Source: Phycisphaerae bacterium
GTDB lineage: Bacteria > Planctomycetota > Phycisphaerae > Phycisphaerales > SM1A02
Length of the DNA: 41,908 nt
Reading direction: 5' to 3'
NCBI GenBank assembly: GCA_016873275.1
Contig: VGXO01000024.1
Location: forward strand, 1-41,908
In this document: positions 1 to 41,908 of the stretch, piece after piece
Numbering within the stretch: position 1 is the stretch's first letter
How the letters are laid out: every line of letters begins with the position of its first letter
Notes under the pieces: model-generated
Told to the model about the DNA's origin: nothing
Seen by the model: only the letters and a program-made list of their open reading frames with translations
Databases searched by the model: none
Position numbers and translations under genes: made by a program

Positions 1-109
1 TCAGGGCATCGAGCACCACCACTCGATCCCCCGGACGAGCCGTCAGCCAGTGCCGGACGAAGTTGACGCCGATGAACCCGGCGCCGCCAGTGACGAGGAT
101 CTCAGGCAT
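1..109 (-). CDS. rmlB: dTDP-glucose 4,6-dehydratase, N-terminus only (window edge)
   Basis: Only the first 36 codons are inside the window; the gene continues leftwards. The visible protein starts MPEILVTGGAGFIGVNFVRH, the N-terminal Rossmann beta-alpha-beta with the GxxGxxG NAD-binding motif typical of extended short-chain dehydrogenases such as RmlB. The ATG lies inside the end of rmlD (8 bp overlap, 102-109), so it is the last visible gene of the operon. RmlB converts dTDP-glucose to dTDP-4-keto-6-deoxyglucose, the step missing from the otherwise complete rmlA-rmlC-rmlD set next door. The assignment as RmlB rather than another NAD-dependent sugar epimerase rests mainly on this context, because the catalytic YxxxK region is off the edge. 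Confidence 0.85.
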   Translation of the reverse strand, partial: MPEILVTGGAGFIGVNFVRHWLTARPGDRVVVLDAL

Positions 110-968
110 GGGCACACTCCGCGAGGACCTCATCGAGCGTGTCGAGCCAGTGCCGGCTGGTTCGACCGAGGATCGACCAGGTCGAGGACTTGTCGAGCAC
201 CGAGCATGCCGGACGATGCGCCGGGGTCGGGTACTCCGAGGTGGAGATCGGCACGACCCGGGCGTTGCTTGGAACGAGCCCCCTTGTTTGCCCGAGGCGG
301 CGTACCGCCTCCGCGAGGTCGTACCAGCTCGCGACCCCGGCGTCGGTCCAGTGATGCACGCCGGTCGCGTTCGCCGCCATGAGGTCCCATAAGGCGATCG
401 CAAGCTCCCGCGCCGAGGTCGGGGTTCCGACCTGATCCGAGACCACGCGGACCGTCCCCCGCTCCCTCATCAAGCGGATCATGGTGAGGACGAAGTTCCG
501 ACCATGCGAGGAGTAGACCCACGCGGTGCGGACGATGAGCGACCGGTTCGGGATCTCGCGCAGGACCCGCCGCTCGCCCTCCAGCTTCGTGGCGCCGTAG
601 ACCCCCAGCGGCGCCGGGGGATCGTCGGGTCGATAGGGTCTCGAGGTCGCGCCGTCGAAGACGAAGTCCGTGGAGACGTGGACCAGGCGGGCCCCGACCT
701 CCCGGCAGCCTTCGGCGAGGAATCCAGGTCCATCGGCGTTCCCGCGCGAAGCAGCCTCCGGGTCCGACTCCGCCTTGTCCACCGCGGTGTAGGCGGCCGC
801 ATTGACGACCACCGCAGGGCGGAGGGCGCGAAGTCCCTCCAAGACCGCCGTGCGATCTCCGACGTCGAGCGCCTGCCGATCCCGCGCGACGAGCTCCGCG
901 CCGGCGGGAGCCATGCGGACCAGCTCTCGCCCAAGCTGTCCGCCCGCGCCGGTGACGAGGATCCTCAC
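102..968 (-). CDS. rmlD: dTDP-4-dehydrorhamnose reductase RmlD
   Basis: 288 residues, the usual length of RmlD. It reduces dTDP-4-keto-L-rhamnose to dTDP-L-rhamnose with NAD(P)H, the last step of the pathway. The start is GTG, inside a GTGA overlap with the rmlC stop; the frame stays open upstream, but only from this codon does it begin with [16 protein letters not shown], the canonical N-terminal nucleotide-binding motif. Other visible signatures are AAAYTAVDKAE (about 57-67), STDFVFDG (99-106), the catalytic pair Tyr124/Lys128 in YGATK, and RTAWVYS. The stop overlaps the start of rmlB by 8 bp. Together with rmlA and rmlC it supplies dTDP-rhamnose to the exopolysaccharide made by the operon. 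Confidence 0.96.
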   Translation of the reverse strand: MRILVTGAGGQLGRELVRMAPAGAELVARDRQALDVGDRTAVLEGLRALRPAVVVNAAAYTAVDKAESDPEAASRGNADGPGFLAEGCREVGARLVHVSTDFVFDGATSRPYRPDDPPAPLGVYGATKLEGERRVLREIPNRSLIVRTAWVYSSHGRNFVLTMIRLMRERGTVRVVSDQVGTPTSARELAIALWDLMAANATGVHHWTDAGVASWYDLAEAVRRLGQTRGLVPSNARVVPISTSEYPTPAHRPACSVLDKSSTWSILGRTSRHWLDTLDEVLAECAHA

Positions 969-1516
969 GGGAAGGCCTCGGCGTCGCGGAGGCTCCTTCC
1001 GAGCGTGCGGTCCTTCTCCGACAGGATCGGACTTCGTCCCTCGAGCGGCCAGGAGACGCCGACCTCCGCATCGTTCCACGCCAGCGTCCGCTCCGCCTCC
1101 GGCTGCCATCGACCGGTGACCTTGTAGAGGAAGTCCGCGGACTCGCTCAGCACCAGGAAGCCATGGGCGAAGCCGGGCGGAACCCAGATCTGGCGCTGAT
1201 TCTCCTCGCTGAGCACCTCGCCGTGCCATCGCCCGAAGGTGGGCGAGGAGCGACGCAGATCGACGATCACGTCGAAGACGGAACCGCGGGCGGCCCGCAC
1301 GAGCTTGCCCTGGGCCGCGTCGCCCGCCTGATAGTGGAGTCCGCGCAGCACCGAGCGGATCGAGCGGCTGTGGTTGTCCTGGGTGAAGTCGGCGTGGATC
1401 CCCGCCGCCGCGAGCTTGTGCTTGTTCCACGACTCCATGAAGAAGCCTCGGGCATCGCCATGGACCTGTGGCTCGATGACGTACGCCCCCTCGAGCAGCG
1501 TCGGCACCAGCTTCAC
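965..1516 (-). CDS. rmlC: dTDP-4-dehydrorhamnose 3,5-epimerase RmlC
   Basis: 183 residues, standard for this cupin-fold epimerase, which converts dTDP-4-keto-6-deoxyglucose to dTDP-4-keto-L-rhamnose. Family motifs in order are [10 protein letters not shown] (21-30), LRGLHYQ with the catalytic base His61, [15 protein letters not shown] (81-95), PPGFAHGF (113-120) and Tyr131, the expected acid. The start is GTG, forming a GTGA overlap with the rmlA stop. The 3' end makes the same type of overlap with rmlD. These 4-base overlaps imply translational coupling across rmlA-rmlC-rmlD. Confidence 0.96.
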
Positions 1517-2409
1517 GAGGCGACTCCGCCCGTCCCGGGATCGTCGAGGATCTTCAGCAGGTAGTCGCCGTAGCCGCTCTTCGAGAGCGCCTGACCAAGC
1601 CGACGCAACTGATCATCGCTGATGTAGCCCATGCGGTACGCGACCTCCTCGGGGCAGCCGATCTTGAGGCCCTGCCGCGCCTCGATGGTCTGGACGAACT
1701 GCGCCGCCTGGAGCATCGAGTCGAAGGTGCCGGTGTCGAGCCAGGCCGAGCCGCGACCGAGCATCTGGACTTCGAGCGTGCCACGGCGCAGGTACTCCGC
1801 GTTGACCGCGGTGATCTCGAGCTCGCCCCGCGCCGAGGGCTTGATCGACTTGGCGATCGAGACGACCTCGGCGTCGTAGAAGTAAAGACCCGTCACGGCG
1901 AGCCGCGACTTGGGCTTCGCCGGCTTCTCCTCGATGCTGAGCGCCCGACCGCTCGGATCGACCTCCACCACGCCGTACGCAGAGGGATTGTCGACGGTGT
2001 AGGCGAACACCGAGGCGCCGGAGGCGCGGGCGTTGGCGGCGCGGAGCCGACGCTGCAGCTCGGTGGCGAAGAAGAGGTTGTCGCCGAGGATCAAGGAGGC
2101 AGGTCCGCCAGCGAGGAACTCCTCGCCGATGAGGAATGCCTGCGCGAGGCCTTCAGGCCTCGGCTGGACCGCATAGGCGATGCGGATGCCCCACTCCCCG
2201 CCGTCGCCAAGCAGCCGCTCGAACGCCGGACGATCCTCCGGCGTCGTGATGACCAGGATCTCCCGCATGCCGGCAAGCATGAGCACCGACAGCGGGTAGT
2301 AGATCATTGGCTTGTCGTAGACGGGCACGAGCTGCTTGCTCACCCCCCGGGTGATGGGGTGAAGCCGCGAGCCGGTGCCGCCGGCGAGGATGATGCCGCG
2401 TCGGGTCAT
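1513..2409 (-). CDS. rmlA: Glucose-1-phosphate thymidylyltransferase RmlA
   Basis: 298 residues, full length. It makes dTDP-glucose from dTTP and glucose-1-phosphate, the first step to dTDP-L-rhamnose. The N-terminus has the nucleotidyltransferase signature [16 protein letters not shown], followed by [18 protein letters not shown] with the conserved lysine. Further matches to the short RmlA type are [23 protein letters not shown] and SAYGVVEVD. The ATG lies 52 bp after the stop of the large TPR gene, the largest gap in the operon, and no good Shine-Dalgarno sequence is visible before it. Confidence 0.96.
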
Positions 2410-2461
2410 GGAGGTTGAGTTCTGGAAGTCGTGGAGGGTGCCGTCAGCGAGCGAACCGGGA

Positions 2462-5400
2462 TCAGCCCTGCACCAGCGCCCGTACCCGCCGCAGCCTCTC
2501 CTCGAGCTCGCGGGACGGCCAAGGCTCTTGCGCCACCAAGTCCTGCACCCGATTCACCACCTGCACCGCGTCCTGGATGCGCCCGCTACCCGCCAGGATC
2601 TCCGCCGCGGTGAGCTGGAAGTTCGGGTCGAGCGGCACCATCCGCAGCACCTTCACCATGTCGGTCTCTGCTTCCGAGAGCCGACCGAGCGCGAGAAGGA
2701 CCTGCGCCCGGCTGTCCAGCAGATTCGGCTCGTTTGGCAGCACCGCGATGCACTCCTCAACGAGCCGCAACGCGACGTCAAGGTCCTGCCGCTGCTCGAC
2801 CAGCACCATGGCGAGGTTGTTGCGGGCGTAGATTCCCGGGGCGATCTGCTCGAAGAGGCTCTGCTGCTCCGGCAGGGGAAGCGTGGCAATCGAAGCGGCC
2901 TGCTTCCAGGCGTCGGCGGGGATCGAGTCGATCACCGATTGGAGGACTCGTCGCATCCCGCCCGGGTCCCCTTCGGCCCTGACGACGTCCGCCTTGGCGA
3001 CCAGCAGCAAGCCCGACGAGGCATCCGTCGCCTGCACCCCATCGCGGGGGAGAAGGGCCCGCGCGCGGGCGAGACCCTCGCCATCCGGATGTCGTCGATG
3101 GAACTGGATCCAGGTCCCGATCATGGCGGCTCGCTCGGGCGCGGTGCTGGGCGTCGCAGCTTCCAGGAACGACATCGCCTCGAGACCCGAGTCGTAGGGC
3201 GCCAACGACGCAAGCCTCGCCCACACGTCGCGGGCCGTCGGCGACTCCGCAAGGCGCGCTCCCTCAAGCCGCATCGCCTCGCGGACGTTGCCGGTCATGA
3301 TCAGCGCGCCAAGCAGGGAACGATACGGACCCGGATCGTCGCTCTGCATCGCCGCGATCCGCTCCTGATGAGGTCGAAGGAGCTCCAAGGCAAGGTCGGC
3401 ACGCTTCCGTCCAAGCTCAAGCACGGCCTGTGAGTGATCCACCGACTCCACGTCGGGGAAGGCCGCCCGCCGCCAGTCGCGGCAGAGCCGGATCGCCTCG
3501 TCGACCTCGCCCAGCGCCGACGCCATGCGGACCTGCCACTCCCACGGCTCCGACTCCGAGGGAAACGCGCGGGAGGCCGCCGCCGCCAGGGCCCGGGCCT
3601 CGGCGACCTGCCCGGCCACCGCATGGAGGCTCATGGCGGTGCGCCACGTGATCAGCGTGTCGCCGGAGCGTCCGCAGAGCTCGCGAGCAAGGCGAAGCTC
3701 CTCCGGATCCGGCTGCAGCAGGTTCGTCTGAGGATCGATGCTCCGCTGCAGGAGACGCAGGCACTCCTGGAGCACCGCCGGAAGGTCATTGATGGAGGGC
3801 GACTCGACGAGGAGACGCAGCACGGTCCCGTCGCGGAGCGCCGACCCGAGCAGAAGACCCATGAGCTCCTCGGAGTCCGGGAGGTGCTTGAGTCCTTCGA
3901 TCGCCGCCTGCATCGCATCCTTGTCCTGTCCGACGAGGGCGAGGCTGGTCGCCAGCAGCCGCCAGGCATCGCCCTCCTTCGGGACGACCTGAACCGCCTT
4001 GCGGAACCGAGCAATCGCGCCCTCGACGTCCCGTGCCTGCAGAAGGAGCACCCCGAGCACCAGCTCGCGGCGTCCGTCGGACAGTTCGTCGCCGTGCTCG
4101 GCGATCACGACCTCGGCATCGGCGGACCTTCCCTGACGGGCGAGGATGCTCGCCAAGCGATAGATGACCTCCGTCGGCGCGTCTGGATCGACGAGCGCCT
4201 GGCGATAGATGGTCTCGGCGCCGCGGAAGTCGCCCACGGACTCCTTCGCGAGTCCGAGCTGGAGCAGGTCGCCCGCGCCACCCGACTGACGGGCCAACTC
4301 GGTGAGGGTCAACACCATTCGATCAAGATCGCCCTCGCGGAGCGACTGTCGCGCTCGCTGTCGCGCCGAGGCGACTCCGGAGACATCGACCTGCTCGAAC
4401 TGGGTCAGCATGGCATCGGCTTCATCAAGCATGCCCTGCTGCTGCATGAGGTCGATGAGGATCGGATACAGCTCGATCGCCGAGGGATGCCTGGCGACGA
4501 TCTGCCGACCAAGGCGGATCGCGACCTGCGGATCGCTGTTCGGATCGCTGATCAGCAGCCGAAGCAGCGTGACGCTCGCCATGAGCGAGTCTGGCCGGCG
4601 GCTCGCCACGTCCGACAACTCGATCACCAGTCGATTTCTGCCCTCGACGTCCTCCGGCTGGAAGGCGAGGAGCAGGTTCGCCCGCGCCACGAGAATGACC
4701 ACGGAGTCTCGCTCCATGAGCGACTCGAGGCGCGAGATGACGTCGCTCACCAACTCCTGCCGCGTCCACGAGCGAGCGTCGCCAAGCAGGACGTTCAACA
4801 TCAGCGGGTCATCGGGGTACCGCTCGATGGCCTCGTTCGCCGCCTCCGCGAACTGCTCGGCATCGAGCGAGGGAAACGCAGACAACAAGGTCATCCACGC
4901 CTCGCGACGGACGGGGTCGGACTCGGCATCCAGCGGCAACACGGCTCGGATGGCCGGCAAGTCGATCGCTTGGGAGCCCAGCGTGCGGGCGATGACCGAC
5001 GGTTCGTCGGGCGCAAGTTCGGCGAGCGTCTGCTGGAGCCGCGAGGTCAACTCCGGCGCAATGGCCCCCAGTCGATCACCGAGGACCATCAGGTACTGAA
5101 CGTTCGGTGGTCGCATGGAGACGGCACTGACCACCACGTCCTCCGCGACCTCAAGGCGGTCCGCCTCAATCGCCGCGGAGACGAGGAGCACGCCGGACAA
5201 TGGAGTGAGCCCGACGGACTCGACAATCGCCTCGGCGCACTGAAGCGGGGTCTGGAAGCCAAGCCCCGACTGGATCTGCTCGACGACGGCAGCGCTGAGC
5301 ATCGGAGCATCGATCCATGCGTTGCAGATCAGCGACACCAAGGCGGGGCGACCTCCATATCGACGCACCCCCTGCAGCGCCAGGTCGATCGACTGCTCGA

Positions 5401-6709
5401 CCTGACCGGTGCGCTGCATGAGCGAGGCCTGCATCACCACGCCGAGCAGCGTCGACTCGATCGCCTGCGCGCGTCCCACGTGCTCGAGCGCCGACACCGG
5501 ATCGCCGACCCGGCTGGCGGCGTGCGCCGCCGCCAACAGCACCTCGACCGAGGCGCCGTCGGATCGTGCCGCCGCGGCGATCCGTCCCTGCTCCTCGCGG
5601 TCGAAACGCCTTGCGAGCTTTGCCGCCGACAGCACGACTCCCGGCATGGAGTCCGGATCGCGGGCGAGCTGCTGAAGTTGATCCATCCACTTCTGCCGCT
5701 CGAGCTCCTCGCCGTCATCAAGGCTGATCAGGACGATCCGAGCGGCGAGCTCGCCCCGCAGCGGGGAGTCGGTCGGGAGCGAGTCGTGAATCTCGGCAAG
5801 CCTCTTGGCGTCTCCCGCGCGGAACGCCAGATCGGCTGCGAGCGAGGCGATCCGCGGGTCGCGCGGCGACCCGTCCGCCATCGATGCGTCGATCAGCGCC
5901 CACGTCTCCTCCGTTCGACCGAGGTCGGTGAGGATCGAGCTCATCGCCTCGAGGCGCTCCGGATCGGCGGCGCCCTTTTGGATCGCCGCAGTTACCAGGG
6001 GTTCGGCCTCGTCAGCTCGACCAGCAAGCTGGAGGAGGGTCGCCTTGAGGAGGTCGTTGAGCCCGTCACCGGTGGGATCCTCGGGCCACTGCTCCGTCAG
6101 CGCGAGGACCTCCCCCGGCGTCGCTCCGCTGGCGAGTGCCATGGACAACTGCAACCGCCTCCAAGTCGGAGCGTCGGGGCGCTTCGCGATCATGGATTCG
6201 CACTCGTCGACCGCCTCCGACCATCGCCCGAGGGAGGCGAGGATCTGGATGCGGGTCTCCCGCGACTTCGAGTCATCCGGATCCACCGCGAGCACCTCGT
6301 CGGCGGCATCCATCGCCTCCCGGAGGAAGCCGAGCTTCGGGTAGATCTCGACGAGCTGCCGCCGAGACTCGACGTCGTCGCTGCGGAGCTCGGCGGCCCT
6401 GGCGAAGAGCGCGGCGGCACTCCCAAGGTGAGTGCCATCCTCAAGTGGCGACGCCAGCCGGGAGGTCGCCAGCGCGAAGATCACCTCGTGGTCCTCCCGC
6501 TGCGCCCGGAACACCGACGCGAGCAAGGTGATCGCCCGCTCGTGCTCGCCTGCACGGCTCGCCGCGAGTCCGTCCACGCGGGCCCGCTCCAGCGCCTGCG
6601 CTTGCCGCCATCGGAGGGCGTACCGGGTACCCACGGCGCCTGCCGCAAGCAGCACCACAAGGACCGAGACGAGGATCAGCCTACGCCTGGCGCGGCGGCT
6701 CAGGGGCAT
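2462..6709 (-). CDS. Giant membrane-anchored TPR protein of the exosortase/EPS locus
   Basis: 1415 residues. The ATG at 6709 is preceded by AAGGAG with 7-base spacing. It opens with a basic patch and one membrane helix ([26 protein letters not shown] in two parts, residues 1-26). The rest is helical repeats with TPR character, for example [19 protein letters not shown]-type pairs, plus runs such as [20 protein letters not shown] and [20 protein letters not shown] near the end. There is no lipobox and no enzyme motif. The start lies 29 bp inside the sugar transferase gene. In PEP-CTERM/exosortase loci of other bacteria a long TPR protein (PrsT) occupies a similar place and is thought to act in polymer assembly or secretion. 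By analogy this protein may be the periplasmic scaffold, but that role is inferred from context. Confidence 0.88.
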
Positions 6710-8168
6710 GCGCGGACTCCTTGAACACAAGGCCACGAACCGTCTGCACCACGATCCACGCGTCCAACCGGAGGCTGCGGTGCGAGACGTAATGAAGGTC
6801 GAATCGGATCCACTCCTGGAAGTCGAGTCCAGGCTGTCGGGTGCGGCAGACCTGCCAGAGACCGGTGATGCCGGGGCGGACGCTCAGGCGTGCATCTCGC
6901 CATGCCGGGCAGAGGCGGTTCTCGCGCTCCGGGCTGGGTCGCGGCCCGACCAGGCTCATCTCGCCACGAAGGACGTTGACGAACTGCAGGAGCTCGTCGA
7001 GGTGGAACCGGCGGAGCCAGCGTCCCACTCGCGTCACCCGCGGGTCGTTCTCGATGAAGACCTGCGGGCCGTCGCAGACGTTGGACGCCCTGAGCTTCTC
7101 GGCCATCGCCTCTGCATTTCGGCGCATCGTGCGGAACTTCAGGCAGCGGAAGATGCCGCCGCCTCTCGTCTGCCGCTCGTGGCCGAAGACGATCGGCCAG
7201 CCATCGTCGACGACGACCGCGATCGCGATGAGGAGCAGCAGCGGGGACAGGACGATGAGCACGGTGGCGCTGACGAGGACGTCGATCGCCCGCTTGAACA
7301 CGTCGGAGAAGTCGCCTCCCTGCCCGCCTCGCTCCCGCTCGGGTCGGCGGGTGGGGATCTCCTCGAGCGGAAGGACTTCCGCCGGAGGCGCCGGACTCGC
7401 CGGATCGGGCAAGGACCGGTCGGCGATCCATGCCGGACCAACGACGCAGAGCGGATCGTCCTCGACTCCCCGTCGTCCGATCCACGACGGACCGATGAGG
7501 ACGTCCGACGCTCCGGGAGTCCACTCCCCCTCCACGATCACGCCTCGACGGACCTCCCGCAGCGATGGAATCACCCGCTGCGGATCCGACCATCGTTCGA
7601 TCAGGCAGGTCAGCATGGACCCTTCCTGCGACGGATCACCCGTCTGGAAGAACTCCCCCCGCAGGCGATGGTGATCGCTGCGGGACCAACTGCCGGTCCG
7701 GCGAACCTCGATCCACGCCGACCGGCGATCGGCGGCGATCCCCCAGCGCCTTGCCAAGGTCGCGCTCGGCGTCAGGAGGACCCGGCGGCTTCCGCGCCCT
7801 TGCGAGCGGTACTCGCGGCGGACGCCAATGATCGCGCCTGCTTCGCCCGTCACCAGTCGCTCGCGATACTCCTCCTCGTCCGCCGTCACGATCCGGACCC
7901 TCGAGACCGAAGGCTGGTTCCAGGTGAGGCTCGACACCAACTCGCCGAGGTCGAACGCCACCATCTGTCCCGGCTCGGTCAGGAGGTACAGGTCCGCCCC
8001 CGAGGTGTCGGGCTCGCCTTGCCCGCGCCGGATCCACGCCACGCCCTGCGAGCGCCACCACGCCTCGACCAAGGTCTCGACCTTCAAGCCCCACATGCGC
8101 GGCGCGACCCGCACGCTGCTCCACGCAGAGCGGTCCTCGGCGACGTCTCGCAGTTCCAAGGCGGTCAT
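6681..8168 (-). CDS. Polyprenyl-phosphate sugar-1-phosphate transferase with unusual N-terminal region
   Basis: 495 residues from the ATG at 8168, 4 bases after the stop of the upstream gene; another in-frame ATG at 8192 is possible. The C-terminal 210 residues are a bacterial sugar transferase (initiating enzyme, transfers sugar-1-phosphate to undecaprenyl phosphate). They show one membrane helix (about 289-318), then KFRTMRRNA (about 343), DELLQFVNVLRGEMSLVGPRP (split; about 393-411) and RPGITGLWQV (about 429). The first 280 residues are not the four-helix plus CoA-binding-like region found in WbaP/PglB-type relatives. They look soluble and end in short turns resembling a left-handed beta-helix (DVLIGPSWIGR, CVVGPAWIAD). 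The function of that part is not recognised. The enzyme probably starts exopolysaccharide repeat-unit assembly. Confidence 0.93.
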   Translation of the reverse strand: MTALELRDVAEDRSAWSSVRVAPRMWGLKVETLVEAWWRSQGVAWIRRGQGEPDTSGADLYLLTEPGQMVAFDLGELVSSLTWNQPSVSRVRIVTADEEEYRERLVTGEAGAIIGVRREYRSQGRGSRRVLLTPSATLARRWGIAADRRSAWIEVRRTGSWSRSDHHRLRGEFFQTGDPSQEGSMLTCLIERWSDPQRVIPSLREVRRGVIVEGEWTPGASDVLIGPSWIGRRGVEDDPLCVVGPAWIADRSLPDPASPAPPAEVLPLEEIPTRRPERERGGQGGDFSDVFKRAIDVLVSATVLIVLSPLLLLIAIAVVVDDGWPIVFGHERQTRGGGIFRCLKFRTMRRNAEAMAEKLRASNVCDGPQVFIENDPRVTRVGRWLRRFHLDELLQFVNVLRGEMSLVGPRPSPERENRLCPAWRDARLSVRPGITGLWQVCRTRQPGLDFQEWIRFDLHYVSHRSLRLDAWIVVQTVRGLVFKESAHAPEPPRQA

Positions 8169-8172
8169 GGGC

Positions 8173-10365
8173 TCACTCGGGGATCTCGCCATTCGGTCGC
8201 CGCGCGCCGAGCGCCGAGACCACCGGGTGGGCGGGCATCGGCGCCGGCGGAGCACCCTCGCCGGCAAGTTCCGCGGAGACCCGCGAGAGCGAGGAGTAGC
8301 GCTGGCAGTCGGAGAGCGTGGCGTAGTTCAGGATCACGCCGAGGTAGTTCGCCCCGACGTGCTTGATGTCGTTGATGCAGTCGACGAGGCGATTGCGGTT
8401 GCGACCACGACGCAGCACCAGCACCACGCCGTCGATCGCACCCAGGATCGGAAGCGACTCGACGCTCGCCGTCATCGGACCGCTGTCCACCACGACGATC
8501 TCGTAGGAGTCCCGCAGTCGATCGAGGAGCTCCCGCATCGCCGCGGGCTGGAGGTGACCCGCCGACACGCTGCGGTCGCTGCCTGCCGGCAGCAGGTCGA
8601 GGTTGGGGCGGGCGGGTCGGACCCAGCGAAGCACCCCGCTCGGCTCCCGCATCGCCTCCCGAACGCCGGGCTCCGAGAGCACGCCGAACTGGAAGCTGAG
8701 GGCGCGACCAATGAAGTCGGCATCGACCATGACGGTGCGGTATCCCGCCTGCGCGTAGGACCATGCAAGCGCCGCCGCGACGGAGGTCTTGCCGTCCCCT
8801 TGGAACGGACTGCTGACCTTGAGGGCGACCCCGCGATCGGAGTGCCCACGGCGGACCTCGATTCGGTTGCGGATCCGATGCACGCAGTCCTCGAGCAGCA
8901 CGCGCTCCTCGTCGGTGTCGCCGAGGCGCGACATGTCGGGGACCACGCCGAGGGGCTTGAGGCGACCGCGATCCGACTCGAGCTGCCGGGAGGCGAACGC
9001 CCTCCGGTCGACCGTGCCGAGCAGGAAGAAGCCGACGAGGCTGGCGCCGAGACCTCCGAGGAATCCGGCGGCGCCGTACTGCATCCGGCGGTCCCGGCTC
9101 GGGGAGCTCGGCAGCTGCGCCATGGCGCGGATCTGGACTCGTCCCTGGCGGATCGCCTCGCTCTCGGTCTGCAGTCCGCTGAGGCGCGACTCGTAGGAGG
9201 CGATCTCCGCGGCAATGCGGGCGGAGTCCCGGGTGATCTGATCGGCACGAGCCTGCTCGACGTTCGCCCGGTCGATCGCCGTGCGGAGCTCCGCGAGGTC
9301 GGCGCTTAGCTCCTCGATTCGAGTCCCAAGCGCCGCGTAGCCGAAGGAGGACGCCATCCGCTGGGACCACGTGTCCCGCGCCTCCTGCCGCCGCGCCTGA
9401 ACGCTCGCGGAGATGTTCTCCACCCTGGACCGAGCCTGCCGCACCGCGGGATGCTCGTCGGCAAACCGCGAGACCAGTGCGCCGAGGTTGTACTCCTCGA
9501 CCTCGAGCTCCTTGGCGAGCGACTGCAGCGTCGAGTCGGACTCGAAGAGCTCCGTCTCCGTGGGCGGAGCGACGTCCCCCGGCTGGACCGGCCGATTCTG
9601 GTTCGTCGCGACTTCCTCGATGCGCGTGCGCAGGTCACGGAGCTTGTTGAGCTCACCCTGCAGCACGGCGATCTCCTGCACGCGGGAGCCGAGGAAGGTG
9701 CCCAGCTCGAGCGTGCCGTAGAGCGTGGACTTGAGCAGCCGCTCCCGCTCCTGCTCCAGATCCGCCAGGCGTCGCCGGGCATCGGTCAGCAGCGACCGGA
9801 TCTGCTGCGTGGTCCGCGTGTGCTGCGTCTCGGAGTTGGGACCGTAGATGCTGAAGTACGATTCGAGCACCGCGTTGACCGCCGCCTGGGCGAGGCGGCG
9901 ATCGTCGGCGGTGAACTCGATGGAGATGAGGGTGGTGCCCCGGATCACGCCGACCCGAAGATCCGTGGACAGCGCCTTCATTGGATCCTCGCCCAGTTCG
10001 GCAAGGTGCGCCTTCAGCTGCTCGCTCTTGAGCGCATCCCCGAGGACGCGACCGTCCTTCATGAGTTCCGCCTGGGATCCGATGAAGGCCGTGAAGTCCG
10101 CAAGCTGTTCCGTCTCCGGCGTCTCGTTGACCAAGGTAGGCAGGCGCGTCTCGACCTGCACAAGTCCGCGCGCCGTGTAGGACACGCCCGCAAGCCGGAA
10201 GCCCACGACGGCGAGCGCCGCGCCGAGCACGAGTCCCGCGGAGATCGCCCACTTCCAGCGCCCGTGCATGCGGTCGACGACCATGCTCCAGAGATTGACC
10301 CCCTCCTGAGGGTCGCCCTCCTGCTGCCGACCAAACTCCCTCTCGAACATCGTGTTCTCATTCAT
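8173..10365 (-). CDS. Wzz/Wzc-type chain-length determinant with BY-kinase-like ATPase domain
   Basis: 730 residues. The ATG at 10365 has GGAGG upstream and lies 8 bp inside the preceding gene. The layout is a short cytoplasmic start, a first membrane helix (about 37-60), a long periplasmic coiled-coil region with many Arg/Glu heptads, and a second helix (about 425-450). A cytoplasmic MinD/BY-kinase-type ATPase follows: Walker A SSPFQGDGKTS (about 515-525), Walker A' VMVDADF, Walker B IVVVDSGP. It should control polymer length and export with the sugar transferase and flippase/polymerase functions. The C-terminus lacks the usual cluster of tyrosines seen in autophosphorylating Wzc/CapB. Only one tyrosine (QRYSSL) is near the end, so kinase activity is uncertain. 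Confidence 0.93.
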   Translation of the reverse strand: MNENTMFEREFGRQQEGDPQEGVNLWSMVVDRMHGRWKWAISAGLVLGAALAVVGFRLAGVSYTARGLVQVETRLPTLVNETPETEQLADFTAFIGSQAELMKDGRVLGDALKSEQLKAHLAELGEDPMKALSTDLRVGVIRGTTLISIEFTADDRRLAQAAVNAVLESYFSIYGPNSETQHTRTTQQIRSLLTDARRRLADLEQERERLLKSTLYGTLELGTFLGSRVQEIAVLQGELNKLRDLRTRIEEVATNQNRPVQPGDVAPPTETELFESDSTLQSLAKELEVEEYNLGALVSRFADEHPAVRQARSRVENISASVQARRQEARDTWSQRMASSFGYAALGTRIEELSADLAELRTAIDRANVEQARADQITRDSARIAAEIASYESRLSGLQTESEAIRQGRVQIRAMAQLPSSPSRDRRMQYGAAGFLGGLGASLVGFFLLGTVDRRAFASRQLESDRGRLKPLGVVPDMSRLGDTDEERVLLEDCVHRIRNRIEVRRGHSDRGVALKVSSPFQGDGKTSVAAALAWSYAQAGYRTVMVDADFIGRALSFQFGVLSEPGVREAMREPSGVLRWVRPARPNLDLLPAGSDRSVSAGHLQPAAMRELLDRLRDSYEIVVVDSGPMTASVESLPILGAIDGVVLVLRRGRNRNRLVDCINDIKHVGANYLGVILNYATLSDCQRYSSLSRVSAELAGEGAPPAPMPAHPVVSALGARRPNGEIPE

Positions 10366-11155
10366 GTCCTGCCTCCGTCCCTGGATCGGTGCGATCACCG
10401 AGCACGTCGATCGCCGCCCGCGGCAATGCATTCAACAAGGATGTCGCCGGCTCTGCGATGATCTCGACGCTCGGCCAACCCGCGAAGACGACCTGGATCT
10501 GCGCGACTCCTTCGCGCGATGCCCGACGTCGGGTCTGGACGTCACGAATCGCTCCCAAGTCGGAGTTCCAACTGCCATCCGGCAGGATGAAGGCGCTCAG
10601 GACGGTCATCTTGATCTCCGTCAGTCCCTCACCCATCCGAGAGAATCGATACGCCCGCATCGGCATCAGTCGACCGTCCAACGTCTTGACCTCCAGCGAC
10701 TCGAACCTCTCCACGTCCACGGTGGGATCGGAGAGACCACCAGCCTTGGTCGATGCGTCGAGCGGTCGATCGAGCGTCCACCCATGGGACGGGTAGCAGA
10801 TCGGCGGATAGTGCCCCGCCATGTCCCGCGCGTCGCTGCAGTGGATGAGGCTCATCATGACCCGCTCGTCGCCGCCGATCCTTCGGTAGGAACGGCTCAA
10901 GCTGGCGTTCGGGCGGAGCAGCTCGACGGCGGCCGGCGCGAGCGGCTGCTCCTCGCCGATCCACTCCCCACAGCGAAGGGGCACCCCCTCCAGCACCCGC
11001 CGGATCCGGTCGTGGTGCGCGACCAACTCCGCATCGACTGACGGAGGCTGCGGCGCCAGGATCCCGACTCCCACGACGATGACCAGCGACAGCCACGGAC
11101 CGAGTCGACCCGCGCTTCGCCACGCACCCGCGATGGATCCCTCGAGCGAGCTCAT
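10358..11155 (-). CDS. EpsI-family exosortase-associated protein (DUF3485)
   Basis: 265 residues with an N-terminal membrane helix (WLSLVIVVGVGILA, 21-34). The hallmark of the EpsI/DUF3485 family is visible in the middle: HCSDARDMAGHYPPICYPSHGW (105-126, in pieces HCSDARDMAGHY and CYPSHGW) with Cys120. The gene starts inside an ATGA overlap with the exosortase stop (11152-11155), so the two are translationally coupled. EpsI proteins are found fused to, or directly downstream of, exosortases in exopolysaccharide loci. Their biochemical role is not settled; a function in processing or export alongside the transpeptidase is usually assumed. Confidence 0.92.
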   Translation of the reverse strand: MSSLEGSIAGAWRSAGRLGPWLSLVIVVGVGILAPQPPSVDAELVAHHDRIRRVLEGVPLRCGEWIGEEQPLAPAAVELLRPNASLSRSYRRIGGDERVMMSLIHCSDARDMAGHYPPICYPSHGWTLDRPLDASTKAGGLSDPTVDVERFESLEVKTLDGRLMPMRAYRFSRMGEGLTEIKMTVLSAFILPDGSWNSDLGAIRDVQTRRRASREGVAQIQVVFAGWPSVEIIAEPATSLLNALPRAAIDVLGDRTDPGTEAGHE

Positions 11156-12024
11156 GACGGCACCAGCCTCCAGTTCATGACCGGGACGTCAAGCCAACGG
11201 AGCAGCCGCACGATCCCCATCAAGAGCACCAACGCCAGCGGCAGCATCAGCCAGCCGCCGATGTCGTGGATCTGCTCGGCGACGGTCGGATCGAACCATC
11301 CATAGGCGATGCTCGTCGGGACCAGCCGCACGATGTTGCAGACGAGCGCCACGACCGGCGCGAGGACGATCAGCAACAGACGGGTCGTCATGCTGAAGGG
11401 GACGGAGAAGACGAACGCATACACCACCAAGGCAAGCGCGAAGACCATCCGCATCCCGTTGCACGCCTCGCCGACCGCCACGGGCTCTCCCGCGATCGTG
11501 ATGACGTTGCCTGAACGGATGGCGTCGAAGCCGAGGATCTGCAGCACGCCGTGCGCGGTCACCACCGAGAACTCCTGCGCCGGAGCCGCCAGCATGTGCC
11601 GGACTCGACCCGGCACGGGAATCACCAGCAACAGCGCGATGATGACGGGGGCGAACTGCCGCACCACCTCCCATCCCGTCATGCCGTAGACGCACCCGAA
11701 CATGGCGATCAGCACGCCGGCATGCCACGCCAACTGCACGCCGTTGAGGTCTCCCCAGGTCGAGGTCCACATCCCCAGGGCGATCAGCGCCGGACCGACG
11801 AGGTTGGGTCGATACCGGATGAACTGCAGCCGGGATCGGCGGAGCCACAGGAGATACGCGGCGACCATCGGGGCGCACAGGATGTAGCCGTTGTCCGTCT
11901 GCCCCACCGCGAACAAGTAGATGTCCTCCAACGCGCGACGCCCCCACCACGCGACCACCAGCAGGCTCGCTGCCATGAGCAGCAGCCGAGGCGTCGTCCA
12001 GCCTCTCGTCCGCATCTGGCTCAT
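11152..12024 (-). CDS. Exosortase (PEP-CTERM-type sorting transpeptidase, planctomycete class)
   Basis: 290 residues, mostly hydrophobic, with about eight membrane helices. All three residues of the exosortase active site are present in the right order: Cys188 in VGEACNGMRM, Arg233 in NIVRLVPTS and His253 in HDIGGW. The family cleaves C-terminal sorting tails and is thought to link the protein to surface polymer. The ATG at 12024 overlaps the upstream stop as ATGA; an in-frame upstream extension lacks membrane character and lies inside the previous gene. It shares the operon with EPS genes and EpsI, and a candidate substrate is encoded divergently at 13642. It is probably the planctomycete XrtU-like subtype, but this needs a profile search. 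Confidence 0.95.
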   Translation of the reverse strand: MSQMRTRGWTTPRLLLMAASLLVVAWWGRRALEDIYLFAVGQTDNGYILCAPMVAAYLLWLRRSRLQFIRYRPNLVGPALIALGMWTSTWGDLNGVQLAWHAGVLIAMFGCVYGMTGWEVVRQFAPVIIALLLVIPVPGRVRHMLAAPAQEFSVVTAHGVLQILGFDAIRSGNVITIAGEPVAVGEACNGMRMVFALALVVYAFVFSVPFSMTTRLLLIVLAPVVALVCNIVRLVPTSIAYGWFDPTVAEQIHDIGGWLMLPLALVLLMGIVRLLRWLDVPVMNWRLVPS

Positions 12025-12968
12025 CGTCCGTGACTCCACTCGGCGACCGCTCCGACGGGGAATGCGGTAGATCCGCGGTCGACGGCCGACTGTTCGATCC
12101 ATCGAGACGCCAGCGCGGGATCAGCGACGATGCCATCGACCACGATGGTGCCCTCGGGAATCCGGATCATCGGACCAATGACGCTGCGGGCGACGACGGC
12201 GTCGCTCGAGACTTCGGCACCGGGAAGCACCACGCTGTCGCGGATCACGGCGCGGGCATCCACGGTCGCACCCTCGCACACGACGCTGCTCCCAAGCAAG
12301 GTCGATCCCGCGTCCTTCGGACCTGCCGCCAAGCGCTCCTGCCAGATGCGGACGCCTCGGAGGTAGTCGCGTCGAGCGGCGAGGCGCAGGGCGGTCGCGG
12401 TGATCGTCGCGGCGATCGCCCGATGCCCCTTGGCGACCGCCTGCGGGATGAACTGCTCCTTCAGGTCGAGGTACCCGATCTTGGGCACGATCTCGAGCAC
12501 CCGGCGACGCATCAGCACCACGCCGGCCGGACGATCGTCGCGGCTCGATCCGATCACCAGCGAGGCGGCGCCGTCGCCGGCATCCAGGACTCCCCCGACG
12601 CTCGGCGGGGGCAGGGTGCCCGCCTCCACGACCAGCACGTCGAGACCGGGGTCGATCTCGGCCGCCACGTCGGCGACCACTCCGCCGACGCCGCGGTGAG
12701 GTCGGCGATCAAGCATCACCTCCACCGGGCCGGTCCGCGCCATCCTCCGAAGCTCGGCGGTGAACCAGGCGCGGTCGAACTCGCTGCTGCATGGCACCAG
12801 CATGGTGGCGCCGGCGAGCCGAGGATCGGCCCGCAGCACGTCGATCCATGCCTGCAGCACCGTGCGTCGCGGCTCGAGCGGAAGACCCGGCACCGGGAAG
12901 CCGAGCGAGCGATGCAGCTCGTTCGCCCGCAGCCCGCCCGCGAGCAAGATGATCGCGAACCTGCTCAC
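12021..12968 (-). CDS. Sugar nucleotidyltransferase-like protein with left-handed beta-helix tail; signature motif degenerate
   Basis: 315 residues from a GTG preceded by GAGGGAG at 9 bases. The N-terminal half has the start of a nucleotidyltransferase fold (FAIILLAGGLRANEL). However, the glycine/arginine loop of active enzymes (GGxGxRLxPLT) is replaced by GGLRANELHRSLGFP, and the nearby Lys of PKPL/PKPM is missing. The middle keeps IGYLDLKEQFIPQAV, close to the GYxDLKEQxLP box of NDP-hexose pyrophosphorylases. The C-terminus has hexapeptide-like turns (GATVDARAVIRDSVVLPGAEV, split at about 245-265). It is the first gene of the EPS/exosortase operon. It may be inactive as an enzyme and serve as a regulator or partner; this is inference from motif loss. 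Confidence 0.85.
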   Translation of the reverse strand: MSRFAIILLAGGLRANELHRSLGFPVPGLPLEPRRTVLQAWIDVLRADPRLAGATMLVPCSSEFDRAWFTAELRRMARTGPVEVMLDRRPHRGVGGVVADVAAEIDPGLDVLVVEAGTLPPPSVGGVLDAGDGAASLVIGSSRDDRPAGVVLMRRRVLEIVPKIGYLDLKEQFIPQAVAKGHRAIAATITATALRLAARRDYLRGVRIWQERLAAGPKDAGSTLLGSSVVCEGATVDARAVIRDSVVLPGAEVSSDAVVARSVIGPMIRIPEGTIVVDGIVADPALASRWIEQSAVDRGSTAFPVGAVAEWSHGR

Positions 12969-13641
12969 GCGGATGGACTCCCTCGACGGCGTCGCTCGGG
13001 GCACGGCACCACTCGGGCTCGGGCGGAGACCGCGACGAGCACCGGGCAGCACGGGCGACGCCCTCGGTTGGAACGCGGAGGCTTCATCGAGCTCGCTTGG
13101 GCAAGGCACCGGCTGGACTCAAGAACGGACCCCCACTGCTCCCGTGGACGCCACGAGAAACCTTCTTGAACGGTCCATCGGCGATCTCCCGCCGCCACCC
13201 GACGGGGATCCGGTCGCTCCCGGCGAAATTGGAGACCTTCGGACGCATCGCGCGTGCAAGGCGCTGGTCCGGGAGACCCTCCCCGGGACGCCCCCTTCGC
13301 CGGAGGCGCAGGGCGATCGCCGTGAAGCCAGTGCTGCATCCTCTCTCGATCTCCCCTTGAATCCGCGGCGATCACTGCCCGCCTTGGGTCGAGCCCTCGC
13401 TGCCCGCAGCGGGGGTGAACTCCCCAACGAGGACCCCCTACGAAGGCGGGACCGCCGGGTTCGTCATGGCCATGAAAGGTTTCATCGGGCGAGTCGGCGG
13501 GCGATCCAGCCCACGACCGATCGGTCCTTCAGGTCCGGGAGCGCGGCGTTCGACGTTGAACGTGGTTCTCCTCGCTTGGCGGAGCGGAGCGCGAAATCGA
13601 GGGTGTCCAGACAGAGTTCGAGTGGTCCGGTCGGAGAACCC
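12969..13641. other. Divergent intergenic region between the EPS operon and the dockerin/sorting-tail gene
   Basis: 673 bp without a supported gene. Open frames cross it on both strands, but their translations are Arg/Pro/Ser-rich and lack recognisable domains, as expected for shadows in GC-rich DNA. It must hold the promoter of the 13-kb EPS operon (leftwards) and that of the sorting-tail gene (rightwards). No convincing -35/-10 pair was found. A compact GC-rich fold can be drawn at about 13386-13436: CCTCG pairs with CGAGG around two small hairpins (CGCTG/CAGCG and GGGG/CCCC). This could be a regulatory RNA element or chance. Confidence 0.5.
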
Positions 13642-14124
13642 ATGATGAAGTCCACAAGTCATTACATCGGAATGCTTTACGTGACAGTCCTATCCGTCGC
13701 AGCGATCTCCGCGCCGACTCGCTCGGCGTCGGCGGACGGCGATCTGAACCTCGACGGGCTCGTGGATGGGAGCGATCTCTCCATCGTGCTCGCCTCATGG
13801 GGACACTGCCCTTCGCCCTGCGGCGCCGACCTCAACGGCGATGGGTTCGTCGATGGGGCGGACCTCTCCATCTGGCTGGGTTCCTCCACCTCGCCGAGCG
13901 ATCCGGACCCAGGGACGATCGACTCGTCGGGGCTCTTCGATCCGGGCACGGATCCTCCGCCGGGCGAACCCGACGACTCGATCGAGCTCGCCGACGGCGG
14001 TGCCGATCCAGCGGATCCCTTCGAGGCGATGACTGTCCACGCCGTGCCGCTCCCGGCGCCAGCGTGGCTCACGATCGCCGGTCTGGTCGGGGCATACCTC
14101 ATCCGACGCCGCCTGACCCCCTGA
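13642..14124 (+). CDS. Small secreted protein: dockerin-type repeats plus exosortase sorting tail
   Basis: 160 residues. The start is the first of two adjacent ATGs (13642, 13645) after GGAG. Residues 1-31 are a signal peptide ending SASA. Two dockerin-like calcium loops follow, DLNLDGLVDGSDLSIVLASW (34-53) and DLNGDGFVDGADLSIWL (63-79), separated by a Cys-containing linker. An acidic Pro/Asp/Gly-rich stretch (84-130) leads to the sorting tail: VPLPAPAWL (135-143), a hydrophobic helix and RRR (155-157). That tail layout (P-x-P, membrane helix, Arg cluster) matches PEP-CTERM-like exosortase substrates of Phycisphaerae. It is transcribed divergently from the exosortase operon and is probably one of its substrates. 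It contains nothing but docking repeats and anchor. Confidence 0.88.
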   Translation: MMKSTSHYIGMLYVTVLSVAAISAPTRSASADGDLNLDGLVDGSDLSIVLASWGHCPSPCGADLNGDGFVDGADLSIWLGSSTSPSDPDPGTIDSSGLFDPGTDPPPGEPDDSIELADGGADPADPFEAMTVHAVPLPAPAWLTIAGLVGAYLIRRRLTP

Positions 14125-14203
14125 CGACCGACCACCGGTCCGATCAGGCGTCGACGGGAGCGGTGATCGACTCTCGGACCTCTCGCCACCGCTCGATTCG
14201 ACC

Positions 14204-14713
14204 TCATCGATCCGAACAGGGGCGAGGAAGGCGAGCGTCGCGACCTCTCGATCGCCTCTCGAGCTCGTTCCCGCGTCCCGCCCGCGCCGCAGGATCATCC
14301 GAGTCAAGATCGATGTACTCCCGCACCCCGTCCTCCGGCGGCACTTCTCGGACCTTCTCGCGGAGCACCTGCCGCTCGAGGCGGTCATAGAGCTCGCGAT
14401 CGGACAGATGGTCGGTCCCAAGGAGATAGGTCTGGAGGCGGGCGAGACCTTCGATCACCTCCCAGAGCCGGGCGGCGAGTCGCTCGTCGTCGAGGGACGA
14501 GGCAGGCGGCACCTCGATGCCGAGCTCCTCGAGCTGCCGGAGGTTGGTGGTCAGCGGCGCCAGCTCGAAGTCGTGCACCATCGTCCAGTAGAGGCGGTCG
14601 GTGACGCCACCCACCCGCCTCGACTCCTCGATGAGCCGCTCGATCGCCTCGCGGCGAAGCCTCGCTCGCTCCCGACGCCGAACCTCGAACGCGTCCTGCA
14701 GGACACCGGTCAT
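14204..14713 (-). CDS. Conserved hypothetical protein, helical, unknown function
   Basis: 169 residues. The start is the ATG at 14713, with GGAGG 7 bases upstream; a GTG directly before it is less well placed. The sequence is rich in Arg/Glu/Leu helices with no signal peptide or membrane segment. Recognisable conserved-looking stretches are [36 protein letters not shown] and [19 protein letters not shown] associate this pattern with an uncharacterised planctomycete family but cannot assign a domain name. The gene is convergent with the sorting-tail gene. Between them, GAGCGGTG (14158-14165) can pair with CACCGCTC (14187-14194), a weak bidirectional terminator candidate without a real T tract. 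Confidence 0.8.
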
Positions 14714-14749
14714 CACGGCACCTCCGATCCGCGACCGGGCGACCGCGGC

Positions 14750-14755
14750 ACCCTA
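14750..14755 (-). promoter_or_regulatory. Candidate -10 box of the 14713 hypothetical gene
   Basis: On the minus strand TAGGGT fits TANNNT and lies 36 bases before the start codon, leaving room for the GGAGG ribosome site in a short leader. No clear -35 is visible. This is a pattern match only. Confidence 0.3.
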
Positions 14756-14849
14756 CCGACGCCGAACCTGGCGGGACCGAACGCGGCGAAAGTTCCGGAC
14801 TCATCGCGCGGACGCATCCAGATCAACGCCCCGCCGATTCCTCGGAGTG

Positions 14850-15275
14850 ATGAGACGAGCTGCCGGTCGAGCCTCGGGAGGTTCATCCGACCACGCCGCG
14901 TCGAGCGACGAGTCCAAGCTCTGCCCGACCTGCGGGCGCTGGTTCTCGTGGCGGGCGAAGTGGGCGCGAAGCTGGTCCGAGGTGAAGTACTGCTCCGACC
15001 GCTGCCGCCGCGGCGTCGGGAGCGCAGGAGTCGCGGCGGAGCAGGCGATGATCGAGCTCCTGAGGGCGCGCGGCACCGGCTCCGCCTGCCCGAGCGAGGT
15101 CGCGCGGATGCTCGCCGCCCGAGACGGTCGAGCGGACGGCTGGCGCGAGCAGATGCCCACGGTGCAGGACGCGGCTCGGCGGCTCGCCGCCCGCGGTGAG
15201 ATCCTGATCACCCAGCAAGATCGCCCCGTCGATGCGGCGACCGCCCGCGGACCGATCCGACTACGCCTTCGCTGA
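14850..15275 (+). CDS. DUF2256-DUF3253 domain protein (photolyase-associated)
   Basis: 141 residues from the ATG at 14850; a GTG immediately upstream is also possible, and the true start is uncertain because GGAG is only 2 bases from the ATG. Residues 24-54 are a DUF2256 zinc-ribbon-like motif: [18 protein letters not shown], then VKYCSDRC, with Cys25, Cys28, Cys48 and Cys52. Residues 60-141 fit DUF3253, a winged-helix-like domain ([24 protein letters not shown]). The stop is 5 bases from the stop of the convergent photolyase-oxidoreductase gene. DUF2256 proteins often neighbour cryptochrome/photolyase genes, so a joint role in light or DNA-damage response is plausible but not shown. Confidence 0.88.
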
Positions 15276-15280
15276 TCAAG

Positions 15281-17770
15281 TCACGGCGCGAGGTCGAAGA
15301 GACCCCGCTCCGACCCGCCGGACTTCGCCGCCGGCGTGGCGGCGAAGAACCGCGGCTCGCCGAGCACGCGACCCGCGAGCGACTCGCCCGCCGCGAACGC
15401 CGTCGCGATGGTGCCGTCGCCGCACCAGTCACCACCGGCACCCAGCGCGAGCGCCGTGGACCACGCCTCGACGCGGTCGTTGGTCTTCGTCTGCGGCGCC
15501 GCGAAGCGCCAGCGATGCGGGATGATCGACTCGATGCTTGCCGACGCCGCGCCTCTCGCGCCAAGCACTCGCTCGAGCGCCGCACCCATCCGCGTCGCCA
15601 CGTCCTCCGCCGGCAGTTCGAGATTCGCTTCGGTCCACGCCGGCGTCGCCTCGAGGACGAGGTCTCGTCCCCGAGGCGCATCGGACCCCGGCTTCGACCC
15701 CTGATCGACCACGCCCGCGATCGCCTCGTCCCCCTCGAGCACCAAGCGGTCGAAGGGAAGCTCCGACCTCGCGCTCATCCTGACCATCGCGACCCAGGCG
15801 GGACGCATCGCTTGCCCCTCCACGATCGACGCGAGCCGCGCGACCTCGCCGTCCGGCGGCGCCGACTTCAGGAGCTCCGCCGCCTGCGGCGACGGGAGCG
15901 CGAGAAGCACCGCGTCGAAGCCGTCGTGGGTGCCTCCCGACTCGTCGGCGAGCCGCCAACGTGCCCCGTCGCGTCCGAGCGAGGTGATCCGCGTCGAGGT
16001 CCGCACCGCGAGGCCATCCGCGAGATGCCGCGCCACGCGGCTCATGCCGCCGACGCCGCACCACCCTGACCATCCCGGTCTCGACTCCGAGCCATCGACG
16101 CCGACGACGAGCGTCCGCGGCGTCCACGACGCCACCACGCCGCGGTCGCGCCACGACTTGACCAAGCGCCGAAGCCGCGGCGTGGTCGCCTCGAGCGCGG
16201 AGGCGCCGTGATCAAACCATCCTTCCGGCGTGCGCCGCGTGCTGATCCGACCGCCCGGACCGCGCCCCTTGTCGAACGACACGACCTCGATCCCGTGATC
16301 GACGAGCACCCGCGCCGCCGCGAGTCCCGCGACGCCGGCACCGACCACCGCGACGCGGAGCGCCGCGCCGCCATCGCCGCGACGGGTGGTCCGATCGATC
16401 CGCCGCCGATACGCGTCGAGATCGAGCCGAGCCGCGTGGTCCTCGATCGGTCGGGGACGCACGCGACCAAGCACCGGCGTCTCGGGCTCGAAGGGTCGGT
16501 CGAAGAGACCCAGGCACCACAGCAGACCGCCGTAGCTCGATGGATCGCAGCCATCGAGGGCGAATCGATGGTTGAGCTCGATGAGCCGCCGCATCGCCTC
16601 CTCCGGCGATGCCGACCACCCGAGGAGCGCCTTGCCCCAGGTCATCCGGAGGTTGTTGTGGAGCTCGCCATGGCGGAGCAGGCTCTGCTGCGCAAGGTCC
16701 CACAACGGCTCGCCCGTGCGGCCGCGGGCGAGCGTCTCGTCGTCGAGCCGATCGCGCGGATCGCCTCGATGCGCGTCGAGCGTGACCCGCGCCCACGCGG
16801 GAACCGCGGTCCACGCCTCCGGATCCGCGACGTGCCGGCACCAGTGATGCGCGAGCTCGCGCCAGATGAGGAGCTCCTCCACGAACTTCTCCGCACCGGC
16901 GGCGTGCGCCTCCCGCGCCACGCGGAAGGGACTGATCATGCCGTAGTGGAGATAGGCGGACATCCGGCTCGTCGCGTCGATCGCCGCGTCGTTTCGGTCG
17001 CGGGCGTATCGAGCGAGGCGCCTCGCGCGGAACCCCTCCCATCGAGCCTGCGCCGCCACGAGACCGCCCGGCGTGTCGGGCACCGGCGCGATCGAGTGAT
17101 CAAGGTCAAGCGAGGCGACGAGCTCGGCGAGGTCGGCGGTCGCGAGGTCGATCGAGCCCTCGACCGGCGGCGTCGCCGCGGCGGGCGGGCGGCGCTCGCC
17201 CGTGAGCATCGACCATGGCATCAGCGTGCGGCGTCGCCGCTCCTCCGCGAACGCGTCGCGGAAGGCGAACGCCCGGTCCGGCGCCCGGGTCGAGAGCGAC
17301 ATCGGCACCACGCACGCGGCATCGACCGCGAGCAAGGGCGCGATCCCCCGCGACGCGAAGGAGCCGAGCCAGCGAGGCCACGGCGGCGCCGGCAGATCCT
17401 CGGTCACGACGACCGCGGCGTCGGCGGCGAGCCTCCACAGCGGCGATGGCTCGCCGCGACCACGCCGAAGGACCAGGACGTCCTGCCCGCGCTCCCGCAT
17501 CGCCGCCTGCAGATCGCGGAGACCTTCGAGGGCGAACCGCTGGTGGCGGTCGTTGTCGTAGGGATGCGGACCCCCGATCACCGCGACCGCCCGCAGCGGC
17601 AGGTCGAGCGACGCCGCGAGCGACTCCGCGACGTCGAGCGCCGGGTTCTCCTCGACCCGCATCGCGTGATGGACCCACCAGAGCACCGTGCGTCCGGACG
17701 CCACGGGCGAGTCATGCGCGGAGAGGAGCCGGGTTCGCTCCCGGAGATGCTCGGGCAATCGTGCTCGCAT
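15281..17770 (-). CDS. Class II-like photolyase fused to an FAD-dependent amine-oxidase-like domain
   Basis: 829 residues. Residues 25-455 are a photolyase. The N-terminal Rossmann part opens LWWVHHAMRVEENPAL. The FAD-binding helical part has SRMSAYLHYGMISPFRVARE, WGKALLGW and NHRFALDGCDPSSYGG (about 400-415), the last close to the class II signature NxRYxLDGRDPNGYxG. From about residue 470 a second flavoprotein begins: VAVVGAGVAGLAAARVL (GxGxxG), then FDKGRGPGGRISTRR and a C-terminal GDWCGDGTIATAFAAGESLA, typical of the amine oxidase/renalase-like family. These two enzymes are usually separate genes. The frame is continuous with no stop at the junction. A possible ribosome site AAGGAGG lies 14 bases before the ATG. 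The photolyase half should repair UV pyrimidine dimers; the substrate of the oxidase half is unknown. Confidence 0.93.
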   Translation of the reverse strand: MRARLPEHLRERTRLLSAHDSPVASGRTVLWWVHHAMRVEENPALDVAESLAASLDLPLRAVAVIGGPHPYDNDRHQRFALEGLRDLQAAMRERGQDVLVLRRGRGEPSPLWRLAADAAVVVTEDLPAPPWPRWLGSFASRGIAPLLAVDAACVVPMSLSTRAPDRAFAFRDAFAEERRRRTLMPWSMLTGERRPPAAATPPVEGSIDLATADLAELVASLDLDHSIAPVPDTPGGLVAAQARWEGFRARRLARYARDRNDAAIDATSRMSAYLHYGMISPFRVAREAHAAGAEKFVEELLIWRELAHHWCRHVADPEAWTAVPAWARVTLDAHRGDPRDRLDDETLARGRTGEPLWDLAQQSLLRHGELHNNLRMTWGKALLGWSASPEEAMRRLIELNHRFALDGCDPSSYGGLLWCLGLFDRPFEPETPVLGRVRPRPIEDHAARLDLDAYRRRIDRTTRRGDGGAALRVAVVGAGVAGLAAARVLVDHGIEVVSFDKGRGPGGRISTRRTPEGWFDHGASALEATTPRLRRLVKSWRDRGVVASWTPRTLVVGVDGSESRPGWSGWCGVGGMSRVARHLADGLAVRTSTRITSLGRDGARWRLADESGGTHDGFDAVLLALPSPQAAELLKSAPPDGEVARLASIVEGQAMRPAWVAMVRMSARSELPFDRLVLEGDEAIAGVVDQGSKPGSDAPRGRDLVLEATPAWTEANLELPAEDVATRMGAALERVLGARGAASASIESIIPHRWRFAAPQTKTNDRVEAWSTALALGAGGDWCGDGTIATAFAAGESLAGRVLGEPRFFAATPAAKSGGSERGLFDLAP

Positions 17771-17797
17771 GGGTCGTCCGCGTTCCTCCTTCGCGGG

Positions 17798-17807
17798 ACC
17801 GTAGCAT
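17798..17807. promoter_or_regulatory. Overlapping divergent -10 boxes between photolyase fusion and xylB
   Basis: The 44-bp gap between the two start codons contains ACCGTAGCAT. Read rightwards, TAGCAT (17802-17807) is a TANNNT box 7 bases from the xylB ATG. Read leftwards, TACGGT (17803-17798) is one for the photolyase gene, followed by AAGGAGG in its leader. The two boxes share the central TA. No -35 element is evident for either. Confidence 0.45.
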
Positions 17808-17814
17808 CGGACGC

Positions 17815-19332
17815 ATGAAGGACCTCCTCCTTGGTCTCGATCTCGGCACCGGCGGAACCCGCGCGATCCTCGTCGCGGCGGATGGCTCGATCGTGGCAGG
17901 GCACTCGGTCGATCATCCGCTCTCGACGCCTCGACCCGGCTGGGCGGAGCAGGATCCGGAGGACTGGTGGCGCTCCGCGACCGCCGCGATCCGAGGCGCG
18001 ATCGCGAAGGCAGGACCTTCGGCTCGAGTCGTCGGCATCGGGCTCAGCGGGCAGATGCACGGGCTCGTGACGTGCGATGCGAAGGGCACGCCGCTTCGAC
18101 CCTGCATCCTCTGGTGCGACCAGCGCTCGGCGGCGCAGTGCCTGGAGGCGGAGCGCCGCATCGGTCTCGACCGGCTGCTCTCGCTCGCCGGCAACCGCAT
18201 GCTCGCCGGCTTCACGGCGCCGAAGATCCTCTGGTGCCGCGAGCACGAGCCGGAGCTCGAGCGGCGCGCCGCGGTCCACCTCCTCCCGAAGGACTGGCTT
18301 CGCCACCGCCTCAGCGGCACCTTCGCAACCGAGGTCTCCGACGCCTCGGGCACGCTGCTCTTCGACTGCCCGCGGCGGTGCTTCAGCGAGGAGCTCTGCG
18401 GGCTCCTCGGGATCGACCTCCGCACGATGCCGCCCTGCTTCGAGAGCCCAGTGGTCTCCTCGCGGCTCTCCCGCGAGGCGGCGGACGCACTCGGGCTCGC
18501 CGCGGGGACGCCGATCGTCGGCGGCGGCGGCGATCAGGCAGCGCAGGCGATCGGCACCGGGCTCGTCCGCGAGGGACCCGTCTCGCTCACCCTCGGGACG
18601 AGCGGCTGCTCCTTCGCGGTGCGCCACCGCTGGCCGGGCAATCCCGGCGGCGTGCTCCACGCCTTCTGCCACGCGGTGCCGGGGACCTGGCACCTGATGG
18701 GCGTGATGCTCTCCGCGGGAGGAAGCCTGCGGTGGTTCCGCGACGAGGTCGCCCGCGACCTCGTGCCGCTCGCGCGGTCGAAGGGCGTCGATCCCTACGA
18801 GCTGATCTGCGAGGAGGCGGCGAGCGTCCCGCCCGGCGCGGAGGGGCTCTCCTTCCTTCCATACCTCTCCGGCGAGCGCACGCCGATCTCCGACCCGCAC
18901 GCCCGCGGCGCGTTCGTCGGGATCTCGACGGCGCACCATCGACCGCACCTCGCCCGAGCGGTCCTCGAGGGCATCACCTTCGGGCTCGCGGACGGGCTCG
19001 ACCTGATCCGCGGGGCAGGAACTCCCATCGCGAGCCTGCGGCTCTCGGGGGGTGGCGCCCGCGACCTCTTCTGGCGGCAGATGATCGCCGACGTCGTCGG
19101 ATGCCCGACGACGCTCGTCAACACCACCGAGGGCGCCGCGTACGGGGCGGCGCTCCTCGCGGGAGTCGGCGCGGGCGTTCATCCCTCGATCGAGGTCGCG
19201 GTGGACGCGGCGATCCGCGAGACCGACCGCCTCGAGCCCTCCGCCTCCGCCCCGGCGTATCGCCCGCCGCGCGAGCGGGCACGGCGGCTCTATCCCTTGC
19301 TTCGGGAGTGGTTCGCGAGCGGCAGCGCCTGA
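17815..19332 (+). CDS. xylB: Xylulokinase (FGGY carbohydrate kinase)
   Basis: 505 residues, standard for xylulokinases. It phosphorylates D-xylulose to xylulose-5-phosphate with ATP, feeding the pentose phosphate pathway. FGGY features are visible throughout: the N-terminal phosphate loop GLDLGTGGTRAIL, GIGLSGQMHGLV (the xylulokinase-type substrate loop), CILWCDQRS, GGGGDQAAQAIGTG, SLTLGTSG and YLSGERTP, then LRLSGGGARDLFWRQMIADV and TEGAAYGAALLA near the C-terminus. There is no Shine-Dalgarno sequence before the ATG, but a TAGCAT box lies 7 bases upstream, so the mRNA may be leaderless. No xylose isomerase or transporter is adjacent, so a related ketose substrate cannot be excluded. Confidence 0.94.
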   Translation: MKDLLLGLDLGTGGTRAILVAADGSIVAGHSVDHPLSTPRPGWAEQDPEDWWRSATAAIRGAIAKAGPSARVVGIGLSGQMHGLVTCDAKGTPLRPCILWCDQRSAAQCLEAERRIGLDRLLSLAGNRMLAGFTAPKILWCREHEPELERRAAVHLLPKDWLRHRLSGTFATEVSDASGTLLFDCPRRCFSEELCGLLGIDLRTMPPCFESPVVSSRLSREAADALGLAAGTPIVGGGGDQAAQAIGTGLVREGPVSLTLGTSGCSFAVRHRWPGNPGGVLHAFCHAVPGTWHLMGVMLSAGGSLRWFRDEVARDLVPLARSKGVDPYELICEEAASVPPGAEGLSFLPYLSGERTPISDPHARGAFVGISTAHHRPHLARAVLEGITFGLADGLDLIRGAGTPIASLRLSGGGARDLFWRQMIADVVGCPTTLVNTTEGAAYGAALLAGVGAGVHPSIEVAVDAAIRETDRLEPSASAPAYRPPRERARRLYPLLREWFASGSA

Positions 19333-19560
19333 GGGCGATCCGCCGCGCTTGGAACTCGTGAGCGCCCGACGAAGGCGGCGCGAGCGTTCCGTGAATCGAC
19401 CCGGCGATGGTCCAGGAACCTTGCCACGTCCCGCTCCGGCGGCACACTGCGGTCCGGGACGGAACTGGGTCGCGGCGCACCTCGCCGCGGTCCGACGACT
19501 CGTCGCGCCCCCGGGCGCTCATGTTCCCACCCCCCCCTCTTTGCTTCAGGAGAAAGACCG

Positions 19561-20262
19561 ATGCCCCTCGCACGTCGATTCGTGTTCGTGCCCGCGCTCG
19601 CCGCCGCGCTCGCCGGCCCTGCGTCCGCCGACGTCATCACCCAGTGGAACTTCAACACGATCACCCCCGGCAACATCGCGACGGCGACCCCCTCGACCGG
19701 CGCCGGCGCCATCTCGCTCGTGGGCGGCACCACCACGCCGACGAGCGGATCGAGCGGCACCGGCTCCTCCGATCCGAACTTGCCGAATCTCGCCTTCCAG
19801 ACCACGACCTATCCCGCCCAGGGCGCCGCGAGCGGCACCGCCGGGGTGCAGTTCCTCGTCAGCACCGTCGGGTTCGGCTCGATCGGCATCTCCTTCGACA
19901 CGCGGCACTCCAACACCTCGAGCGCCTTCCTGCAGGTGCAGTACACCATCGACGGCGTGAACTTCGTGGACCTCGCCGGCGGCGTCTTCCAGGCGAATCT
20001 CGGCGACACATGGTTCAACAACCGCTCGGTGGACCTCGGCGGGATCGCGGGCGTCGCGAACAACGCGAACTTCGGCTTCCGCATCGTCTCGATCTTCGCG
20101 CCGGGCACCTCGGCGTACGCCGCGTCGAACTCCGGCTCGACCTACGCAGGCGGCACGCTCCGCTACGACATGGTCACCGTGACCGGCGTCATCCCGGCTC
20201 CGGGCGCCGTCGCCCTGCTCGGACTCGCCGGTCTCGCAGGCACGCGGCGCCGTCGCGACTGA
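19561..20262 (+). CDS. Secreted protein with PEP-CTERM-like sorting tail
   Basis: 233 residues, preceded by CAGGAGAAAGACCG with a good ribosome site. A signal peptide ends ASA at residue 23. The mature part is rich in Gly/Ser/Thr/Asn and beta structure (QWNFNTITPGN, FLQVQYTIDGVNFVDLAGGV, NFGFRIVSIFAPGTSAY). This resembles the jelly-roll/LamG-like exported proteins of unknown ligand common in planctomycetes. The C-terminus is VIPAPGAVALLGLAGLAGTRRRR (211-232), with the P-A-P-G motif, hydrophobic segment and Arg cluster of Phycisphaerae sorting tails. It is a monocistronic unit followed by a strong terminator. It is probably sorted by an exosortase such as the one at 11152; its function is unknown. 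Confidence 0.88.
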   Translation: MPLARRFVFVPALAAALAGPASADVITQWNFNTITPGNIATATPSTGAGAISLVGGTTTPTSGSSGTGSSDPNLPNLAFQTTTYPAQGAASGTAGVQFLVSTVGFGSIGISFDTRHSNTSSAFLQVQYTIDGVNFVDLAGGVFQANLGDTWFNNRSVDLGGIAGVANNANFGFRIVSIFAPGTSAYAASNSGSTYAGGTLRYDMVTVTGVIPAPGAVALLGLAGLAGTRRRRD

Positions 20263-20302
20263 CGCTCCTCGGGAGGAGGCTTCCGCTCACGGGAGTCCTC
20301 GG

Positions 20303-20343
20303 AAGACGACCGCGGCGCGCCTGGCGCGCCGCGGTCGTCTTTT
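20303..20343 (+). terminator. Strong intrinsic terminator after the sorting-tail gene
   Basis: AAGACGACCGCGGCGCGCC (20303-20321) and its exact reverse complement (20323-20341) form a perfect 19-bp inverted repeat around a single T. In practice this is a 17-18 bp stem with a small loop, and it ends in TTTT (20340-20343). It lies 40 bp after the stop codon. It is the clearest intrinsic terminator in the window. Confidence 0.85.
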
Positions 20344-20359
20344 GTCGGGACCCCACGGC

Positions 20360-20365
20360 TATCCT
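20360..20365 (+). promoter_or_regulatory. Candidate -10 box (TATCCT) of the small membrane protein
   Basis: TATCCT lies 6 bases before the ATG at 20372, directly after the terminator. With no Shine-Dalgarno sequence present, transcription would begin at or next to the start codon, giving a leaderless mRNA. No -35 match was found. Confidence 0.4.
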
Positions 20366-20371
20366 TCGCCG

Positions 20372-24194
<3,823 letters not shown>

Positions 24195-24407
24195 TCGCGC
24201 GATCGACCTGAGCCTGCCGCTCGGGGACTCGCCGCGACCTCCCGCGACTTCCCGGTCCTTCCTCCGCCCGCGCGATCCGGCGTGACCGGACGACGCGAAG
24301 GCGTTGGTCGCCAATGTCCGGGGAATCCTCGGCACGCGGCGGGACCGGGTTCATCCTCGTCCTGCGGAGTCGCGTCCGGCGACTCGCCGTCTCGGAGGAC
24401 CTCGAGG

Positions 24408-26363
24408 ATGCTGCGCGTCGACAGGAATGCCCGACGAGCGTGGGGCACGGTCGCGGTGGTCGCCGCGGTCCTCGTCCGCGCAGGCACCGCGAGCCCTCCC
24501 TGCCTGCCGGACTGGGATCCGAACTTCGGCTCGATCGGCTTCGCGGGCTCGGTCGCGGCGCTCGCCCCCTTCCAGGATGGTCCCAACCCGATCCTGGTCG
24601 CGGGCGGGAGCTTCTCGCAGGTCGGCTCCCTCGCCGCCAACAACGTCGCGTCCTTCGACGGCGTCGCCTGGACGCCGCTGGGGATCGGCACCGATGCGCC
24701 GGTCCTTGCCCTCGCGGCGTTCGATGATGGGCAAGGTCCGGCGATCTACGCCGGCGGATGGTTCAACAACGCCGGCGGAGTGCCGGCGCTCCGCGTCGCC
24801 CGCTGGCGGGCGGGGCAATGGAGCCCGCTCGGCGCCGGATTCGATGGTCCAGTCTTCGCCCTCGCGGTCTTCGACTCGGGCGGAGGACCAGCACTGCACG
24901 CAGCTGGCGCGTTCACTCGGAGCGGGACCACCCAGGTCGCCCGCGTCGCCCGCTGGAGCGGCACGCAGTGGCAGCCCCTCGGCGCCGGGTTCAACGGCGA
25001 CGTCGCGGCACTGGCGGTCCATGACGACGGCGCGGGACCGAGGCTCGTCGCCGGCGGCGCCTTCACCGCATCCGGAGGAGCGCAGGTCCTCCGCATCGCG
25101 CGATGGAGCGGCAGCCAGTGGCAGCCGATCGGCGCGGGGTTCAACGGCACCGTGACCGCGCTCGCGAGCGTCACCGCCGTCAACCTGACGGGGACCGGGC
25201 GGCTCCTTGTCGCAGGCGGCTCCTTCACGAAGTCGGGCGGCACGACCATGAACGCGATCGGTCGCTGGAACGGCACGGCGTGGTCGCCGATGGGTCTTGG
25301 ACTCAATGCGCCGCCGACCGCGATCACGACCTTCGATGATGGTCGGGGTCCGGCGGTCTTCGTCGCCGGCGGGTTCACCTCCGCGGGCGGGCTCGGGGCA
25401 GCGCGGGTGGCGCGCTGGGACGGTCTCGGCTGGAGCGGGCTCACCTCCGGCGCGAACGGTCCCGTCGTCGCCCTCGCCCCCTTCGGAGGTCCGCTCGGCG
25501 CGACCCTCGTCGCGGGCGGCAGCTTCGCGACCGCCGGCAACGTGCCCGCCGCCTCCATTGCCCGCTGGGGAGCGTGCCCGCGGCGGGTCGTCCGCGTGTC
25601 GGGAGACGTGAATGCGGATGGTTCGACCGACGTCGTCCTCCGCGACTCGGCGAGCGGTCTCGTCTCGGCGTGGATCATGACCTCCGCCGGCATGCGGACG
25701 AGCCGCCTCTCGCTGCCGCGCGTCGCGGTCGGATCGACCGTGGTCGGAGGCGCCGCGTTCGGGCAGGCGCCCTTCGCGGCGCTCCTGACGAGGACCTCGA
25801 GCGGATCGCTTGGTCGGTCGATCTCCGAGGGCGCCGCGACGGTCGGTCGCGGCACGATCGGCGCGCCGAGCACCGCCGGCGCGACGGTCGAGGGAACCGC
25901 GGACTTCGACGGCGACGGCGACGGCGACATCCTGGTGCGGACCTCGTCGAACATGGTGCTCGTCTGGGAGATGCAGGGCGGCACGCGGATCGGGACGCGG
26001 AACGTGCTCGACTCGCCGGTCGATCCGAGCTGGGAGATCGTCGCGGTGGTCGATCGCGGCGCGAGCTCGGTCATCGCCTTCCTGCACGTCCCGACCCGTC
26101 AGGTCGGCGCGTGGCAGCTGCTCGGACCGAGGTTCCTCTCCTCGACGCTCGTCCGAAATGCCTCCGGCACGACCATGGTGGTGCCGAGCGATTGGTCGAT
26201 CGCCGCCGGTCGCGCGGGCGACGCGGCGCTGCCGGTCCAGCTGGTCCTGCAGCGGAGCGATGGTCCGGTCGGAATCTGGGGACTCGGCGCGTCGCTCGCG
26301 TTCCAGTCGGCGTGGTGGGTCGATCAGGCGAATCCGGCGTCCCTTCGCGTGCAGCCCAACTGA
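24408..26363 (+). CDS. Secreted seven-repeat propeller-like protein with FG-GAP/VCBS-like tail
   Basis: 651 residues. The ATG at 24408 has GGAGG 9 bases upstream; a signal peptide covers the first 29 residues (cut near AGTAS). Residues 40-390 hold seven units of about 48 residues, each with a hydrophobic strand (xVxALAxFDDG), a strand such as LVAGGSF or IYAGGWF, and RVARWxGxxWxPLGAGFNG. Seven units fit a closed seven-bladed beta-propeller. Residues 395-651 carry a second, more divergent repeat with FG-GAP/VCBS-like loops (GDVNADGSTDVVLRDS, ADFDGDGDGDILVRTS) and a W at the end of each strand pair (SAWIM, LVWEM, GAWQL, GIWGL). No dockerin or sorting tail is present. Ligand and role are unknown; it is probably extracellular. 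Confidence 0.85.
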   Translation: MLRVDRNARRAWGTVAVVAAVLVRAGTASPPCLPDWDPNFGSIGFAGSVAALAPFQDGPNPILVAGGSFSQVGSLAANNVASFDGVAWTPLGIGTDAPVLALAAFDDGQGPAIYAGGWFNNAGGVPALRVARWRAGQWSPLGAGFDGPVFALAVFDSGGGPALHAAGAFTRSGTTQVARVARWSGTQWQPLGAGFNGDVAALAVHDDGAGPRLVAGGAFTASGGAQVLRIARWSGSQWQPIGAGFNGTVTALASVTAVNLTGTGRLLVAGGSFTKSGGTTMNAIGRWNGTAWSPMGLGLNAPPTAITTFDDGRGPAVFVAGGFTSAGGLGAARVARWDGLGWSGLTSGANGPVVALAPFGGPLGATLVAGGSFATAGNVPAASIARWGACPRRVVRVSGDVNADGSTDVVLRDSASGLVSAWIMTSAGMRTSRLSLPRVAVGSTVVGGAAFGQAPFAALLTRTSSGSLGRSISEGAATVGRGTIGAPSTAGATVEGTADFDGDGDGDILVRTSSNMVLVWEMQGGTRIGTRNVLDSPVDPSWEIVAVVDRGASSVIAFLHVPTRQVGAWQLLGPRFLSSTLVRNASGTTMVVPSDWSIAAGRAGDAALPVQLVLQRSDGPVGIWGLGASLAFQSAWWVDQANPASLRVQPN

Positions 26364-26380
26364 CGACCCGGTCGGTCCGG

Positions 26381-26386
26381 CATAAT
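26381..26386 (+). promoter_or_regulatory. Candidate -10 box (CATAAT) of the M28 peptidase gene
   Basis: CATAAT, one base from the TATAAT consensus, lies 6 bases before the ATG at 26393, and no Shine-Dalgarno sequence is present. A weak CTGACG/ACTGAC -35 candidate lies 15-16 bases upstream. Transcription would begin at the start codon. Confidence 0.5.
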
Positions 26387-26392
26387 CGGGCG

Positions 26393-28576
26393 ATGCCGAC
26401 GATCCTCTCGCTGCGGACGTTCATCGCATCTCGCCGAGCGGTCCTCCTCGCAGGTCTGCTCGCAGGTCTGCTCGCCACGACCGTGGCTCCCGAGGGCTCC
26501 GCGTCGCCTCCGACGATGCCGCCGGTGGCGCGAGGCGCCGACGCGGCGCGCCTGCAGCGGTTCCACGAGATGCTTGCCGACGAGCCGCACGTCGCGGGCA
26601 CGCCGGGCGACCACCGCCTCATCGAGCGCCTCGAGGCATCCTTCGCCTCGATGGGTCTCGAGGTCGAGGCATGGTGGTTCCGTCCGCTGCTCGCCCGACC
26701 GATCGCCGCGCGGCTCGAGATCGTCGGCGTCGAGATCCCCGCCCCCGGGGAGGCGGACGCCTCCTCGCCGCGCCGCCGCGGCGTCGTGCCGCTTCCCATC
26801 CGCGAGCGGAACCTCGCGGAGGATCCGGCGACCGCGCATCCCGACCTCACCTTCGGGTGGAACGCGTTCTCGGGGAGCGGCGTCGCGGAGGGCGAGGTCG
26901 TCTACGCGAACCTTGGTCTCGACGGCGACTACGAGCAGCTCCGGGCGTGGGGGATCGACGTCGCCGGTCGGATCGTCGTCGCCCGCTACGGCGGCGCGTA
27001 CCGCGGTCACAAGGTCCGCTGCGCCGAGGCGGCGGGCGCCGCGGGTCTCGTCCTCTTCATCGACCCGGCGGACTCGGGCGACGCGAAGGGACCGACCTGG
27101 CCCGAGGGCGGCTGGGCGAACGAGACCTGCATCCAGCGCGGCTCCGTCCTCACGCTGCGGCAGCCCGGCGATGCGCTCACGCCCTTCGTGCCGGCGCTCC
27201 CCGACGCCGAGCGGCTCGCGATCGAGGACGTCGGGCTCTTCTCGATCCCGGTGCAGCCGATCGGCTACGCCGCGGCGCGGGAGATCCTGTCCCGGATGCA
27301 GGGACCCGAGGCGAGCTCGCTCCCGGGCGGGACGTCGTGGCAGGGCGGACTGCCCTTCCCCTACCGGGTGACCGGCGGACCCGACCTCCGCCTGCGGCTC
27401 GAGGTCGTGCAGGAGCGGTCGCTCGGCGACACCGCGAACGTGCTCGGTCGACTCACCGGACGCGAGCGTCCCGCGCAGGAGGTCATCGTCGGATCGCACC
27501 ACGACGCGTGGGGCTTCGGCGCCGCCGATCCCGCCGCGGGGACGATGGTCACGATGGAGGTCGCGAGGCTGTTCGCGGTCCGCGCCGCCGCGGGCGAGCG
27601 ACCGCGCCGCAGCGTGACCTTCGCGACGTGGGGCGCCGAGGAGTTCGGCATCATCGGAAGCACCGAGTGGGTCGAGGCGGAGCGCGACCGCCTGCGGCGC
27701 GACGGCGTCGCGTACCTCAACCTCGACATGTCGGCGATGGGCCCGAACTTCGGGCTCTCCGGCTCGCCGACGCTGTGGGCCGCGGCTCGCCGCGCCGCGG
27801 CGATGACGCCGGCGGCAGGCGATCCGGAGGGGCGATCGGTGCTCGAGCTGCTTGATTCCCGCGGCGGCTTCTCGCCGGGGATCAGCGGCGGCGGCTCCGA
27901 CCACGTCGCCTTCCTCGGGCACGTCGGGGTCCCGGTCGCCTCGATCGGCGCGGGCGGCTCGCCCGGCGTGAGCTATCACTCGAACTACGACACGCTCGCC
28001 TGGTACCGCTCGATCGTGGGCGAGGACTATGCCCCCGCCCTCATGCTCGCCCGCTTCGTCGCGGCGCTCGCGTGGCTCCTCGCCGACGAGCCGGTGCTGC
28101 CGCTGCGGGTGCGCGACCTCGCCGCGTGGACCGAGTCGTCGCTGGGCGCGCTCGCGGCGCGGGAGGACGCGGTCGCGATCCGCGAGGACCTGACGGCGCT
28201 CGCCTCGCGGGCGGGGTCGCTCGCGGTCCGCGGCGCGGCGATCGACGCCCGCCTCGACGCGATCGCCGCGGCACCGCTTGGCGAACCGGCGCGGCTCCTC
28301 GCGATCGATGAGGCGCTCCGGGCCGCGGACCGGGCATGGCTCGACGACCGCGGGCTCTTCGAGCGACCTTGGTACCGGAGCCTCGCCGCGGTGCCCGACC
28401 GCCGCACCGGCTATGGCACGACCACGCTGCCGATCGTCGCGGAGCCCCTTGCCGATGGTCGATCGGAGCTCGCCGCGGAGGGCGTCGTCAGGCTCGGCGA
28501 GGTCATGGACCGCCTCGAGGCGGTCTTCGCCCGTCTCGAGGACCTGCTCCGCGAGGAGCCTTCGACGGGAAGCTAG
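26393..28576 (+). CDS. Glutamate carboxypeptidase II-like M28 zinc peptidase, exported
   Basis: 727 residues. A signal peptide (about 1-39) contains the repeat LLAGLLAGLLATT. It has the layout of the M28B/GCPII (PSMA) family. A PA domain lies at about 170-230 (YANLGLDGDYEQLRAWGIDV, RIVVARYGGAYRGHKVRCAE). The dinuclear zinc peptidase domain has VGSHHDAWGFGAADP (His369, Asp379), TWGAEEFGIIGSTEW (Glu416/Glu417), LNLDMSAMGP and the last histidine in SYHSNYDTL. A C-terminal helical dimerisation-like domain completes it. It should remove C-terminal residues from peptides or split N-acyl-glutamyl-type dipeptides outside the cytoplasm. Its TAG stop overlaps that of the convergent gene. Confidence 0.95.
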   Translation: MPTILSLRTFIASRRAVLLAGLLAGLLATTVAPEGSASPPTMPPVARGADAARLQRFHEMLADEPHVAGTPGDHRLIERLEASFASMGLEVEAWWFRPLLARPIAARLEIVGVEIPAPGEADASSPRRRGVVPLPIRERNLAEDPATAHPDLTFGWNAFSGSGVAEGEVVYANLGLDGDYEQLRAWGIDVAGRIVVARYGGAYRGHKVRCAEAAGAAGLVLFIDPADSGDAKGPTWPEGGWANETCIQRGSVLTLRQPGDALTPFVPALPDAERLAIEDVGLFSIPVQPIGYAAAREILSRMQGPEASSLPGGTSWQGGLPFPYRVTGGPDLRLRLEVVQERSLGDTANVLGRLTGRERPAQEVIVGSHHDAWGFGAADPAAGTMVTMEVARLFAVRAAAGERPRRSVTFATWGAEEFGIIGSTEWVEAERDRLRRDGVAYLNLDMSAMGPNFGLSGSPTLWAAARRAAAMTPAAGDPEGRSVLELLDSRGGFSPGISGGGSDHVAFLGHVGVPVASIGAGGSPGVSYHSNYDTLAWYRSIVGEDYAPALMLARFVAALAWLLADEPVLPLRVRDLAAWTESSLGALAAREDAVAIREDLTALASRAGSLAVRGAAIDARLDAIAAAPLGEPARLLAIDEALRAADRAWLDDRGLFERPWYRSLAAVPDRRTGYGTTTLPIVAEPLADGRSELAAEGVVRLGEVMDRLEAVFARLEDLLREEPSTGS

Positions 28577-29934
28577 CGCGGCGGCGCGTCCTCGCCCGTC
28601 GCCGGGGCGTCCGTCGCGGAGGCGTCCGTCGCGTCAGGAGGCTCCGGGCTCGGCGAGGTCGTCGGAGCGAGCAGCGCCGTGACCGACGACGCTCGCTCGA
28701 GCGCGAGCTGCCGCGATCGCTGATTCGGATCGTTCATGCGCACGACGACGCTCTCGATCGCGTCGAAGTCGATCGGGTCGCGACCGACGGCGCGGCTGAC
28801 CTCGCGGGAGAGCCGCGCGTCCTCCTCGACGATGCTCGCGAGCCACGCCCGGAGCGCGCCGAGGTCGCTCGGGCGCCATGCCTCGAATCGATCCCGCCGG
28901 TCGTCCGCGTCGTCGCCCGGCGCGAGCCACGCGTCGATCGCGGGCACGACTCCATCGGGACGCCCGTCCTCCCCCGACCCAAGTTCGTAGCGACCTCGCT
29001 CGGCGTCGGCGAGCGCCGCGAGCACCCGCCAGCCGACGACCGCGTCGAGGCACGGCAGCAGCGACTCGACGGTCGACCGCTTGAGCTCCGACGCCCGCCG
29101 CGCCGCCGCGAGGAGCGGGGCGAGCTGCGCGGACATGGCGAGCCCCATCACGCGGGCGGGATCGAGATCCGGCTCCTCGCCCGCCGCGATCGCCTGCTCG
29201 GCGCGGCGCTGGAGCCACGACTGGAACCCAAGCGACACCCGTCTCGCCTCGGTCGGCACCGACAGCCAGCCCTCCTTGATCTCGCGGAGCGCCTCCCGCC
29301 GAAGCCTCCGATCCTCGAGGAGGATCGCCTCGCAGTCGCCGTCCGCGTCGAGACCCTTGCGGGCGAGCTCGCGGCGCACGAGTCCCTCGAGGTCGGTCGT
29401 GATGAGGGGTGCCAGGGGACTCCGCGAGGACCAGAACTCCGCGGCGCGAAGGGCGATCGCCCGCGCGACGACCCTCGCCGGCACGGCATCGCAGCGGTCG
29501 GCGAGGAGCGTGAACATCGAGGTCTCGACCGCGTCGCGGCGGTCGAGCCAGGTCATGATCGCCCGGGCGGTGGCGGCGGAGGGACCGGGCGTTCCCGCGG
29601 CAATGTCCTCGGCGAGGAGCGCGGCGATCTCCGCGCGGAGGTCGACCGTCGCCTCCAGTTCCCCCGCGACCTCCGCGAGCGCCGCCTCGCGGACCTCTGC
29701 TGGAACCCGCTCGTCGATCGCCTCGACGCGGAGCTCCTCCGCCGCGGCGAGGAGCAGGCGGTCGACGTCGCCCCGCGTGATCGGTGGCGGCAGGAACTGA
29801 TCGAGCATCCGATCCATCTCCCGCGCTCGCCGCGCCGTCGCCGGATCCTGCGCCGCCGCGGGAGCGGTCGCGACGAGCACGGCGAGGATCGCCGGCGCCA
29901 CCAGCAGGAGATGACCAATCGCGCGTCGGGTCAC
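28573..29934 (-). CDS. Secreted protein of unknown function
   Basis: 453 residues from a GTG with GAGGGAG 8 bases upstream. The N-terminus is a clear signal peptide (LLLVAPAILAVLVATAPAAAQ, in parts 9-29). The rest is predominantly alpha-helical, acidic and Arg-rich, without recognisable motifs. It ends with a Thr/Ser/Pro/Asp/Ala-rich low-complexity tail (APTTSPSPEPPDATDASATD). The start is divergent from bamA, with promoters that appear to overlap at 29987-29996, so a role in the envelope is possible. The stop overlaps the stop of the M28 peptidase gene by 4 bp (CTAG). Confidence 0.8.
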   Translation of the reverse strand: MTRRAIGHLLLVAPAILAVLVATAPAAAQDPATARRAREMDRMLDQFLPPPITRGDVDRLLLAAAEELRVEAIDERVPAEVREAALAEVAGELEATVDLRAEIAALLAEDIAAGTPGPSAATARAIMTWLDRRDAVETSMFTLLADRCDAVPARVVARAIALRAAEFWSSRSPLAPLITTDLEGLVRRELARKGLDADGDCEAILLEDRRLRREALREIKEGWLSVPTEARRVSLGFQSWLQRRAEQAIAAGEEPDLDPARVMGLAMSAQLAPLLAAARRASELKRSTVESLLPCLDAVVGWRVLAALADAERGRYELGSGEDGRPDGVVPAIDAWLAPGDDADDRRDRFEAWRPSDLGALRAWLASIVEEDARLSREVSRAVGRDPIDFDAIESVVVRMNDPNQRSRQLALERASSVTALLAPTTSPSPEPPDATDASATDAPATGEDAPPR

Positions 29935-29986
29935 GGGCGGACTCCCTCGAGAGGTCGATCCGCCCTCGACCGGCGGGTTCCCCGAG

Positions 29987-29996
29987 AAGGTACCCT
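29987..29996. promoter_or_regulatory. Overlapping divergent -10 boxes upstream of bamA
   Basis: AAGGTACCCT holds TACCCT (29991-29996) reading towards bamA, 9 bases before its ATG, and TACCTT (29992-29987) reading towards the secreted unknown gene. The boxes share the TA step at 29991-29992. -35 elements are not evident. Confidence 0.4.
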
Positions 29997-30005
29997 CCCC
30001 CGTGC

Positions 30006-32483
30006 ATGCGTCCGTCGCGACTCGATGACCATCCAGAGCCCGGCGGTCGCGTCGGTGGTCGTCGCGGAGCCAGCGCCGCGGGACGGGTTCGGGGTTGGAT
30101 CCTCGTCCTCCTCGCGCTGGTCGCGGCGTGGGGACCGATCGCTGGAACGACCCCGCCGGCGCTCGCCCAGACGGTCGAGCCCGCGATCGACGACGAGTCG
30201 CTGCGGGACCGGCCGATCGGCGAGTTCACGATCGAGGGGCTCGACCGCATCACCCGGCAGGAGATCCTCAACAACATCCGCATCGCCGCCGGGCAGCCCT
30301 ACGACCCGCGGACCATCCGCGCCGACGTCGCGACGCTCTACCGGCTCGGGCACTTCCAGTCGGTCTCGGCGACCGCGGAGATCCTGCCCGATGGCTCGGT
30401 GCGGGTGATCTACCGCCTCGTCGAGCAGGCGCTCATCCTCGACCTGCAGGTCGTCGGCAACAAGCTCATCTCCGACCAGGAGCTCCGCAAGGCGATTCCT
30501 CTCTATGCGGGCGGACCGCGCGACGACTTCCTGCTCGAGCAGGCGGTCTTCCGGATCAAGGACCTCTACAAGCAGAAGGGGCACTTCCTCGTCGAGGTGA
30601 CGGTGGACGAGACCCGCCTGAAGGACACGGGCATCCTGATCCTCCGGATCATCGAGGGTCCACGGGTCAAGGTGAAGGAGATCGAGTTCGTCGGCAACGC
30701 CTCGATCCCGGCGAAGCGGCTCGGCGCCCAGATCAAGTCCGCGGAGGCGTTCCTCTTCTTCGAGAAGGGTCTCCTCGATCCGGAGCGGCTCGTGGACGAC
30801 GCCGCCTCGATCGACCGCTTCTACCGCGACCTCGGCTACGTGGACGTCCGCACCGACTGGCGCATCCAGCTGAGTCCCGACAATCGCGAGGCGAAGGTGA
30901 CCTTCGTGATCTCGGAGGGTCGGCAGTACCGGCTGCGGCGGATCCTCATCCAGAGCATGGGCCGCGGCGGCCCAGCGCCGTTGAAGGTCTACTCCGAGGA
31001 CCAGCTGCTCTCGCTCGTCACGCTGCAGCCGGGCGAGGTGTTCCGCACCGCGCAGGTGAAGGCGACCGTCGAGGCGGTCAAGAACGCCTACCTCGCCCTC
31101 GGCTACGTGGACGCGTCGGTCGTCGATGCGTACGTCCGCACCGGCGAGGCGCCGGAGGTGGACCTCCTCCTCAACATCTTCGAGGGCGAGCGGGCGACGA
31201 CCGGTCTCGTCCTCGTGCAGGGCAACCTGCTGACCCGCGACCGCGTGATCCGACGGCTGATCCGCATCCGCCCCGGACGCACCCTCGACGGACGCGAGCT
31301 CGAGCTCGCCGAGCAGCGGATCAGGCAGACCAACCTCTTCAACGACGTCCGCGCGACCATCCAGGAGCCTCGCCCGGGTCAGGTGGAGGTGCGGGACCTG
31401 CTCATCGAGGTGAAGGAGAAGGACACCGGCTCGGTGAACTTCGGCGTCGGTCTCGGCTCGGACAACGGCATCTTCGGCGAGATCTCCCTCAACCAGCGGA
31501 ACTTCGACATCGCCGATCCACCCATGAGCTTCTCGGAGTTCGTGCAAGGTCGCGCCTTCCGCGGCGCGGGGCAGTCCTTCACGCTGGCGATCTCGCCCGG
31601 CACCGAGGTGAGCAACTACACGATCTCCTTCGCGGAGCCGCACCTCTTCGAGACGGACATCTCCTTCTCCGCGGATGCGCTCTACCGCACCCGCTTCTTC
31701 GAGAACTACACCGAGGACCGCTGGGGCTTCAGCACCGGCTTCGGTCGACGCCTCGGCGACCGCTGGAGCATCGGCACCATCCTCGGCTGGCAGCGGATCG
31801 AGCTCAGCCAGTTCGACATCGACACGCCCGTCGAGGTCGCCGCGGACGCCGGTCCCACCAACCTTCCGACGGTCGGCGTGAACCTCGTGCGCAGCACCCT
31901 CGACAACTTCACGAAGCCCACCTCCGGCACCCGGATCACCCTCGGCGTCCGACAGGTCTTCGGCGACGGCGGGGCGAACTTCACCAACGCGAACGCGGGC
32001 TTCGTGACCTACTTCACCGTGGACGAGGACTTCATGGGTCGCAAGTCGACCCTCCGCCTCTCGACCGACGTGGGCTACATCTTCGGGGGCGACTCGCCGG
32101 TCTACGAGAAGTACTACCTCGGCGGACGCAGCTTCCGAGGCTTCGAGTTCCGCACCATCAGCCCCAAGGCGACCGGCACCATCGCCGCGCCGACCACGCC
32201 CTCCAACCAGCCCATCGGCGGCGACTTCCTCTTCTTCACCGGACTGCAGTACGAGGTTCCGATCTTCGACAAGTTCATCTCGGGCATCGCGTTCGTGGAC
32301 AGCGGCACCGTGAACGCCACGGCGGGGCTCGAGGCATACCGGCTGTCGGTCGGCGTGGGCATCCGGCTCTCGCTGCCGCAGCTCGGTCCCGCCCCCATCG
32401 CCCTCGACTTCGGGTTCCCCATCCTCGAGCAGGAGGAGGACCTGAACCAGTTGATCAGCTTCTCGGCGGACGTGCCCTTCTAG
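30006..32483 (+). CDS. bamA: Outer membrane protein assembly factor BamA (Omp85)
   Basis: 825 residues. The ATG at 30006 is followed by a long basic stretch and a hydrophobic signal segment (WILVLLALVAAWGPIAG), with cleavage probably after ALA near residue 55. Successive POTRA-type units follow (EFTIEGLDRITRQEILNNI, LDLQVVGNKLISDQELRKAI, VKEIEFVGNASIPAKRL, LVLVQGNLLTRDRVIRRLIR). The C-terminal 16-strand barrel has SVNFGVGLGSDNGIFGEISL, GGRSFRGFEFR (the RGF/Y lid motif) and a terminal strand ending SADVPF with C-terminal Phe. BamA inserts beta-barrel proteins into the outer membrane. The genes after it (OmpH-like chaperones, lpxD, lpxC-fabZ) match the classical bamA-skp-lpxD-fabZ order. Confidence 0.96.
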   Translation: MRPSRLDDHPEPGGRVGGRRGASAAGRVRGWILVLLALVAAWGPIAGTTPPALAQTVEPAIDDESLRDRPIGEFTIEGLDRITRQEILNNIRIAAGQPYDPRTIRADVATLYRLGHFQSVSATAEILPDGSVRVIYRLVEQALILDLQVVGNKLISDQELRKAIPLYAGGPRDDFLLEQAVFRIKDLYKQKGHFLVEVTVDETRLKDTGILILRIIEGPRVKVKEIEFVGNASIPAKRLGAQIKSAEAFLFFEKGLLDPERLVDDAASIDRFYRDLGYVDVRTDWRIQLSPDNREAKVTFVISEGRQYRLRRILIQSMGRGGPAPLKVYSEDQLLSLVTLQPGEVFRTAQVKATVEAVKNAYLALGYVDASVVDAYVRTGEAPEVDLLLNIFEGERATTGLVLVQGNLLTRDRVIRRLIRIRPGRTLDGRELELAEQRIRQTNLFNDVRATIQEPRPGQVEVRDLLIEVKEKDTGSVNFGVGLGSDNGIFGEISLNQRNFDIADPPMSFSEFVQGRAFRGAGQSFTLAISPGTEVSNYTISFAEPHLFETDISFSADALYRTRFFENYTEDRWGFSTGFGRRLGDRWSIGTILGWQRIELSQFDIDTPVEVAADAGPTNLPTVGVNLVRSTLDNFTKPTSGTRITLGVRQVFGDGGANFTNANAGFVTYFTVDEDFMGRKSTLRLSTDVGYIFGGDSPVYEKYYLGGRSFRGFEFRTISPKATGTIAAPTTPSNQPIGGDFLFFTGLQYEVPIFDKFISGIAFVDSGTVNATAGLEAYRLSVGVGIRLSLPQLGPAPIALDFGFPILEQEEDLNQLISFSADVPF

Positions 32484-32698
32484 GTTCCGTCCGGCGGATC
32501 ACCGAAGCGACGCGGTCCGTCGCGGCGCCCGGGGTGGCAAGAAGGCGAAGACGACGCTGGCGCCGCAGCGACGAGGCGACGAAGCGAGTCCATGCCGACG
32601 CCGCCTGACGGGATGCCGTGCGGTTGGACGTCCGGGGATCCGCCAGACGGGAGCCGGAGACCGGGACTCCTGCCCGGCGTTCCGAGGGACGCCCCCAC

Positions 32699-32704
32699 TA
32701 CAAT
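32699..32704 (+). promoter_or_regulatory. Candidate -10 box (TACAAT) for the ompH-lpx operon
   Basis: TACAAT, one base from consensus, lies 40 bases before the first OmpH ATG. Unlike the leaderless candidates it leaves a leader containing GGAG at the usual spacing. The -35 is weak. The 261 bp between bamA and this gene hold no other feature I can support. Confidence 0.45.
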
Positions 32705-32744
32705 CCGCCCCCCGCGGCGACCCGCCGCCCCCGGAGCTCCTCTG

Positions 32745-33371
32745 ATGGCGATCCGACACGGTTCCCTCGCGATCCTCGCTGCCTCCGTCCTCCTCTCCGG
32801 CGCCCTCCTCCTGCGCCCGCTCGACGCCCGCCCACAGTCCTCCGGCGGCGCCGCCAAGATCGCCACGGTGGACATGCCGAAGGTGCTCGACCGCCTGAAC
32901 GAGAACGCCGACTGGGAGATGCGGATCGGGGCGCTCTCCCGCAGCATCGCCGAGGAGTTCCAGGCGCGGCAGGCGAACCTCGAGGCGAAGATCAAGGAGC
33001 TCGAGGCGCTCACCGATCCCGCCGAGCAGAGCGCGATGCGCGAGCAGCTCGCCCTCGAGCGGCTCCGCTTCGAGGAGTGGGGTCGGCTCAAGCAGATGGA
33101 GCTCGACCGCGAGCGAAGCCTCAAGTGGCAGACGCTCTACCGGGCGATCCGCGACGAGGCGACCCGCCTCGCCGAGGGCGAGGGCTACGAGGTGGTGCTC
33201 GTCAACGACAGCCTCGGGCCCATCAACATCAACCGCGAGTCGGAGCTGAGCCAGGAGCAGCAGGTCCGCATCCAGATCGAGTCCCGCCGCCTGCTCTTCG
33301 CCGCCAAGGCGACCGACATCACCGAGCAGCTCGTGGTGCGGATGAACAACGCCCGCGCCGTCCGTCCCTGA
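32745..33371 (+). CDS. OmpH/Skp-family periplasmic chaperone (first copy)
   Basis: 208 residues. The start at 32745 has GGAG 8 bases upstream. A signal peptide (LAILAASVLLSGALLL) leads to KIATVDMPKVLDRLNENADW, the usual OmpH opening with a beta strand. A long charged coiled-coil hairpin (EFQARQANLEAKIKELEALT to ERSLKWQTLYRAIRDEATRL) follows, and then GYEVVLVNDSL, the closing strand. Skp/OmpH trimers escort unfolded outer-membrane proteins to BamA, encoded just upstream. The next OmpH copy starts 22 bp after the stop. Confidence 0.9.
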   Translation: MAIRHGSLAILAASVLLSGALLLRPLDARPQSSGGAAKIATVDMPKVLDRLNENADWEMRIGALSRSIAEEFQARQANLEAKIKELEALTDPAEQSAMREQLALERLRFEEWGRLKQMELDRERSLKWQTLYRAIRDEATRLAEGEGYEVVLVNDSLGPININRESELSQEQQVRIQIESRRLLFAAKATDITEQLVVRMNNARAVRP

Positions 33372-33393
33372 CGCCCGCGCCCCGGAGCCCTCC

Positions 33394-34002
33394 ATGACCC
33401 TCTGCCACCTGCCCGGTCGCTCGATCCTCCTTCCCCTCTCCCTCGTCCTCGTCGGGGCGCTCGCGGCGTTCGCGGCGATCTCGCCCTCGCGTCCGGCGGT
33501 GGTCGCAAGCGTGGACCTCGAGAAGGTCTTCAACACCATCGACCTGCAGAAGCAGACCGAGGCTCGCCTCGAGGTCGTCCGCAAGGAGCTCGAGGCCCGC
33601 CGCGAGAAGCTCCGCACCGGCATCGAGGACCTCCAGGCGGAGCTCGACAGCTTCCAGCCCGGTTCCACCGCGCAGCAGGAGGTCGCGGTGCGGGTGGAGG
33701 AGGCGATCGCGGAGTTCCGCGCGGTCGAGAACTTCGCCCGCCTCAAGCTCGAGGCGGAGCAGGCGAAGGCGATGCGGGAGATCTACCTCACCATCCGCAC
33801 CGCGGCGAGCGAGCTCGCCGCCCAGCGCGGCTGGGACTACGTCATGATCGACGACACCATTCCGGCGATCGACCCGAGCGACGCGAACCGCATGCTCCAG
33901 CAGATCTCCTCGCGGCGGCTCCTCTTCGCGAACCCGAGCTTCGACGTGACGCAGGAGCTCATCGACCATCTCAACGCCCGCGCGGCGACGCAGGGCGGCT
34001 GA
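33394..34002 (+). CDS. OmpH/Skp-family periplasmic chaperone (second copy)
   Basis: 202 residues with a GGAG ribosome site. An N-terminal signal or anchor ([20 protein letters not shown]) is followed by [21 protein letters not shown], a long coiled coil ([39 protein letters not shown]) and [14 protein letters not shown]. It has the same architecture as the gene before it but is clearly diverged, so this is an old tandem duplication rather than a recent one. lpxD begins 25 bp downstream. Confidence 0.9.
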
Positions 34003-34027
34003 GCGGCGCCGACCGAGGATCCGACCG

Positions 34028-35107
34028 ATGCCCATCATGACCGCGTCCGCCCAGACCGCCCGTCCGCGTCCCGCCGAGGCGACCGCCGCCGAGATCGCCT
34101 CGCTCGTCGGGGGCGAGCTCGACGGACCCGCGGACCTCCGCATCGTCGGGCTCGAGAGCGTCGAGCGCGCCCGCGAGGGCGAGCTCACCTTCATCGCCGA
34201 CGCCGCGTGGGCGGCGGCGTGGCCGAGGTCGAAGGCGTCCGCGGTGCTCGTGAGCCGCGCGGTCGAGCTGCCGCCCCGCGAGGCGGGACTCGAGCCCGCG
34301 GCGGTGATCCGCGTCGCCGACGCCGACGCGGCGATGATCGCGGTGCTCGAGCGGTTCGCCCCGCCGGTCGAGCGACCGGCGCCAGGGATCCATCCCACCG
34401 CGGTGGTCTCGCCGAACGCCGAGGTCGACCCGACCGCGACGGTCGGTCCGCAGTGCTGCGTCGCCGCCGACTGCAAGGTCGGTCCGCGGGCGGTGCTCGT
34501 CGCAGGCGTGCGGCTCTACCGGGGCGTCGTCGTCGGCGAGGACTCCGTGCTCCACGCGAGCGTCACCGTCCGCGAGCGCTGCGTGGTGGGACGCCGGGTG
34601 ATCCTCCACTGCGGCGTGGCGGTCGGCACCGACGGCTTCGGCTACCGACCCTCGCCCGACGGCCGCGGGCTCGCGAAGGTGCCGCACATCGGGAACGTGG
34701 TCATCGAGGACGACGTCGAGATCGGCGCGAACACTTGCATCGACCGCGGCAAGTTCGGGGCGACGGTGATCGGCGCCGGCACCAAGATCGACAACCTCTG
34801 CCAGATCGCCCACAACTGCGTCATCGGACGCAGCTGCGCGATCTCGGGGCTCGTCGGGCTCGCGGGCACGGTGACCATCGGCGACGGCACCCGCATCGGC
34901 GGCGCCGCCGGCATCGCCGACCACATCAAGATCGGTCGCGGCGTCACCATCGCCGCGCGGGCGGGCGTGATGAACGACATCCCCGACGGCGAGACCTGGG
35001 CGGGCGTCCCCGCGCAGGAGCGCACCCAGGCGATCCGCGAGGCGATCGCGATCCGTCGCCTGCCGGAGCTGTCGCGGAAGCTCCGCGACATGCTGGAGGA
35101 CCGCTGA
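34028..35107 (+). CDS. lpxD: UDP-3-O-acylglucosamine N-acyltransferase LpxD
   Basis: 359 residues. It adds the second acyl chain to UDP-3-O-acyl-glucosamine in lipid A synthesis, using acyl-ACP. The N-terminal uridine-binding part has [20 protein letters not shown] and GELTFIAD. A left-handed beta-helix of hexapeptide repeats follows, with the LpxD-specific [32 protein letters not shown] and the catalytic His262 in [10 protein letters not shown]. The end ([13 protein letters not shown]) is the usual C-terminal helix. The gene lies in a tight operon, 25 bp after ompH and 3 bp before lpxC-fabZ. Confidence 0.96.
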
Positions 35108-35110
35108 GCG

Positions 35111-36457
35111 ATGCTGCAGGGCACGCCTCCGACCCCGCCGACCATGCCCCGCCAGCGGACGCTGCGCGGCGAGGTCCGCGTCTCCGGTCGCGGGCTCCTC
35201 GGCGGCGCGATGGCGGAGACCGTGATCGCCCCGGCACCACCTGACAGCGGCATCGTCTTCGAGCGGACCGACGTCTCGCCGCCGGTGCGGATCCCCGCCT
35301 CGATCGACCACTCGGTGCCGCGGATGCGCCGGACGGCGCTTCGCCTCGGCGAGGTGAGCATCGACACCGTCGAGCACTGCCTCTCCGCCTTCGCGGGACT
35401 CGGCATCGACAACGCGGTGGTGAGGCTCCATGGGCCGGAGCTCCCCTGCGGCGACGGCTCGGCGCTTCCGTTCGTGGACGCGATCACGGAGGTCGGCGTC
35501 GAGGAGCAGGACGCGCCGCGGCGGGTCTTCCGGATCCGAGAGCCGATCGTGATCGAGGAGGGCGCGTCGATGATCGCGGCGCTGCCCTCCGACCGACCCG
35601 GGCTCCAGATCGCCTACGAGCTCGACTACGGCGCACACTCCGACCGCATCCGCCGCCAGACCATGAGCTGGGATCCGTCGCTCGCGGAGTATCGCCGGGA
35701 GATCGCTCCCGCCCGCACCTTCAGCCTCCAGGAGGAGGCGGAGGCGATGCAGGCGCAGGGCTACGGCACCCACCTCTCGCCGCGGGACGTCCTCGTGATC
35801 GGTCCGGGCGGACCGATCGACAACGCGTTCCGCTTCGCCGACGAGCCGGTCCGCCACAAGGTGCTCGACGTGCTCGGCGACCTCTCCCTCGTCGGTCGAC
35901 CGCTGCAGGGTCGGATCGTCGCGGTTCGCTCGGGTCACGCCCTCAACCGACGCCTTGGGCTCCGCATCCGCGAGCAGATGCTCGCCGCCGACCGCGCCGA
36001 GGCCGCCATCGCCGGGCAGGTCATGGACGCCCGCGCGATCCTGCGCCTCATGCCGCACCGCTACCCGATGCTCCTCGTGGATCGGGTGATCGAGATGGAC
36101 GGCGACCGTCGCGCGGTGGGCATCAAGAACGTCTCGATCAACGAGCCGTTCTTCGAGGGGCACTATCCGGGCACCCCGATCATGCCGGGCGTGCTCCTCG
36201 TCGAGGCGATGGCGCAGATGGGCGGGATCCTCCTCTCCCGCCGCCTCGAGCACACCGGCAAGATCGCGGTGCTCCTCAGCCTCGACCGCGTGAAGCTCCG
36301 CAAGCCGGTGACGCCGGGGGACCAGGTGATCCTCGAGGTGGAGGCGCTGCGGGGCTCTCCTCGCCTCGGCAGCGTCCAGGCGAGGGCGCTCGTCGGCGAC
36401 AAGGTCGCCGCGGAGGCCCGCATCCGGTTCATGCTCGTCGATCCCGACCAGCGGTGA
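35111..36457 (+). CDS. lpxC-fabZ: Bifunctional UDP-3-O-acyl-GlcNAc deacetylase / 3-hydroxyacyl-ACP dehydratase (LpxC-FabZ fusion)
   Basis: 448 residues. Residues 15-290 are LpxC, the committed zinc deacetylase of lipid A synthesis. Glu88/His89 lie in VEHCLSA, Thr203 in ARTF, and His249/Lys250/Asp253 in VRHKVLDVLGD; His276 is in SGHALN. These are the known zinc ligands and catalytic residues. Residues 305-448 are FabZ: HRYPMLLVDRV (His316), FFEGHYPGTPIMPGVLLVEA with the catalytic His351 and Glu365. LpxC-FabZ fusions are known in Bacteroidetes and some other phyla. The ATG at 35111 is chosen for its 3-bp spacing from lpxD; an internal ATG at 35144 is the alternative. lpxA, often next, is not seen here. 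Confidence 0.95.
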   Translation: MLQGTPPTPPTMPRQRTLRGEVRVSGRGLLGGAMAETVIAPAPPDSGIVFERTDVSPPVRIPASIDHSVPRMRRTALRLGEVSIDTVEHCLSAFAGLGIDNAVVRLHGPELPCGDGSALPFVDAITEVGVEEQDAPRRVFRIREPIVIEEGASMIAALPSDRPGLQIAYELDYGAHSDRIRRQTMSWDPSLAEYRREIAPARTFSLQEEAEAMQAQGYGTHLSPRDVLVIGPGGPIDNAFRFADEPVRHKVLDVLGDLSLVGRPLQGRIVAVRSGHALNRRLGLRIREQMLAADRAEAAIAGQVMDARAILRLMPHRYPMLLVDRVIEMDGDRRAVGIKNVSINEPFFEGHYPGTPIMPGVLLVEAMAQMGGILLSRRLEHTGKIAVLLSLDRVKLRKPVTPGDQVILEVEALRGSPRLGSVQARALVGDKVAAEARIRFMLVDPDQR

Positions 36458-37218
36458 GCCCCGGCCGCGACTTGCCCCCGTCGCGCCGCGGCGTCATGAT
36501 CCCTCTCCTGATGTCGAAGGCACGCGGCGACGGAATCCCCGAGACGATGGAGCGGGCGGAGCAGTCGCTCCGTCGACGCAGCTGGTTCGAGGCGGAACGG
36601 CTCGCCCTCAAGGCGCTCGCGATGGCGCGTGCCGCCGACGACTTCGACGCCATGGCCCGGATCCTTCTTCCGCTGCAGGAGGCGCGACGCCAGCGCCTCG
36701 AGCAGGCGTTCGAGCACAAGAAGGTGCGGATCCTCCGCGATCCGATCGTCGAGCCCTTCGAGGTCACGCCGGGTCTCTACCTCGTCGAGCCGCCGCTCGT
36801 GGGGATCGAGGCGCGGCGTCTTCGGCTGCTCGCCCTCGAGCGGGAGGTGCCGGTCGCGGTCGTCTGCCGCGAGCCGCTGACGAAGGTCAACACCTGCCCG
36901 GTGGTCGCGATCGGCACGGTGACCATCCGCGTCCGCATCGATCCGCCCAAGCGACCGACCGCGCCGAGCGCCGAGTGGATGGCGGGCGCCCTCGAGCAGC
37001 TCGGCGACGCGGTCATCGCCGGACTCGATCCGCAGCAGGACCTCCTCAGGCGGATCGACTACCTCCTCGCGTGCCTCGAGGTGCATCCCGACCACGAGAA
37101 GCTGCATCAGGTGCTCCACGACAGCTGCCGCGAGGCCGCCCGCCGAGGGCTCCGCACGCCGGCGCCCTCGACGCCGGGCGGGTTCGTGGACGAGGAGTCC
37201 GCGGACGAGGAGTCCTGA
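36454..37218 (+). CDS. Conserved hypothetical protein at the end of the lipid A operon
   Basis: 254 residues if it starts at the GTG that overlaps the lpxC-fabZ stop (GTGA); ATGs at 36496 and 36511 are also possible, and none has a ribosome site. There is no signal peptide. The first half has TPR-like helical character (MERAEQSLRRRSWFEAERLA, LKALAMARAADDFDAMARIL). The second half is mixed, with GLYLVEPPLVGIEARRLRLL and VAIGTVTIRVRIDPP, and the protein ends in a very acidic tail. No domain was recognised. It sits where lpxA is commonly found but has no hexapeptide repeats, so it is not LpxA. Confidence 0.75.
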   Translation: MSPGRDLPPSRRGVMIPLLMSKARGDGIPETMERAEQSLRRRSWFEAERLALKALAMARAADDFDAMARILLPLQEARRQRLEQAFEHKKVRILRDPIVEPFEVTPGLYLVEPPLVGIEARRLRLLALEREVPVAVVCREPLTKVNTCPVVAIGTVTIRVRIDPPKRPTAPSAEWMAGALEQLGDAVIAGLDPQQDLLRRIDYLLACLEVHPDHEKLHQVLHDSCREAARRGLRTPAPSTPGGFVDEESADEES

Positions 37219-37248
37219 CCAGGCGGCGGTCGTCCGGGTCTCGCCGGC

Positions 37249-38454
37249 TCAGCGCCAGTCAAGCCCCTCCGGCAGCGCGTTGAGGTTCTCGCAGCCCGAC
37301 GCGGTCACGACGACGAGGTCCTCGATCCGAAGCCCTCCCACGCCCCGTCCGTAGAGCCCGGGCTCCACGGTGAGCGCGTCGCCCTCGACGAGCGGCGGTC
37401 CCTTGAAGTCAAGCAACGGCGGCTCGTGCACCTCGAGCCCGATGCCGTGGCCGGTGCCGTGGGTCATGCCGATCCAGGTCGAGGCGTTCGGCGCGTCGGG
37501 CTCGGGCAGGCGCCCCACCTCGAATCCCTGGCGGCGGATCTCGGAGATCGACGCGACGTGCACCGCCTCGCCGGTCGCGCCCGGACGCACCGCGGCGATC
37601 GCGGCGCGCTTCGCGGCGACGACCGCCGCGTGCATGCGACGCACCGCGTCCGGCGCGTTGCCGTGGACCACCGTGCGGGTGCAGTCGCCGTGGTAGAGGC
37701 TCGTCTTCGAGCACGGGAAGACGTCGATGATCACCGGCTCGCCGGTCCGCAGGATCCCCTGCCCCCGCTCGTGGCAGTCGCCGCCCTGCGGACCGCACGC
37801 CACGATGCTCGGGGGATTGTCGAAGCCAAGCTCGAGGAGTCGCGCATCGAGCATCCCGCGGACCATGTCGGCGGTGAGCCACTCGCCGCGGTGCCGCAGG
37901 CGACCATCCGCCGCGGCGTCCGCACGGGCGATGGTGCGGCAGGCGATCCCGATCGCGTCCTCGGTCGCCCGCTGTGCCTCGCGGAGCCTCGCGACCTCCT
38001 CGGCGTCCTTGCGGCGGCGGTCGAGCACGCCGAGGTCGGGGTCGTAGACCACCGCGATCCCCGCGAGGCGGAGATGCTCGGAGAAGACGAGCGGCAGCGT
38101 GCGGTCGGAGCGGACCGCCCGGGCGCCGCGGCGGCGCAGGCACTCCGCGAGCGCCTGCGCGAACGCGGTCTCGCGGTCGCCGGAGAGCCCGCCCTCCGGC
38201 GCGAGGTCGGCGGGACAGAGGACCTCGTCCGCGGAGGCGTCGCGGCGGGCTCGCTCGAGCTCGATGTCGCGGATCACGAGCACGCTCGAGTCGATCCCGC
38301 GACCGCGACCGACGTAGGCGACGGGATCGCCGACGAGGAAGCGGACGCGCTGCTGGAGCGAGGGGTTCCTCGCCGGAACGCCGGCCATGACGATGGGGAG
38401 GTCGAGGTCGATCCGTCGTTCGGAGGACGCGGACGAGGTCGAGGAGGAGGTCAT
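37249..38454 (-). CDS. M24 family metallopeptidase (Xaa-Pro aminopeptidase-like)
   Basis: 401 residues. The N-terminal creatinase-like domain (about 20-150) includes YVGRGRGIDSSVLVIRDIEL. The C-terminal pita-bread domain has all five metal ligands: Asp in VIIDVFPCS, Asp in HGDCTRTVV, His in GTGHGIGLEVHEPP, Glu in LTVEPGLYG and Glu in GLRIEDLVVVT. It should remove N-terminal residues before proline or act as a related dipeptidase in the cytoplasm; no signal peptide is seen. The ATG lacks a Shine-Dalgarno sequence but has TACGAT 6 bases upstream, so the message may be leaderless. It is convergent with the preceding operon (30 bp gap) and divergent from moxR. Confidence 0.93.
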   Translation of the reverse strand: MTSSSTSSASSERRIDLDLPIVMAGVPARNPSLQQRVRFLVGDPVAYVGRGRGIDSSVLVIRDIELERARRDASADEVLCPADLAPEGGLSGDRETAFAQALAECLRRRGARAVRSDRTLPLVFSEHLRLAGIAVVYDPDLGVLDRRRKDAEEVARLREAQRATEDAIGIACRTIARADAAADGRLRHRGEWLTADMVRGMLDARLLELGFDNPPSIVACGPQGGDCHERGQGILRTGEPVIIDVFPCSKTSLYHGDCTRTVVHGNAPDAVRRMHAAVVAAKRAAIAAVRPGATGEAVHVASISEIRRQGFEVGRLPEPDAPNASTWIGMTHGTGHGIGLEVHEPPLLDFKGPPLVEGDALTVEPGLYGRGVGGLRIEDLVVVTASGCENLNALPEGLDWR

Positions 38455-38460
38455 GGGCGG

Positions 38461-38466
38461 ATCGTA
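38461..38466 (-). promoter_or_regulatory. Candidate -10 box (TACGAT) of the M24 peptidase gene
   Basis: On the minus strand TACGAT is followed by CCGCCC and then the ATG. The 6-base spacing matches the small membrane protein and M28 peptidase candidates. Confidence 0.45.
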
Positions 38467-38484
38467 GTGATGGCGCCGACCGCG

Positions 38485-38513
38485 TTGAGAGGGTCCCCGG
38501 TTCGCCGCATAAT
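38485..38513 (+). promoter_or_regulatory. Sigma-70-type promoter for the moxR cluster
   Basis: TTGAGA (38485-38490), 17-bp spacer, CATAAT (38508-38513). This is the best -35/-10 pair seen in the window, each hexamer 1-2 bases from consensus with the optimal spacing. Transcription should start near 38520, leaving a leader of about 180 nt before moxR. Confidence 0.65.
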
Positions 38514-38593
38514 CCCGATCTCCCTCGGCCGGCTCGTCGCCCCGGTCGCCACCCCACGAACCGCCCGGACCACCGCGCCGTAGCGGGCGGATC

Positions 38594-38669
38594 CGGTCGG
38601 AAACCGACCGACGCTCTGGCGGTTCAACCGACCGCCGCCGAGCCCGCGGTCGCCGGTCGCACGACCGGC
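38594..38669 (+). other. Three consecutive hairpins in the moxR leader
   Basis: CGGTCGG/CCGACCG (38594-38610, loop AAA), GGCGGT/ACCGCC (38618-38636) and GCCGGTCG/CGACCGGC (38652-38669, loop CA) follow one another in the 5' leader. They lie between the promoter at 38485 and the GGAGG ribosome site of moxR. They may be a cis-regulatory RNA, or simply GC-rich dyads. Confidence 0.35.
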
Positions 38670-38701
38670 ACGCCGCTCGTCCGCCACGGAGGATCCACTC
38701 C

Positions 38702-39721
<1,020 letters not shown>

Positions 39722-39746
39722 CCGCCGCCCTGCCGGCGAGGACGAC

Positions 39747-40625
39747 ATGCTCTCCTCCGACCTCATCCGCCGCATCCGCCGCATCCAGATCCGGACCAAC
39801 CGGCTGGTGACGGACGTCCTCGCCGGGCAGTACCACTCGGCGTTCAAGGGTCGCGGCATGGAGTTCGAGGAGGTCCGTCCCTACCTCGTCGGCGACGACG
39901 TCCGCACCATCGACTGGAACGTCTCCGCGCGGCTCGGCGACCCGCACGTGAAGCTCTTCCGCGAGGAGCGCGAGCTGACCGTCATGCTCGCGGTCGACCT
40001 CTCCGCCTCGCAGTCCTTCGGGAGCCGCGTCGAGCTGAAGCGCGAGCTCGTCGCGGAGATCGCCGGCACCCTCGCGTTCTCGGCGATCCGCAACCACGAC
40101 AAGGTCGGGCTCCTCGCCTTCACCGACCGCATCGAGCTGCTGGTGCCTCCCCGCAAGGGACCGCGCCACGTGCTGCGGATCATCCGCGAGCTCCTCGCCC
40201 TCGAGCCGCGGGGCACCGGCACCGACCTCGCCGCGGCGATGGACGAGCTTCGCCGCATCTTCCGCCGCCGCGGCGTCCTCTTCCTGGTGAGCGACTTCCT
40301 CGCGGAGGGATGGGAGCCCTCCTTCCGCACGCTGCGCCGCCGCCACGACCTCATCCCGATCGTGGTCGAGGATCCCCGCGAGCGCGAGCTGCCGGACGTC
40401 GGGCTGGTGGAGCTGACCGACGCGGAGACCGCTCGCCGGGTCACCATCGACACCGGCGACCGCCGCGTGCGTCGCCGCTTCGCGGCGCTCGCGCAGGCGC
40501 GGCGGGACCTCCTCGTCGACTCCTTCCGCCGCCTCGGCGCCGATCCGATCCGCATCGCGACCGGCGAGAGCTTCGTCGACCCGATCGCCGCCTACTTCCG
40601 CCGCCGGGAGGGCCGTCGGCGATGA
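39747..40625 (+). CDS. DUF58 domain protein (VWA-like, MoxR partner)
   Basis: 292 residues. It carries the DUF58 signature: GMEFEEVRPYLVGDDVRTID, WNVSARLGDPHVKLFREERE, then a MIDAS-like D-x-S-x-S in AVDLSASQSFGS. RRRGVLFLVSDFLAEGW is another conserved strand of the VWA-like fold. There is no signal peptide or membrane segment. It starts 25 bp after moxR and its stop overlaps the next start (ATGA at 40622), so the two are coupled. It probably binds a metal ion and works as a MoxR client or adaptor. Confidence 0.93.
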   Translation: MLSSDLIRRIRRIQIRTNRLVTDVLAGQYHSAFKGRGMEFEEVRPYLVGDDVRTIDWNVSARLGDPHVKLFREERELTVMLAVDLSASQSFGSRVELKRELVAEIAGTLAFSAIRNHDKVGLLAFTDRIELLVPPRKGPRHVLRIIRELLALEPRGTGTDLAAAMDELRRIFRRRGVLFLVSDFLAEGWEPSFRTLRRRHDLIPIVVEDPRERELPDVGLVELTDAETARRVTIDTGDRRVRRRFAALAQARRDLLVDSFRRLGADPIRIATGESFVDPIAAYFRRREGRRR

Positions 40626-41686
40626 CGCGCCTCCGCGCGAGCCTGCTGCTTGCGATCACCTGCTGCCTCGCCGGATGCGGCGACGCGGGCGGCGACGCGG
40701 CCGCCGCCACGGCGGTCGAGGACGCCGGCGGCTCGCGGCGCATCGCGCGGAGCGTCGAGCTCGAGGGGCAGCGCCTCCGCGTCGAGATCGACCGCGACAC
40801 GCTGCTCGTGGGCGACGCCATCCGCCTGCTCGCGATCGCGGAGCCGAGCGGGGACCGCCTCGCCCGCTTCGCCGAGGTCGGCGAGATGCTCGGCGACTTC
40901 GAGGCGACGCCGCTCGCCGCGCCCCGCATCGCCGGCGCGCCTCCGGGCACCGCGGTGCTCCAGCTCGAGCTGCGGACCTTCGACGCGGGCGAGATCTCGA
41001 TTCCGCCGCTCGCGGCGGTGTTCGAGCCGCGCGGCGGCGGCGCGGCGGTCTCCCTCGCAAGCGACGCGATCCCGATCACCGTCGAGGGCGTGCTGACGGC
41101 GCCGTTCGATCCGACCGGCGGCGATCCCGGCGCGACCGAGGTCCGACCCTCGCCCGAGCTTCGTCCGCTCAAGCCCGCGGTCGCGCTCGAGGCGCCGCGG
41201 GAGTGGATCTGGTGGCTCGCGAGCCTCGCGGCGACGGTCCTCCTCCTCGCAGGCGTCGGAGTCCTTCTCTTCCTCCGCCGCGCGCCAGCCGCGTCGCTGC
41301 CGCCGGGTCCATGGGCGCTCGCCGGACTCGACCGCCTCGCCGCGTCGGTGCCGCCGCCTGGCGATGCGCCGGGCACGCGGCGGTTCTGGGAGTCGCTCTC
41401 CGTGGTCGCCCGCGGCTGGCTCGAGCGGCGGTGGGACCTCCCGACCCGTGACCGCACGACCCGCGAGATCGTGGCGCAGCTGCGGAGCGACGGGCGCCTC
41501 GCCGACGAGGTCGTCCGCCCGCTCGAGCGGATCCTCCGCGACGCGGACCTCGCGAAGTTCGCGGGCGCCCTGCCCGGTCCCGACGCCGCGGCGGAGGCGT
41601 TGACCCTCCTCCGCGCGATCGTCGCGCGGGCGGACGCCGAGGCTTCGACCGACGACGCCACGACCGCGAGGGAGGCGGCGGCATGA
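40622..41686 (+). CDS. BatD/DUF4381-like membrane lipoprotein of the MoxR-Bat cluster
   Basis: 354 residues. The N-terminus is a lipoprotein signal (LLLAITCCLAGC, Cys19). The periplasmic part (about 40-190) looks like the beta-sandwich of BatD-type proteins (RVEIDRDTLLVGDAIRLLAI, LELRTFDAGEISIPPLAAVF). One membrane helix (WIWWLASLAATVLLLAGVGV and LLFL, about 198-222) leads to a cytoplasmic helical tail (RRFWESLSVVARGWLERRWD, TTREIVAQLRSDGRL), as in DUF4381 proteins. The order after moxR-DUF58 and the ATGA overlaps at both ends support the call. The exact family name needs a profile search. Confidence 0.82.
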   Translation: MTRLRASLLLAITCCLAGCGDAGGDAAAATAVEDAGGSRRIARSVELEGQRLRVEIDRDTLLVGDAIRLLAIAEPSGDRLARFAEVGEMLGDFEATPLAAPRIAGAPPGTAVLQLELRTFDAGEISIPPLAAVFEPRGGGAAVSLASDAIPITVEGVLTAPFDPTGGDPGATEVRPSPELRPLKPAVALEAPREWIWWLASLAATVLLLAGVGVLLFLRRAPAASLPPGPWALAGLDRLAASVPPPGDAPGTRRFWESLSVVARGWLERRWDLPTRDRTTREIVAQLRSDGRLADEVVRPLERILRDADLAKFAGALPGPDAAAEALTLLRAIVARADAEASTDDATTAREAAA

Positions 41687-41908
41687 TCACGCCAGGCGTC
41701 TCCTCGCTCATGCTCGCGACGTCGCCCGCCTCGACCTCGGTCGCGCTCGGCGACCTCGAGTGGCTCGAGCCGATGGCGCTCCTCCTCGCGCCGCTCGCGC
41801 TCCTGCCTTGGTGGCGCGTCCTCGATCCCCGCATGCGGGCTTCCCTCCGCTTCTCCTCGGTGGGTCTGGTGGAGGCGTGCGTGGGGGGTGCATGGTCGCG
41901 CCTCCGCT
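41683..41908 (+). CDS. BatA-like VWA membrane protein, N-terminus only (window edge)
   Basis: The first 75 codons are visible; the gene runs off the right edge. After a leader comes LEWLEPMALLLAPLALLPWW, a hydrophobic helix ending in WW, then MRASLRFSSVGLV. This matches the N-terminal BatA/aerotolerance pattern (membrane helix, then PALRFSS) that precedes a VWA domain. The ATG overlaps the preceding stop as ATGA. The VWA domain itself lies outside the window, so the call rests on the N-terminus and gene order. Confidence 0.75.
   Translation, partial: MITPGVSSLMLATSPASTSVALGDLEWLEPMALLLAPLALLPWWRVLDPRMRASLRFSSVGLVEACVGGAWSRLR

Follow-up and report, generated by a model that had tools for sequence, protein, structure and literature searches.

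A class II-like DNA photolyase fused to a renalase-type flavoprotein recurs in distantly related bacteria

A Phycisphaerae bacterium encodes, on a 41,908-nucleotide contig (the whole of which is called the window here), a protein that by its sequence belongs to a distinct, class II-like clade of DNA photolyases and carries a renalase-type FAD oxidoreductase on its C-terminus. Bacteria only distantly related to one another have the same pairing. Class II photolyases, bacterial renalases and gene pairs of phrB with an oxidoreductase are known already; of the photolyase-renalase fusion we found no earlier account.

The fused gene and its recurrence

The fused gene, its parts and the adjoining gene are as follows.

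15281..17770, minus strand: fused gene, 829 residues, class II-like photolyase and renalase-type flavoprotein (homology over both halves; ATG start)
16400..17698, minus strand: photolyase half, residues 25–457 (TIGR00591; 2xry/8oet, E about 1e-50; Foldseek 4cdn, TMt 0.87)
16637..16660, minus strand: clade signature HNNLRMTW, residues 371–378, M. mazei 374–381 (alignment)
16358..16399, minus strand: linker, residues 458–471, the gap between the two matched stretches
15362..16357, minus strand: renalase-type half, residues 472–803 (4zcc, E 2.5e-42; Foldseek 3kkj, TMt 0.93, rmsd 1.7)
16295..16309, minus strand: residues 488–492 of the renalase half, part of the set typical of fused proteins (alignment)
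14913..15275 (ORF listed from 14601), plus strand: DUF2256 and DUF3253 protein, convergent with and adjoining the fused gene (Pfam E 2.9e-15 and 1e-22; such a gene adjoins 5/21 fused loci, the window included, against 0/40 controls)

The initial annotation had described one uninterrupted frame of 829 codons that joins a class II-like photolyase to a complete second flavoprotein, and the frame has that place and length. As the window holds 156 ORFs of at least 100 residues, length by itself is no proof; we accept the fusion because both halves are homologous to known families and the joined frame recurs. A domain search recovers both domains. Residues 25–457 match the class II photolyase of M. 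mazei (E 3.4e-51), and the NCBIfam class II model TIGR00591 aligns over residues 10–457 with 277.3 bits, under its curated cut-off of 550.05, for which reason this half is named class II-like, without full class II membership. The match to the bacterial renalase 4zcc begins 14 residues past the photolyase end, and the GxGxxG of the second half begins at residue 477, where it had been annotated. The description of this half as amine-oxidase-like holds as far as an FAD-type protein is concerned; the generic amine oxidase identity is replaced by renalase on the 4zcc and Foldseek matches.

Full-length fused matches were found in 4 of 61 near genomes, in 10 of 397 genomes of the class (two candidates scored per genome), together with one frameshift-broken copy, and, among the relatives of two further genomes with the fusion, in 22 of 144 and in 3 of 147. 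Thirty-five fused members, the window protein included, were aligned; the fused genomes G499 and G484 gave no locus and lie outside this set, and duplicate fetches (L002, L004, L005, L064 and L065) are uncounted. The junction is open in all 35, with 15–31 residues between two fixed columns, which answers the refuting condition named in the initial annotation, a sequencing error or a missed stop or start near residues 455–470; since the joined frame recurs across genomes, neither are the halves always two genes. The photolyase-only pattern HNNxRMTW is present in 42 of 1167 genomes from three phyla. In 40 of these it runs in frame into a renalase, one lies at a contig edge, and in one (L262) the photolyase is a separate, unfused protein; 25 of the 42 were new (23 fused, one unfused and one at the contig edge). 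The window belongs to a draft assembly in 136 contigs, but a chimeric contig, or two genes merged by sequencing error, has a negligible probability, refuted by fused homologues with the same join in many independent and unrelated genomes, two of them (G976 and G1009) rated 100% complete. Viral contigs contained no relative of the fused protein in a peptide-pattern scan that reaches close relatives only, phages gave no match, and among the plasmid matches listed (20 of 38 records) none spans 80% of the query.

The initial annotation was not aware of any characterisation of the fusion, and we found no description of it in the literature: it is unreported in the portions consulted of papers on photolyase with amine oxidase, and searches for photolyase together with renalase or with DUF2256 found nothing. 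The main text of PMC9649867 has no mention of oxidoreductase, amine oxidase, fusion or fused.

Photolyase half and the exit of the tryptophan chain

The photolyase halves of the fused members form one clade (SH-aLRT 98), a divergent sister of class II, whose sequence and fold span the full half. Asn373 and Thr377 (window numbering) occur in 35/35 fused rows and 0/25 separate class II rows. The whole half aligns with the M. mazei enzyme (MmCPDII, 2xry/8oet) at 28–29% identity, and catalytic residues and tryptophans are kept. Those of the class II active-site set (E301, W305, M379, W421 and R378–D409; M. mazei numbering) are present in every fused row, and N403 in 34 of the 35; with active-site residues kept, a cryptochrome without repair activity is not favoured on sequence grounds. 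Of the Trp triad, W360 is found in 32/35 rows and W381 and W388 in 35/35, the window protein having all three. N403 is described as a class II active-site residue in PMC9649867. For the 8-HDF antenna, the host genome has four CofH-like matches, each below cut-off.

Unlike MmCPDII, the fused members form a separate clade with an added C-terminal renalase domain, carry Y376N and Y380T and, in most cases, K384A with changes at E387 and Y345. The nearest tree sister of the clade, on a long and uncertain branch, is L110 from Polymorphobacter, in which the motif reads HNNLRMYW and the W305 position is occupied by a Trp; this genus is among those given for the putative bifunctional CPD/(6-4) photolyases of PhrSph98 type (PMC9649867). 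A PhrSph98-type identity was rejected for the window protein, as the aromatic pathway Y389-W369-W390-F376-W381 reads T377, W357, W378, L364 and E369 (the last from sequence by the same numbering offset). The “node 13” excluded in PMC9649867, where Y389 is Thr or Leu, probably includes the fused-type clade.

Most members are also altered around Trp388, the exit site of the tryptophan chain (Trp385 of the window protein). In class II enzymes, as described in the consulted part of PMC5885780, conserved Tyr380, Lys384, Glu387 and Asp357 surround a water cluster that takes the proton from the Trp388 radical; Tyr345 is a further electron donor. In the fused rows, Y380 is Thr in 35/35 and K384 is Ala in 27/35, E387 is replaced in at least 31/35 and Y345 in 30/35 (kept in 5/35), while D357 is kept in 22/35; the window protein has T, A, G, E and L at Y380, K384, E387, D357 and Y345. 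Two held-out fused members, L257 and L259, retain both K384 and E387. None of the six residue terms sought in PMC6126647 is present there. Residues R440, H445 and R448, which characterise the fused clade, flank residue 442, the equivalent of M. mazei 445, which according to the same part of PMC5885780 lies 4.0 Å from Tyr380. As residue 442 is thus near the Tyr380 site and 30 residues before the renalase domain, the polypeptide probably passes into the second domain close to the exit face. The two proteins modelled with AlphaFold2, that of the window (pLDDT 94.2) and L035 (pLDDT 94.5), both reached a pTM of 0.94; in the tree, the renalase half of L035 falls among other renalases. Each model is a single, predicted rigid body of two domains. 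The annotation had proposed a structure prediction of the interdomain interface and a survey of fused versus split homologues as checks; the survey supports a real fusion.

Renalase-type half and its history

The closest solved relatives of the second half are the P. syringae renalases 4zcc and 3kkj. It aligns over its whole length with these and with 4zcd and 5krq at 30–32% identity (3kkj TMt 0.93), and the FAD motifs GxGxxG, GGR and GD are likewise kept. Titles of the structure entries record renalase crystallised with NADH, NAD+ and NADPH. The second half differs from bacterial renalase in being fused behind a photolyase and in five residues typical of fused halves, T488, D491, H492, R535 and G800, four of which are present in the window protein. 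These marks were defined with thresholds (75% and 30%) set after earlier results had been inspected; equally clustered random sets yielded no position like them (0/500), and they occur in 11, 14, 15, 20 and 17 of 23 held-out fused members, respectively. None is present in L243 or L244, which are near copies of one another.

Of 45 near-invariant renalase positions, defined on 19 separate bacterial renalases, 36 are kept in the window protein, 33–45 in separate renalases and 21–45 in fused halves, with 45 and 44 in L035 and L006. Q56, P107, W212, R308 and S315 (4zcc numbering), all kept in separate renalases, are changed in 3/3 members read from the window's genus, as is E310 in the window protein. 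With these changes the substrate may differ in this genus, or catalysis may be lost.

The tree tests, as far as present data go, reject a single history of both halves. The renalase tree comprises 32 fused halves (L044, L079 and L085 being left out for a frameshift, a contig end and a ragged C-terminal end), which do not form one clade (AU p 5.6e-43) and are interspersed with separate renalases, with 17 label changes, 8 of them forced by strong branches. By best pairwise identity, 25/32 are nearest to another fused half and 7/32 to a separate renalase. The renalase data reject the photolyase tree (p 0.0007) and the photolyase data the renalase tree (7e-9), in tests on fast trees where errors of tree estimation add to the conflict. 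When the half is divided, and without the mixture model, one clade is not rejected for residues 470–545 (p 0.29, only 76 columns) but is rejected for residues 546–700 (p 1.25e-6). A later tree was built from all 25 new loci together with 27 of the 35 fused rows aligned before. The sequences are compatible with a middle part swapped with that of free renalases, with repeated joining, and with repeated fission and loss of the photolyase half. The dN/dS of the renalase half (0.24–0.93) is higher than that of the photolyase half (0.13–0.49).

Possible roles of the fusion

Our tentative first choice is that the tethered flavoenzyme re-reduces the photolyase during photoactivation. Both FADs presumably bind in the fused protein and the second half presumably still oxidises a dinucleotide. 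A reduced nicotinamide dinucleotide (NAD(P)H isomer or relative) would pass a hydride to the renalase half, which, docked at the exit face, would hold its reduced flavin near Trp385, the surface end of the tryptophan chain. Light would oxidise the chain, the second flavin would re-reduce the tryptophan radical, and electrons would so pass between the two flavins, keeping the photolyase FAD locked in the reduced, active state with no need of free reductants from the cell. The altered tryptophan exit and the rigid two-domain prediction incline us towards electron transfer; the alterations to the renalase pocket in the window's genus, together with the different history of the second half, incline us away from it. 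A faster-evolving renalase half that forms no clade fits a generic activity better than a relay that co-evolved, and the frequent retention of D357, with K384 and E387 kept in L257 and L259, weakens the relay further. Photoactivation of photolyases works with ordinary reductants. The consulted part of PMC5885780 also brings in extrinsic reductants. The unfused L262, and L243 and L244 without the five marks, are separate observations that also speak against a relay.

Almost as probable, and ranked second, is that two repair activities lie side by side with no passage of electrons: the photolyase would repair DNA and the renalase damaged nicotinamide dinucleotides, by oxidising 6-NAD(P)H, and the fusion would ensure that the two increase jointly under light and oxidative stress. 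The interspersion of fused halves with separate renalases fits this account, as do the neighbourhoods of the latter, which have a photolyase/cryptochrome-family gene within 6 kb in 10/60 regions against 0/40 controls (8/60 against 0/40 by one pre-chosen query). Nei/Fpg glycosylase (9/60), DUF3429 (7/60) and MerR (4/60) genes are also enriched there (0/40 each), as is SDR (11/60 against 2/40), although these four queries were picked post hoc because they recurred in the same regions. Renalase is described as a metabolite-repair enzyme in the consulted part of PMC8669784. The initial annotation mentioned neighbouring genes in some bacteria; in Pseudomonas and Rhodobacter, according to the parts consulted of PMC5507510 and PMC9758184, phrB and a nearby gene for a flavin-containing oxidoreductase belong to one programme of singlet-oxygen and light stress, but as separate genes, and that oxidoreductase may or may not be a renalase. 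Against two independent activities, the surroundings of Trp388 changed along with the fused clade (L257 and L259 excepted), both AlphaFold2 models are confident two-domain bodies, an operon would suffice for joint expression, and residues conserved in renalases are altered in the window's genus.

A fuller form of the electron-transfer reading, which we hold rather unlikely, is a self-supplied photolyase in which a dark oxidoreductase feeds dinucleotide electrons to the tryptophan chain: the exit would have been rebuilt from a proton-releasing water cluster into a docking face, which was kept while the catalytic part was exchanged several times with free renalases. A renalase-like half without catalysis, acting as an FAD module for stabilising the photolyase, for binding DNA or a partner, or for redox sensing, is improbable; in the window's genus it would be on its way to such a loss. 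There the FAD motifs are kept while other conserved residues change, and the second half evolves faster, with dN/dS reaching 0.93 (L087–L088); yet 20/34 fused halves match at least 40 of the 45 near-invariant positions, and the ratio is 0.24 and 0.30 in the close pairs L083–L084 and L078–L081.

The reduced state of the photolyase flavin in cells is usually put down to photochemistry and unspecified reductants, and the recurrent fusion names a candidate partner for that role. For free bacterial renalases, on whose cellular role there is to our knowledge no agreement, the fusion and the clustering near photolyase-family and Nei/Fpg genes suggest a connection with light and DNA repair that can be tested. 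As a single protein the pair is open to assay and to division into halves at the linker, and its second half may serve the photolyase as a built-in electron supply.

A photolyase and a renalase-type flavoprotein in one chain

The gene has the place and length that the initial annotation gave it, and the further claim that two enzymes share one frame is borne out by concurring Pfam, NCBIfam and solved-structure searches with the window protein. The fused gene and the genes around it are as follows.

8173–10431, minus strand: CbiA/ParA-type gene
10358–11155, minus strand: DUF3485 gene
11152–12102, minus strand: exosortase EpsH gene
14913–15275, plus strand: DUF2256-DUF3253 gene, convergent with the fused gene
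15281–17770, minus strand: fused gene, 829 residues, ATG start
17815–19332, plus strand: FGGY-family sugar kinase, oriented divergently to the fused gene

Assuming ATG at 17815, 44 bases separate the start codons of the kinase and the fused gene. The CbiA/ParA-type, DUF3485 and EpsH genes lie in a row (8173–12102, minus strand), which we take to be an exosortase/exopolysaccharide-like cluster.

The class II photolyase profile TIGR00591 matches residues 10–457 of the window protein (277 bits). In the solved-structure search, the M. mazei class II photolyase aligns with residues 25–457 (E 3.4e-51) and a bacterial renalase with residues 472–803 (E 2.5e-42), so that 14 residues separate the two matches. 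AlphaFold2 modelled the whole chain (72-row alignment) with a pLDDT of 94.2 and a pTM of 0.94. In a Foldseek search, the first half of the model matched 4cdn, the M. mazei photolyase (TMt 0.87), and the second half 3kkj, a P. syringae renalase (TMt 0.93, rmsd 1.7), with no chain spanning both halves among the 50 chains listed. The model of a second fused protein, L035, is of equal quality (pLDDT 94.5, pTM 0.94). At such pTM values, the position of the two domains relative to each other in the fused proteins seems to be confidently predicted.

The initial annotation was aware of no characterisation of the fusion, and we likewise found no report of it in the open-access literature searched, most subscription journals being outside its reach. 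No paper found in that literature brings together photolyase and renalase, photolyase and DUF2256, or a class II photolyase and an amine oxidase fusion; a paper on photolyase and amine oxidase concerns separate genes, and the papers listed on fused flavoprotein architectures likewise gave no report of this fusion. Each of the two enzyme families in the protein is known, and it is their arrangement for which that search found no description.

Spread of the fusion and ancestry of the photolyase half

Fused genes are present in MAGs labelled by their submitters as Planctomycetota, Sandaracinus (Myxococcota by taxonomy) and Gammaproteobacteria. Full-length matches were found in 4 of the 61 genomes nearest to the window genome. 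Three larger surveys, which scored two or six candidates per genome and which second copies can escape, gave full-length fused matches in 10/397 genomes of the window's class plus one with a broken frame (G328), in 22/144 relatives of the Sandaracinus-labelled genome (single matches extending to at least residue 600) plus one with the halves at two contig ends (G504), and in 3/147 relatives of the Gammaproteobacteria-labelled genome. The break in G328, at about codon 570, is a single frame change within a long single contig (locus L242); its near twin, L040, is intact, and the change is perhaps a read error. The fused-protein searches yielded 37 distinct fused genomes, G328 counted, and the loci of 35 were aligned.

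To avoid bias from a fused query, the photolyase-only signature HNNxRMTW was also searched as a 24-base degenerate pattern. It is present in 14/392, 27/377 and 1/398 genomes of three phyla (42 in all), and the reversed control pattern gave none among the rows listed for the same genome sets. Forty of the 42 loci run in-frame into a renalase match. Twenty-five of the 42 genomes lie outside the earlier fused-query sets; 23 of these are fused (hereafter held-out members), one locus (L279) has a frame ending about 20 bases short of the contig end, and in another (L262) the photolyase ends with no renalase within the surrounding 9 kb. Nested in the fused clade beside L282 (support 82), L262 seems to be unfused through loss and not by ancestry.

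Compared with 25 separate photolyases, mostly from the window's class, all 35 fused photolyase halves form one clade (SH-aLRT 98). Its sister is a long-branched Polymorphobacter protein, presumably a PhrSph98-type enzyme. The fused members that deviate most, L243 and L244 (G749, G848), are near copies of each other and sit on a long branch. Residues E301, W305, R378, M379, D409, W421, W381 and W388 (M. mazei numbering) are kept in 35/35 fused rows, N403 in 34 and W360 in 32. Relative to separate class II rows, Y376 is replaced by N and Y380 by T in every fused row, A297 by K and M443 by R also in 35, and C448 by H in 34. The PhrSph98 type was rejected for the fused clade on the criteria given in PMC9649867. 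Its authors set aside a “node 13” carrying Thr or Leu at the place of Tyr380, which we think contains the fused clade and its L066-type sister (HNYLRMLW); the main text of the paper mentions neither a fusion nor an oxidoreductase.

The tryptophan exit and the renalase half

According to work published in 2017 on the M. mazei photolyase (PMC5885780), the terminal Trp388 radical gives a proton to a water cluster, where Tyr380, Lys384, Glu387 and Asp357 are among the conserved residues named; Tyr345 is a further electron donor, and residue 445 lies 4.0 Å from Tyr380. Among the 35 fused rows, K384 is changed to A in 27, E387 is replaced in at least 31 and Y345 in 30, and D357 is kept in 22. Set against these published roles, the changes at Y380, K384, E387 and Y345 indicate an exit site that is altered in most of the clade, with the tryptophans kept. 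The clade-typical R440, H445 and R448 (window numbering) lie either side of the equivalent of M. mazei 445, on the chain segment through which the renalase domain is entered. Held-out members carry R440 in 23/23, H445 in 21/23 and K384A in 19/23. Two of them, L257 and L259, retain both K384 and E387; the exit-site change is therefore no condition of fusion, and their sequences may represent a state preceding it. L257, L258 and L259 (G1139, G1221 and G1115, respectively) branch off together within the fused clade (support 99).

Where the photolyase halves group together, the 32 fused renalase halves in the tree are interspersed among 60 separate renalases, with 17 changes of fused/separate label, at least 8 of them forced by strong branches. 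A single clade of fused halves was rejected (p 5.6e-43). In its renalase half, L087 shares 66% identity with a free renalase (L151) and no more than 44% with any other fused half, and L035 shares 57% with a free renalase versus 51% with the nearest fused half. Even so, 25/32 fused halves have another fused half as their best match by pairwise identity. One-clade ancestry is compatible with residues 470–545 (76 columns, p 0.29) and rejected for residues 546–700 (p 1.25e-6).

The FAD motifs are intact almost everywhere in the fused halves. A set of 19 separate renalases has 45 nearly invariant positions, of which the fused halves keep 21 to 45, with at least 40 in 20/34 and 36 in the window protein. 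Q56, P107, W212, R308 and S315 (4zcc numbering) are altered in all three members read of the window's genus, which makes the canonical renalase reaction uncertain there. By simple counting over eight pairs, dN/dS is 0.13–0.49 for the photolyase half and 0.24–0.93 for the renalase half, although dS exceeds 1 in the pairs that include the window protein and L072–L073 differ by very few changes.

Five positions are typical of fused halves (T488, D491, H492, R535 and G800), which carry two to five of these marks versus none to two in separate renalases; all five are absent from L243 and L244. Not one such position came out of 500 random sets with matched clustering, and the held-out members carry them in 11, 14, 15, 20 and 17 of 23, respectively. 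All five lie within or beside three predicted helices. We read them as a putative docking face, either re-evolved or retained through an exchange of the domain's middle part.

Gene neighborhoods and possible roles

A DUF2256-type gene lies near 5/21 fused loci, including the window, and also near fused L081 and L085 and the separate class II photolyase L066, making its product a candidate light/DNA-repair accessory. Such genes also adjoin separate renalases L102, L154, L162 (the L107 region), L166 and L167. Photolyase/cryptochrome-family genes occur within 6 kb in 10/60 separate-renalase regions versus 0/40 controls (8 versus 0 with one query chosen in advance); 38 controls come from the same genomes, and contig ends cut some regions short. 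Post hoc contrasts, with queries picked for recurring there, gave Nei/Fpg-type glycosylase in 9/60 versus 0/40 (within 6 kb), DUF3429 in 7/60 versus 0/40, MerR in 4/60 versus 0/40 and SDR in 11/60 versus 2/40. The glycosylase regions are L157 (the L102 region) and eight further renalase regions.

We tentatively favor a renalase half that acts as a tethered donor, supplying electrons to the photolyase at the tryptophan exit, with both flavins putative. This would explain the exit-site change in most of the clade and the predicted fixed placement of the domains; D357, kept in many members, and the intact K384 and E387 of L257 and L259 weigh against it. A close second, itself short of probable, is that the chain combines two repair activities, which accounts for the gene neighborhoods and the mixed history of the renalase half. 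The third-ranked and unlikely reading, that the renalase half is a non-catalytic module, fits the changed pocket in the window's genus.

Contig C6 of the window's genome carries another photolyase-family gene, class I-like by sequence. Of the 22 fused genomes among the Sandaracinus relatives, 12 show a further photolyase-half match on another contig, so that the fused enzyme often has a second photolyase beside it in the cell. At L194 (G650), a class I-like second photolyase gene (8559–9926) directly adjoins the fused gene in divergent orientation.
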